This document shows positions 1 to 64,000 of a stretch of 64,000 nt of DNA, piece by piece. Position 1 is the first letter of the stretch, and each line of letters begins with the position of its first letter. A model generated the notes under the pieces. The model had not been told where the DNA came from. It was given only the letters and a program-made list of their open reading frames with translations, and searched no databases. The translations under genes and the position numbers were made by a program. Source of the stretch: Chlorobiaceae bacterium (GTDB taxonomy: Bacteria; Bacteroidota; Chlorobiia; Chlorobiales; Chlorobiaceae); NCBI GenBank assembly GCA_013334755.1, contig JAAXWX010000002.1, positions 1-64,000 of the forward strand, written 5' to 3'.

Positions 1-509
1 GAAATTGGTTCCTGTGCACGATACCGCCGCTCAAAATCATCACGTTCAAGCATCCGGGCAACTGTATAGTGGCTTGAAAGTTTGATGACATCGGCAAAAC
101 TCATTTTCCCGAGCCAGTCGGCGTTATAGCAGATGGTGGTTTTTTCGGAATCAAGAATTTTCGAAGCCTGCTCGAAGTAGCTTAAGCCGTTCTCCCTGGC
201 TTCTTCAGCCAATAGTTGTGGTCTTGTTTTGCTTTTTCCCGAAGGATCACCGATCATTGCGGTAAAGTCACCGATGATCAGAATGGCTTCATGGCCGAGA
301 TCCTGAAACTCCCGGAGTTTGCGCAGTACGACGGAGTGACCGAGATGCAGGTCAGGCCTTGAAGGGTCGGCTCCGAATTTTATTTTGAGCGGTTTGCCTG
401 TTTGAAAACTGTTTTTTAGTTTTTTTTCAAGTTCTTCTTTATTGCTGAGGATTTCTATGGTATTGCGCTCAATAATGTCAAGCTGTTCCTGTACCGATGG
501 AAAAAGCAT
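1..509 (-). CDS. tyrS: Tyrosyl-tRNA synthetase, N-terminal part (gene runs off the window start)
   Basis: Reverse-strand translation begins [21 protein letters not shown]...[56 protein letters not shown], with the HIGH-type motif of class I TyrRS. Confidence 0.88.
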
Positions 510-533
510 GTGGACGTCCTCTGTTTTGTTTAT

Positions 534-1007
534 TTAGTATTGCTTCTTTATCTGCTCCATCTGCCGCTGGTTTTCGCGCGCCTTGATTGTTTCGCGCTTG
601 TCGTAGAGTTTTTTACCTTTGGCTATGGCAAGTTCAATTTTCAAAAGGCCTTTCGAGTTGAAAAATGCTTTCAGCGGTACGAGGGTCAGTCCCTTTTCAC
701 TGATTTTTGCCTGAATTTTGCGGATTTCCTCTTTGTGCAGAAGCAGTTTCCGGCTTCGTTTCGCTTCAATCATCTCAACATGGTTGTGCTCATAAGGGGT
801 GATCTGCATGTTTTCGAGCCACACCTCATTACGCAGGATGATGGCAAAACTGTCGTTCAGGCTGGCCTTTCCCAGACGTACCGATTTTACTTCGCTGCCG
901 AAAAGCTGGATTCCGGTAACGATGGTATCAAGAATTTCAAATTCGTATCTGGCCTTTCTGTTCTGAATGGCCTGGACGTATTGCTGAATGTGTTGCTTTT
1001 TTGCCAC
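534..1007 (-). CDS. smpB: SsrA-binding protein SmpB
   Basis: 157 aa; [40 protein letters not shown] and C-terminal [19 protein letters not shown]. Confidence 0.95.
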
Positions 1008-1016
1008 CGTAACCTT

Positions 1017-2504
1017 TCAATCGTTTTCAGTTTCCAAATATGCTGCAGGGATAAGATTTCCTCTGTTGAGTACCAGAAAAGGATCCAGGCATTTTTTTAC
1101 CCGAACCATCTCCCTGATTCCGCTTTCATGATACATCCCGACCAGATATTCCGCTTTGAGCTTGCCGATGCCGTGTTCTGCTGAAACAGTTCCTCCCAAC
1201 TGAAGTGCCTTGCCGACAAATTCGCGGTAGAGGACTTTTGCCAGTAGAAACTCTTCCCTGTTTCGGGGCAGGATATTCAAGTGCACATGAGCATTCCCTA
1301 TATGACCGAAAATAATATAGACAAAGCCCTGTCGTTCGCAAGAAGCGCGATAAAAATCGAAAAGTTCACGGAAAGCCCTCTCCGGAACGGCCATATCAGT
1401 ACTGATTTTGCTTTCATGCTGCCGGCTGAGCCAGTCGTTTACAAGCAGAGGCAATGCGTGACGAAACTCACGTAACCGTTCCTGTTCATTGCGGTCAAGT
1501 GCCAGCCATGATTCGTCTGTCATGGCATTGCAGGACTCCATGCGGGAAAAAAGGGTGTCAAGGTCGTTTTCTTTCCTCTCTGATGTTGTTTCCTGCTCGA
1601 AAAATATTGCACCTTCGCTGTTCAGGGGCACATCAGAATACTTTGCTGAAAGAAATTCAAGAGAATGGTGATCAAAAAATTCAATTGCCCGTGGTGAAAG
1701 GCCTTTTTCCGGATTTTTCAGCAGGCTGACAAAGAGGAATAAATCCTCAATATTCCTGAAGTAGACCAGGCAGGAGATAATGGTTTCCGGAAGGGGAATG
1801 AGCATAAGATCAGCTTCAGCAATAATGCCAAGCGTTCCTTCAGATCCAATAAACAGGTCGATCAGATCCATTCCCTCTTCTGAAAAGTATCCGGCATTGT
1901 GCTTTGAGGTTTCAGGCATACGGTACTCAGGTCTTTTGAAGGAAATCTCTTTGCCTTCAGGCAGACTGAACCGGAAGAGTCCCTTTTCATCAGCCAGACA
2001 ACTCCCGCGCGAAAGATCAAGCAGGTCGCCCTGTGGCAAGACCACCAGGATTCTTGCAATATGTTTTCTTGTCGCACCGTATTTGAAACTTCTTGCTCCC
2101 GAAGAGTTGTTCGCTATTGTACTGCCAATAAAACAGAGCTTTTCAGTCGGGTCGGGAGGGTAAAACCAGCCGGCCTGTTCCACTGTTTTCTGGATTGTTT
2201 CAAGGAGAGCTCCAGCCTGAACGGTTATGTATGCCGTTTCATCGCCGAGTGGTACTGGTTCGCCGATCCGGTCAAGTTTTTGTGTGGAAATGACATAGTC
2301 TCCCAGTGGGATTCTGCCTCCGGTTGTTCCTGTACCGTTGCCGGCAATAGTAAAAGTGCGGGGTTCTTTGGCCGCACCTTTGAGGAGTCCGGCAAGTTCA
2401 TCAACAGTTTCCGGGAAAAAGACTCCCGGGGTATGACCGCTTTTCAGGTTACTTGTATCCTCAAGGAACCCCTTGATGGATGCCGGATCATGTTTATAAA
2501 TCAT
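1017..2504 (-). CDS. FAD-linked oxidase (GlcD / D-lactate dehydrogenase family)
   Basis: FAD-binding-4 features ([38 protein letters not shown]) and C-terminal [14 protein letters not shown]. Confidence 0.82.
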
Positions 2505-4426
2505 TCGGGTACATTTCCTGTATTACTCTCGCTGGTGTTTTCTGAGGGAGGTTCAGTAGCACTATTCATGATTGTTTCAGGTTGAGTTGCCGGTGTTTTT
2601 TCTGTACTGTCCGGTTGCGACGAGTTTTCAGTGGAGGGTGTTATCCCTTTTTTGGCCGTCACAACTGGTAACCTCTCCCCCTTGACATAATATTTTATAA
2701 GTTCACGGGCAATAGGAGCTGAAATGGCACCTCCGAAACCTGCGTTTTCAACAAGTACAGCCATGGCGATTTTTGGATTCTCAACCGGTGCAAAAGCAAT
2801 AAACCAGGCATGATCTTTACCATGGGGATTCTGTGCAGTTCCGGTTTTTCCGGCCACGGTTACACCTTGCACTTGTGCAAGCGTCCCTGTGCCCCGCTGT
2901 ACAACTCCGGTCATACCCTCCTTGATAAGAGAGAATGTTGATGCGGAAACAGGAAGCTGCTGTTTATCATAAGCGAATGGAATATATTTTCCGGTACCTG
3001 TGTCGCGATAGCCGTTGACGATATGAGGCTGGAAGAGAGTTCCATTGTTTGCAATGGCTGCAGCATAGGCAGCAAGCTGTACAGGTGTGGTTCCAAGCTC
3101 TCCCTGTCCAATCGAAAGGCTGACCAGATATCCTTTTGTCCATTTGTGACGGCCTAACTTTTTATTGTAATAGTCGGCTGATGGCAGAAGTCCAGCCCGT
3201 TCGCCTGGCAGATCAATACCGGTTTTTTCTCCAAAACCGAACATGCTGCCATACTTTGTCCAATTATCAAAGCCGACATTAAAAATCAGGTTATAAAAAT
3301 AAACATTCGATGAAACGGTAATAGCCTCACGCATATCCACCCACCCGTGTCCCTTGCCTTCATTACTGAGAAATCTTCTTTTTCCATAGATGAAAACACC
3401 ATTGTCGAGTATTTTCTTTTTCGGATCCATTTTCTTTTCCTCAAGCGCAGCCATTGCCAGAATCATCTTATAGACCGATCCGGGAGGATAGACTGCTTGA
3501 ACGGTACGGTTAAACAGTGGTTTTTGGGGAGAGGTAATAATGTCGTTCCAACCTTTTCTGTCAGTAGCACCGTTAAAGATATCAAGATCGTAGTCAGGAG
3601 CGCTAACCAGCGCGAGGATACCTCCAGTTGACGGGTCAATGGCTACGACTGCCCCGGATTTTCCCGTTTTTCTCATCAGTTTTTCTGCAAGGTGCTGCAG
3701 GCCACCGTCAATGGCAAGGTAGAGATCATCGCCTTTTATGGCTGCAATATCGCTTTTTCCGTTATCGAATTTCCCGGCATATTTTCCGAGCGGGGTAACC
3801 ATTTCAAACCGGGCTCCTTTCTGTCCCCTCAGCCGGTCCTCATAAAATTTTTCCAGCCCGCTGAACCCGATCTTGTCATCCTGAGTGTAACCCAGATCCG
3901 CCAGTTCCTCAAGTTTTTCTTTGGAGATGGAGCGTACATACCCGAAAAGATGAGCTCCGTAAAGTGAATCGAGATACATTCTTTTGTTCTCAGTATCTAT
4001 AATAACTCCGGGAAGCTGCCAGAGATTCTCGCTTACTCTTGCTACCGTAACAGCTTCCAGGTTACGGCAGACTGTGACGGCTGAAAACCGGTTGAACTCA
4101 TATCCCTTTCGGATCATTTCAGCCACTTCCTCTTTTGGTCTTTGTATAAGCCAGGCAAGGTAACCGATTCTCTTTTTATCAAATTCAGAAGGAATGATTT
4201 TGACTGTATAGAGCGGCTGATTGTCTACAATGATGGTGCCAGTCCGGTCAATAATACGTCCTCTTGGTGGTTTAGCCCAGACCCTGCGGATGCTGTTTGT
4301 GGTTGAAATTGATCCGAGCTGCTGATAATTAAGTACCTGAAGATAGAACAGTCGGCCAAACAGCCCTGAAAAAGCAGCTATCACAAAAAAAGAGACAAGC
4401 GCAGAGTTTCGCTTCAGTTTATCCAT
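2501..4426 (-). CDS. mrdA: Penicillin-binding protein 2 (peptidoglycan D,D-transpeptidase)
   Basis: [36 protein letters not shown] (SxxK), [15 protein letters not shown]; adjacent to mreD/mreC. Confidence 0.92.
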
Positions 4427-4429
4427 TGT

Positions 4430-4921
4430 TCAGTCTGCAAATGATTTTCTCAAAAACAGCCGATTCAGGATAACGGCAAGGATGAGGTTGAAGAGAGATT
4501 CAAGAAGGCCGAAAAAAAACACACGGTATGCAAGCGAAAGTCCGAGAGGATTGCTCCCGTTGGCCAAAACAGCATTGACACAGATGCCTGCCGCGATGAC
4601 CGCGCCGTAGAAGCGCCGGGTTTTCTGTTTTGCCGTTGCATGACTCGTTATGGGGGTATGAAAATAACCGGCAATAAAACTTCCTGCCGTTCTCGCAAGC
4701 ATATTCAAACCGATGTTTCCTGTTAAAAGTCCTGTAAGCAAACCTGCTGCAAATCCGAAGCTTGTGCTTGTTTTCTGACTGGTCGTGACGGCAATAAAGG
4801 CAAGAAATATCGTTACGATATCAGGGGAGACCCTGAAAATCGTCATTCGGGAGACGCCGAACTCCTGCACCAAAGAGACGATGCAGAGCAAAACAAGATA
4901 GAGTGTTATTTTTCTTGTCAC
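4430..4921 (-). CDS. mreD: Rod shape-determining protein MreD
   Basis: Small polytopic membrane protein between mreC and PBP2. Confidence 0.8.
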   Translation of the reverse strand: MTRKITLYLVLLCIVSLVQEFGVSRMTIFRVSPDIVTIFLAFIAVTTSQKTSTSFGFAAGLLTGLLTGNIGLNMLARTAGSFIAGYFHTPITSHATAKQKTRRFYGAVIAAGICVNAVLANGSNPLGLSLAYRVFFFGLLESLFNLILAVILNRLFLRKSFAD

Positions 4922-4951
4922 AGGTCAGTGTCTGAAAATTAAGGGAACGCT

Positions 4952-5782
4952 TCAATTGTTTGTAGTATCACTGCTTATTTCAATTTTTTCCGGTTCAATC
5001 TTCAGTGGAGCAATCAGCACCTGGTTCAGGGATGAAAAATCAACGGCAAGCCGGACATCGACAGAATAAAAGAGGTTGTCTGGTTTGATACGAATCACTC
5101 TTCCAACGGGAATGCCACGTATGGAAAATGTACTGAAATCAGACGTGACTATCCGCTCGTTAAGCTTAAGGTGGCTGCTTATGGGAATGTGCTCAACCTG
5201 GGCTATGGACTCTCTGCCCTCGCTCCAGGTAAGTACGCCCATATTGCTGGTTGAGTCGGATACGACGCTAACCCTGAAATCCGTATGGATAACAGGCATA
5301 ACCCTTGCGTAGTGCTCAGAGACAGAGGTTACTCTGCCTACCAGTCCTTCCGGCACCAGAACGGTCATGTTTTTCTGGATACCTTTTTTCCATCCCGCAT
5401 CGATTACCAGGATGTTTTCCCTGTCACTGAATTTGCGGTCAACAATCCTTGCCATGATAAACCCTGAGGCGTTGACTGTCGTGTCGGCCAGTATTTTCCG
5501 GCGGTTCCGCTCATCAACAGCTGCAGTTTCAAGTGAGAGTACCCTTGAAAGCAAATCGGTGTTAACCTGCATCAGCCGATCGTTTTCATTTTTCAGGGTA
5601 AACAGGGAACTGAAGCTCATCAGTTTTTCGTTGATGACTGAAGTGAACTCAATGCCTCCGGTACGCAGCTTCGCCAGCATTTCATGATCCTGAAGTCTCA
5701 TGAACAGGAATGCTATACTGCAATACAGCAGAAAAAGCAGCCAGTTATTGTACTTGAAAAAAAGAGTAAAAAGCTTACTCAC
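4952..5782 (-). CDS. mreC: Rod shape-determining protein MreC
   Basis: Single N-terminal TM, coiled coil, then the MreC beta domain (VLVPEGLVGRVTSVSEHYARVMPVIHTDFRVSV). Confidence 0.9.
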   Translation of the reverse strand: MSKLFTLFFKYNNWLLFLLYCSIAFLFMRLQDHEMLAKLRTGGIEFTSVINEKLMSFSSLFTLKNENDRLMQVNTDLLSRVLSLETAAVDERNRRKILADTTVNASGFIMARIVDRKFSDRENILVIDAGWKKGIQKNMTVLVPEGLVGRVTSVSEHYARVMPVIHTDFRVSVVSDSTSNMGVLTWSEGRESIAQVEHIPISSHLKLNERIVTSDFSTFSIRGIPVGRVIRIKPDNLFYSVDVRLAVDFSSLNQVLIAPLKIEPEKIEISSDTTNN

Positions 5783-5862
5783 GGTTCATATTCCGGTTTT
5801 TTTATTACATTTTCCTCATCAAACGCAAGGGGTGTCCGAGTCAATACGTCAAGAGAAAACCT

Positions 5863-6252
5863 ATGACCCAGAATCTAAATATAACAGATAAATTTATTGT
5901 TGTCGGTGATAGAGTATTAATCAAACCGAAATCTCTTGGTGACAGAACTAAATCCGGGATTTATCTTCCTCCAGGTGTACAGGAAAAAGAGAAAATCCAG
6001 ACCGGCTATATTATAAAAACCGGACCGGGTTATCCCGTAGGCCCTCCGCCCGAGTCTGATGAACCGTGGAAAGAGCGTGTTTCGGTAGCCCAGTACATTC
6101 CGCTCCAGGCGAAAGTCGGCGATATGGCTATTTTTATTCAGAGCAGCTCTTATGAGATCGAGTATGAAGATGAACGATACATTATTGTACCGAATTCGGC
6201 TATTCTGCTGCTGATCAGGGAAGATGACGATCTTGACTACTATCTCAAGTAA
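5863..6252 (+). CDS. Divergent GroES-like co-chaperonin
   Basis: [44 protein letters not shown]...[35 protein letters not shown] matches the Cpn10 fold; no groEL adjacent. Confidence 0.8.
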
Positions 6253-6298
6253 GAATCTCACCTCTGCCATTACTTGCAACCACCGTATAAATAAGACC

Positions 6299-7273
6299 AT
6301 GATCAGAGATCTTGCTTCAACCAGCGCCTCCACCACTGCTCTTTCGCATGATGAACTTTTCAGGAAGATCAATGCGCTGAAAAAAGAGATGAATGCCCTT
6401 GTCCTTGCACATTACTATACCGTTCCTGAAATACAGCAGGTCGCGGATATTGTTGGAGACAGTCTTGCCCTTGCCCGTGCTGCTGAAAAAAATGATGCCG
6501 ATGTGATTGTTTTTGCCGGAGTATATTTTATGGCGGAAACCGCTAAAATCCTTAATCCCGCAAAACTGGTGCTGATGCCTGACGCACGTGCCGGCTGCCC
6601 CCTTGCCGACAGCTGCCCTGCAGAAGAGTTCAGAAAATTCAAGGCGCAGTATCCTGGAGCCATCGTCATTACCTATATCAACTCGACGGCTGAAATCAAG
6701 GCGCTTTCCGACATAACCTGCACCTCGTCCAATGCCGAACAGATCATCCGCCAGATTCCCGAAAGTCAGCAGATCATTTTCGCTCCTGATAAAAACCTCG
6801 GCGGTTATATAGCAAGGAAACTCAAGAGAGAGATGATTCTCTGGCAGGGGTATTGCTATGTGCATGAAGCCTTTTCCGAACGCTACATTCTCAAGATATG
6901 CGGTGAGCATCCTGATGCAGAGCTCATAGCCCATCCTGAATGCCGCGAAGAGGTTCTTCGACATGCCGCATTTATCGGTTCAACAAAAGCGCTGCTCGAA
7001 CATACCGTTTCAAGTTCAGCCCAACAGTTTATTGTCGCGACCGAGCCGGGCATCCTTTATGAAATGCAGAAGCGTTCTCCACGGAAAACTTTTATTCCGG
7101 CGCCCAAGGATCCTGATATTCCACATAGCGTCTGTACGCAGATGAAGCAGAATACCCTTGAAAAGCTTTACCAGTGCATGCTCAAGCGCAAGCCGGAGAT
7201 TGTCATCAATGAAACGCTTCGTCTCGCCTCTCTTGGCTCCATCAGGAGAATGCTTGAAATGTCGCCAGCCTGA
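6299..7273 (+). CDS. nadA: Quinolinate synthase A
   Basis: [53 protein letters not shown]; internal ATG at 6299 preferred over 6224, which overlaps the upstream CDS. Confidence 0.93.
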
Positions 7274-7335
7274 GTGTAAAAAGGAAACCTGTCACAGGGC
7301 AGCAGTTTACAATAATCTGAAAAATGGAGGCAGTC

Positions 7336-8049
7336 ATGCGCACTCTCCCCCGAATAATGGCGTCAATCTCAACGATTCTCTCTCTCCTGTTTTCTTCACT
7401 TCCGGCTTTCGCCTGGCACGACAAAACCCATCTATCGGTAGCCGAGGCAGCCGGTTTCGATCTCTGGTACAGTGCGGCGGCACCCGATGTTGCAAAGTCG
7501 AAGAACGAATTCAGGCCTGCAGAAGAGAAAAACCATTACTTCAACAACAAGGCAGGGAAAAAGGTTGATGAGGCTCTGGTCATGGGTCAGATTGCTCGTT
7601 ACAACATGCCTGACGATGCGGAGGGGCACCTTTATGGCGCCATTATCGGTGCCGTAAGAGCCTACAAGGCAGAGAGTGCAACCGGCAAATATGCCGAATA
7701 TCCTCTTGTGTTCTGTGCACATTACATAGCAGACCTTTCCATGCCGCTGCATAATACGCCCTATGACGATTTCAACAAAGCCCGCCACAGCATTAATGAC
7801 GGTATCATTGAAAGCAGTGTCAGAAACAATATCGGCTTCATTCAGCGAAACATCGAGGATATTACCATCGAGAACGAATCGGATCTTGCCCGTGAAATTG
7901 CAAACGTCGCCAACACAGCACGCAAGCTTGGTGCCAAAATACGGAAAGAGAAAAGGGATATGACCCAGAGCGAGGTCTATACCCAGATTATCCGGAGTGC
8001 CTCGCTGTTTAAAGCCGTGCTGAAGTATGCCGGCAAAAAGCCCTGCTGA
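7336..8049 (+). CDS. Exported zinc-dependent phospholipase C / S1-P1 nuclease-like protein
   Basis: Signal peptide, mature N-terminus WHDKTHLSVAEAAG, HYIADLSMPLHN; GGAGG at 7326-7330 supports the ATG at 7336. Confidence 0.65.
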   Translation: MRTLPRIMASISTILSLLFSSLPAFAWHDKTHLSVAEAAGFDLWYSAAAPDVAKSKNEFRPAEEKNHYFNNKAGKKVDEALVMGQIARYNMPDDAEGHLYGAIIGAVRAYKAESATGKYAEYPLVFCAHYIADLSMPLHNTPYDDFNKARHSINDGIIESSVRNNIGFIQRNIEDITIENESDLAREIANVANTARKLGAKIRKEKRDMTQSEVYTQIIRSASLFKAVLKYAGKKPC

Positions 8050-8075
8050 CCGGTTACATAATTTTTTTATCGAAC

Positions 8076-9164
8076 ATGGCCGATTCTGAACAGCTGCATC
8101 TCCTCAATGAAGGCGTCACCGTATGGAACCAGTGGCGCCTGGAACATCCCGAGATCCATCCCGATCTCCATGATGCCTCCCTCATATCACGTGATCTGCG
8201 GGGTGCAAACTTGTCAGAAGCGACACTTGGCGGAGCAAACCTTTCAAAAACAAATCTTGCAGGGGCGAATCTTGCTGAAGCTGATCTCCGTAATGCCGAC
8301 CTGAGGGGTGCCAATCTCAGTAAAACCAACCTGACGGGAGTTAATTTCAGCAAAAGCACCATCGATATTTTCACAACCTATCACGACGTTCAGGGATGCG
8401 ATATTGGTGTCAACGGACTCTATTCGCCCGTCACCGACTCCGCTGCCCTGCTGAGGATCGATCCGCCAGGGAACTCCATGCAGGGGGCCAATGCTGATGC
8501 CGTCATTGAGAGCCTCCGTCATGCCCGCAAGCTCCACACCTTTTCCCTTCTTCTTGCAGGGATTGCCCTGCTCTTTATTGTTATCAAGCCCAAAACCATC
8601 ACGCTGCCATACCTTGCCGGTTCGTTCAAGTTTGATGACATCAGTTACTCTTTTCTGGCCATGATTCTCTCCACTGTGCTTCTGAGCCAGGTATCCTCCT
8701 TTATCGACTCTGCACTGCAGGGAGCGCGCTATCTTAACGATCGCCGGTCAGCCATGCTTGTCGGCCACTTTCCCTGGCTCCTTTCAAAGTACGAAAGTGA
8801 ACAAGCCAACCGGCGACAGTCGAAAATGATGCGCTTCTTTCTTGTTTTTCATCCTGTCATCTACCTCTATTTTTTCATGAAATGGGATGTACTCTTCAGT
8901 GGAAACTGGGAAGAGCTTATGCTGCACTATCAGGAGATGCCGGTTATTTTTGCAGAGTATCTGCTGCCGGTTTTTTATGTAATTCTCTTCAAGCTATGCA
9001 TCCATATCTTCCGGCTTTCGGAAGGTTTCCAGAAGCCGATTCTCTTTGATACTGAAACAGAACGGGGACGCCATTCCGACATGGAGCGTCTTGCCGAAGC
9101 GCTGGAAAAGCAGGCATCACGAACCGCAGAGCTTGTCGAGCTTATGCGCCAAAGGGAAGGGTGA
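8076..9164 (+). CDS. Pentapeptide-repeat protein with C-terminal membrane segments
   Basis: A(N/D)Lxx repeats (LRGANLSEATLGGANLSKTNLAGANLAEADLRNADLRGANLSKTNL) followed by several hydrophobic segments. Confidence 0.85.
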   Translation: MADSEQLHLLNEGVTVWNQWRLEHPEIHPDLHDASLISRDLRGANLSEATLGGANLSKTNLAGANLAEADLRNADLRGANLSKTNLTGVNFSKSTIDIFTTYHDVQGCDIGVNGLYSPVTDSAALLRIDPPGNSMQGANADAVIESLRHARKLHTFSLLLAGIALLFIVIKPKTITLPYLAGSFKFDDISYSFLAMILSTVLLSQVSSFIDSALQGARYLNDRRSAMLVGHFPWLLSKYESEQANRRQSKMMRFFLVFHPVIYLYFFMKWDVLFSGNWEELMLHYQEMPVIFAEYLLPVFYVILFKLCIHIFRLSEGFQKPILFDTETERGRHSDMERLAEALEKQASRTAELVELMRQREG

Positions 9165-9171
9165 ACGCTGC

Positions 9172-10167
9172 ATGCACGTCAATCTACCCCTCAAAATTAT
9201 TGGCCTTGGCCGTTATCTCCCATCGCGCATTGTTTCCAGCAGTGAGCTTGAATCACTTTACGCCCTTCCTCCTGGCTGGGTGGAGCGGCGCAACGGCGTG
9301 CGTGAAAGGCGCCGTGTTACCACTGAAACATCCTCCTTCATGGCCGCTGAGGCTGCGCGTGAAGCCCTTGACGAAGCGGGGCTCAGGTCCGACCAGCTCA
9401 ATCTTATTATCAACGCCTCAGGTACGGCTGAACAGGCCATTCCCGATACCGGTGCACTGATTCAGCGACAGCTCGGTCTCGGCAGATCAGGCATCCCGGC
9501 AATGAGCGTAAACACTACCTGTCTCAGTTTTATCACAGCCCTCGATGTAGCTGCAACGTATCTCAATGCCGGGCGCCACAAGCATATCCTCATAGTCAGT
9601 TCCGATATCTCCTCATGCGGCATTAACCCGAAAGAACCCGAATCGGCCACTCTGGTCGGGGATGCGGCTGCTGCAGTTATAGTTACCCGTTCCGGTGAAG
9701 GTGATTCATCCATGATTCATCATGCCAATTTTAAAACATATGGTGACGGTGCCGCTTTCACGGCCATCAGGGGAGGCGGTTCGGCACGCCATCCAGCCAA
9801 ACCCGGCCATGATCCCGACGATGACCTCTTTCACATGGATGGCCCCGCGGTCCTTCGCATGGTGCGAGGACTCGATGAAGCGTTCCTTGAAGAGCTCTAT
9901 CCGGGGCTCTCAAAAAGCCTGCTGGATATCGATCTTGTCGTTCCCCACCAATCCAGCAAGGTCGGGCTGCTTCTCCTCCAGCGCTATGGCTGGCCGGAGG
10001 CAAAAATCATGCATACCCTCGAATGGCTTGGCAACTGCGTAGCAGCCTCAATTCCTGTCACGCTCTATCAGGCAGTAAGCGACAGCACCCTCCAGCGAGG
10101 CCAGAAAGTCCTGCTTGTCGGCACCGGTGCCGGACTCTCCATCGGCGGGCTGGTGATGACGTATTGA
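9172..10167 (+). CDS. 3-oxoacyl-ACP synthase III family (FabH-like)
   Basis: MHVNLPLKIIGLGRYLPSRIV; SVNTTCLSFITALDVAATYLNAG (Cys nucleophile region); VPHQSSK; GTGAGLSIGGLVMTY. Confidence 0.87.
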   Translation: MHVNLPLKIIGLGRYLPSRIVSSSELESLYALPPGWVERRNGVRERRRVTTETSSFMAAEAAREALDEAGLRSDQLNLIINASGTAEQAIPDTGALIQRQLGLGRSGIPAMSVNTTCLSFITALDVAATYLNAGRHKHILIVSSDISSCGINPKEPESATLVGDAAAAVIVTRSGEGDSSMIHHANFKTYGDGAAFTAIRGGGSARHPAKPGHDPDDDLFHMDGPAVLRMVRGLDEAFLEELYPGLSKSLLDIDLVVPHQSSKVGLLLLQRYGWPEAKIMHTLEWLGNCVAASIPVTLYQAVSDSTLQRGQKVLLVGTGAGLSIGGLVMTY

Positions 10168-10321
10168 GGATTACAGTGTATCAGGGCTATGATGAATGAT
10201 GAATGAGGAATGGTTATAGAAAGTGCTTTCTGTTTTATGTCACGAGATTGAAGTGGAAAGGGATAACCTTCACTACGTTTAAAGTGAATACAATAATTGA
10301 TTTTATAAAAAACATTGATGC

Positions 10322-11782
10322 ATGAGTAGCGATATTTTACAGCTCACCCCCAGGGAGGTTTGGAGCAATTTTTACCGTCTGACCCAAATTCCACGGCCAT
10401 CAGGGCATGAGGAAAAAATCAGGGAATTCATCGCTGGTTTCGGTAAAAATCTCGGGTTGGAAACCATTGTTGACGACGTGGGCAATGTCATCATTCGCAA
10501 GCCTGCGGTTCCGGGCATGGAAAATCGTAAAGGGGTGATTCTGCAAGGCCATCTCGACATGGTGCCGCAGAAGAACAGCGGCAAGATTCATGATTTTAAA
10601 ACAGACCCGATTGAAACCGTTGTTGATGGTGACTGGGTGCGCGCAAATGGCACGACCCTTGGTGCCGATAATGGTATGGGTGTTGCTGCTGCAATGGCTG
10701 TGCTTGCTTCACGAGAGTTACAGCATGGCCCTCTTGAGGCGCTCTTTACCAGTAATGAGGAGAGCGGTATGACGGGAGCTTTTGGACTGAAACCGGGTCT
10801 GCTCAAGGGTGATATTCTCATGAACCTGGATTCAGAAGATGCCGGTGAACTTTTTATTGGTTGTGCAGGCGGCAGTAACGGGACGATTACTTTAAGATAT
10901 CGTGAACAGATGCTGCCGGGTGATTACAGGGGGTTCATGATCAAGGTAACCGGCCTGAAGGGTGGTCACAGCGGTGTTGATATCCACCTTGGCCGCGGCA
11001 ATGCCAACAAGATCATGAATCGCATTCTCTACGAGGGTTATCAGCGATATGGGTTACTGCTCTCTTCAATTAATGGAGGGAGCCTTCGCAACGCTATTCC
11101 GCGTGAATCATTTGTCCAAGTTGCCATTCCGGTTACCAGGGCGGGGGAGTTCCTCGACACTCTTGCTATCTTGAGTCGCACGATAACAAATGAGATATTG
11201 GCAGTTGAACCGACCCTGCAGATCGAAGCGGTTGCTGCCGAGGTACCTCAAACGGTTATAGAGGAGCGGATTTTTGTAACATTATTGCATGCCATTTATG
11301 GCTGTCCTGATGGTGTGATGCGCATGAGCAACGAGATGGCCGGTCTGGTTGAAACATCCAACAACCTTGCCATGGTAAAATCCGGAAATGGTGTTATTAC
11401 TATTGAAAATCTGCTCAGAAGTTCGGTTGATTCTTCAAGAGCGGATCTTGAAATTATGATTAAAAGCATTTTCGACCTCGCCGGGGCGGAATCGGAATTT
11501 GATGGAGGTTATCCCGGTTGGAAACCGGATCACGCATCTCCGATCCTGAAACTTATGCAGGAGATTTATCAGAGGAAATTTGGAACCATACCGAAAATAA
11601 CAGCTATTCATGCCGGTCTCGAATGCGGGATTTTAGGCGGAACCTACCCAGGGCTCGATATGATCTCTTTTGGTCCCACCATTCGTTTTCCCCACTCTCC
11701 GGATGAAAAAGTGAATATTGAATCTGTCGGGAGATTCTGGGATTTCCTTGTCGAGACACTCAGGCATATTCCTTTGAAATAA
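10322..11782 (+). CDS. pepD: Cytosol nonspecific / Xaa-His dipeptidase
   Basis: IPRPSGHEEKIREFI, LQGHLDMVPQKN, LGADNGMGVAAAMAVL, TSNEESGMTGAFGL, HAGLECGIL. Confidence 0.93.
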   Translation: MSSDILQLTPREVWSNFYRLTQIPRPSGHEEKIREFIAGFGKNLGLETIVDDVGNVIIRKPAVPGMENRKGVILQGHLDMVPQKNSGKIHDFKTDPIETVVDGDWVRANGTTLGADNGMGVAAAMAVLASRELQHGPLEALFTSNEESGMTGAFGLKPGLLKGDILMNLDSEDAGELFIGCAGGSNGTITLRYREQMLPGDYRGFMIKVTGLKGGHSGVDIHLGRGNANKIMNRILYEGYQRYGLLLSSINGGSLRNAIPRESFVQVAIPVTRAGEFLDTLAILSRTITNEILAVEPTLQIEAVAAEVPQTVIEERIFVTLLHAIYGCPDGVMRMSNEMAGLVETSNNLAMVKSGNGVITIENLLRSSVDSSRADLEIMIKSIFDLAGAESEFDGGYPGWKPDHASPILKLMQEIYQRKFGTIPKITAIHAGLECGILGGTYPGLDMISFGPTIRFPHSPDEKVNIESVGRFWDFLVETLRHIPLK

Positions 11783-11899
11783 ACCGGCAGGGTTCATCAC
11801 TGGCGCTTGTTTTGTGATTTTTTGTTTCAAAATCTTGCAGAATTTTTCTCTTTTATATTGAATCGTTTGGGAAAAATCATTACACTGCAGTCAGTTCTT

Positions 11900-12150
11900 T
11901 TTTTCTGGTGCCGGGCTTGAATGGTCCGGATAATAGGGAATTACGTGAAATTCGTATACTGTGCCCGCAACTGTATGACGGTTTGCTGGCAGGGATGCAG
12001 ACAGCTCTGTTTGTTTTTCCTGTGCAGCAGGATCAAGCCACTTCGTTAACCGATTTTTACCGCCGGAAAAACGGGGGAAGGTTTTTTCCACATTGAATCC
12101 TGCTTGATTGAGCAGGAAGCCGTTCAAAGTCAGGAGACCTGCCGGAATGA
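11900..12150 (+). promoter_or_regulatory. Cobalamin (AdoCbl) riboswitch
   Basis: AATAGGGAA at 11932-11940, ACTGTGCCCGCAACTGTA, AAGCCACTTCG, and the B12 box AAGTCAGGAGACCTGCC at about 12127-12143, all on the + strand. Confidence 0.9.
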
Positions 12151-12402
12151 TATTGCCTTATGGCTTCGGGAAAAAAGTCAGGTGATATGCCTTGCATTTA
12201 TTTACAGGAAAATCTGAAAAAAAAGAGAGAAATCGCTCTGAATTTGTCGTGCATAGCCAACTTTTTTGATAAATGTTATATTGAACATTATCGGAAGAAA
12301 TGAAGCTCTGCGGAGTATGCCTGTTGCTGTTTTATGCTGTCAAGTTTTTATTTAATAATAATTTATAGTTTAATCCCCTAATACTGATACTGGAGAATCT
12401 CT

Positions 12403-15400
12403 ATGAAAATTTCCCGTCTGTTCACCAGTCCCGGCGAAAATGTTTACGACAGGTTTGAATACACGACAAGGGCCTCGGTACTTCGCAATCCTGACGGTTC
12501 AAAAGTGTTTGAAATGACCGATATCGAAGTGCCGAAACATTGGTCGCAGGTTGCAGCCGATATTCTGGCCCAGAAATATTTTCGTAAAACCGGTGTTCCC
12601 CAGCGTAATGAACGGGGCGAGATTCTTGTTGACAGCGACGGTCTTCCGGTGACCGGCAGTGAGCATTCGATCAAGGAGGTTGTTCATCGTATGGCGGGCT
12701 GCTGGAGAGCCTGGGGTGAAAATAACCGTTATTTTGATACTCCTGATGATGCCCAGGCCTTTTATGATGAGGTGGCCTTCATGATTCTCAAACAGATGGG
12801 TGCTCCGAATTCGCCGCAATGGTTCAATACCGGGCTTAATTTTGCCTATGGTACGACCGGTCCGGCACAGGGTCATTATCATGTTGATCCCGAAACACAG
12901 AAAGTCAGGGAGTCAGAGGATGCATATAGCAGACCCCAGGCTCATGCCTGTTTTATCCAGTCAGTCAGCGACGATCTGGTCAACGAAGGGGGGATTTTCG
13001 ATCTGGCAATTCGTGAGGCAAGGGTGTTCAAGTTTGGTAGTGGTTCAGGCACCAACTACTCTAATCTCCGTTCTGGTGGGGAGAAGCTGAGTGGCGGCGG
13101 AAGCTCTTCGGGTCTCATGAGTTTTCTGAAAATTTTTGATTCGGCGGCGGGCGCCATAAAATCAGGCGGAACAACACGCCGGGCAGCCAAGATGGTGATC
13201 GTTGATATCGATCATCCTGATGTTGAAAAATTTATTGAGTGGAAAGCGAAAGAAGAGGATAAGGTGGCATCGCTGGTAGCCGGTTCAAGAATCTGTTCCC
13301 GATTCCTTCAGGCCATTGTTGAAGAGGCTCTTCTCAACGGCGTGGACCGTCTGCAGAATCCAAAGCTGCACAAGCTGATACAGAATGCACTCAGCAGGGC
13401 AGTGCCGATGAGCTACATCGTGAGGGTACTCGCTTTGGTTGAACAGGGGTACACCTCGCTTGATTTTGAAGAGTATAACTCCAATTATGAGTCGGAAGCC
13501 TACCAGACTGTCGGTGGTCAGAACTCCAACAATACCGTTCGTGTTACCAACGAGTTCATGAAGGCGGTGGAAAATGACGATATCTGGCAGCTTCGTGAGC
13601 GGACTACCGGCCGGAATGCCAAGGCTGTCAGGGCCCGTGATCTGTGGGAGAAAATCCTTCTCAGCGCATGGAAATGCGCCGATCCCGGTCTTCAGTTCGA
13701 TACCACCATCAATGAGTGGCATACCTGTCCGAAGAGCGGAAGAATCAATGCAAGCAATCCCTGTTCGGAGTATATGTTCCTTGACGATACCGCCTGCAAT
13801 CTTGCCAGCCTCAACCTTATCCATTTTATTGATGAGGCTTCGGGTAAAATAAAGGTGAAGGAACTGCAGCATGCTTCATGCTTGTGGACCATCGTGCTGG
13901 AAATATCAGTCCTGATGGCTCATTTTCCTTCAAAGGATATTGCACGGCTGAGTTACGAGTTCAGAACGCTTGGACTTGGTTTTGCCAATCTCGGTACGGT
14001 TCTGATGGTTCTCGGGATTCCGTATGACTCACCAAAAGCGCTTGCCCTTGCCGGAGCGATCTCTGCCGTGATGACTGGTCAGGCCTATGTGACGTCGGCG
14101 GATATGGCCCATGATCTCGGAGCTTTCAGCGGTTATGCTGTCAATAGTGAGGATATGCTGCGCGTTATCCGTAACCATCGCCGGGCTGCACGGAATATGT
14201 CGGAGGAGGAGTATGAGGGATTGACAGTCAAGCCACGCGGGATTGATTCGGAGTACTGCCCGGGTGAGCTCTTCGAGGCAGCAGGAAAGGTCTGGGATGA
14301 AGCACTGAAGAAGGGTAAAAAGTATGGATTCCGTAATGCACAGGTCAGTGTTATTGCCCCTACCGGTACGATTGGTCTGGTTATGGATTGTGATACCACC
14401 GGAATAGAACCGGAGTTTGCCATTGTTAAATTCAAGAAGCTTGCGGGAGGGGGCTATTTCAAGATTGTCAACCAGTCGGTGCATAAAGCGCTTGAGCGTC
14501 TTGGATATACCAGTGCACAAATCGATGATATCGAGCACTACTGCAAGGGTCACGGCACACTTGCCGGTTCTCCCACTATCAACCGGCAGTGGCTGAAAAG
14601 CCGTGGTTTCACTGACGACAAGATTGAAGTTGTCGAGTCGCAGCTTGAAACCGTCTTTGATATTCGTTTTGCTTTCAACAAGTGGATTCTGGGCGAGGAT
14701 TTCTGTGCAGCGCTTGGCTTTACCGATGATCAGCTCGAAGATCCGGATTTTGACATGCTTCAGGCTCTTGGCGCGACAGCACAAGATGCGGAGCAGGCCA
14801 ATGATTATGTTTGCGGTACCATGACGATCGAGGGCGCTCCCCATCTGAAACTTGAGCATCTGGCGGTGTTTGATTGTGCCAGCACCTGCGGGCGCAAAGG
14901 GCTCCGCTATATCAAGCATATGGCTCATGTCCGGATGATGTCGTCCGTTCAGCCTTTTATTTCAGGTGCGATATCAAAAACAGTCAATATGCCGGGCAGT
15001 GCGACGACCGTCGAAATCGGTGAAGTGTTTCAGGCGGCATGGCTGCAGATGGTCAAGGCCATCACGGTTTACCGCGATGGATCGAAACTTTCCCAGCCCC
15101 TTAATATTTCAAGCTTTCAGGACCTTGATGAGGTTATCATGCTTGGAACGGAAGAGAACCTTGATGAAACCAAGGGACCAAAAGAGGTACAGGAGCGTAT
15201 TGTCGAGCGTGTTTATCACCGCTCCGAGCGCAGGATGCTCCCGAAACGGAGGAAGGGCTATATCCGCGAAGCGTATGTGGGCGGCCACAAGGTCTTTCTG
15301 AGAACAGGGGAGTATGAAGATGGCGCGCTTGGTGAAATCTTTATCGACATGTACAAGGAGGGCGCTTCATTCAAGGGGCTGCTGAACTGTTTTGCCGTGC

Positions 15401-15828
15401 TTGCATCCAAGGCGCTGCAGTATGGCATGCCGCTCGAAGAGCTTGTCGACAGTTTTACCTTTACCCGCTTCGAGCCGGCTGGTGCCGTTCAGGGGCACAA
15501 TGCCATCAAGAATTCCACTTCCATCCTCGATTATGTCTTTCGCTCAATCGGGTACGACTACCTCGGCCGCAAGGATTTTGTGCATGTCAAGGCGGTTGAC
15601 GAAGTGCTGGAGAGCAATGGCGATAACGGCCATACCCAGGTTGTGGAGCCTTCACTCGCCGTTCATCTGGAGGCCGACTCTTCAGTTACCCGAAAAAGCC
15701 AGGTTTACCAGGCAAAGGTTCAGGGCTATACCGGAGAACAGTGTGAAAACTGCGGTTCCATGCGTGTCAAACAGAATGGCACCTGCAAGGTATGCGACGA
15801 TTGCGGTATGACCACGGGCTGTTCGTGA
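12403..15828 (+). CDS. nrdJ: Adenosylcobalamin-dependent (class II) ribonucleoside-diphosphate reductase
   Basis: 1141 aa; GAPNSPQWFNTGLNF, NPCSEYMFLDDTACNLASLNL, VSVIAPTGTIGLVMDCDTTGIEPEFA, C-terminal CENCGSMRVKQNGTCKVCDDCGMTTGCS. Confidence 0.95.
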   Translation: MKISRLFTSPGENVYDRFEYTTRASVLRNPDGSKVFEMTDIEVPKHWSQVAADILAQKYFRKTGVPQRNERGEILVDSDGLPVTGSEHSIKEVVHRMAGCWRAWGENNRYFDTPDDAQAFYDEVAFMILKQMGAPNSPQWFNTGLNFAYGTTGPAQGHYHVDPETQKVRESEDAYSRPQAHACFIQSVSDDLVNEGGIFDLAIREARVFKFGSGSGTNYSNLRSGGEKLSGGGSSSGLMSFLKIFDSAAGAIKSGGTTRRAAKMVIVDIDHPDVEKFIEWKAKEEDKVASLVAGSRICSRFLQAIVEEALLNGVDRLQNPKLHKLIQNALSRAVPMSYIVRVLALVEQGYTSLDFEEYNSNYESEAYQTVGGQNSNNTVRVTNEFMKAVENDDIWQLRERTTGRNAKAVRARDLWEKILLSAWKCADPGLQFDTTINEWHTCPKSGRINASNPCSEYMFLDDTACNLASLNLIHFIDEASGKIKVKELQHASCLWTIVLEISVLMAHFPSKDIARLSYEFRTLGLGFANLGTVLMVLGIPYDSPKALALAGAISAVMTGQAYVTSADMAHDLGAFSGYAVNSEDMLRVIRNHRRAARNMSEEEYEGLTVKPRGIDSEYCPGELFEAAGKVWDEALKKGKKYGFRNAQVSVIAPTGTIGLVMDCDTTGIEPEFAIVKFKKLAGGGYFKIVNQSVHKALERLGYTSAQIDDIEHYCKGHGTLAGSPTINRQWLKSRGFTDDKIEVVESQLETVFDIRFAFNKWILGEDFCAALGFTDDQLEDPDFDMLQALGATAQDAEQANDYVCGTMTIEGAPHLKLEHLAVFDCASTCGRKGLRYIKHMAHVRMMSSVQPFISGAISKTVNMPGSATTVEIGEVFQAAWLQMVKAITVYRDGSKLSQPLNISSFQDLDEVIMLGTEENLDETKGPKEVQERIVERVYHRSERRMLPKRRKGYIREAYVGGHKVFLRTGEYEDGALGEIFIDMYKEGASFKGLLNCFAVLASKALQYGMPLEELVDSFTFTRFEPAGAVQGHNAIKNSTSILDYVFRSIGYDYLGRKDFVHVKAVDEVLESNGDNGHTQVVEPSLAVHLEADSSVTRKSQVYQAKVQGYTGEQCENCGSMRVKQNGTCKVCDDCGMTTGCS

Positions 15829-15939
15829 AGCCCAATAATATCGCAGGAGATAGTTTATCAAGGGTCTTCGCATCTGATGCGCCAAATTGGTGTTTCAGGT
15901 GCGGAGCACTGCGGCAAAGCTGGCCTGCAAGAGAGCCAT

Positions 15940-16533
15940 TTATCCCTTGTAATAGGATCGAACCCGGAATGAGGCACCCAGTGAAAGTGCCAGAGCCTTA
16001 CAGGCATCAACATCAATTGAGGGCACAAGGACAACGCTTGCAATGACCTCCGGTATTTCTTTAGCTGCCAGACGGATGAAATCACAGACTCCGGTAAAGC
16101 CGGCAGCCCCGAAAGGGGTATGGCACAACTGTATATATGTTTCCGCATCCGATGCATTCAGACTGACCGAAAGACAATCCACTATTCCAGCCAGCTCCGG
16201 TATGATGTTCCGGCCATGTACCAGATTTGCCTGCCCGTCGGTATTGATACGGACACGTGTACCATAATATTTCTTGACGGCTTCAGCCACCAGTTTGACG
16301 AATTCAAGCCTCATCAGTGATTCCCCGTAACCGCAGAAAACAACCTCTTCGAAATCCCTGAATTCTGCAATGGCAGCCATGATCTCTTCAAATGATGGCT
16401 CTCTGTCAAGAAACAGGTCGTTTTCAATAAATGTTCTGCTGTTGAATTTGATGCAGAACGAGCAGTCATTTGAACAGCGGTTTGTAATATTCAGGTAGAG
16501 CGATTTTCTGATACTGTAAGCGATAGTGGGCAT
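15940..16533 (-). CDS. Radical SAM protein (resembles TatD-associated radical SAM family)
   Basis: LYLNITNRCSNDCSFCIKF (CxxxCxxC), EEVVFCGYGESLMRLEFV, RINTDGQANLVHGRNI. Confidence 0.85.
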   Translation of the reverse strand: MPTIAYSIRKSLYLNITNRCSNDCSFCIKFNSRTFIENDLFLDREPSFEEIMAAIAEFRDFEEVVFCGYGESLMRLEFVKLVAEAVKKYYGTRVRINTDGQANLVHGRNIIPELAGIVDCLSVSLNASDAETYIQLCHTPFGAAGFTGVCDFIRLAAKEIPEVIASVVLVPSIDVDACKALALSLGASFRVRSYYKG

Positions 16534-16833
16534 TATTCAAGGAGTAATTGAAGAAAAACGACAAGGATTTCATCGACAGCCAATTCAAAAACTGCCGACT
16601 TTCACGTGTATGTTCATTGTAGAATCCATTGCAGTGTTGTTGAGATGTTTTGGAGTTGCTGTTTTTCAGTGTCAGTTAATAAGTTACGGTAATATCGCGC
16701 TGAAAACACTTTTCCCCGCCTTGTTCAAAAAATGAAGCAGGTCAAGTTTGGTGCCGTTTTTTGTTTCTGAGTTTCTGAGAGAGTATCTTGGCGAATTATT
16801 GAATGATCATTAAAATTAACGACTGGAGTTGTT

Positions 16834-16947
16834 ATGCAAACCGTTACAGTACCACCGACATTTCAGGTTGTTATGACTCTGCATTTGAAGAGATCCTTGT
16901 ATCTTTTTCCTCGCCAGAAACTAAAGGTTGTTGAATGTCGAAGATGA
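16834..16947 (+). pseudogene. Decayed AbrB/SpoVT (VapB/MazE-like) antitoxin remnant
   Basis: ATG at 16834 gives MQTVTVPPTFQVVMTLHLKRSLYLFPRQKLKVVECRR*; read past the TGA it continues SELRLDCD..., recalling the family pattern TVTVxPxFQVVIP...LxPGQKLxVxxxxGRIELIP. Confidence 0.55.
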
Positions 16948-17013
16948 TCTGAGCTTCGCTTGGATTGTGACCATATAAGATTCAAAATCTATCTAAAAAT
17001 AAGCTGATAAATC

Positions 17014-18471
17014 GTGATTAAATTTACCAATAAAATACTCATCATTGGATTTGGCTCTGTATCTCAATGCACTGTTCCTATTCTGTTTAAACACATCAAC
17101 GTCGATTATACTCAAGTCACCATTATGGATTTTGAGGATATTCGTGAGAAAGTATCACCGTGGACAGCATTGGGTGTTACCTACATTAACCATCAAATAA
17201 CACCGTATAACATAGCGCAAACCCTTTCGACTTATGTTGCCGAGGGGGACTTGATAATCGATTTGGCGTGGAATATTGATTGTTGTGAAATTCTGCAATG
17301 GTGTCATGATCATGGTGTCCTCTATATTAACACCTCGGTAGAAGTATGGGATCCTTATACAGGGGTTGAGACCAGGCATCCTGTCGAAAGAACGCTCTAC
17401 TGGCGGCATATGAACATCCGCCGCATGACTGCACAGTGGCAAAATAAAGGGGTCACTGCGGTGCTTGAGCATGGAGCTAATCCCGGATTGATATCGCATT
17501 TTACCAAACAGGGGCTGCTTGATATTGCCGACGCAGTCATTGCCCAGAACAAGGTCGGCCCTGCTCAAGCCGAAATTATTAAAGAGTTGGCTGAAAAAAG
17601 AGTCTTTAATGAGCTGGCTATGGAGCTTGGCGTAAAAGTGATTCATTGCTCTGAAAGGGACACACAAATCTCTGACGTTCCAAAACAGGTTGACGAGTTT
17701 GTAAACACCTGGAGTGTTGAGGGATTCCGGGAAGAGGGTATGACAACGGCTGAAATGGGGTGGGGAACCCATGAAAAAGAGCTGCCACAATTTGCCTATA
17801 GCCATACTGATGGGCCAAAAAACCAGATTTGCCTTGCCAAAATGGGTATGAATACCTGGGTCTGCTCCTGGGTGCCTGATTTTGATATACGTGGCATGGT
17901 TGTCCGGCATGGCGAAGCGTTTACGATATCTGACTATCTCACAGTCTATCAGGAGGGGCAAGCCATCTACCGCCCAACGGTGCACTACGCCTATTGTCCG
18001 AGTGATGCCGCTATTACCTCTCTGCATGAACTGCGTGGTTATGATTACAGACTTCAGACCAATTTCAGGATCATGAATGATGAGATCATCAAGGGTGCTG
18101 ATATTCTTGGGGCGCTGCTGATGGGTCATGCCTTTAATTCATGGTGGACAGGCTCCGACTTGAGCATAGAGCAATCAAGAGCACTGGTTCCCCATCAGAA
18201 TGCTACCACAATGCAGGTGGCAATATCTGTTGTCGCAGCCTGTATGTGGATGATCGAAAATCCTGACAGGGGTGTTGTTGTCCCGGATAATATCGATCAT
18301 GAGTATATTCTTGGAATTGCAAAACCCTGGCTTGGTAATTTCATTTCAAAAGCTTCCGATTGGACACCCTTAAAATACAATCCCAACTTTTTTGCAGGGT
18401 TTAATTCACCAGATATTGATGAAACGGATCCATGGCAGTTCAAGAACTTTCTTATTACCGATAATGATTAA
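17014..18471 (+). CDS. hss: Homospermidine synthase
   Basis: GTG start; ILIIGFGSVSQCTVPILFKHI (Rossmann), DLIIDLAWNIDCCEILQWCHDHGVLYINTSVEVWDPY, LEHGANPGLISHFTKQGL. Confidence 0.9.
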   Translation: MIKFTNKILIIGFGSVSQCTVPILFKHINVDYTQVTIMDFEDIREKVSPWTALGVTYINHQITPYNIAQTLSTYVAEGDLIIDLAWNIDCCEILQWCHDHGVLYINTSVEVWDPYTGVETRHPVERTLYWRHMNIRRMTAQWQNKGVTAVLEHGANPGLISHFTKQGLLDIADAVIAQNKVGPAQAEIIKELAEKRVFNELAMELGVKVIHCSERDTQISDVPKQVDEFVNTWSVEGFREEGMTTAEMGWGTHEKELPQFAYSHTDGPKNQICLAKMGMNTWVCSWVPDFDIRGMVVRHGEAFTISDYLTVYQEGQAIYRPTVHYAYCPSDAAITSLHELRGYDYRLQTNFRIMNDEIIKGADILGALLMGHAFNSWWTGSDLSIEQSRALVPHQNATTMQVAISVVAACMWMIENPDRGVVVPDNIDHEYILGIAKPWLGNFISKASDWTPLKYNPNFFAGFNSPDIDETDPWQFKNFLITDND

Positions 18472-18486
18472 AACAGGATACACTCG

Positions 18487-19626
18487 ATGATAGCTCAAGA
18501 TTTAAAACAATTGGCTTTAGAGCATGGTACACCGTTATTTGTGGTCGATCATGAGGTTTTGCGCGCCAATTATCGTGAGTTCAAGCGGCATCTTCCGAGG
18601 GTTCAAGCCTATTTTGCGGTTAAAGCAAACTCAGCCAAAGAAATAGTTAAAACCTTTTATGACGCTGGTGCCAGCTTTGATGTCGCATCAATGCCAGAGT
18701 TTCTTACGGTCTATGAAAATATTAAAAGCCTGACGCCTGAAGAGCAACAGGATTTTATCTGGGATAAAATCATCTATGCCAATCCGATAAAGCCAATACC
18801 GACGCTAAAGGAGCTGGACCAGTATAAACCACTGGTCACTTTTGATAATGAAGATGAAATAACGAAAATAGCTGCCTATGCACCTAACGCGGGCCTTGTT
18901 TTACGCATAAAAGTCCCTAATACCGGAGCTATGGTAGAGCTCTCTTCCAAATTTGGTGCAGATCCTGGAGAAGCTGTTGATCTGATTGACAAAGCGTTCA
19001 AGAGCGGACTGGTGGTAGAAGGTTTAAGCTTTCATGTAGGCAGTCAGTGCACAAATTTCCAGAATTATATTCAGGCCCTTAATCTGGCTTCCAATATTTT
19101 CAAGGAATCGTGGGAAAGAGGGTATACGCAAGTAAAAATTCTTGATATTGGCGGTGGTTTTCCCGCTCCCTATGACAAAAATGTACGACCTTTTGCCGAG
19201 CTTGCCCTGATGCTCAATTCCGAATTTGACCGTCTCTTTCCACCCGACATTGAAATCATAGCCGAACCCGGAAGATTTTTAGTGGCAACTGCCGCCTGGG
19301 TTGTGATGGAGATTATCGGGACAGCTTATCGCGACGGTAAAAAATGTTATTACGTCAATGACGGTGTCTATCATACGTTTTCAGGGATAATCTTTGATCA
19401 TTGTGAATATCCTTTAAAATCCTTCAAAGAAGGCAATGAGAAAATGTGCGCGGTTTATGGACCAACCTGTGATGCTCTCGACACAATCACTATGGCCAAT
19501 CTCTTGCCTGTAGATCTTTCGATAGGGGATTTGCTCTACAGTGAAAATATTGGAGCCTACAGTCACGCGTCATCAACCTACTTTAATGGGTTCCCGCCTG
19601 CTAAGGTTCTGCATATAAATAAATAG
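18487..19626 (+). CDS. Type III PLP-dependent ornithine/diamino acid decarboxylase
   Basis: AYFAVKANSAKEIVKTFYDAGASFDVASMPE, GLSFHVGSQC, LDIGGGFPAPY, EPGRFLVATAA, VYGPTCDALDTI; 15 nt downstream of hss. Confidence 0.88.
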   Translation: MIAQDLKQLALEHGTPLFVVDHEVLRANYREFKRHLPRVQAYFAVKANSAKEIVKTFYDAGASFDVASMPEFLTVYENIKSLTPEEQQDFIWDKIIYANPIKPIPTLKELDQYKPLVTFDNEDEITKIAAYAPNAGLVLRIKVPNTGAMVELSSKFGADPGEAVDLIDKAFKSGLVVEGLSFHVGSQCTNFQNYIQALNLASNIFKESWERGYTQVKILDIGGGFPAPYDKNVRPFAELALMLNSEFDRLFPPDIEIIAEPGRFLVATAAWVVMEIIGTAYRDGKKCYYVNDGVYHTFSGIIFDHCEYPLKSFKEGNEKMCAVYGPTCDALDTITMANLLPVDLSIGDLLYSENIGAYSHASSTYFNGFPPAKVLHINK

Positions 19627-19641
19627 AATCAGTTGTACGCT

Positions 19642-19680
19642 TGGGTTGACATTGTCAACCCAGGGGACAGTTATCTGTCA
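19642..19680. terminator. Two hairpins in a convergent intergenic gap
   Basis: TGGGTTGAC-ATT-GTCAACCCA (19642-19662) then GACAG-TTAT-CTGTC (19667-19680); no clean T-run. Confidence 0.45.
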
Positions 19681-19707
19681 GTGAGAGGAGATTAGGCGGT
19701 ATCCGGA

Positions 19708-20415
19708 TTACGACTGAACGCTGCTTGCCACCGGGCGAAAGCCTGTTGCAGAAGGCTCCATGGTGGTCTCCACGAGATTGAGCCCGGTTATCTGCAAGGT
19801 TCTGAAAGGGGAGTGACGCACCAGTTCGTAATCGTGAGTGCCGATAATGACAATGATCCCTTTCTGGTTGATCCTTTTCAGATAGTCGAGGATTTCCAGG
19901 GAGGTGTCGGGGTCGAGGTTGCCGGTCGGTTCGTCGGCAAGAATGACCAGGGGTTCGCGGACAAGGGCTCTTGCTATGGATATTCTCTGTTGCTCACCAC
20001 CCGAGAGATTGAGGGGCATCTGTTTCACTGCATGTTCAAGGCCTACGCTTTCAAGTGCCTGCATCACCTTCTCCTTGATGAGATTTTCCTTCGTACCGGT
20101 AACTTTCAGCACAAAAGCCAGATTCTCATAGACATTGCGGTCTTCGAGCAGTCGGAAGTCCTGGAAAACAATGCCGAGTTTTCTGCGAAGGTGGGGAATC
20201 TGCCGTTTTTTTATGGTACGCGAACTGTATCCGGCAATCAGGATCTCTCCTTTTGTCGGAAAAATATCCATGTAGAGCGACTTGAGCAGCGTTGTTTTTC
20301 CGCTGCCGCTTTTGCCGACTATATAGACAAGCTCATCAGGCGCAATGGTAAGATTCAGGTTTTTGAAAACCGGTTTTTTATCAAGCTCAAGGTCAACGTC
20401 AGTGAATGAAATCAT
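19708..20415 (-). CDS. ftsE: ABC transporter ATP-binding protein, FtsE-like
   Basis: [56 protein letters not shown]; no ftsX seen in window. Confidence 0.78.
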
Positions 20416-21404
20416 GGCTCAGTTTGTTTTCTGTTTCGGGCTATTTTCACGGCCAGCAGCGTCGCTTCATAACAACTTCTTTCGGAGGCAATTCCTTTTC
20501 CCGCAATATCAAATCCGGTGCCATGATCAGGCGAGGTCCTGACAATCGGCAGGCCAAGGGTGACATTAACCCCTGTATCGAAAGCAAGGACCTTGAAGGG
20601 AAGTAATCCCTGATCGTGATACATCGCCACAACGATATCATATGCGCGATACCTTTGAGCTCCAAAAAAGCCGTCCGCAGGGAAGGGTCCTTCCACCTGG
20701 AGACGGCCAGAAAGCCTTTCAATACAGGGAGTGATAACTTCCTGCTCTTCGCGGCCCATCACACCGCCGTCAGAAGCGTGCGGATTGAGGCCGAGCACTG
20801 CTATACGAGGCGCGGCAATTCCGAAATCGATTTTCAACGATTCCGCAAGAGAAGTGAGAAACGCATCAAGGTTCATCCTCCGGATCAGTCCGGGTATTTT
20901 TTCAAGGGGTTCATGAATCGTGGCAAGGGCTACCTTGAGTTCACTGACCGGATCATAGAACATCATGGTTGGTGATGGCACGTCGAATATTCGTCCGAGA
21001 AATCCCGTGTGGCCAGTGTTTGTAAAGCCTGCACGAGCAATGGCTTCCTTGTGAATCGGTGCGGTGACAAGGGCATCGCACAATCCATCCCGGCAGAACT
21101 CAGCGGCTGCCTTGATCGACTCCATGGCGATCCGGCCAGACGCAGCCGATATGGTGCCCGCCGTAATGCTCTCCGGTTCAGCGACACTGAAGACTGGCAA
21201 AACCCCTGAAGGCACCGGAGCAGTCGCACAATCGACCATTTCCAGTTCTACTGGCAGGCCAAGTGCTTTCCGGTAATAGTCCATGACACTGTATGAGCCG
21301 GTGACAAGAAATGAGTGAGCGGAATCTTTCAGTTTAAGAAAGCTTTTCAGAATGATTTCCGGACCAATGCCGTGAGGATCACCGATTGACCAGACAATGC
21401 GCAT
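20412..21404 (-). CDS. pdxA: 4-hydroxythreonine-4-phosphate dehydrogenase
   Basis: GDPHGIGPEIILKSF, VTAPIHKEAIARAGFTNTGHTGFL, MYHDQGLLPFKVLAFDTGVNVTLGLPIVRTSPDHGTGFDIAG. Confidence 0.95.
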   Translation of the reverse strand: MRIVWSIGDPHGIGPEIILKSFLKLKDSAHSFLVTGSYSVMDYYRKALGLPVELEMVDCATAPVPSGVLPVFSVAEPESITAGTISAASGRIAMESIKAAAEFCRDGLCDALVTAPIHKEAIARAGFTNTGHTGFLGRIFDVPSPTMMFYDPVSELKVALATIHEPLEKIPGLIRRMNLDAFLTSLAESLKIDFGIAAPRIAVLGLNPHASDGGVMGREEQEVITPCIERLSGRLQVEGPFPADGFFGAQRYRAYDIVVAMYHDQGLLPFKVLAFDTGVNVTLGLPIVRTSPDHGTGFDIAGKGIASERSCYEATLLAVKIARNRKQTEP

Positions 21405-21406
21405 CT

Positions 21407-21868
21407 TCAGAGCCGTTTGTATGCATTGGCAATCTTGTCATCCTTTTTAACTCCGCTCAATGCCATCCAGAGAAGTACCGGTTCAGGCAGGAGGATGAAC
21501 AATCCAGCTTCGGGCTTGTGGCTGAACGCAACGCAAGTACACAAATACTCATTCAGAAAATGAGCGGCGGCAAGGCCCGAAAGCAGGTCGCCGAGGAAGA
21601 GAAGCATGCCAAGCAGAATGACTTTTTTTTGAAGGTCTCTTTTTTTATAAAGAAAGATTGCTGCAATGGCTGCAATGGCGGTCAGTGGAGAAAAGATGCC
21701 TGCAGCATAGCTGCTGGTGACTTGCATGATCCCCGCATCGGGGAATGGAGCGAAATCGGTGATAAAAACCAGTGTCGGGATGCTGAAACTCCAGAATGGG
21801 AAAAACATGCTTGCCACAGCAAGCAGTCCGGCAAGGAAGAGGTACAGAGTCTGAATTCTGGCTACCAT
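21407..21868 (-). CDS. DUF4293-like membrane protein
   Basis: MVARIQTLYLFLAGLLAVASMFFPFW N-terminus and multi-TM layout. Confidence 0.65.
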   Translation of the reverse strand: MVARIQTLYLFLAGLLAVASMFFPFWSFSIPTLVFITDFAPFPDAGIMQVTSSYAAGIFSPLTAIAAIAAIFLYKKRDLQKKVILLGMLLFLGDLLSGLAAAHFLNEYLCTCVAFSHKPEAGLFILLPEPVLLWMALSGVKKDDKIANAYKRL

Positions 21869-22421
21869 GGTGTTTTGAGGTTAAGGGTCATTGAAACATG
21901 TAAAAACAATATACATAATCAGGGCAAAAGAGTTTTGAAGGCTTTATGAAAATATCAGACTGTTTTCAGCCTTATTGGCTCATACTGTCAGATTGACATG
22001 ATAAGGCTTTGAAGCTCGGAAAAGTATAGCAGGTAGTAACGGTCGACAGGTTGAGCTTTACGTTTATTATCATTCTCTCGGTGGTGCTCCTGCATGAAGT
22101 TTTTTCTCTTATAGTTCTTCCTGGAGCGATGTTCATTGTAAGGGGCTCTATTCTCATTATACTTGCCAATGAGCGTGATGTACTATATCAGTCTCTTCTG
22201 AAGATGTTTTTTAAAGAGCGTCTCGATCAGGAATTTCAGTAACAATTCACGCAGGGAAAATAGGTAGGGATTCAGGGAGTTAACTCAATCCGGAATTTTT
22301 TTCCAAGCACAACACTTTTCAGTACAACTGCTGTGCTGGAAAGTGTCTGGTGCGGTATGACAAATTGAGGCTGTTTCAGTCGTAAATAAGCTATATTTAT
22401 GCAACTGAAAAAGGGAGGAAA

Positions 22422-22670
22422 ATGGAAAGCAAGTATGAGGTGGGTGACGATTTTTTTCGTGAAAAGGTTTTAGCTGCGGTTTTTTATGGATTCCGTGCCA
22501 TCAAAAATCCCGTATCCGTAACAGTTCATCCTGAATTGATGATAAGGATACGGGAAGATTTCAAGAATAAAGTGGTTGCGCCGGTAAATGTTGGTGGCAC
22601 TGAAATGTTTTTCGGACTGCCGGTCATAGAGGATGCAACAAAAGAGAAGGATTATATCGCTGTAAATTAA
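22422..22670 (+). CDS. Hypothetical 82-aa protein
   Basis: GGGAGGAAAATG ribosome-binding context; coherent soluble ORF. Confidence 0.55.
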   Translation: MESKYEVGDDFFREKVLAAVFYGFRAIKNPVSVTVHPELMIRIREDFKNKVVAPVNVGGTEMFFGLPVIEDATKEKDYIAVN

Positions 22671-22768
22671 AACCAGAAATAGTGTTACAAACCGAGTCAA
22701 AAGTCTGAATGAGCGCTGTTTACAATGGCTTTAATTGGTTCCTCCCGTATTCTTCCGAAATCTCAAAC

Positions 22769-23335
22769 TCACGGTTTCACATCCGAAGCGACTTTCATAC
22801 GCACGATTCTGGTGGGATTGGAAACAGCGCCATTGTTGTATTGCGTACCGGCCTTGACCTTGTCGACAAATTCCATTCCGGATACCACTCGTCCCCAAAC
22901 GGTGTATTGTCCGTCGAGGAAAGGGGCCGGTGCGAAGCAGATGAAAAACTGGCTGTCACCGCTGTTGGGATCAGAGGCTCGTGCCATGGAGACGGTGCCC
23001 CGGATATGCTGCTCGCGTGAAAATTCGGCTTGAAGCTGCTGGCCGGAGCCTCCGGAACCGTCACCCTGAGGATCGCCGGTCTGGGCCATAAATCCCGGTA
23101 TGACACGGTGGAAGGTGAGGCCGTCATAAAAACCTTTGCGGGTCAACTCTTTGATGCGAGCCACATGGCGGGGAGCGATACCGGGAAGCATCCGGATGAC
23201 AACCCGTCCTGATGGCAGGTCGAGATAGATTGTGTTTGCGGGATCGAGTGCCGGTGCCGCAGAAAGGGACAGGGGAAGCATGGCTCCAATAAGCCCGATT
23301 AAAACGACAAGAATTCGAAATGGTTTGTTCAGCAT
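22769..23335 (-). CDS. Peptidyl-prolyl cis-trans isomerase, cyclophilin type, exported
   Basis: Signal peptide MLNKPFRILVVLIGLIGAMLPLSLSAAP; GFYDGLTFHRVIPGFMAQTGDPQGDGSGG; DSQFFICFAPAPFLDGQYTVWGRVVSGMEFVD. Confidence 0.93.
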   Translation of the reverse strand: MLNKPFRILVVLIGLIGAMLPLSLSAAPALDPANTIYLDLPSGRVVIRMLPGIAPRHVARIKELTRKGFYDGLTFHRVIPGFMAQTGDPQGDGSGGSGQQLQAEFSREQHIRGTVSMARASDPNSGDSQFFICFAPAPFLDGQYTVWGRVVSGMEFVDKVKAGTQYNNGAVSNPTRIVRMKVASDVKP

Positions 23336-23602
23336 AAGGTAGAGGTTGTGTTTTGATGCATATGTTTTTGAAGTATAGCAAGAATGAAGAGAGAAGCAAT
23401 GGAAAACTGCGCAGCAGGTGTTGATTTTATTTACTTGCATGTCCTGACGTGAATCCGCGTAACGGGATTGCCTGGTTGTGGAAAAAAAGAATTATTTGCA
23501 TCTGTATGCAACATGGTCAAAGGTTTTCAGGAGCCCTGTTTTGTCAAAAATTAGTATTATGTCGCAAAATTCTTTGCTGGAACATCTTGAATAAGGAACA
23601 TC

Positions 23603-23938
23603 ATGAGCGATTTGCCGAACTGTCCAAAATGCAACTCTGAATACACCTATGAGGTCGGGGCTCTTTTTACCTGCCCTGAGTGCGCATACGAATGGAGCAC
23701 GTCTGCTCCTGTGCCTGAAAAGGCCCGCATCTGGAAAGATGCGAATGGCAACATTTTACAGGACGGTGATTCTGTGACGGTTATCAAAGACCTTAAGGTA
23801 AAGGGCTCGTCATCGATGCTCAAGGGTGGCACAAAGGTGCGGAACATCCGTCTGATTGAGGGTGACCATGATATCGATTGCAAGATCGATGGCTTTGGGC
23901 CGATGCAGTTGAAGTCGGAATTCGTGAAGAAAGCCTGA
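23603..23938 (+). CDS. yjdM: PhnA/YjdM family zinc-ribbon protein
   Basis: [28 protein letters not shown]...[39 protein letters not shown]. Confidence 0.92.
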
Positions 23939-23955
23939 GACGATTCGTCATGTAT

Positions 23956-24231
23956 CTACATGATGACACTAAAATGATCAAGCGAGCTGTCCGGTTCTTT
24001 TTCTTCCTTCCTGATTGAGGTTACGTTTGATCGCGATGGCCCCTTTTTTGCCTGATTGAGCAGTTCCTCAATTGCTTTTTCAGTGCCCTGCGCATCAATT
24101 TCAACGGTGCCGTCGATCCGGTTTTTCACCCATCCGCATAGCTGCAGCTCTTGTGCCTTCCGGTAGATAAACATTCTGAACCCGACACTTTGTACGGAGC
24201 CTGAAACAACCAAGTGTACCCTTTTCAGCAT
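23956..24231 (-). CDS. acyP: Acylphosphatase
   Basis: VHLVVSGSVQSVGFRMFIYRKAQELQLCGWVKNRIDGTVEIDAQG. Confidence 0.92.
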   Translation of the reverse strand: MLKRVHLVVSGSVQSVGFRMFIYRKAQELQLCGWVKNRIDGTVEIDAQGTEKAIEELLNQAKKGPSRSNVTSIRKEEKEPDSSLDHFSVIM

Positions 24232-24279
24232 ATCTTCCTGTTTTTATCATTATGTATGAACATAACATATACATATACA

Positions 24280-24328
24280 AACGAAGAAGCCATCCCGTTC
24301 ATGCAGATGGCTTCTTCGTTTTTTTTAG
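24280..24328 (+). terminator. Strong intrinsic terminator
   Basis: AACGAAGAAGCCATC (24280-24294) / GATGGCTTCTTCGTT (24306-24320), then a T-run. Confidence 0.88.
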
Positions 24329-24449
24329 CAATGAATTTTTTTATCTAAGGGTACTGCTTCTGCCTCAGTGAAAGTGACATGTTTATTATGGCGATATCTT
24401 GAAGACAGGGTACAAAAATTAATTTACGGGAGCTACAATTCAATGATAT

Positions 24450-24935
24450 TTGATATGTGTGACTTTGAGTGAAAAGATTAAACGTGAGCTGAGGGCTGTA
24501 GCCGTATTTGAAGCCGGTAAAGGCTTACTGGTAATCTTTACTGGGTTAGCTGTATTTTCCCTAATACATCAGAATGTTCAGATGATTGCCGAACAACTGG
24601 TAGGGCATCTTCATCTTAATCCAGCGAAAACCATTCCAAAGATATTTGTAGAATCTGCCCGGAATCTGACTGATGGTCGTATACGTCTTCTGGCATTGTT
24701 TGCACTGCTCTATGCCTCCATGCGGTTTGTTGAATCTTACGGACTATGGTTCGGAAAGCGATGGGCAGAATGGTTTGCATTGCTTAGCGGAGGCGTTTAT
24801 TTGCCTATGGAGCTTTATGAACTTGCAAAAGGTTTTACGTTGCTTAAGATCTTTTTTGTATTGGTTAATCTTATTATTGTGCTCTATATGGTCGTTATGC
24901 TGAGGCGAAAAGGAAAAGATAACCGAATACTATAA
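24450..24935 (+). CDS. DUF2127-like membrane protein
   Basis: FEAGKGLLVIFTGLAVF...RFVESYGLWFGKRWAEWFALLSGGVYLPMELYEL. Confidence 0.75.
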   Translation: MICVTLSEKIKRELRAVAVFEAGKGLLVIFTGLAVFSLIHQNVQMIAEQLVGHLHLNPAKTIPKIFVESARNLTDGRIRLLALFALLYASMRFVESYGLWFGKRWAEWFALLSGGVYLPMELYELAKGFTLLKIFFVLVNLIIVLYMVVMLRRKGKDNRIL

Positions 24936-25035
24936 GAGGTCCCGACGCCCTGAGAGTAAACGATAAGTAAGGTAAGAAGTTGGCATCATGTTTGGGTATT
25001 GAAACAAAAGGGAATTACAGGATCTTTAACAAGAA

Positions 25036-25623
25036 ATGACCGATACTCCGATATATCGAGAACAGCAACGGTTCACCGATCAGGATCTGGTTTCAAAGAC
25101 GATTAAAAATAAACAGGCATTTGCAGCAATCGTTCAACGATATGAAGCACCTCTTTTGAGATATATTTCCCGCCTTGGATGTAAGGATGCGAGTGCTGCT
25201 CAGGATCTGTTACAGGAGATATTCGTCAAAACCTTTGTTCACCTCAATGATTATGATCACTCTCTTCAGTTTTCTTCGTGGATTTACAGGATCGCACATA
25301 ATGAAGTAGTCAGTTATTTTCGAAAGGAAAGGAGTCGCCCGTGCGTACTAACGAGAGAAGAGGATTTATTTCTTTTTGAAAATATTGCTGATGATTTAGG
25401 ATTGGCCGATCCGAAGAACCAGCGTCATTCCGTTTTGGAAATACAGGCAGCTCTGGATAGGCTTGAGCCAAGGTATCGTGATATGATTGTCCTGAAGTTT
25501 TTTGAAGAAAAATCCTATGAAGAGATATCTGATATTCTGCAGATGCCTCAGGGAACAGTCGCAACACTCATTAATCGAGCAAAGAAAAAAATCAAAATTT
25601 ATTTAGAAAAGAGTTGGATGTAA
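25036..25623 (+). CDS. ECF-type RNA polymerase sigma factor
   Basis: Region 2 DLLQEIFVKTFVHLNDYDHSLQFSSWIYRIAHNEVVSYFRK; region 4 LEPRYRDMIVLKFFEEKSYEEISDILQMPQGTVATLINRAKKKI. Confidence 0.92.
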   Translation: MTDTPIYREQQRFTDQDLVSKTIKNKQAFAAIVQRYEAPLLRYISRLGCKDASAAQDLLQEIFVKTFVHLNDYDHSLQFSSWIYRIAHNEVVSYFRKERSRPCVLTREEDLFLFENIADDLGLADPKNQRHSVLEIQAALDRLEPRYRDMIVLKFFEEKSYEEISDILQMPQGTVATLINRAKKKIKIYLEKSWM

Positions 25624-26417
25624 AGGACATGCAAAAGGAGAGATCACAATCCATACTGGAAGAAATTGAAAAAAGAAAGGCTGTCCCGATTCCGCGTTGG
25701 CACTTTCTGGTCAAACGACTTGGATTCTGGCTGCTTGCTGCAATTTCGGTCTTGACTGGAAGCATTTCGATGGCGACAGCCTTTTATGTGTTTTTTGATC
25801 ATGATTTCATCGAAGATCATGACTATATCGATCTGTTTTTAGCCCAGAAGCCGTTCATTGCCGATATTATTTCAGGTATTCCTTATGTATGGCTGGCTGC
25901 TCTTGCGCTTTTTACCCTCGTTGCATTTTTCGGATTCCGGCACACCAAAAAAGGGTATCGCTATTCCGCAGTCAAGGTTATTGCTGCCTCCCTGTCTGCA
26001 AGCCTTCTTCTGAGTGCTTGCCTGAATACTGTTGATATTGGGGGATATATACACCGTTATCTTATTGAAAATGTCCATGTTTATAACAAGCTGATTTACG
26101 CAAATGAGCATCGCTGGACGAATTCTGAAAGAGGATTGCTTGGCGGAAAGGTCATCCAGGTAAATATTCCTGGTCACCTGCTTGTTGTGAGGGATTTTAA
26201 AAAAGGCATCTGGCGTGTTGATATCAGTAAAGCCGAGGTGCATCCAAAGACCCGGATTTCTCCTGGCAAATATCTGAAAATAACTGGAATGAAAACAGGC
26301 AAAAGAACTTTCCAGGCTCTTTCAATACAGGCTTGGGAAAAGAAATATCATAAGCGAAAACTGCCGTCACAAAAAAATGATCCAACAAAGAGCATTCAGG
26401 ATATTACAGTTCCTTGA
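25614..26417 (+). CDS. Membrane protein, candidate anti-sigma factor
   Basis: Overlaps the end of the sigma gene; short cytoplasmic N-terminus then several TM segments; no zf-HC2 motif. Confidence 0.55.
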   Translation: MDVKDMQKERSQSILEEIEKRKAVPIPRWHFLVKRLGFWLLAAISVLTGSISMATAFYVFFDHDFIEDHDYIDLFLAQKPFIADIISGIPYVWLAALALFTLVAFFGFRHTKKGYRYSAVKVIAASLSASLLLSACLNTVDIGGYIHRYLIENVHVYNKLIYANEHRWTNSERGLLGGKVIQVNIPGHLLVVRDFKKGIWRVDISKAEVHPKTRISPGKYLKITGMKTGKRTFQALSIQAWEKKYHKRKLPSQKNDPTKSIQDITVP

Positions 26418-26582
26418 TTTCAATGCTTGCCTGAACTGGTTCCAACCTGAAGTTTCTCCAAAGCAAAAAAAATAACGTCCAGTTGAAATTTTGAAAGAAA
26501 AACGAGAGAGATGCGTAGTAGAAGAAGGAAGGAAAATGAATTGCTTCTTCTTTTACTTGCAAACGACAAATAAACAAAAACT

Positions 26583-26852
26583 ATGAAAAAGAATTTTATT
26601 GCTGGTGTTATCGTCTCTCTCGCAATGGCAGGAATGTTTGGTGGTGTTTCTTTTGCTGAAACCGCAACAGGCGCAAAACCAGCCGTGACAACTGAGGCAA
26701 AAGTTGAAGCTCCTGTAGCTGCAAAGAAAGTTGCTAAAAAGAGCACTAAAAAGAAATCAGCCAAAAAAGCAGTTGCTAAAAAGGTAGAAGCCCAGAAAGA
26801 AGTAACTCCGGCAGCAGTTCCATCAGTACCATCAGCACCAGCAGCCAAGTAA
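26583..26852 (+). CDS. Small exported Lys/Ala-rich (histone H1-like) protein
   Basis: Signal peptide MKKNFIAGVIVSLAMAGMFGGVSFAE followed by AAKKVAKKSTKKKSAKKAVAKKVEAQKEVTPAAVPSVPSAPAAK. Confidence 0.65.
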   Translation: MKKNFIAGVIVSLAMAGMFGGVSFAETATGAKPAVTTEAKVEAPVAAKKVAKKSTKKKSAKKAVAKKVEAQKEVTPAAVPSVPSAPAAK

Positions 26853-26954
26853 GAATCTGTTTGTGACACAAGAAAAGCAAGAAGGATGATGGCCGCTTGA
26901 TGGCAATGTTATGATGATAGATAAATAAACGCGCTCGTCAGTATTTTTTTGTTT

Positions 26955-26990
26955 TCGAAAAACCCCTCCTGTTGAAGGGGTTTTTCTTTG
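26955..26990 (+). terminator. Intrinsic terminator
   Basis: AAAAACCCCT-CCTGTTGA-AGGGGTTTTTCTTTG. Confidence 0.85.
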
Positions 26991-27089
26991 TATTCTCAGG
27001 TTGTTTAAATTTTTTAACGGGATTTCCGGTCTTGACGGTGAAGGCTTTTATAGCTGCGGTTTTCATAAAACTATATAACGCTGAAAACT

Positions 27090-28304
27090 ATGATATCGGA
27101 GTCAACAACAACGTCAAGTGTTCTTGGTGCTGCTTTGCTTGCTGCAGCGCTTGTGTTGCCATCGGTGCAGACGGCATATGCAGATGCTCCTCCGGAGAGA
27201 GGTGCCGTAAGCATGAAATACCTTAATTATCAGGATAGTCAGTCAACAGACACTCCGGCAACAGCAGGATTATTGACCAGAGATCGGATCGGAGTTAATG
27301 CCCTTTCGTTTATGGGTAAACTTCCTCTTGCCGGCGAGTGGTTGATAGAGGTTTCGTTCATGGAAGATTCTGTTACAGGTGCATCGCCAGCATATCACTC
27401 CTCAGGGTTTCCTGCAAGCAAAAGTAAAGTCATATCAGGAGCGTCGGGAGAGTTACGGCATGCCCTGGATCTCCAGCTTACACGATACTTTCCGGAGGGA
27501 AGCGTTACTGCAGGTACCAGTTATTCGAGTGAGTCTGATTATGTTTCCCGCAGTTGTTCTCTTCAGGGAACTCTCTCCTCGGAAGATAAAAATACAACAG
27601 TAACTTTTGGTGGAAGTTTTAACGATGACACCATCAATCTCAATAAGCCGAATGTTGTTGCATCGAAACAACAGCTTGCAAATGAAAAAAAGCAGGTTAT
27701 TGCCGGGTTATTTGGAGTTACAAAGGTACTGACGAAGCGGGATATTGTGCAGCTTAACCTGGGGTACTCAGATGGAAGTGGGTATTATACTGATCCCTAC
27801 AAAGACCCTGATAACAGACCGCGGGATCGGAATAGTGTGACTGTGTCAGGGCGATGGAATCACCATGTTGATGGTACCGACGGGACAGTCCGGCTTTCGT
27901 ATCGCTATTATTCGGATACATTCGGTATACGGGCGCATACATTTGGCGCAGAATATGTGCAGCCGTTGCAGCATGGCTGGACGGTTACACCGATACTCCG
28001 GTTTTATACACAAAGCGAAGCTGATTTTTATGTTGCTGTTGCTGATGAGAAGCTAACTGGAGATGGAACGCCCAAACCACCTGTGAATGTTATCTATTAT
28101 ACTGAAGATGAACGACTCTCGGCTTTTGGCGCAGTTACTTTCGGGCTGAAAGTAAGCAAGCAGCTGAATCAGGATTGGTCGGCCGATCTGAAATTTGAAA
28201 AATATGAGCAGCGTGATGAGTGGAGCCTGAATGGGTCCGGCGATCCCGGTCTGGCAACTTTTCATGCCAGAAGTATTCAGGTTGGGCTGTCCCGCAAAAT
28301 GTAA
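27090..28304 (+). CDS. DUF3570-like outer-membrane beta-barrel protein
   Basis: Signal peptide; MKYLNYQDSQ...DRIGVNALSFMGKLPLAGEWLIEVSFMEDSVTGASPAYHSS; alternating amphipathic strands to the C-terminus. Confidence 0.72.
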   Translation: MISESTTTSSVLGAALLAAALVLPSVQTAYADAPPERGAVSMKYLNYQDSQSTDTPATAGLLTRDRIGVNALSFMGKLPLAGEWLIEVSFMEDSVTGASPAYHSSGFPASKSKVISGASGELRHALDLQLTRYFPEGSVTAGTSYSSESDYVSRSCSLQGTLSSEDKNTTVTFGGSFNDDTINLNKPNVVASKQQLANEKKQVIAGLFGVTKVLTKRDIVQLNLGYSDGSGYYTDPYKDPDNRPRDRNSVTVSGRWNHHVDGTDGTVRLSYRYYSDTFGIRAHTFGAEYVQPLQHGWTVTPILRFYTQSEADFYVAVADEKLTGDGTPKPPVNVIYYTEDERLSAFGAVTFGLKVSKQLNQDWSADLKFEKYEQRDEWSLNGSGDPGLATFHARSIQVGLSRKM

Positions 28305-28324
28305 TACCAAAAAGAGAGCTACCA

Positions 28325-30871
28325 GTGAATACCGCCTCAGGTTATCCCCAGCAAGAAGAAGAGAGGTTCTGGACTCTCTCGTCTGAAGATGCACTCTTGG
28401 GGCTTGAGAGTAACCGTAATGGATTATCTGAAAAAGCTGCTCAGGAAAGATTAAAGCAATACGGGCCAAACTCCCTGAAAGGAAGCTCCAAAACTTCCGG
28501 GTTTCTGCTTTTTCTGATGCAATTCAAAAGTCCGGTTACATTACTGCTGATTTTTGCGGCACTGCTCTCTTTTGCCCTTCATGACAGAACTGATGCCGCC
28601 ATTATTCTGCTCATTGTTCTGGTAAGTGGATTGTTGGGCTGGTGGCAGGAAAAAGGGGCTGCCAGAGCGGTTGATCAATTGATGAAAATGGTGCAGATCA
28701 AGTGCAGGGTCATGCGTAACGGACAGGATAAAGAGATACACATCGAAGAGGTGGTTCCGGGGGATGTTGTTTTACTCTCGGCTGGTGATATGATTCCAGG
28801 TGACTGTCTTTTGCTGGAATCAAAAGAGTTGTTTGTTGACGAAGCCGCCTTTACGGGTGAGACCTATCCTGTAGAAAAAAACAGAGGAATTGTAGCTCCC
28901 GATACGCCTTTGGCGAAGCGGAGCAATATTCTGTTGATGGGAGCGCATGTTATCAGTGGCAAAGCTGAAGCGCTGGTGATGAAAACCGCAATGCAGACCG
29001 AGTTTGGAAAAATTTCCGATACGCTTCGCTTAAAGGCTCCTGAAACGGATTTTGAACGTGGAGTTCGCAGGTTCGGCTATATGCTGATGGAGATCACCAT
29101 GGTTCTTGTAGTTATTATTTTTGCCGTCAATGTCCTGCTGCATAAACCAATTCTTGATTCATTTCTTTTTTCCATGGCGCTGGCCGTCGGTCTTACACCT
29201 CAATTGCTCCCCGCTATTATCAGCGTCAACCTGGCTTCCGGTGCACGCAATATGGCGAAGCAGCAGGTTATTGTGAAGCGATTGTCTTCCATCGAAAACT
29301 TTGGGAGCATGAACATACTCTGTTCGGATAAGACCGGTACTATTACAGAAGGTACGGTGAAATTGCATAAGGCATTATCCGTTTCAGGCGAGCCGTCGGA
29401 CAAGGTGCTGGAGTATGCATGGCTGAATGCTTCCCTGCAGCAGGGATTTCATAACCCCATTGATGAGGCTGTCATAAACAGCCGGTCTGGCAGCGAGCAT
29501 TTATTTGAGGTGCAGAGCGAAGTGCCTTATGATTTCATCAGGAAACGTCTGAGTGTTCAGATTCGCAACGCTTCTGAAAATATTGTGATTACGAAAGGGG
29601 CGCTGAAACAGGTGCTGGCTGTGTGCAGCAGGGTAGAAACTGAAAACGGAATATTTCTGGCTCTGGATGAAAAACGTTCACAGATTATGGAGTGCTATGA
29701 GCAGCTCAGCAGCAAAGGGTATCGAACTCTCGGGGTGGCATGGAAAACCGGAGAGAGTCAACAGAACTTTACCCGTAAGGATGAAACGGAGATGATCTTT
29801 CTTGGTTTTATCACCTTTTTTGATCCGCCAAAAGCAAACATTCAGGAGACCATTCGAAATCTGGAAAAAATCGGCGTAAACCTGAAAATCATTACAGGTG
29901 ATAATACTCTGGTTGCGGAAAGTCTTGGAAGACAGATCGGTCTTGTCAACCCGAGACTCCTTTCCGGTATGGAAATCCGCAAGATGAGTGACCTTGCATT
30001 GATGCAGCAATCAGTGCGTACCGATATCTTTGCAGAAGTCGAACCCGACCAGAAGGAACGAATCATCCATTCTCTGAAAAAGGCAGGGAATGTTGTTGGT
30101 TTCATGGGTGACGGAATTAACGACGCTTCCGCCCTCCATGCCGCCGATGTAGGAATTTCTGTTGATTCTGCGGTAGATGTTGCCAAAGAAGCTGCAGAGA
30201 TTGTGCTGCTCAATCATGATCTGAGGGTTCTGGAACAGGGTATCAGAGAGGGGCGTAAAACCTTTACCAACACCATGAAGTATGTCTTTATGGCGACAAG
30301 TGCCAATTTCGGTAACATGTTCAGTATGGCCGGGGCCTCCCTTTTCCTTCCTTTTTTGCCATTGCTTCCAAAGCAGATACTGCTCACCAATCTCCTGACC
30401 GATTTCCCTGAGATCACTATTTCAGGTGACCGTGTTGATGCCATAAACATTGCCCGGCCCCACCGCTGGGATATCCGTTTTATCCAGCGCTTTATGATCA
30501 CCTTCGGTATGCTCAGCTCCCTCTTTGATTTTTTCACGTTTGGTGTCTTGCATTATGTACTTCATGCAGGGGAGTCACAGTTTCAGACCGGCTGGTTCGT
30601 CGAATCGGTCATATCCGCCTCGCTGATTGTGCTGGTGATCCGCACGCGCCTGCCATTTTTCAAAAGCCTGCCCGGCAGATACCTTCTGACGGCAACCCTG
30701 CTCGTGGTTCTGGGGGTCCTTGCGTTGCCATTTACACCACTGGCGATGACATTCGGTTTTGCCAGGTTACCCTTGCTCTTCTATGGCTGGATGCTGCTGA
30801 TTGTCGTCATGTATATTTTATCAGCAGAAGTGACAAAGCATTTTTTCTATAAACGTCTGATTAATGACTGA
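28325..30871 (+). CDS. mgtA: Magnesium-translocating P-type ATPase
   Basis: LCSDKTGTITEGTV, VDEAAFTGETYPVEK, GFMGDGINDASALHAADVGISVDSAVDVAKEAAEIVLL; GTG at 28325 preferred to the ORF start at 28220, which overlaps the preceding CDS. Confidence 0.9.
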   Translation: MNTASGYPQQEEERFWTLSSEDALLGLESNRNGLSEKAAQERLKQYGPNSLKGSSKTSGFLLFLMQFKSPVTLLLIFAALLSFALHDRTDAAIILLIVLVSGLLGWWQEKGAARAVDQLMKMVQIKCRVMRNGQDKEIHIEEVVPGDVVLLSAGDMIPGDCLLLESKELFVDEAAFTGETYPVEKNRGIVAPDTPLAKRSNILLMGAHVISGKAEALVMKTAMQTEFGKISDTLRLKAPETDFERGVRRFGYMLMEITMVLVVIIFAVNVLLHKPILDSFLFSMALAVGLTPQLLPAIISVNLASGARNMAKQQVIVKRLSSIENFGSMNILCSDKTGTITEGTVKLHKALSVSGEPSDKVLEYAWLNASLQQGFHNPIDEAVINSRSGSEHLFEVQSEVPYDFIRKRLSVQIRNASENIVITKGALKQVLAVCSRVETENGIFLALDEKRSQIMECYEQLSSKGYRTLGVAWKTGESQQNFTRKDETEMIFLGFITFFDPPKANIQETIRNLEKIGVNLKIITGDNTLVAESLGRQIGLVNPRLLSGMEIRKMSDLALMQQSVRTDIFAEVEPDQKERIIHSLKKAGNVVGFMGDGINDASALHAADVGISVDSAVDVAKEAAEIVLLNHDLRVLEQGIREGRKTFTNTMKYVFMATSANFGNMFSMAGASLFLPFLPLLPKQILLTNLLTDFPEITISGDRVDAINIARPHRWDIRFIQRFMITFGMLSSLFDFFTFGVLHYVLHAGESQFQTGWFVESVISASLIVLVIRTRLPFFKSLPGRYLLTATLLVVLGVLALPFTPLAMTFGFARLPLLFYGWMLLIVVMYILSAEVTKHFFYKRLIND

Positions 30872-32156
30872 TCATTTTGCTCGTATAGTAACCTTCTATA
30901 CGTTCTGCAATTGCTGAAATTCCACCGGTGTTTTGTTTTACAAATGTTTCAGCAGCCTTTCCTCTTTTTTCCCTTTGTTTGGTATCGGCAGTCAGTGTTT
31001 TGAGTGCAGCGGCAAGTTCCTTTTGATCGTTAATGACTATAGCGCCTCCTGAAGCAATAAGGCCTTCGGTTTCGGGAGAGTTGTGATAGCGGGGTCCGAA
31101 TAGTACCGGAATGCCATGGACAGCCGGTTCGAGAGTGTTATGTACGTTGACACCAAAGCCTCCTCCGACATAAGCGATTGAGGCAAGTGAATACAGTTCT
31201 GCGAGATAGCCGGTCTGATCGATGACAAGGATCTGCCGTTCAGGATCGAATGTCGCATTCAGGGTGGATACGGGCAAAAAATCAAGAGAGTGAAGTTGAA
31301 GATCCCCGTATAGTCGCGCCATGTTTTCGGGATTTACTTCATGCGGAACCAGAACAAGTGCCGGACGTTCATCCAGTTCCTTCCATGCAGCAAGGAGTAG
31401 AACCTCATCCTTATCCCATACACTTCCTGCTACCAGTACCGTTCGGTTTTCAAATACCGGTTTCAGGTGAGCAACCTTTGCAGAATTTCTGCTCCGCAGA
31501 AAGACCTGGTCAAATCTTGGGTCGCCGGCAGTTTCTGCATGCTGGCAATTGAAGAGCTGCCTGAAGGCATCAGTGTCTTTGGCTGATACCGTATAGATGT
31601 GATTGAAGAGGTGAAATAGGGTTCTGTAAAAACCTTTCAGCATCGGGTTGAAATATGGCGACCCTTGCTGCAGTGCCGCAGCGGCAAGTATCAGCGTTAC
31701 ACCGCATTTTTTTGCTTCAAGGAGATGGTTCGGCCAGAAGTCGTATCGCATGAGCAGAAATATATCCGGCTTGATGAGTGAGAGGAGTCTTTTTGCGTTG
31801 TTCCGGGTGTCGGGTGGAAGATAGAAGACGGCAGAAGCATCCTGGAAATTTTTCCTGGCATTGTAGCCTGAATCAGAAAGAAAGGAGACAAAAAGAAGAA
31901 TGTCCGGGTGTTTTTCTTTCAGGGCAGCAACAATCGGACGAGCCTGTTCGAACTCTCCGACTGAGGCGGCATGAACCCATAACCGGAAGGGGGAAGAGGG
32001 GAGTTTGTGGATTATTTGTTCCAGTTCTTTGAACTGCCCTCTCCTCACACTGAAAAATGTCCGGAGCTTGGGATGAAGAAAGCTGAAGAATCTGGCTGCG
32101 CCGAGAAGCACAGGAAAAAGGCGGGTGTAGCAGGAGAGGGACGAGCAGGGGTTCAT
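30861..32156 (-). CDS. waaA: 3-deoxy-D-manno-octulosonic acid transferase
   Basis: WVHAASVGEFEQARPIVAAL, MRYDFWPNHLLEAKKCG, YVGGGFGVNVHNTLEPAVHGIPVLFGPRYHNSPE. Confidence 0.92.
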   Translation of the reverse strand: MNPCSSLSCYTRLFPVLLGAARFFSFLHPKLRTFFSVRRGQFKELEQIIHKLPSSPFRLWVHAASVGEFEQARPIVAALKEKHPDILLFVSFLSDSGYNARKNFQDASAVFYLPPDTRNNAKRLLSLIKPDIFLLMRYDFWPNHLLEAKKCGVTLILAAAALQQGSPYFNPMLKGFYRTLFHLFNHIYTVSAKDTDAFRQLFNCQHAETAGDPRFDQVFLRSRNSAKVAHLKPVFENRTVLVAGSVWDKDEVLLLAAWKELDERPALVLVPHEVNPENMARLYGDLQLHSLDFLPVSTLNATFDPERQILVIDQTGYLAELYSLASIAYVGGGFGVNVHNTLEPAVHGIPVLFGPRYHNSPETEGLIASGGAIVINDQKELAAALKTLTADTKQREKRGKAAETFVKQNTGGISAIAERIEGYYTSKMISH

Positions 32157-32460
32157 AACGATATAGTGTTGCTCATGAAAGCTTTAATAGCTAAAGGCAA
32201 AGTAAAAAGTCAATCGTTGAGTTTATTGGGTAATAAAAATAAATTCGCCTTTAACAAAATAAAATCGTACTATGTGACGTTTTTAATGCGTGGTGAATAT
32301 GCTAAGAAAGGACGCAGGGAAATTCAATGGTTTTACTGATTTCTTGATTTCCGGCGTTTGTGACGATACGATGGCACTCAGCATTGTCTGAAGTTGCCCG
32401 GGTGTTTTCGGTTGATGAGAACTCTTCTTCATTTTTTTCTTTCCTGCATTGCTGCCACTC

Positions 32461-32486
32461 CCGCCTCGTACGAGGCTCTTTTTTAT
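32461..32486 (+). terminator. Intrinsic terminator/attenuator in the helicase leader
   Basis: Palindrome GCCTCGTACGAGGC (32463-32476) followed by TCTTTTTTAT, about 30 nt before the helicase ATG. Confidence 0.6.
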
Positions 32487-32511
32487 CAATGTTTAGGAAA
32501 AGGAAAATACA

Positions 32512-34317
32512 ATGAAAGAACAGCAATTATTGCCGAAGGATTTTCTCGGCCTTGAGCTTGCCGAACCGTTAATGAGGGCTCTTGCAGAGGTGGGGTATGA
32601 AAACCCTACTCCGATTCAGGCCCAGACAATACCCCTGATACTCGAAGGACGTGATGTCCTTGGTCAGGCCCAGACCGGCACTGGAAAAACTGCCGCATTT
32701 GCCCTGCCGATTCTCTCCAATATTGATCTTGAACATGCCGAACCCCAGGCTCTGGTGCTGGCTCCTACAAGAGAGCTTGCCATACAGGTCGCGGAGGCAT
32801 TTCAGCGTTATGCCGAATATCTCAAGGGTTTTCATGTCGTTCCGATTTACGGTGGACAGGATTATGGAATCCAGCTTCGCATGCTGAGACGTGGCGTGCA
32901 TGTTGTAGTCGGGACACCTGGCCGTGTCATGGACCATATGCGCAGGGGATCACTCAATCTTGCTTCCCTGAAATGCCTCGTGCTTGATGAAGCTGACGAA
33001 ATGCTTCGCATGGGATTTATCGACGATGTTGAATGGATTCTTGACCAGACCCCCAAAGGCCGCCAGGTTGCTCTTTTCTCGGCAACCATGCCGCCGGTGA
33101 TTCGTCGTATCGCCCAAAAGTATCTGAATAAACCTGCGGAAGTCACCATACAGACAAAAACCACAACGGTTGATACTATTCGTCAGCGTTACTGGATTGT
33201 AGGTGGAAGCCACAAGATCGATATTTTGACAAGAATCCTTGAAGTTGAGCCGTTTGACGGCATGCTTATTTTTGTGCGGACGAAAACCATGACGCTTGAG
33301 CTTGCCGAAAAACTTCAGGCAAGGGGATATGGCGCCGCTGCACTGAATGGGGATATGCCCCAGAGTCAGCGTGAACGTACAGTTGACCAGCTTAAAAACG
33401 GAACGTTAAGTATTGTTATTGCCACCGACGTTGCTGCCCGTGGGCTTGACGTTGAGCGTATCAGCCATGTTATCAATTACGATATTCCTTCCGATACAGA
33501 ATCTTACGTGCACCGTATCGGCCGTACCGGCCGTGCCGGACGTGCCGGTGATGCCATTCTGTTTGTCTCTCCGAGAGAGAAAAATATGCTGTACGCCATT
33601 GAAAGGGCAACACACAGCCGCATAGAGCTGATGGAGCTGCCGACAACGGAGGTCATCAATAACAAGCGGATTGCAAAGTTCAACCAGCGGATTACTGATA
33701 CGATAGCAGCTGAAGACCTTGCGTTTTTTACCAATCTTATTGAGCAGTATTGTCATGAGCATGATGTGCCGGAACTTGAAGCCGCCGCTGCACTTGCGTC
33801 GATGGTTCAGGGGGAAACGCCGCTTCTGTTGTCCAACAAGCCTGAAAAATCAAAGTCTTATGAGGATCGGGAAGGATCCGGCAGGGATCGTGGATCAGAG
33901 AGAGTGCGCAGCTCTGACAGGGATCGCGGGCCGGTCAAGAAAAGAACCAAGGGCGAGACCTATGGTGATGAAGGCAAGGAGAGGTATCGTCTTGAAGTTG
34001 GCAGTGAGCATGGTGTGAAAGCCGGCAATATTCTCGGTGCTATTCTTAATGAGGTAGGTCTTGATCCGGAATCGGTCGGTCATATTTCGATCAACGATAC
34101 ATTCAGCACGGTTGAACTGCCACAGGGTATGCCGGACAATATTTTTCATGAACTCAGAACGGTCAGGGTTTGCGGACGTCAGTTGCGGTTGAGCAAAATG
34201 GATGAGCAGGAACGCGAATCTGCATATGGCCCCAAAAAGAGTTTTAAAAAACCGTATAAACCGGCAGGAAAAGAAACAGCCTTTTTTACAGGTAACAAAA
34301 AGAAACGTAAGGGGTAA
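32512..34317 (+). CDS. deaD: DEAD-box ATP-dependent RNA helicase (CsdA/DeaD type)
   Basis: AQTGTGKTAAFALPIL, APTRELAIQVAE, VLDEADEMLRMGF, FSATMP, HRIGRTGRAGRAG; C-terminal DbpA-like RNA-binding domain. Confidence 0.94.
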   Translation: MKEQQLLPKDFLGLELAEPLMRALAEVGYENPTPIQAQTIPLILEGRDVLGQAQTGTGKTAAFALPILSNIDLEHAEPQALVLAPTRELAIQVAEAFQRYAEYLKGFHVVPIYGGQDYGIQLRMLRRGVHVVVGTPGRVMDHMRRGSLNLASLKCLVLDEADEMLRMGFIDDVEWILDQTPKGRQVALFSATMPPVIRRIAQKYLNKPAEVTIQTKTTTVDTIRQRYWIVGGSHKIDILTRILEVEPFDGMLIFVRTKTMTLELAEKLQARGYGAAALNGDMPQSQRERTVDQLKNGTLSIVIATDVAARGLDVERISHVINYDIPSDTESYVHRIGRTGRAGRAGDAILFVSPREKNMLYAIERATHSRIELMELPTTEVINNKRIAKFNQRITDTIAAEDLAFFTNLIEQYCHEHDVPELEAAAALASMVQGETPLLLSNKPEKSKSYEDREGSGRDRGSERVRSSDRDRGPVKKRTKGETYGDEGKERYRLEVGSEHGVKAGNILGAILNEVGLDPESVGHISINDTFSTVELPQGMPDNIFHELRTVRVCGRQLRLSKMDEQERESAYGPKKSFKKPYKPAGKETAFFTGNKKKRKG

Positions 34318-34335
34318 GCCATCAGCTCTCTTTTT

Positions 34336-34368
34336 CAGGCGGGGAATTTTTTCCCCGCTTTTTTTTGT
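34336..34368 (+). terminator. Intrinsic terminator
   Basis: GCGGGGAA-TTT-TTCCCCGC then TTTTTTTT. Confidence 0.9.
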
Positions 34369-34411
34369 TCAATTCTGAGGTTGATTTTGTTCAGGATATC
34401 AGGAGAAAACT

Positions 34412-35806
34412 ATGGAACTTGAATTTTACGGCGCAACGGAAAGAGTGACCGGTTCGAGTCATATTCTAAGAGTAAAGGGTTTCACGGTTCTTTTGGACTG
34501 CGGCCTCATACAGGGTTCACCTGAGGATGAAGCACTCAACAGGGCTCCTTTTCCTTTTGAGCCGGCATCAATTGATGCCGTTGTACTGACTCACGGTCAT
34601 ATTGATCACTCGGGTCGCCTGCCTTATCTCATCAAAAAGGGGTTCAGGGGAAAAATTTACACACATCACGCGACGGTTGATCTTTGCAGGGTACTGCTGC
34701 TTGATTCGGCATCTCTTGCCGAACGGGATGCGGAGTTTCGCAGGAAGCATCCGTTGACGCGGCGCGACCTTCATGCTGAACCACTCTATACCCGTGAGGA
34801 TGCAGTGCAGGCGATCAATATGCTTACGGGCACGCCTTATCATGAAAAGCGCGAAATTCTTCCCGGGATAACCATTCGTTTCAGTGATGCAGGCCATATT
34901 CTCGGTTCCGCCCTTGTTGAGGTGTGGCTGCAGGAAGATGCTGTAGCAAGGAAAGTTGTTTTCAGTGGGGATGTTGGTCAGTATGATTCACCTATTCTTA
35001 ATGATCCCGAAACTATCGGGAAAGCTGATGCGGTCATCCTTGAGAGCACCTACGGAGACCGTTTGCATCGGGAACTTGAGCTCACCCTTGCCGAAATCGG
35101 GGGGATTATACGATCGGCCAGTACAGGACATGGTAATATTATCATTCCAGCTTTTGCGATTGGAAGGAGCCAGGAGCTTCTCTACCTTTTTGGCCGTTAT
35201 TATGAAGAGTGGGGGCTTGAGCAGTGGCAGGTTTATCTTGACAGTCCTATGGCAATCGAAGCCAGCAGTATCTACTGGGATTATCCTGAATTGAACGACA
35301 ATGAGGCGCTCGCTTTCCGTTACGATAAAAAGATGATGCCTCATCTTAAAAACCTTCACTTTACTCCCAAAGTTGAGCAGTCGCAGGCAATCAATGCCAT
35401 TAAAAGTGGCGCCATTATTATTGCCGGCAGTGGCATGTGTAATGGGGGCAGGATATTGCACCATCTGAAACATAATATACAGCGACCGGAGTGCTCGGTG
35501 ATCATGACAGGTTTTCAGGCAGAAGGAACACTTGGCCGCTCGCTTGTCAATGGTGAACGGGAGGTGATTATTCATGGCAGGAGTTATCCGGTAAAGGCGA
35601 CTGTACACACTATTGGCGGGTTATCGGCGCATGGTGACCAGAACGACCTTTTGCGCTGGATGAGTGGATTTGAAAATAAGCCTGAAGTTTTTGTGGTGCA
35701 TGGGGATGTGCCTGTCAAAAAAATATTCAGGGACGCTCTTGAGCAACGTCTGGGTCTGAAGGCGACTATTCCAGTGTCAGGAGATGTTATTACATTCGGG
35801 CTTTGA
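34412..35806 (+). CDS. Metallo-beta-lactamase/beta-CASP RNA-processing exonuclease
   Basis: VVLTHGHIDHSGRLPYL, FSDAGHILGSALVEVW, VILESTYGDRLH, VHTIGGLSAHGDQNDLLRWM. Confidence 0.92.
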   Translation: MELEFYGATERVTGSSHILRVKGFTVLLDCGLIQGSPEDEALNRAPFPFEPASIDAVVLTHGHIDHSGRLPYLIKKGFRGKIYTHHATVDLCRVLLLDSASLAERDAEFRRKHPLTRRDLHAEPLYTREDAVQAINMLTGTPYHEKREILPGITIRFSDAGHILGSALVEVWLQEDAVARKVVFSGDVGQYDSPILNDPETIGKADAVILESTYGDRLHRELELTLAEIGGIIRSASTGHGNIIIPAFAIGRSQELLYLFGRYYEEWGLEQWQVYLDSPMAIEASSIYWDYPELNDNEALAFRYDKKMMPHLKNLHFTPKVEQSQAINAIKSGAIIIAGSGMCNGGRILHHLKHNIQRPECSVIMTGFQAEGTLGRSLVNGEREVIIHGRSYPVKATVHTIGGLSAHGDQNDLLRWMSGFENKPEVFVVHGDVPVKKIFRDALEQRLGLKATIPVSGDVITFGL

Positions 35807-35984
35807 TTTTCCAGTTATAAGTACTTACAGGGATTGTGACGCATTTGTAAAAACAATTCTCAAACGGCTGTTTTTATGCATTAATTTCTATTTTAAAATG
35901 TTTTATAAGAGATGGTTATCGATGGCCAACCGGCTACAGACATTATGATGACGATCGTTTTTTTTATGTTACCAAAAGGATGCT

Positions 35985-36464
35985 ATGTCAGTTATTTCAT
36001 TCAGGGAGCTTGTCCCTATTCTTCAGACCGCAATTGGGCCGATGATTCTCATATCCGGTCTCGGTCTTCTGCTTCTCACCATGACCAACAGGCTTGGTCG
36101 TATTATCGACCGTTCACGATCATTGCTTGATAACCTCGAGTCCTATCCTGAGACCTATATCATCAGAATTAACAGGGAGGTGGCTATTCTCTGGAAACGG
36201 GCACGCTATATCCGTACAGCCATTCTGCTGGCCAGTATGACTTGTCTGGGGGCTTCAATGCTGATCATGTTGCTTTTTCTCAGTGCATTGGTCAATATCG
36301 ATCTGCCGATGCTGTTATCTGCGATATTCATTATCAGTATGCTCTGCCTGAGTTTTTCATTGGTCTTTTTCCTTGTTGATGTGAACATGAACCTTTCGGC
36401 ATTGAAAATAGAAATGGAGAGTCACGACAGGAAGAGGCTTATTATTGAGACAAAGGGATACTGA
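35985..36464 (+). CDS. DUF2721-like membrane protein
   Basis: AIGPMILISGLGLLLLTMTNRLGRIIDRSR. Confidence 0.8.
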   Translation: MSVISFRELVPILQTAIGPMILISGLGLLLLTMTNRLGRIIDRSRSLLDNLESYPETYIIRINREVAILWKRARYIRTAILLASMTCLGASMLIMLLFLSALVNIDLPMLLSAIFIISMLCLSFSLVFFLVDVNMNLSALKIEMESHDRKRLIIETKGY

Positions 36465-36475
36465 GTTCAGGCGGT

Positions 36476-37390
36476 TTATCCTCTTGGATGAAATGTTTTG
36501 TGTACCTCTTTGATAAAAGAACGGTCGATATGCGTGTAGATCTGGGTCGTGACAATTGAGCGGTGACCGAGCATCTCCTGGACTGCTCGAAGATCAGCCC
36601 CGCCTTCGAGCAGATGAGTGGCAAAGGTATGGCGGAACGTATGAGGGCTGATATTTTTTTCAATCCCTGACATGCCGGCATATTTTTGCACCATGGTAAA
36701 GAGGGCCATTCGTGAGAGTTTTATTCCGCGTGCATTCAAAAAAAGGTAGTCATCGGAGTTCCGCTGTACCAGTGAAAAACGAAGTTCTGTCTGATATCGT
36801 TTGATCCATGAGATGGCAGAGCCGCCGATGGGTACAAGCCTTTCCTTTGATCCCTTGCCGAAGATTCTGACAAAACCTGCATCGAGAAAGAGGTTCTGCT
36901 GCTGAATGTTGACGAGTTCGCTGACCCTTACGCCGGTAGCGTAAAGGAGCTCAAGAATTGCTTTGTCACGAATAACATATTTGCCGGGAGGGTTCATGGC
37001 CTGTGGTGCTGCAAGCAGGCGTATGGTTTCATCGACCGTCAAAACGCTTGGGAGGTATCGGGCTTTTTTTGGCTGATGGATGTTTTCTGCCGGGTTAGTT
37101 TCAAGCAGGCGTTCGACAACCAGAAATTTATGAAAAGAGCGGATTGCTGAAATGTTTCGTGCTATTGAGCTTGCTTCGAGGCCTATACTGTAAAGCTCGC
37201 CAATGAACTCCTCAATATGGCGGTTTGTTATTTCCGTCATCGGTCTGGAACTCTGCTGCATGAACAACAGGTAGCGCTTGAGGTCGTTACTGTATGACTC
37301 ACTGGTGTTTGCTGAAAAGTTGCGCTCGATGAGGATATAGTTCAGGTAGCTGTCAAGAGCGTTCTGGTAGTTATGATGCAACGTGTTCAT
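36476..37390 (-). CDS. Tyrosine recombinase XerC/XerD
   Basis: LLYATGVRVSELVNI, SPHTFRHTFATHLLEGGADLRAVQEMLGHRSIVTTQIYTHI; start at MNTLHHNYQNALDSYLNYILIERNFSANT. Confidence 0.93.
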   Translation of the reverse strand: MNTLHHNYQNALDSYLNYILIERNFSANTSESYSNDLKRYLLFMQQSSRPMTEITNRHIEEFIGELYSIGLEASSIARNISAIRSFHKFLVVERLLETNPAENIHQPKKARYLPSVLTVDETIRLLAAPQAMNPPGKYVIRDKAILELLYATGVRVSELVNIQQQNLFLDAGFVRIFGKGSKERLVPIGGSAISWIKRYQTELRFSLVQRNSDDYLFLNARGIKLSRMALFTMVQKYAGMSGIEKNISPHTFRHTFATHLLEGGADLRAVQEMLGHRSIVTTQIYTHIDRSFIKEVHKTFHPRG

Positions 37391-37394
37391 ACGC

Positions 37395-38732
37395 TTACCT
37401 TCTGACTTTCCGAAGTCGCTGGCAGAATCCGCCGTCAAAACCCGGATGTTCCCCAGGCAATGTAAGAATTGTTCCATTTCCCTCTTTGCCCTGCCGAAAC
37501 TGTTCAGGGACGTTTTCACCAACAGGATCGACAATAAAATCAGGGTGTTTTCGAAGAAATGCCTCGATCTGCATACTGTTTTCTTCCGGTTCGATCGAAC
37601 AGGTTGCATAGACCAGAATACCCTCCTCACCAAGTAGTTCCGCCGCATGATCAAGCAGTTCTGCCTGGAGAATCTGAAGCTCCTGAAGTATTTCGGGGTT
37701 CAGTTTCCATCGTAGTTCCGCACGTCGTCCAAGTACTCCGCTGCCCGTACAGGGAGCGTCGAGCAGGATGGAGTCAGGACGGGTTTCAGGGGTAAAATAG
37801 CGTGCATCTGCTGCCAGAGTACTGATAATGGTGATGCCGAGAGCCTTGGCATGATCCTCTATTTTTGCAAGTTTCTGTTCATAACGGTCAACAGCGGTAA
37901 TCCGGCCACTGTTTTCCATCAGTTCTGCCATGAAGGTGGCTTTCCCTCCCGGCGCTGCGCACAGATCGAGCACGTTGCTGCCTGGCGCAGGTTTCAGCAG
38001 CAGGCAGGCAAGCGCCTGTGTCGGGTTCTGAACGGTGAGACGTCCGTCGGTCACGGCGGGTTCAAAGGTGGGAAAATCCTTTGAGAGAAAGACGTTTGCA
38101 ATCCCGCTCTTTTCATGTGACACGTCCGCAATTGATATGTCGGAAAAAAGCTCTTCTGCTGAACTTTTCAGCCGGTTTATTCTAAATCCGAAAAGTGGAA
38201 ACTGGTTGTTATAAACGAGGATTGACTCGCTTTTTTCTCTTCCGTAAACTGCAGTCCAGCGTTCAACAAGCCACAGGGGGTGTGAATATTTTACAGAGAG
38301 CTGTTCTTCCACCCCCTTCTGCTTCAGCCATTCGTCAAGATGGACGCTTTCAGGAGTGATTTTTCTTAACACTCCATTGACCAGTTTCGACATCCGCTCA
38401 CCCTTGTATTTTCTGGCAAGTTTTACGCATTCGTTAACGGCCGCCCAGTCGGGTACCTTGTCGAGAAACAGAATCTGATAGACTCCGAGACGGAGAATAT
38501 TTTTCAAGACCGGAGCGGCCTTTTGAAGGTTATGGTGGTAAAATCGGCCGATAATGAAATCAAGCTGAAGACGGTAGCGCAGCACTCCGTTGACAAGTCC
38601 TGTTGAGAGTGCCCGGTCAATGCGGTTCAGTGCAGTGTGTTGCAGTGCGCGGTGCAGTACCTGATCTGATCGATGGCTTCCTGTTTCAAGTGATTGCAGA
38701 ACTTGCAAAGCCAGTTCTCGTGCTGTGATCAT
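37395..38732 (-). CDS. rsmB: 16S rRNA m5C967 methyltransferase (RsmB/Sun)
   Basis: NusB-like N-terminus; LDLCAAPGGKATFMAELM, LLDAPCTGSGVLGRRAELRWK, LVYATCSIEPEENSMQIEAF. Confidence 0.93.
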   Translation of the reverse strand: MITARELALQVLQSLETGSHRSDQVLHRALQHTALNRIDRALSTGLVNGVLRYRLQLDFIIGRFYHHNLQKAAPVLKNILRLGVYQILFLDKVPDWAAVNECVKLARKYKGERMSKLVNGVLRKITPESVHLDEWLKQKGVEEQLSVKYSHPLWLVERWTAVYGREKSESILVYNNQFPLFGFRINRLKSSAEELFSDISIADVSHEKSGIANVFLSKDFPTFEPAVTDGRLTVQNPTQALACLLLKPAPGSNVLDLCAAPGGKATFMAELMENSGRITAVDRYEQKLAKIEDHAKALGITIISTLAADARYFTPETRPDSILLDAPCTGSGVLGRRAELRWKLNPEILQELQILQAELLDHAAELLGEEGILVYATCSIEPEENSMQIEAFLRKHPDFIVDPVGENVPEQFRQGKEGNGTILTLPGEHPGFDGGFCQRLRKVRR

Positions 38733-38819
38733 GAGTAATAATTAAAAGCAATTAAAATACCCTGGGTACTTCAGGCTGTTTGTAAAATACTATTCCCTGT
38801 TGTAGATTAATCGAACTAA

Positions 38820-41433
<2,614 letters not shown>

Positions 41434-41449
<16 letters not shown>

Positions 41450-42729
41450 GTAATTTCGTCAAATCTGGTATAGTGCCGCAAAACCTCCGGAACCATGATT
41501 GTGCCATCAGCTGTCTGGTAATGCTCAAGCAGGGAAACCATGAGACGTGAAGTTGCCAGGCCTGAGCCATTCAGGGTGTGTACGAATTCCGGTTTTGCGT
41601 TGCTGTCAGGCTTGAACCGGATGTTGGCGCGCCTTGCCTGGTAATCCTCAAAGTTTGAGCAGCTCGATGCCTCAAGATATTTCTGTTCAGCTGGTGACCA
41701 GACCTCAATATCATAGCATTTTGTTGCGTTGGCACTGATGTCGCCGCTGCAGAGCAAAAGCACCCGGTAAGGGATTTTCAGGGCGGTGAGAATTGCCTCA
41801 GCGTTCTCACGGATCTTTTCAAGGGCTTCATACGACTCTTCGGGTCGGGTAAACTTTACCATTTCAACCTTGTTGAACTGGTGTACCCTGAGGAATCCCC
41901 GGGTGTCCTTGCCATAACTGCCGGCTTCGCGGCGGAAACATGCAGAATAGGCTGCATAGGAAATTGGCAATGCCTTTGCATCCAGCATTTCTCCCCGGTG
42001 CAGATTGGTTATCGGTACTTCTGCTGTCGGAATGGCGTAGAGGTCATCCTCCTCCATATGGTAGACTTGATCAGCGAATTTCGGCCACTGCCCGGTTCCT
42101 CTGAGCGATTCCTGATTGACAAAAAATGGCGGAAAGACTTCAGTATAGCCGTGACGTTCAGTGTGGCAGTCGAGCATAAAATTGATAAGGGCACGTTCAA
42201 GTCGGGCACCCTTGCCTATATAAACAGGAAATCCTGCTCCGCAAACCTTTGCACCTCGTTCAAAATCAAGAATCCGGAGGGATTTACCCAGTTCAAGGTG
42301 ATTCTTGACCGCAAAGTCAAGATGGTGGGTAAAGGATACCGGATCTTTGAAAATCTGGTTATCGTCAGCGGAACGTCCTGCAGGAACAGATGGATGCAGC
42401 TTGTTGGGGAGCCCAAGAAGGATAGTCTCAATTTCCTCTTCAAGACGGCCAAGCGAAGCATTCATGACGGTAATTTCTTCCGAAACTGATTTCATCTGCA
42501 TGATAAGCTCTTCAGATGAACCGACCCCGCTTTTTTTTATGTCAGCGACCTCTTTTGAAACCTTGTTGCGGATCGCTTTCAGATCGTCCGAACGCTGTAC
42601 CAGTCCTTTTCGCTCCTTGTCGAGGTCAAGAAGCTGTGCAACTTTTGGTTCCTCGGCGGCAAGCTGGCGGTTGTGCAGCATGGCAATGATTTCTTCCGGA
42701 TGCTGACGGATACTGTTTATATCAAGCAT
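41434..42729 (-). CDS. serS: Seryl-tRNA synthetase
   Basis: [85 protein letters not shown]. Confidence 0.96.
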
Positions 42730-42747
42730 GATTATCTTGAGAAAGGG

Positions 42748-43206
42748 TTATGCTGAAAGCAGTGACTTGACGATTTCCTGGACTTTTGTGCCGTCAGCCT
42801 TGCCCTTGAGCGCTTTCATGGCCTGACCCATCACTTTGCCGATATCTTTCATTGATGTTGCACCTGTTTTTGCAACAATATCTTCCACAACGGCCCTCAG
42901 GTCATCATCGGAAACCGGTTCCGGCAGATACTCTTCAATAACGGCAAGTTCCGAAAGTTCAGTTGCAGCCAGGTCAGGACGGTTCCCGGCTGTAAACTGC
43001 TCGATGGCATCCCTGCGCTTTTTTGCAAGGCTGACGAGTACTTCAATCTCCTGCTCGTCACTCAAAACTCCCTTGCCGGCAACGCGGATGGAGACCTCTT
43101 TTTCAAGGAGCGATGCTCTTATGGAACGGATGGCGTTCAGACGGGTTTTGTCGCCACTTTTCATTGAATTTTTCAGATCCAGGTCTATTTTTTCTTTCAG
43201 ACTCAT
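42748..43206 (-). CDS. GatB/YqeY domain protein
   Basis: LKNSMKSGDKTRLNAIRSIRASLLEKEVS...IEEYLPEPVSDDDLRAVVEDIVAKTGATSMKDIGKVMGQAMKALKGKADG. Confidence 0.93.
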   Translation of the reverse strand: MSLKEKIDLDLKNSMKSGDKTRLNAIRSIRASLLEKEVSIRVAGKGVLSDEQEIEVLVSLAKKRRDAIEQFTAGNRPDLAATELSELAVIEEYLPEPVSDDDLRAVVEDIVAKTGATSMKDIGKVMGQAMKALKGKADGTKVQEIVKSLLSA

Positions 43207-43295
43207 GGTTATTGATGCTCAATAGGTTTTTTTAAAAAGAAGAACCGGAAAATACAGGAAAAATAAATGCTTTCCCACAAGAGCTTTTGCTTTGT

Positions 43296-44027
43296 TTATT
43301 CATTGATATCCCCGCAAACCGGCCTGAATACAAGTTCTTCTACCGATGTCCGCTGCGGCATCAAATAGGCGTTGACAACAGGGGCGGAAATATCTTCTGG
43401 TTTCATCATGACGGATTTCATGGCATCAGGAACCTCCCCCCACATGGGCGTGTAAACTGCACCGGGCATGACATTGGTAATGCGTACGTTGCATGTTTTA
43501 GCATAGAGCCGCAATACCTCAACCAATCCTTTCTGTCCAAACTTCGACATGCAATAGATTGAGGAGCTTTTGAACGCTGTTTCAGCAGCAATTGAGGTGA
43601 TAAAGAAAATATGTCCAGACCTCTTTTCTTCCATGACGGCAAAAACTTTTTGCGTGAGGAAAAAAGTACCTTTGAGGTTTATCGACATCGTATAGTCAAA
43701 ATCTTCTTCTGTAAGTTCGGTGAGTGGTTTGAAGCGCCCGACACCGGCATTGTTGACCAGGCAATCAATAGTGCCGTGGCGCTCAAGTGTGGTGTTGACG
43801 AGCTGATCAATCTGGCCTGTATCGGCAATATCCACCTGAAATATATCCGCAGCAGCTCCGTAAGATTGACATTCGGCAGCGACAGATTCCAGATCGGACA
43901 AGGTTCGCGATGCAAGAATCAGGACAGGATCAAACTCACTCTGTTTTCCGGCAGCTCTGGCAAAATCCAGGGCAATGGCTTTACCGATTCCTTTTCCGGC
44001 ACCGGTTATCATGATAACCTGTTTCAT
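43296..44027 (-). CDS. Short-chain dehydrogenase/reductase
   Basis: MITGAGKGIGKAIALDFARAAG, LVNNAGVGRFKPL, YCMSKFGQKGLVEVLRLY. Confidence 0.9.
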   Translation of the reverse strand: MKQVIMITGAGKGIGKAIALDFARAAGKQSEFDPVLILASRTLSDLESVAAECQSYGAAADIFQVDIADTGQIDQLVNTTLERHGTIDCLVNNAGVGRFKPLTELTEEDFDYTMSINLKGTFFLTQKVFAVMEEKRSGHIFFITSIAAETAFKSSSIYCMSKFGQKGLVEVLRLYAKTCNVRITNVMPGAVYTPMWGEVPDAMKSVMMKPEDISAPVVNAYLMPQRTSVEELVFRPVCGDINE

Positions 44028-44241
44028 ATTTTTTATGGATTAACAGTTTGTTTATCTGTACAAGAAATAATTTCTCGATTCTGTTATGACGTGTAAATAC
44101 TGTGCTGTTATGGTGTTTTTTTTGGCATATAACGAAATAACTGAGAAAAGTTTTTTATATTTTCAGTGTAAATGAGCCGCTGTTGCGTCCCCCGATGTCG
44201 CATTACAGATCCTTTAAAAATGGTAAATATTAACGTTTATC

Positions 44242-44496
44242 ATGGCAATAAGTAAAGTTAAATGGTTTGATGGGAAAAAAGGCTACGGCTTTCTTTTGAA
44301 TCCGGAGGGAGGGGAGGATATTTTTGTTCATTTTTCTGCTATCCAGTCAGAACAGAGCTTCAAGGTGCTGAACCAGGATGCCGAAGTTGATTTCGAGCTT
44401 GACAAAACTCAGAAGGGGTTGCAGGCAAAGAATGTTCGTGAAATCTCCCTGAACAATTCAGCAAACACTCAACCATCCCAGGTTTCTTTCGGCTGA
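44242..44496 (+). CDS. csp: Cold shock domain protein
   Basis: [35 protein letters not shown]. Confidence 0.94.
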
Positions 44497-44505
44497 AGTC
44501 AGGAA

Positions 44506-45174
44506 TCAGAGAAGGGAGCTTTCCCTGAAGCTGAACCATCCCGTTTTTCCTATAATAATGTGATCCAGCAAGTCTATCTGGATGACGGCGCTTGCCTGTT
44601 TGAGGAGGTTTGTTACCTGCTTGTCGGCACTGCTTGGCTCAACGTCGCCTGACGGGTGGTTATGTACAAGTATGATGGCGTGAGAGCTCTCTTTTATTGC
44701 GCCCTTGAAAACCTCTCTTGGGTGAATGAGTGCGGCATTCAGCGTTCCGACAGAAACAAGTTCAGTTTTGATGATCTGGTTTTTGGTGTTCAGATGCAGC
44801 ACAAAGAGATGTTCTTTCGTTTCATCCGGAATCCGGCCGCTCATATATTCAAAAATGTCTCTTGCAGCCTGAATTTTTTTATTGAGATTACGGCTATAGT
44901 GGAGCCTTTTGTTCAGCTCAAAAATGGCAACGATCTGCATGGCTTTTGTTTCCCCGATTCCCTTTATCTCCTGCAGCTCTCCGAGCGTGATATTAGCCAG
45001 TTTTTCAAGTCCGAATCGGGCGATAAGCTCATTGCAGGTATCAACAATGTTGTGATTTTTTGTTCCGGTTCGCAGGATAATCGCCAGAAGTTCAGCCGGG
45101 CTGAGTGATGCTGGTCCACTGCTGAGAAAGCGCTCCCTTGGTCTGTTTTCAGGGTCAAAATCATGGATTTTCAT
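44506..45174 (-). CDS. radC: RadC family JAB-domain protein
   Basis: [61 protein letters not shown]. Confidence 0.94.
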
Positions 45175-45263
45175 TATTCATCCCTTACCCTTGGTGTTGT
45201 ATACGCGTAATGTTGTGAGCGTAATATTTATATAAAATTAACGTAAAGAAAAGGAGGTAAAAG

Positions 45264-45380
45264 ATGAAATGCTTTTCTGTTTTTTGTTCAGGTATTGTTG
45301 AGAGGTGTTGCCACAAATCGTCCCGTGCGGTCAAAATCTTTGACAGTTCATCCACCCCGAAAGCCCTGTTATGTCAATAG
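45264..45380 (+). CDS. Candidate 38-aa Cys-rich small ORF (not in the supplied ORF track)
   Basis: AAGGAGGT 5 nt before ATG 45264; MKCFSVFCSGIVERCCHKSSRAVKIFDSSSTPKALLCQ*; the stop codon lies inside a hairpin. Confidence 0.45.
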   Translation: MKCFSVFCSGIVERCCHKSSRAVKIFDSSSTPKALLCQ

Positions 45381-45394
45381 GGCTGTTTGTTTTG
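45362..45394 (+). terminator. Likely intrinsic terminator
   Basis: AGCCCT-GTTATGTCAAT-AGGGCT followed by GTTTGTTTTG. Confidence 0.6.
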
Positions 45395-45460
45395 TCATAC
45401 CTTCACAATCAGGGTAATTTTATATCTTTGAGTAGTATTGTCAATCAAAAAGGGAGAATC

Positions 45461-46036
45461 ATGAAACTCAAAGCAGTATTTATTTTGATGATGGTATTAC
45501 TTGCAACTCATGGAGTGGTGATAGGTAGCGTGAATCAATCGGTAAAGAAAGATGTTACGCAACAATCATCATCACAAATTTTGATTGAAATGGCTGAAGA
45601 TGCAGTCAGAAAAGTGCTTAAAGATCCTTATGCAGCTCAATTCCGAAATGTACACGTCGGGCATGAAGATTTTAAGCCTGTGCGTGGGGAAGTAAATGCT
45701 AAAAATAGCTATGGAAGGTATAATGGATTTGAAAAATTTTTTGTCGGTATGATAAACGGGAAGGAAGAGGTTGGTCTTGAGAGTGATTTTAAAAAGATTC
45801 TTAGCAGAAAGACAAAATCATATGATACTGAATTGGGGATGCCGCCACAGTCAAACCGTGCTTTTTCAGCAAAGCTTCGCGACCTTACGCGGGGAGACGA
45901 GTCTATTCAGATTCTTTTTGATGATGATGCCGTGAAATATGGAGATGGAACTATTTTGGCAGCCTATAAAAAATCAAGCAAAACCTACAAAAAAGTCATG
46001 CGTCTGCAAAGAATAATGTTTGTGGAAGGGTGGTAG
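45461..46036 (+). CDS. Hypothetical exported protein
   Basis: AGGGAGAATCATG; signal peptide MKLKAVFILMMVLLATHGVVIG; contains AEDAVRKVLKDPYAAQFRNVHVG. Confidence 0.7.
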   Translation: MKLKAVFILMMVLLATHGVVIGSVNQSVKKDVTQQSSSQILIEMAEDAVRKVLKDPYAAQFRNVHVGHEDFKPVRGEVNAKNSYGRYNGFEKFFVGMINGKEEVGLESDFKKILSRKTKSYDTELGMPPQSNRAFSAKLRDLTRGDESIQILFDDDAVKYGDGTILAAYKKSSKTYKKVMRLQRIMFVEGW

Positions 46037-46057
46037 CAGCATTTTTATAAGTTAATG

Positions 46058-46095
46058 TGAAAAAGCCCGGTATGCAGCCGGGCTTTTTCATTTCT
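46058..46095. terminator. Bidirectional intrinsic terminator between convergent genes
   Basis: GAAAAAGCCCGG-TATGCAG-CCGGGCTTTTTC. Confidence 0.9.
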
Positions 46096-46162
46096 TGTCA
46101 AGTTTAATTGCTTTCTGATGGTTTTTTGCCCATCATAAAAGCAATTTTTTTAAAGAATTAAC

Positions 46163-48097
<1,935 letters not shown>

Positions 48098-48164
48098 TTA
48101 TTTGATGGTGATAGAAAAAAACGGATTCAAAATGCATGACCATCCACGATGGACGGTCATCATC

Positions 48165-48563
48165 TTAATTGATTGAAATTTCTTTTGTTTTTTTTACAGG
48201 CGATGCTTTTGGAAGTATTACATGAAGGATTCCATTATTGAAATCAGCATTAATATTTTCCTGATCAATCATCTCGCCAAGATTAAAGCTTCTCGAGAAG
48301 CTTCCTGATGATCGCTCTACGCGGTGGTAATTTTTCGTTGTCTCTTCCGTTTCCTGTTTTCTTTCCGCTTTTATGGTGAGTACATCATCTTCAATATTGA
48401 GTGAGATATTCTCCTTTGTAATACCTGGAAGTTCTGCATCAATATGAAAACCCTTCTCATCTTCCGAAATATCAACCTTGAACGCGGGAGCAGAAGGTAA
48501 TTGCGCGCCAGACCAGATGTCATCAAACAGTTTAAGCGGATCTTTTGATAATTTTAACAGCAT
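48165..48563 (-). CDS. hsp20: Small heat shock protein Hsp20/alpha-crystallin
   Basis: [31 protein letters not shown]...[13 protein letters not shown]; start at [17 protein letters not shown], with SD upstream. Confidence 0.94.
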
Positions 48564-48670
48564 GCCTTTCTCCTTTTTCACTTTTGCGTTGTTGTTATTT
48601 AATAATCTTTGCAATGAATAAACCGCTGAACCTTATACAGCAAAGATCATGCCAACGCCGGAATCACCTG

Positions 48671-48736
48671 TTTTGACTTATTATATTTGTCAAAAGTGAC
48701 GCATATACGACAAAATAGTTATGCTTTTTTGTCGTA
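48671..48736. promoter_or_regulatory. Pair of inverted repeats upstream of hsp20
   Basis: TTTTGAC-N11-GTCAAAA (48671-48695) and TACGACAAAA-N11-TTTTGTCGTA (48706-48736). Confidence 0.55.
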
Positions 48737-48800
48737 GTGAAAAAATGTCAGACAGTGGTGGTAAAGAGAGCTGCAGGAATCGGATTGAGGATCAGAGAGA

Positions 48801-49196
48801 TCAGGCGGAGTGATTTGTTTGGATTTTCTGTACCCAGCAGAGGCGTTCCTGAAGGTTTTCAACAACACTTTTTGAACTTAGATAACAGGAGTAAACGACA
48901 CTTTCATCGGCTATGCGATAATAGCATTTCAATCCCTCTTTTCTTCGGCTTACAACACCGCATTCGTGCATCAGGGCCAGATGTTTGGAGATGTTTGCCT
49001 GGCTCGTATTCACTTCGTTGACGATCTCCTGTACCGTATGTTCCTGCCCGCAGAGAAAGCGCAATATCTTAAGTCGCATAGGTTCAGAGAGCAGCTTGAA
49101 TCGATTTGAAACGGCTACAAGCATTTCATCCGGCATATTAAGGTGCCATGTTTTAACCTCTTCTTCTGTGATGGTAACCGTCTTGCTCATGACCAT
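48801..49196 (-). CDS. ArsR-family winged-helix transcriptional regulator
   Basis: [63 protein letters not shown]. Confidence 0.92.
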
Positions 49197-49345
49197 GAAA
49201 AACCTGTTGTTGCCTGGAGATTTGTTCTTCTCTTTGCAGTTGCTATTACGTATTAGGGTTTGAATGCCTATATAGTTCTTTATTTATCCAATTCAAACCG
49301 TGCACAACCTGAATGTTGTGATATTGGTGGATATCGTGTAAAGAA

Positions 49346-49603
49346 CTATTCATAAAGAAGGGTGTCTTCATGCTCTTTGGTACCAAGGCTGGTAAGTTGC
49401 ATGATCGACATAATCAGAGCCTGAGGAGCCTTAAACTGAATAATTTTTTCTTTGATGATCATCTTGGTTTTTTTTGCGTCTTCAAATTCCAGTCTGCACT
49501 CTTCACATTCCGAAAGATGCAGGAGAAATTCCTGTTCTTCATTCAGAGAAAGCTCGCCATCTACAGAGGCACTGATGAGTACGCCAGCTTTTTTGCAGTT
49601 CAT
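49346..49603 (-). CDS. Anti-sigma factor with zinc-finger-like HC2 motif
   Basis: MNCKKAGVLISASVDGELSLNEEQEFLLHLSECEECRLEFEDAK; directly downstream of an ECF sigma gene. Confidence 0.75.
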   Translation of the reverse strand: MNCKKAGVLISASVDGELSLNEEQEFLLHLSECEECRLEFEDAKKTKMIIKEKIIQFKAPQALIMSIMQLTSLGTKEHEDTLLYE

Positions 49604-49631
49604 AGTAAAAAAAGTTTGTGCGTATTGATGT

Positions 49632-50261
49632 TTATTGAGAATTATTGGTGTTGAAGCCATATTTTTTTGCATATCCTTCAAGTTGAGCTCGAAGAAGTTT
49701 TCTGCCACGGTATAACCTGGATCTTACTGTACCAATAGGGCTCTCTACCATATTTGCAATCTCTTCATAGGTAAAACCTTCAATATCACACAATTGAATC
49801 ACTTCCCTGAACTCTTCCGGTAATGAGTGAAGCGCCTGATAGACCTCTTCGTGCAGTAATGAATGAAAATAATCGCTTTCTGTTTCACTGGTGTCACTCC
49901 GGGTGTCCTTAATCGAATGATAAAAATCTTTAATAAGATCGTAATCAACCTTTCCCGGCTCTTTCGAGTTTTTGCGAAACCGGTTGATATAGTTGTTTTT
50001 CAGGATTTTAAACAGCCATGCCTTGCAGTTTGTTCCCCGCTCGAAAGAATTAAAAAATCGATAAGCCTTGAGGTAGGTTTCCTGTACCAGATCCTCCGCA
50101 TCACTCGGATTCATGGTTAAGTGAAGTGCATAGTTGTATAGCGCATTGAGATGAACTATGGCTTCACGTTGAAACTCGAGTTGCTTTTGATGCTCTTCAC
50201 GGGACAGTGACTCTTTTTTTGTCCTGGTTTTTGTGTGACGAGTCGGATCGGGTTTATCCAT
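49632..50261 (-). CDS. ECF-type RNA polymerase sigma factor
   Basis: [88 protein letters not shown]. Confidence 0.94.
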
Positions 50262-50386
50262 GAGCTTAAGTCTTCCGGGTTCAAATAGCGTTATTATGCA
50301 ATCAGGACGTCGTTTCTGTTAAAATAATTAATTTAAAGCAATATATTTTAAGGCTTTTCTGAACTTCCGCAATAAAATGCAAACGG

Positions 50387-51910
50387 ATGTGTTCTATGAA
50401 TGAATCTGCCGATGTCATCGTTATCGGCTCTGGAATAGGAGGTCTTACTGCTGCAGCTCTGCTTCAGGAAAGGGGTATTTCAACACTCGTTTTCGAAAAG
50501 AACCGTTATGCGGGGGGCAGTTGCTCTTCATTTCAGCGGGAGGGTTACCGGTTTGATGCAGGTGCATCGGTTTTTTACGGTTTTGGTGACAATGGAGTGA
50601 GTGGTACGCTGAACCTGCATACGAGAATTTTCCGGAAACTGGGTATTGATGTTCAAACCATACCTGATCCGGTTCAGATACATTATCATTTGCCCAACGG
50701 TTTTGCTGTACCGACCTATTATGATCGTCATGCATTTCTGGATACACTTGCTGCCCGTTTTCCGCATGAAGCCGAAGGCATACATAACTTTTATGGTGAA
50801 CTTGATGATGTTTATGACATTCTCAGCTCCATGCCTGCCGGTTCTCTTGAAGATGTGACACACCTGCTCTCAGTTGGTGCGGCTAATCCATTAAAAACGG
50901 TTGCGCTTGCCTTGAAGAGTTTTCGTTCAATGGGTAAAACCGCAAGGAGGTATATCCATGATGAAGAGCTTTTGCGTTTTATTGATATTGAGGCTTATTC
51001 CTGGGCTGTGCAGGATGCTCTCTCAACACCACTGGTCAATGCAGGCATCTGTCTTGCTGACCGACATTTCGGCGGCATCAACTATCCCGTTGGCGGTTCC
51101 GGCGCTATACCCGAGGCTTTATGCAAAGGGATCAGGAAGTTCGGCGGACGTATCTGCTATCAATCCGAAGTTGCAGAGATTCTCGTTGACAACGGGAAGA
51201 CATATGGTGTGAGGCTTGTCGATGGTTCAGAACATTATGCGAAAGCGGTTATCAGCAATGCTACCGTTTGGGATACCTTTAACCGGCTTGTCACTGATGC
51301 ACGTTACCGGGTTGAGGAAAATAAATTTATGCGAGCATCAAGCTGGTTCCAGCTTTTTCTGGGTGTTGATGCCGCCGTTATTCCTGAGGGATTTTATGTG
51401 CATCATGTTCTTGTCGATGACTGGAAAAGTTATAACAAGTTGGGCGGTACCATCTATTTTTCTGCGCCGACTATTCTTGATCCGTCACTTGCTCCTCCCG
51501 GCAAGCATATAGTCCATGCATTTGTTACCGGAGAGGTTGAAGAGTGGCAGCACTTAGAGAGGGGAAGCAATGCATATCTGGAAGCAAAGGAGGCGTTTGC
51601 AGCAGGGGTGATAGCACGGACAGAGAAAATTTTGCCAGGATTGTCAAAGGCCATTGAGCTGAAAGTGTTTGCAACGCCACAGACCCATGAGCGTTATCTC
51701 AACCGCTTTAAAGGATCGTATGGTCCATTGCTTAAACCAGGTCAAAATATTCTTCAGAAACCCCAGAACACGACGTCGATAAAAAATCTTTTTGCCGCAG
51801 GAGACAGTACCTTTCCGGGGCAAGGTGTCATAGCGGTGACCTATTCCGGGGTATCGTGTGCTTCCTATATTGCAAGAAAATTTGGCAAGCCGCTTGACGA
51901 GCTGTTGTAA
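50387..51910 (+). CDS. crtH: Carotene isomerase-like FAD-dependent oxidoreductase (CrtH-type)
   Basis: DVIVIGSGIGGLTAAALLQERGISTLVFEKNRYAGGSCSSFQREGYRFDAGASVFYGFGD; YPVGGSGAIPEAL; C-terminal LFAAGDSTFPGQGVIAVTYSG. Confidence 0.82.
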   Translation: MCSMNESADVIVIGSGIGGLTAAALLQERGISTLVFEKNRYAGGSCSSFQREGYRFDAGASVFYGFGDNGVSGTLNLHTRIFRKLGIDVQTIPDPVQIHYHLPNGFAVPTYYDRHAFLDTLAARFPHEAEGIHNFYGELDDVYDILSSMPAGSLEDVTHLLSVGAANPLKTVALALKSFRSMGKTARRYIHDEELLRFIDIEAYSWAVQDALSTPLVNAGICLADRHFGGINYPVGGSGAIPEALCKGIRKFGGRICYQSEVAEILVDNGKTYGVRLVDGSEHYAKAVISNATVWDTFNRLVTDARYRVEENKFMRASSWFQLFLGVDAAVIPEGFYVHHVLVDDWKSYNKLGGTIYFSAPTILDPSLAPPGKHIVHAFVTGEVEEWQHLERGSNAYLEAKEAFAAGVIARTEKILPGLSKAIELKVFATPQTHERYLNRFKGSYGPLLKPGQNILQKPQNTTSIKNLFAAGDSTFPGQGVIAVTYSGVSCASYIARKFGKPLDELL

Positions 51911-51919
51911 AGCTGCATT

Positions 51920-53140
51920 TTACGAAGCGGCAAGCAGCATATCTATTTCTCTGTAGGGAAAATCGGTCATTTCAGCAAGAATTTTCTTGGTAACGTAGCC
52001 CTTGAATATGTAGGTTCCTTTCCTCAAACTGTTGCTTTTCCAGAGAATATCCGAAATAGTCTCATGTTCTGTTAGTTTCAGAAGAAAGGGAAGAAGGGTG
52101 TTGGTCAGGGCGAAAGAGGCGGTTTTTGCAACGGCGGATGGAATGTTCGGAACACAATAATGAGTAACCCCATGCTTGACATAAATAGGATTGGTATGGG
52201 AAGTATGACGGCTGGTGGCGAAACAGGCGCCCTGATCAATCGAAACGTCTATAATGACTGAGCCGGGTTTCATGGATTTTACCACCAGCTCACTTACCAG
52301 TGGTTTGATTATTTTTTGTCTCGGGCTCAATGCGCCGATCATCACGTCAGAGACCTTTGCAAGCTCAGCAATATAATGATCGTTTGCGATTGCTGTGACA
52401 AGATGCCGGTTGAAAAATGCTTCGAACCTTCTCAGGCGGTTGATCTCCTTGTCGATTACGGTGACCTGCGCGCCAAGTCCAAGCGCATCCTGCGCAGCAA
52501 AAAGTCCAACGGTTCCAGCACCGATAATAGTGACATAGGCGGGTGGTACACCCGCAATGCCTCCCAGGAGAATACCGCTGCCGCCATAACCGGTTTCAAG
52601 ATATTTTGCCGCAGTTTGTATGGCAAGTGAGCCGGCTATTTCGCTTAGTGTCCTTACTATAGGCAGTTCGCCGTCCCTTGTTTCAATAAATTCGAATCCG
52701 AGGGCAGTGATGTTTTTCTCAAGCAGAGTTTTAATCAGACTGTGCGTGACAGTGCCGAGATGGAGAGCTGAAATAAGCAACTGTCCCGGCATAAAGAGTG
52801 ACAGCTCTTCAGGCTGGGGTGGAGAAACCTTTACGATGACGTTGGATTGCTGGTACAACTCTTCAGGTGATTCAGCAATTTTCGCTCCAGCTTCGCTGTA
52901 TGCCATATCAGAAAAGTTGCAGAAATTCCCGGCAGATTTTTCAATGATCACCTTGATTCCCTGCTCAACCAGTATTTGAACGCCTGGAGGTGAAATTGCT
53001 ACGCGACGTTCATCCTGAGCCCGTTCTTTGGGTATTCCCAGAATAATGTCCATGGTTTTTTCGGGCTTGATCAGCCAGCGTTCAAGAGTTTTGGCTCCAA
53101 GCTCAAACTCGACATTTCCAATGTCAGAAGAATACCCCAT
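51920..53140 (-). CDS. ald: Alanine dehydrogenase / PntA-like family
   Basis: MDIILGIPKERAQDERRVAISPPGVQILVEQGIKVIIEKSAG; VTIIGAGTVGLFAAQDALGLGAQVTVIDKEINRLRR; VPNIPSAVAKTASFALTN. Confidence 0.88.
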   Translation of the reverse strand: MGYSSDIGNVEFELGAKTLERWLIKPEKTMDIILGIPKERAQDERRVAISPPGVQILVEQGIKVIIEKSAGNFCNFSDMAYSEAGAKIAESPEELYQQSNVIVKVSPPQPEELSLFMPGQLLISALHLGTVTHSLIKTLLEKNITALGFEFIETRDGELPIVRTLSEIAGSLAIQTAAKYLETGYGGSGILLGGIAGVPPAYVTIIGAGTVGLFAAQDALGLGAQVTVIDKEINRLRRFEAFFNRHLVTAIANDHYIAELAKVSDVMIGALSPRQKIIKPLVSELVVKSMKPGSVIIDVSIDQGACFATSRHTSHTNPIYVKHGVTHYCVPNIPSAVAKTASFALTNTLLPFLLKLTEHETISDILWKSNSLRKGTYIFKGYVTKKILAEMTDFPYREIDMLLAAS

Positions 53141-53187
53141 CAGGAGTTCATGATTGTCGTTTCTACCCGATCAAAAAAAGGGAAAAA

Positions 53188-53880
53188 CTACTTTACAGAT
53201 ATTTTTACCGGTTCAATAACCGGAGTTTTTTCAGTCTCGCAGCAGGAACAGGTTGTTCCAGGCAGATGGAGACGTCCTCCAGAAGCATTGCAGACAAAGT
53301 CTGTCGCACTGTTCAATACTCCTTTTCCCCCCTCAGCAAGAATAGTCGCGGGATATTGCAGAAAGGGGAAGGTTTCCATGATGGTACTGGCAGCAAGCTG
53401 TGATGCTTGAACCAGTCCGTTGCCGATCTTGCCGAGAGAATCGCCGGGATTCATCTGCCCTTTTTTGACTCTGTCAAAAAGGTTTCCTGCGCCTTCAGGC
53501 AGTTTATTGACAACATTATAGCCGATGGTCTGGGCATAGATGACAAAGCCCGGAACATTCAATCCAATAACAAGGCGTCTGAGGTGCTCAGCCCTTGAAA
53601 GAACCCGCAGATTTCCCTCTTTGACGATAACACTCTGGCAGCCAAGCCGTCCCCCTTCCTGAAAAAGTTTGTCAGAAATAAAGGCTTTCTCAATTTTGGT
53701 CGGTGGTGAAAGACATTCCATACCTTCCTTGACATAGACAAAGCAACTCTGGCAGATTCCGTTTCCTCCACAGATGTAACCTATATGGCATTTGTGGTGT
53801 TGCGCAACCTTCAGGAGCAAATCACCTGTTTTTGCTTCGCAAGGTTTATCGTTGATGAAGATGATCATGGTTTCCTGCAA
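53188..53880 (-). CDS. Chlorosome-envelope-type [2Fe-2S] protein (CsmI/J/X family)
   Basis: N-terminal [31 protein letters not shown]...GGRLGCQS ferredoxin domain plus a non-ferredoxin C-terminal region. Confidence 0.75.
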   Translation of the reverse strand: MQETMIIFINDKPCEAKTGDLLLKVAQHHKCHIGYICGGNGICQSCFVYVKEGMECLSPPTKIEKAFISDKLFQEGGRLGCQSVIVKEGNLRVLSRAEHLRRLVIGLNVPGFVIYAQTIGYNVVNKLPEGAGNLFDRVKKGQMNPGDSLGKIGNGLVQASQLAASTIMETFPFLQYPATILAEGGKGVLNSATDFVCNASGGRLHLPGTTCSCCETEKTPVIEPVKISVK

Positions 53881-53941
53881 TTAATGGTGAGTTAATGAAA
53901 CCGTCATTGATCTTGTTCCATGTTAAAATATACAAAATTTT

Positions 53942-54006
53942 GCTGCAGCCTCAACCCAACCTCATGGTTCTCATCAGGATAAGATAGGTTTGACTGAGGC
54001 TGCAGG
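53942..54006. other. Large intergenic hairpin between tandem chlorosome-type genes
   Basis: CTGCAGCCTCA (53943-53953) / TGAGGCTGCAG (53995-54005), with additional inner AACCT/AGGTT pairing. Confidence 0.65.
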
Positions 54007-54034
54007 TGGTACACAAGGAATATTAAGGCGTTTA

Positions 54035-54667
54035 TTACGCAGCAATATGCCTTGTCGTAATCTGGGTGACCTTTCCGTTGTTGTTCCTGCTGCTTGATGA
54101 TTCACAGGAACTTGATTCGTTCTCAAAAAGTTTTGTACTCTCAGTATGTTCATGATCAGCTTCTCCTGAAAATGGTAAGGTAAAAGCCTGAATCATAAGC
54201 TGTATGGCGTCTCCGATTCCGCCGATAATATCTGTAAACAGCTGCAACAGATCAAAATCCCTTCTGGACTGTAGACGCATGGTATCAGGAAACTTGACAA
54301 GTGCTTCTCGCCCCATTTTTGCTGCATACCCGGCCAATTGCAGTGGATTTGTTTCAAACATGTGTTTGACCTCTTCGACTGCAGATATGACTTTTATCGT
54401 TCCGGGTTTTTCAACTGTTGCCATACAAGCCATTCTTGTTCCTTCAACGATAAGGTTATCAGAGAGAAGGGCTTTTTCCTCTTCACTAAGCGGAGAAAGC
54501 AATTCACTGCCTTCGATGACCTTGACGTAGCATGTTTGACAAATACCGTTTCCTCCGCAGAAGTATCCTATATGTGCATGGTTGCTGCGAGCAATATCAA
54601 GTAATCTGTCACCCTTGTTTGCCTCATAGAGGTTATTATTGATCGAGATATTCATGATGTTTGACAT
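54035..54667 (-). CDS. Chlorosome-envelope-type [2Fe-2S] protein (CsmI/J/X family), paralog
   Basis: [54 protein letters not shown]; same architecture as the neighbouring gene. Confidence 0.75.
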
Positions 54668-54791
54668 GTTATGATTCTAAAAATACAAGACATTTATTGT
54701 CTTGTTAAGCATAACATCAAAGTTGCCGGAATAGTTGCGGATTGATTGAGAACAATTGAAAAAGGCAACAATGATCAGGTATGCAACTTGT

Positions 54792-57700
54792 TCATGCTGC
54801 CTGCTCGTTTGCAGCCAGGTCGAGTTTTTTCAGCAGTTCCGTGTACCGGTGCACTAAGCCGGCCGATGTTAGATCGGCTTCGGAAGGATGGTGTAATACC
54901 AGTTTCATTTTTTTATCCATCTTGAATCCTGGTTTGTACTCCTGCATCCATGGTTCCTGTACCGAAACAAAGAGATATTGTAAGAAAGCCTTGTTTGCAA
55001 GATGCTCGTTATTCTGGTCGGGAAGAAAGAGTATGGTGCTCTGGGGCTTGATGTCGATTTTCTCAAGACCGAGAGCCGTGCCGGTGAGTTTGAGTTTTGT
55101 CAGTAACAGCAGGTTTGAAACCTCTTCGGGAAGGGATCCGAATCGATCCTTGAGTTCAGCTGAAAGGACATCAACTTTATGCTCCGATGAGGCTTTCGCG
55201 ATTTTATCATAAAACGCAAAGCGTTCCGGAGTTGCCGTGAGATAGTACTCCGGAATGAGAGCGTCAAAAAAGAAGAGAAGGTCACAAGCTTTTGATTGTC
55301 TTGCGGCTTTGCCTGCCTCGGTTGAAAACATGTGGCTGAACTCTGTTGATTTCAGCTCTGCAACAGTCTCTTCAAGCATTTTCTGGTAGAGATCGAAGCC
55401 AAGTTCATGGATATAGCCTGACTGTTCCGCACCGAGCAGGTTTCCTGCCCCTCGGATATCAAGATCGCGCAGGGCGATGTTGAAGCCTGATCCCAGTTCA
55501 GTAAAGCTTTCAATAACGGCAAGTCGCTGCACGGCATCCTTTTTAAGGGTGTTCAGCGGCGGGGTGATCAGGTAGCAGTATGCTTTGCGTTCACTTCTTC
55601 CAACTCTTCCGCGTAATTGATAGAGATCGGAAAGTCCGAACATGTCAGCCCTGTTGATGATGATGGTATTGGCATTCGATATGTCAAGACCGGAGCCGAT
55701 GATCGTCGTGGAAATAAGTACGTCAATTTCTTTTTGCATGAAATCCATCATGATTTTTTCGAGCTCCCTGGCTGGAAGCTGGCCATGAGCGAAAACAATC
55801 CGGGCGGAGGGAACAAGCTCCCTGAGGGTTGTCAGGACATCATCAAGAGATGAAATACGGTTATGGAGAAAAAATACCTGTCCCTCCCGCTTGATTTCCC
55901 GCCGGATTGCCGATTGAATCAGGGCAGGGTCATAATCGGTAATGAGGGTTTCAACGGGTTGGCGGTTTTTTGGAGGAGTCGAGACAATTGAGAGGTCTCT
56001 GGCGCCAAGCATCGAAAACTGCAGGGTTCTCGGAATGGGGGTGGCGGACATGGTCAGGGTATCGACCCCGGGGAACTGTTCGCGCAGCTTCTCTTTTACC
56101 TCAACACCGAAATGCTGCTCTTCATCAATAACAAGCAGCCCGAGATCTTTGAACTGTACATCCTTTGAAACGAGCCGGTGGGTACCGATAACGATATCAA
56201 TTGCCCCCTGTGATATTTTTTTTACTATTTCCTGCTGTTCCTTTCGAGAAACAAAACGGCTGAGGACAGCTATTGAAACAGGGAAATTCTCAAATCGTTT
56301 GATAAACGATTCAGTATGCTGGTGAGCAAGAATGGTTGTCGGTGTCAGCACCGCAACCTGCTTGTTTGATTCCACCGTCTTGAATGCAGCTCTCATGGCA
56401 ATTTCGGTTTTTCCGAAACCTGCATCACCGCAGATCAGCCGATCCATCGGGTGTGGCTCCTGCATGTCCTTTTTGACATCGTGTATTGCCTTGAGCTGAT
56501 CGGGAGTTTCATCAAATATAAACGAAGCTTCGAATTCCCGCATGTAGATGGAGTCTTGAGCAAAAGCAAAGCCACTCTGCATTTTCCTCTGGGCATATAC
56601 CTTGATCAGATTTATGGCAATATCACGGAGCTGCTTGCGGACTTTCTCCTTTTTGGCCGCCCACTTCGGGCTTCCAAGTTTTGACAGTGCAGGCAGAGAG
56701 CTTTCGGAGGCTGTATATTTCGAGAGGAGTTTGATATTCTGGATATTGACAAAAAGCTTGTCTCCTCCAGCATATTCCACAAGCACAGATTCCTGTTCGG
56801 AGTTACCTACCGTTATGGTTTCAAGAGATTTGAAAATTCCGATGCCATAATCTTCATGGACCACATAATCGCCAACTTTAAGTTTCTGGAGATCCTTGAG
56901 CGAAATCCCCCGTATTTTCCTTTTGCGATGTGCTTTGTGTGCATGAAGCTTGCCGAAGATGTCGGATTCGGTGAAGAGGTCAAGATCGCCAAAAAGAAAA
57001 CCGCTATGCAGGTTGAGCGGAATCCAGTTTGCTTCAGGCCGGCTGGCGTCGTTGGAATTCGAAAGTTCCTCTGCAAGAAAATCGGTCAGCTCAGCGATTT
57101 CCCTGCGTGAACTCGTAGCAAAAACGGTTTTTTTGTGTTCTTCTCTCTCTTGTTGCAGCAGGGAGGCAAGCGTGCGAAAATTTCCGTTCAGTTTTTTTTG
57201 TGTACAAGAGCAGAAATCAATTACTTCAATTGATGGAGAGGGAGAAGAGATGATGCTGATGGAGCGGTATCGTGAAAGCGCCCTTGACAGAACTTCATGG
57301 TCATCCCTCGAAGCAAATTCCATGCTGTCATCGATGATGATGATAGTGGAGGGGTCGAGATAGTCAAGGATTGTTGTTTCGCTTTCTGTCGTATTGTGTA
57401 TGTCAGCTGTAAAATTAGCGGTCAGATCTGTTTCCTGCAACGTTTTGCCGGAAAGCTGACTGTTTATGTCGAAAACTCTCAATGACGTGATGGTATCGCC
57501 GAAAAATTCTATTCTTACCGGCTCACTCGCTCCAAAAGGGAAGACATCGATGATTGAGCCACGGATAGAGAATTCCCCCTCATCCTCAACAAATTCTCTC
57601 TGCTCAAAGCTGTTTGCAGCAAGAAACCGTTTAAGGTTTTCATATCCTGTATCGAAGTCGGTTTTCAGTGTGACAATACGGCTCTCTGCTTCGGTTGGCT

Positions 57701-58109
57701 TGCAAAGGGTGATATCCAGATCATCGAAAAAAGAGAGAATAAGCGATTTTTTGCCCTTCGATATTGCTCCGATCGACAGGGAAAGTTCATCGGAAGTGTT
57801 GCAGATTATCTCTTTGGGAAGAAGAGCATCAAAATCATTTTCATACAGTTCAAAGCTGTTTTGACCGCAGAGCACCATGAGAGGCGAGTTCAGATCAGCA
57901 AAAAGCAGTGATGCAAGAATTGAAGAGAGTGATCCTTGCATGCCGGATATTTTCGTAAGGCCATAACAGCCTCCTTTTTCGGGCAGCTTAAGCAGTGCCT
58001 GTTGCAGTAATCTGTATGGCGTTGACTGTTTTATGCGATCAAAGAGAAAGGCGGGATTTCTTTTGGTGACGATAGCGCTTTGCGGTTCTGTATCTGATAA
58101 CGTTTTCAT
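54792..58109 (-). CDS. mfd: Transcription-repair coupling factor
   Basis: [101 protein letters not shown]. Confidence 0.96.
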
Positions 58110-58195
58110 ATGTAGCGTACAAACTATATTTTCATGCGTGACCTTGGCAAAGCGGAAGTCTTAAAACCAGCTCGTGCGGGAAAGATTAGTTATAT

Positions 58196-59167
58196 ATGGA
58201 AAAAATTCTTGAACTGAAAAATCTCAGGACATACTATTCAACCGACAATGGAATTGCCAGAGCCGTTGATGGTGTAAGTTTTTCCCTCGGGAAGAATCGT
58301 ACCCTGGGGATTGTCGGGGAGTCCGGATGTGGAAAATCGGTGACAGCGCTCTCGGTCATGCGTCTTGTGCCTATGCCTCCCGGATATTTTGCCGGAGGTG
58401 AGGTTTTCTGGAAGGGGAGCGATCTTCTGAAGCTTTCTGAAGAAAAAATGCGGAAGTTGAGAGGCCATGAGATCGCCATGATCTTTCAGGAGCCCATGAG
58501 CTCGCTAAATCCGGTTTTTACCTGCGGCAGTCAGATTTTGGAACAGATACTCATTCACCGCGACATCAATCAGGCGGAGGCAAAAAAACGCTCTGTCGAA
58601 CTGCTGCATCTTGTCGGAATTCCGAACCCTGCCGAGCGGTTTTTTTCGTATCCTCATGAGCTTTCAGGCGGGATGCGCCAGCGGGTTATGATTGCCATGG
58701 CTCTTTCCTGCAATCCGGAACTGCTCATTGCCGACGAGCCTACTACAGCGCTTGATGTCACCGTTCAGGCGCAGATCCTTGATCTTATTGGCAAGCTTCA
58801 GTCCGACACCGGGATGAGTGTGATGCTTATTACCCATGATTTCGGAGTTGTTGCCGAGCTGTGTGAAGAGGTTCTTGTCATGTATGCGTCAAGAGTGGTT
58901 GAGAAAGGTACGGTCAAGCAGTTGTTCAACAATCCGCTTCATCCCTATACCAGGGGGTTGTTACACTCTATTCCCCGTCTTGGTTCTTCAAAAGAGCGCC
59001 TCTATGTTATCGAGGGCAATGTGCCGAGTGCTGTCAATTTGCCTGAGGGATGCCGGTTTGCTGGAAGATGCCCTCATGCTGACGTCCATTGCCGCAAGGA
59101 ACAGCCGGAGCTTGTCACGTATGAACCAGGGCATGAGGCGGCCTGCTGGAAAGCAGGTGCTCAATGA
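58196..59167 (+). CDS. Oligopeptide/dipeptide ABC transporter ATP-binding protein (DppD/OppD type)
   Basis: [71 protein letters not shown]-terminal [21 protein letters not shown]. Confidence 0.93.
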
Positions 59168-59667
59168 AGGTTGTCGTGCCGGGTGGCATCGGTGATAATC
59201 TGCCGGTGAAGAGGAATTCGTACGTCAGGAATGAGGTGCTGCGGATAAAATCCAGCTTCAAAAAGTTCATGGTTGATTGCTATGCTGTCATCGGCAACAA
59301 CCACCCGATAGGCGACAACAAGCAGTGATCCGTACATTTCGACCTCCCTGTGGTAGATGCCGATCAGTCGATCGATTTTTCCGTTCAGCGAAGTTTCCTC
59401 CATCAGTTCCCGCAGACATCCTTCATGAGGTTCCTCACCGGCTTCAAGAAATCCTCCCGGCAGTGCCCACTCATTGAGGGCAGGTTCCTGTGCTCTTCGG
59501 ATCACAAGAAGTTCGTTGTTGTTGTTAATGGTATAGGCAACAGCTACAGGAAGAGGGTTGATATAATGAACCCACGAGCATGAAGGGCAAAACATCCTGT
59601 CACGGCCATCAATCATGGCCTTGTCAAGGGTATTTCCGCATATCGGACAGAACGAATATGGTTTCAT
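59161..59667 (-). CDS. NUDIX hydrolase with zinc ribbon
   Basis: CPICGNTLDKAMIDGRDRMFCPSC; GGFLEAGEEPHEGCLRELMEETSL (Nudix box). Confidence 0.93.
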   Translation of the reverse strand: MKPYSFCPICGNTLDKAMIDGRDRMFCPSCSWVHYINPLPVAVAYTINNNNELLVIRRAQEPALNEWALPGGFLEAGEEPHEGCLRELMEETSLNGKIDRLIGIYHREVEMYGSLLVVAYRVVVADDSIAINHELFEAGFYPQHLIPDVRIPLHRQIITDATRHDNLH

Positions 59668-59744
59668 GATTCAGGAAAGAAACTTTTTGCTGTGGCGATT
59701 GATTTAAAAGAAGAACAGATTTATCAACAGAATAAGTTTCATTC

Positions 59745-60221
59745 ATGCCAATGTCAATACTTGAAGAGGGTGTCAAGGCACCGGCAATATCAGCAAACGA
59801 TCAGGATGGCAAGCCGGTGACGCTCGAAGAGTACCGTGGCCGTAAGGTTATTCTCTATTTTTATCCGAAAGATGATACTCCCGGATGCACGAAGGAGGCT
59901 TGTGCATTTCGTGATAATTTCCCTAAATTTAACATAGCAGGGGTCGAAGTTCTGGGCGTAAGTATTGATAATGAAATCAAGCATAAAAAGTTTTCAGAGA
60001 AATATCAGCTCCCGTTCCGCCTTGTTTCCGATCCCGACAAGCAGATTGTTGAAGCATACGGTGTCTGGGGACTGAAAAAATTTATGGGTCGTGAGTATAT
60101 GGGCACCAACAGGGTGACCTATCTTATCAATGAGGATGGCGTGATTGAGAAAGTATGGCCGAAGGTTAATCCGGCCCAACATGCTGAAGAGTTGCTTGAC
60201 TATCTGCAGCAAAAAACCTGA
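59745..60221 (+). CDS. bcp: Thioredoxin-dependent peroxiredoxin (Bcp/PrxQ)
   Basis: VILYFYPKDDTPGCTKEACAFRDNFPKF. Confidence 0.95.
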   Translation: MPMSILEEGVKAPAISANDQDGKPVTLEEYRGRKVILYFYPKDDTPGCTKEACAFRDNFPKFNIAGVEVLGVSIDNEIKHKKFSEKYQLPFRLVSDPDKQIVEAYGVWGLKKFMGREYMGTNRVTYLINEDGVIEKVWPKVNPAQHAEELLDYLQQKT

Positions 60222-60231
60222 TAGAAGAGAA

Positions 60232-60795
60232 ATGGTAAACGAATTCGAAAAACTTAAAGCCGGAAAACTTTTGATTGCTTCAGCCAATATGCTTGAATCA
60301 AGTTTCAAGCGTACTGTTCTGGTTATGTGTGAGCATAATGAAAGCGGCTCTTTGGGTTTTATTCTCAATCGTCCTATGGAATTCAAGGTTTGTGAAGCTA
60401 TTGCCGGCTTTGAAGAGGTAGAAGAACGATTGCATATGGGCGGGCCAGTTGAGGTTGATACCGTTCATTTTCTCCATTCAAGAGGCGATCTTATTGAGGG
60501 TTCACTTGAGATTTTTCCCGGACTTTTCTGGGGAGGAGATAAAAATGAGCTGAGTTATCTGCTCAATACCGGTGTGATGATGCCGTCGGAGATCCGCTTT
60601 TTCCTTGGTTATGCGGGCTGGACCGCAGGACAGCTTGAAGCGGAGTTTGAAGAGGGCGCATGGTACACTGCCGAGGCTACGAAAGACATTGTATTCAGTG
60701 ACGCCTACGAAAGGATGTGGGGCCGCACGGTGCGTTCGAAGGGCGGAGAGTACCAGATCGTAGCAAACTCACCCGAACTGCCGGGATTGAACTGA
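60232..60795 (+). CDS. yqgE: YqgE/AlgH family protein
   Basis: KLLIASANMLESSFKRTVLVMCEHNESGSLGFILNRPM; FFLGYAGWTAGQLEAEFEEGAWY. Confidence 0.94.
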   Translation: MVNEFEKLKAGKLLIASANMLESSFKRTVLVMCEHNESGSLGFILNRPMEFKVCEAIAGFEEVEERLHMGGPVEVDTVHFLHSRGDLIEGSLEIFPGLFWGGDKNELSYLLNTGVMMPSEIRFFLGYAGWTAGQLEAEFEEGAWYTAEATKDIVFSDAYERMWGRTVRSKGGEYQIVANSPELPGLN

Positions 60796-60906
60796 ATATA
60801 GCTTATAGCCTGACGGGAATTAATTCAGTTTGATTGTTGTTGTTCTATTGCTTGTAAAAGCATATATAGTGTTGCTTTTATTAAAAAAATTGTTCTTTGT
60901 TACCCT

Positions 60907-61307
60907 GGGGATGACAGGCTTTCGACAGGGCAGGTGTAAGATGGAGTTGCACTCCGAGTTTCAGCATGGATGGACTCGTTAAAGAAGTCTATGCAAACAA
61001 TACATGCAGACGATTATTCGTATGCAATGGCTGCCTGATTAGCACAAGTTAATTAATCAGCCATCGTCCGTTGGGGGAGGCGCTTACTCTGAAGCCACCG
61101 GATGGCATAACCCGCGCTTGAGCTTCGGTTCGCGCAAGTAAGCTCCGACTGTTTTTGCCCGGAAAAACATGAGGGTGATACAAAGAGGGATAGTGAACCG
61201 AACTTTACAGGTGTAGCACCGGTTCATGAAACACTGAACACCTGAGATGAGTGTGGCAGCTTTATTGAGCAATGTTTTGGACGCGGGTTCGACTCCCGCC
61301 ATCTCCA
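60907..61307 (+). ncRNA. ssrA: Transfer-messenger RNA (tmRNA)
   Basis: GGGGATGACAGGCTTTCGACAGG 5' end; tag ORF GCA GAC GAT TAT TCG TAT GCA ATG GCT GCC TGA (61006-61038, ADDYSYAMAA); 3' TTCGACTCCCGCCATCTCCA pairing with the 5' GGGGATG. Confidence 0.96.
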
Positions 61308-61312
61308 CAAAT

Positions 61313-61348
61313 GGTCCGTTCCGATAATTCGGTTCGGGCTTTTTTGTT
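61313..61348 (+). terminator. Probable terminator downstream of tmRNA
   Basis: CCG-TT-CCGA-TAAT-TCGG-TT-CGG then GCTTTTTTG. Confidence 0.6.
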
Positions 61349-61424
61349 TAGTCTGAACTCATTTGCATTATTCTTGACGAACCTCTATATTAACGATTGT
61401 TATTTCGTTCTTTTAATCCATTGC

Positions 61425-61575
61425 TGGTCATCAAGAAAGGCTGAGGGAATAGACCCTGTGAAGCCTTGACAACCGATTCCGTTTATGACGGGACACGGTG
61501 CCACATTCTACTTCTGCGCTCTATGCATCGGGTGTTTTTACCGGTGAAGCAGAAGAACGATGCGTGAAAAAGAGC
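61425..61575 (+). promoter_or_regulatory. SAM-I (S-box) riboswitch
   Basis: TCATCAAGAAAGGCTGAGGGAATAGACCCTGTGAAGCCTTGACAACC...ACGGTGCCACATTC; terminator follows, then a cystathionine gamma-synthase-like gene. Confidence 0.88.
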
Positions 61576-61647
61576 TTTTATGCTTCTCTTTTCAAAACAG
61601 GTATAGCGGTTTTCTGCCCATACCATACAGAAACAGAGTTCCATTAT

Positions 61648-61688
61648 AAACCTCTTCCATGCTCGTCAGGGAAGAGGTTTTTTTATTT
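61648..61688 (+). terminator. Riboswitch expression-platform terminator
   Basis: AAACCTCTTCC-N11-GGAAGAGGTTT followed by TTTTATTTTG. Confidence 0.85.
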
Positions 61689-61721
61689 TGCTTTATCGTT
61701 AATCTTTTAAACGAGGTATCC

Positions 61722-62858
61722 ATGAGTTTTCAGACTGATACGATCCACGCCGGTGTAGGTCCCGACAAGGCTTACGGGGCTATTATGACCCCGATTTACC
61801 AGAGTTCAACCTTTGTGTTCGAGGATATCGGAAAACACAGGGGATTCGATTACACCCGAAGCGGTAATCCGACTCGCAAGGCGCTTGAAGATAATCTTTG
61901 CTCCCTTGAAGGGTGTTCTTCTGCTGTTGCGGTAACGACCGGCATGGCGGCGATCACCTCGACGCTTAATATCTTTAAATCCGGTGATGAGATCATCTGC
62001 ACCGATGACTGTTATGGCGGTACGTCGCGGCTGATGAAAACGGTCGAGGAGCATTTCGGCATCAAGGTCCATTTTGTGAACCTGCAGGAGGCGTCAAACC
62101 TGCTTCTGTATGTGAATGAGAGTACCAAGGCTGTGTGGGTTGAAACACCTTCCAATCCGCTGTTGAACCTGGTCGATATTCATGCCGTTGCATTGCTGGC
62201 AAAAACTCATGGATTGCTGACGATTGTTGATAACACGTTTCTCTCGCCTTACGGCCAGAAACCATTCGAGCTTGGAGCCGATATTGTGGTGCACTCGACC
62301 ACCAAGTACCTCAACGGTCATTCCGATGTGGTCGGCGGGGCGGTACTGTCGAACAGCGAGGATCTTGATGCCCGCCTGAAGTTTATTGTCAATGCGCTCG
62401 GTACCTGTGCCCAGCCTTTCGACTGCTGGCTGGTGCTTCGCGGAATCAAGACGCTTGTGGTGCGTATGAGGGAGCATGAGCGTAATGCACACGCCGTGGC
62501 TGAGTATCTGGAAAAGCACCCGAAAGTAAAGCGGGTTTTTTATCCCGGTCTTCCTGCCCATCCTCAGCATGAGCTTGCAAAGCTTCAACAGCGGAGTTTC
62601 GGCGGCATGGTCTCATTCGAACTTGAGGGCGGCATTGAGGATGTCAACCGCGTGCTGACGGGTACAAAGCTTTTCGCGCTTGCTGAAAGCCTTGGGGGTG
62701 TTGAATCGCTGATTGAGCATCCGGCAACCATGAGCCACGCCTCAATGGATCGTGATCACCGTGAGGCAGCAGGTATCACTGATACCATTATCAGACTCTC
62801 GATCGGCATTGAAGATCGCGATGACCTTATTGAAGATCTGAGGATTGCGCTTGGCTGA
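61722..62858 (+). CDS. metB: Cystathionine gamma-synthase/lyase family PLP enzyme
   Basis: MSFQTDTIHAGVGPDKAYGAIMTPIYQSSTFVFED; HSTTKYLNGHSDVVGGAV; SAM riboswitch upstream favours a methionine-biosynthetic role. Confidence 0.88.
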   Translation: MSFQTDTIHAGVGPDKAYGAIMTPIYQSSTFVFEDIGKHRGFDYTRSGNPTRKALEDNLCSLEGCSSAVAVTTGMAAITSTLNIFKSGDEIICTDDCYGGTSRLMKTVEEHFGIKVHFVNLQEASNLLLYVNESTKAVWVETPSNPLLNLVDIHAVALLAKTHGLLTIVDNTFLSPYGQKPFELGADIVVHSTTKYLNGHSDVVGGAVLSNSEDLDARLKFIVNALGTCAQPFDCWLVLRGIKTLVVRMREHERNAHAVAEYLEKHPKVKRVFYPGLPAHPQHELAKLQQRSFGGMVSFELEGGIEDVNRVLTGTKLFALAESLGGVESLIEHPATMSHASMDRDHREAAGITDTIIRLSIGIEDRDDLIEDLRIALG

Positions 62859-62979
62859 TGTTGATTTTAATGAGTATCAATGTGTATGGTCCGGTCAGGG
62901 TCATTACATTAAGGCATGAACAGGTAAGCCTGGCAGGTTATGAATCCCTTTTACATGATCTACCGGTAATGGATCACTC

Positions 62980-63747
62980 ATGATAATGCCTCTTTCTTTA
63001 TTTACACATCATGCAGCCCCGAAAGGAAGCATTCACTTTTCCTACACCCTGAAGGTAAGTTTGCGGGCTAAGTTTGCGCGATTGAAAATAACGCCGCACG
63101 GCGGACTTGTGGTGGTGGTTCCTCCGGGATTCAATAAAAAAAATATTGCGTCACTGCTTCTTCATCATGAACAGTGGATAAAAAAAGTTACAGCAAAATT
63201 TGATGCCCAGAGGCATGTAACTTTGCCTCTCTCAGAAAACGGACTTCCGTTATCCGTTTGTTTCCCTGATTTTGCTGAGTCGTGGACGGTGATCTACACA
63301 GATACCGGAAGTGCTGGAGTTGAGCTGATTGAGCAGCAAGGTAATACACTGTCTCTTACCGGTGATGTTGCCGACACCGCTCTCTCGCGCAGGCTGCTCT
63401 GTTCCTGGCTGAAGCAGCGGGCTCAAGCGCATCTTCTTTCTGCTCTCGAAAAACTTGCTGCAGCGCATGGTTTCAGTTATGCTTCTTCCGGTATTCGTCT
63501 GCAGCACTCAAGGTGGGGAAGCTGTTCATCACGTCGGTCGATATCCCTTAACAGCAAGCTGCTTTTTCTGCCCGAGCATCTTGTCCGCTACATCATGGTA
63601 CATGAGCTTTGCCATACGGTGCATATGAACCATTCCCGTTCATTCTGGTCACTGGTTCACGAACACGATCCCTTGTTTCGCAGCAACAATCTGGAAATGA
63701 AGAGTGCGTGGAAATATGTACCGCAGTGGGTTTCCGCTCAGCCGTAG
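62980..63747 (+). CDS. YgjP-like (DUF45/WLM-type) metallopeptidase
   Basis: SRWGSCSSRRSISLNSKLLFLPEHLVRYIMVHELCHTVHMNHSRSFW. Confidence 0.92.
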   Translation: MIMPLSLFTHHAAPKGSIHFSYTLKVSLRAKFARLKITPHGGLVVVVPPGFNKKNIASLLLHHEQWIKKVTAKFDAQRHVTLPLSENGLPLSVCFPDFAESWTVIYTDTGSAGVELIEQQGNTLSLTGDVADTALSRRLLCSWLKQRAQAHLLSALEKLAAAHGFSYASSGIRLQHSRWGSCSSRRSISLNSKLLFLPEHLVRYIMVHELCHTVHMNHSRSFWSLVHEHDPLFRSNNLEMKSAWKYVPQWVSAQP

Positions 63748-64000
63748 CGTTTGTTTGCCATCTGCCGCAGTCCGGAAAAAAGGAGTGAACAAAGCATCAG
63801 CAGAAGGCCCCAGAGTAGCGAAAGTCCGCCTGCGGTAAAAGCCGCAAGGGTTCCCTGTATCAGGACTATGCGGATAACTGCTGCTGTCCAAACAGCAAAC
63901 ACTCCCAGCAGTGAGAAAACATTCAATCGTTTCAGAAAAGCAGGAATAGAAGCAGCAGCGATTGCTGTTGCGGCGCTTATCCACCATGTGGTATCGTAAA
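63738..64000 (-). CDS. Hypothetical membrane protein, C-terminal part (runs off the window end)
   Basis: Open reverse frame to the window edge ending ...LSLLWGLLLMLCSLLFSGLRQMANKRYG*. Confidence 0.55.
   Translation of the reverse strand, partial: YDTTWWISAATAIAAASIPAFLKRLNVFSLLGVFAVWTAAVIRIVLIQGTLAAFTAGGLSLLWGLLLMLCSLLFSGLRQMANKRYG

Follow-up and report, generated by a model that had tools for sequence, protein, structure and literature searches.

B12 riboswitches are generally understood to repress genes for B12 uptake, for B12 synthesis or for B12-independent spare enzymes, and in Streptomyces the nrdABS genes for a B12-independent ribonucleotide reductase (RNR) are under a cobalamin riboswitch. 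Cobalamin riboswitches also control the B12-independent nrdDG in Desulfovibrio and Desulfuromonas (PMC545781) and both nrdAB and nrdDG in Propionibacterium acnes (PMC3848588), and the papers on these RNR riboswitches describe repression of B12-independent enzymes (PMC545781, PMC3848588). In Chlorobi, cobalamin riboswitches are described as mainly translational, and those of Candidatus Chlorobium antarcticum stand before btuB, btuF, metE, nrdD and one hypothetical gene, with nrdJ not listed (PMC8620254). The main text of Sun 2013 does not mention nrdJ; Rodionov 2003 or Vitreschak 2003 may mention an nrdJ riboswitch. Here we describe a locus in a 64-kb window (the whole stretch of DNA analysed) of a Chlorobiaceae genome that matters because an essential B12-using enzyme itself stands behind a B12 riboswitch, in a genome with no detected spare RNR and no detected NrdR.

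The Rfam Cobalamin model (RF00174) matches the stretch upstream of nrdJ over its full length (model positions 1-189) at 65.7 bits, above the gathering score of 31.5 (E 5e-14), and both the B12 box and the conserved aptamer core GCCCGCAACTG (11963-11973) are present (Table 1). This confirms a class I cobalamin riboswitch, with AdoCbl as the predicted ligand, and bears out the first-pass annotation, which had described a well-formed AdoCbl riboswitch followed on the same strand only by nrdJ some 250 nt downstream; the measured distance from aptamer end to nrdJ ATG is 242 nt, with no gene between. An RF00174 search of the whole genome found no further cobalamin riboswitch. The window also holds two SAM riboswitches on the forward strand, each before ORFs that probably belong to the methionine pathway: one (38842-38950) is paired with ORFs at 38820/40361, the other (61425-61559), just above threshold, with an ORF at 61659. 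A tmRNA (60907-61310) with the tag ADDYSYAMAA lies on this strand too.

Table 1. Features of the nrdJ leader and gene (positions in the window).
Feature	Position	Strand	Basis
P1, predicted promoter of the riboswitch transcript, TTGAAT - 17 nt - TACACT	11858..11886	+	pattern alignment
Cobalamin riboswitch aptamer, class I (AdoCbl type), with long peripheral insert	11889..12160	+	RF00174 match
B12 box AAGTCAGGAGACCTGCC	12127..12143	+	
Conserved P13-like hairpin directly 3' of aptamer core	12150..12188	+	leader alignment, fold
Imperfect inverted repeat GATAAATGTT-ATATTG-AACATTATC, overlapping P2	12268..12292	+	
P2, predicted downstream promoter, extended -10 TGTTATATTG (TGT-TATATT-G), expected start ~12289	12274..12283	+	promoter scan
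nrdJ Shine-Dalgarno (SD) GGAG	12392..12395	+	sequence
nrdJ, class II adenosylcobalamin-dependent RNR, 1141 aa, single-gene unit	12403..15828	+	family models

The earlier assignment of nrdJ to the B12-dependent class II RNRs is upheld by the family models NF005736 (1939.9 bits, cut-off 1737) and TIGR02504 (612 bits, cut-off 400), and the protein carries PF08471 (class II N-terminal), PF02867 and TSCPD domains. The candidate target of the riboswitch is thus B12-dependent and not a B12-independent isozyme. Searches of the source genome found no class I small subunit, no class III RNR and no second PF02867 gene, and class II NrdJ is the sole RNR detected; since the 2.11-Mb assembly is 97% complete, an RNR or riboswitch could have been overlooked, which the family-wide pattern makes unlikely. 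Among 61 sampled Chlorobiaceae genomes nrdJ was found in 58, and 50 of these 58 have no RNR other than class II. At its cut-off, NrdR, which usually acts as the repressor of RNR genes, was found in none of the 61, the source genome included. The corrin-ring synthesis gene CbiD is present in 14 of the 61 family genomes and was not found in the source genome, so that the organism probably takes up B12. Several relatives have longer NrdJ frames (1524-1558 aa in G017, G021, G025, G023, G028, G002, G004, G006 and others; 2014 aa in G087), in which PF02867 matches over a greater length or in separate parts; these frames are probably due to inteins in the RNR barrel domain, and the source nrdJ has none.

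The riboswitch-nrdJ arrangement is conserved. In the 61-genome sample, 30 readable leaders from both genera keep the same order at near-constant distance, and in an extended sample 33 of 73 Chlorobiaceae leaders carry the riboswitch upstream of nrdJ, again with near-constant spacing; these counts include relatives that are not independent, many of them metagenome assemblies. On the NrdJ tree the distribution requires about 10 changes, six of them forced by well-supported branches. Within g2, the Chlorobaculum-side group, all sampled sequences but one have the riboswitch, and this near-universal presence argues for a riboswitch that the ancestor of the family already had and that was later lost repeatedly; the sequences thus point to an arrangement that dates to the base of the Chlorobiaceae and has been lost several times since. 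The nearest outgroups (G087-G089) lack it before nrdJ. Leaders without the riboswitch remain unmatched by RF00174 even when E is set at 0.1, indicating that loss occurred by clean deletion and not by slow decay, and its frequency shows that the riboswitch is dispensable. In the lineage of Candidatus Chlorobium antarcticum (G031, L194) the riboswitch before nrdJ has been lost, in agreement with the published list (PMC8620254). We rejected a tie between riboswitch loss and class III nrdD, since among the eight nrdD genomes five lack the nrdJ riboswitch and three have it. Two oddities were seen in passing. One leader (L056, genome G052) is longer than the other riboswitch leaders owing to a palindromic, MITE-like insert of ~130 nt that lies within P13, downstream of the B12 box; a similar sequence sits 3' of nrdJ in L058, and such inserts may be a Chlorobiaceae repeat element. 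One MAG (G056) has two nrdJ starts, on contigs 57 (L140) and 193 (L073), only one of which has the riboswitch, reflecting either a strain mixture or a duplication.

Directly 3' of the aptamer core lies a conserved hairpin, which we take to be P13 with its loop L13. The CGGGA loop is invariant in 30/30 leaders, and 318 of 360 stem cells are paired across these leaders, whereas none of 2000 shuffles exceeded 296; the arms were picked for good pairing, which inflates both figures. The fold z-score is an unremarkable -0.49, and the support for P13 is its conservation. The loop bases CGGG (12167-12170) are complementary to CCCG in an aptamer loop (11964-11967), both present in all 30 leaders, as expected of the predicted kissing contact of cobalamin riboswitches. 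P13 ends at 12188, some 200 nt from the SD (12392) and start codon, and the leader lacks the trait of translational Chlorobi riboswitches in which a regulatory hairpin covers the SD. Folds of the 30 leaders gave no consistent pattern of pairing between SD and riboswitch. This, together with the distance, makes a translational mechanism unlikely, and we rejected control by long-range SD pairing; from the distance we infer a transcriptional platform, for which one would expect a terminator. The earlier remark that the gap has no clear terminator stands, as a simple and a looser scan of the 242-nt gap in the source both found no intrinsic terminator. Across leaders, no conserved intrinsic terminator was found between riboswitch and P2, and a weak, terminator-like GATC-type hairpin with a T-run occurs in a few Chlorobaculum leaders and is missing from most. 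Many relatives (e.g. L042, L078, L038) have a hairpin of changing sequence ~30-60 nt before the nrdJ SD, with arms such as GGTAAATC..GATTTACC or AAAGGGTAACTC..GAGTTGCCCTTT; it occurs whether or not the riboswitch is present and is weak in the source. A 22-aa ORF, noted earlier as a possible one in the gap, does exist mechanically but has no counterpart in five relatives, the closest included, and is not a gene; a role as leader peptide was accordingly rejected.

New here are two promoter-like elements, P1 on the 5' side of the aptamer and P2 between switch and gene, both predicted to be promoters on consensus and conservation. P2, like the findings of a single riboswitch and a single RNR in the genome, goes beyond the first-pass annotation. 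A sigma-70-like TTGNNN-16/17-TACNNT-like pattern with an A-tract spacer lies 5' of the aptamer in 30/30 aligned leaders (two with TAAACT at the -10 position); P1 falls under the 9/12 threshold of the promoter scan. Of the 73 leaders, 62 have the P2 element TATATT at -140 to -80 from the start codon; it is present in 32 of the 33 riboswitch leaders and in 30 of the 40 that lack a riboswitch, and lies ~117-131 nt before the ATG. Three leaders without riboswitch (L041, L045, L055) are near-identical to the source around P2 (CAACTTTTTTGATAAATGTTATATTG). Because P2 is kept with and without the riboswitch, it is part of nrdJ and not of the riboswitch. Natural variants separate the elements: Chlorobium sp. 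L227-S-6D (L059) has P1 and the riboswitch and lacks P2, a Chlorobiaceae MAG (L092) keeps P1 (TTGACC-17-TACTCT) and lacks both riboswitch and P2, and many leaders, L041, L045, L049, L055 and L073 among them, have P2 only. The P2-less and the P1-only variant suggest that P1 RNA also serves nrdJ. A separate nrdJ promoter, proposed in the first-pass annotation, is thus supported as an addition in the form of P2. The inverted repeat reported there is present and overlaps a stretch that is better taken as an extended -10 element. Its arms are not conserved in most relatives; it is possibly an operator or a start-site hairpin, and we rejected it as an NrdR box because NrdR is missing from the sampled genomes.

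Beyond the Chlorobiaceae, a genome of another Bacteroidota order (G110) has a 72-bit cobalamin riboswitch before a class II nrdJ (TIGR02504) on contig 51 (L286), and a 72% identical relative of this nrdJ in G181 has a B12 box upstream. No riboswitch was found in ~64 other class II leaders outside the family. The G110 leader ends in a G+C-rich hairpin and T5 directly before the SD, a terminator layout that looks like OFF-type control; folded as a whole, the leader stretch does no better than shuffled sequence (z -0.20). As a separate case, G110 supports an OFF wiring of class II RNRs. The G110 and G181 loci resemble those of Chlorobiaceae in having a cobalamin riboswitch immediately 5' of an AdoCbl-type RNR and differ in NrdJ subtype and in the placement of TSCPD, which for the riboswitch-linked nrdJ of G110 is on a separate second ORF. 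Unlike the source genome, G110 has a clear terminator before the SD and a second class II nrdJ, which lacks a riboswitch; a class I small subunit was not found in G110.

We propose, at about even confidence, that P1, together with the riboswitch, acts as an auxiliary promoter module, repressed by B12, atop P2, the B12-blind basal promoter of nrdJ. When AdoCbl is plentiful, it would bind the aptamer and the P13 hairpin would dock, the P1 transcript would be stopped or destabilised before nrdJ, and P2 alone would supply basal NrdJ. When AdoCbl is scarce, P1 RNA would read into nrdJ and yield extra apoenzyme, which would capture more of the scarce cofactor, so that holoenzyme, and hence dNTP supply, would be held up by mass action. 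We infer the OFF direction and the physiology of nrdJ control. That a B12 riboswitch precedes a B12-using RNR is a real puzzle, as the first-pass annotation had recognised, in that the wiring is conserved in the family; with basal output from P2, repression would never silence the only RNR, and the paradox of that first reading would be removed. The lack of a conserved intrinsic terminator and the frequent loss of the riboswitch count against this auxiliary-promoter model, as does the poor fit between the P13-to-SD distance and the mainly translational mode described for Chlorobi riboswitches (PMC8620254). If the model is confirmed, a cofactor-sensing RNA sets the amount of apoenzyme, and the two-promoter layout makes such wiring safe. 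We know of no regulator of dNTP supply previously described in green sulfur bacteria, so the riboswitch would, if confirmed, be the first.

The riboswitch could instead govern all or nearly all nrdJ mRNA and match NrdJ to AdoCbl by plain OFF feedback, with P2 a weak promoter or none. In L059, with P1 and riboswitch and no P2, nrdJ must depend on the switch, and in G110 the class II nrdJ is preceded by just one switch, of the terminator type; however, the P2 element recurs in most leaders of either kind, it would harm the cell if the cofactor strongly repressed the only RNR, which itself uses it, and we consider this account unlikely. An ON switch, also raised by the first-pass annotation, would suit the logic of a B12-dependent enzyme, with AdoCbl increasing nrdJ expression directly or else through termination of P1 transcripts that would otherwise occlude P2, and P1 lies upstream of P2 and points at it, as occlusion requires. 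P1 RNA itself carries nrdJ, though, and the P1-only L092 suggests that P1 can serve the gene; the 30 folds revealed no ON platform, and all characterised cobalamin riboswitches that we know of are OFF. Nothing found here speaks positively for the idea, the only independent case outside the Chlorobiaceae whose platform can be read looks OFF, and we rate an ON switch as quite unlikely. Its occlusion version, in which termination of P1 transcripts by AdoCbl would free P2 so that B12 raises nrdJ, we take to be very unlikely; if true, a terminator-type OFF aptamer would act as a gene-level ON switch, opposite in sense to the characterised cobalamin riboswitches.

Two further accounts detach the riboswitch from nrdJ. 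It might be a relic of a lost B12 gene, now idle for an nrdJ that uses P2, as its many losses and the relatives with P2 alone would allow. Over 17 species pairs, however, mean identity is 93% in the aptamer core and 68% at nrdJ third codon positions, which argues for purifying selection on the aptamer and against a decaying relic. Half-decayed copies are absent, riboswitch-less loci being devoid of detectable remnants, and the gap contains no gene in any relative compared, on which ground a lost transporter gene there was rejected. This selection, the empty gap and the near-constant spacing weaken the earlier suggestion that the riboswitch is left over from a lost transport gene, and a relic now seems very improbable. 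The riboswitch might also yield a short B12-controlled RNA that ends before P2 and acts elsewhere in the cell. From the layout, P1, aptamer and P13 form a complete unit that could end there, and P2 would make nrdJ independent of that unit. Speaking against such an RNA are the failure to find a conserved terminator, the P13-to-P2 region, which at 70% mean identity over the same 17 pairs is conserved no better than third codon positions, and variant L059 without P2; we regard it as extremely improbable.

Set beside the described RNR riboswitches, the nrdJ locus shares the aptamer family, the enzyme superfamily and the tying of RNR expression to B12. In those systems a B12-independent RNR is repressed in favour of the B12-dependent one and nrdJ has no riboswitch, whereas in the source genome it is the B12-dependent NrdJ that lies behind the riboswitch and an alternative RNR was not found. 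The other cobalamin riboswitches of Chlorobiaceae sit before btuB, metE and nrdD. They resemble the nrdJ type in having the RF00174 aptamer followed by a hairpin with, mostly, a CGGG-type loop at the same place. Their coding regions begin ~115-255 nt after the aptamer, and translational control has been described for them; the nrdJ type differs in the predicted second promoter lying between switch and gene and in a hairpin placed ~200 nt from the start codon.
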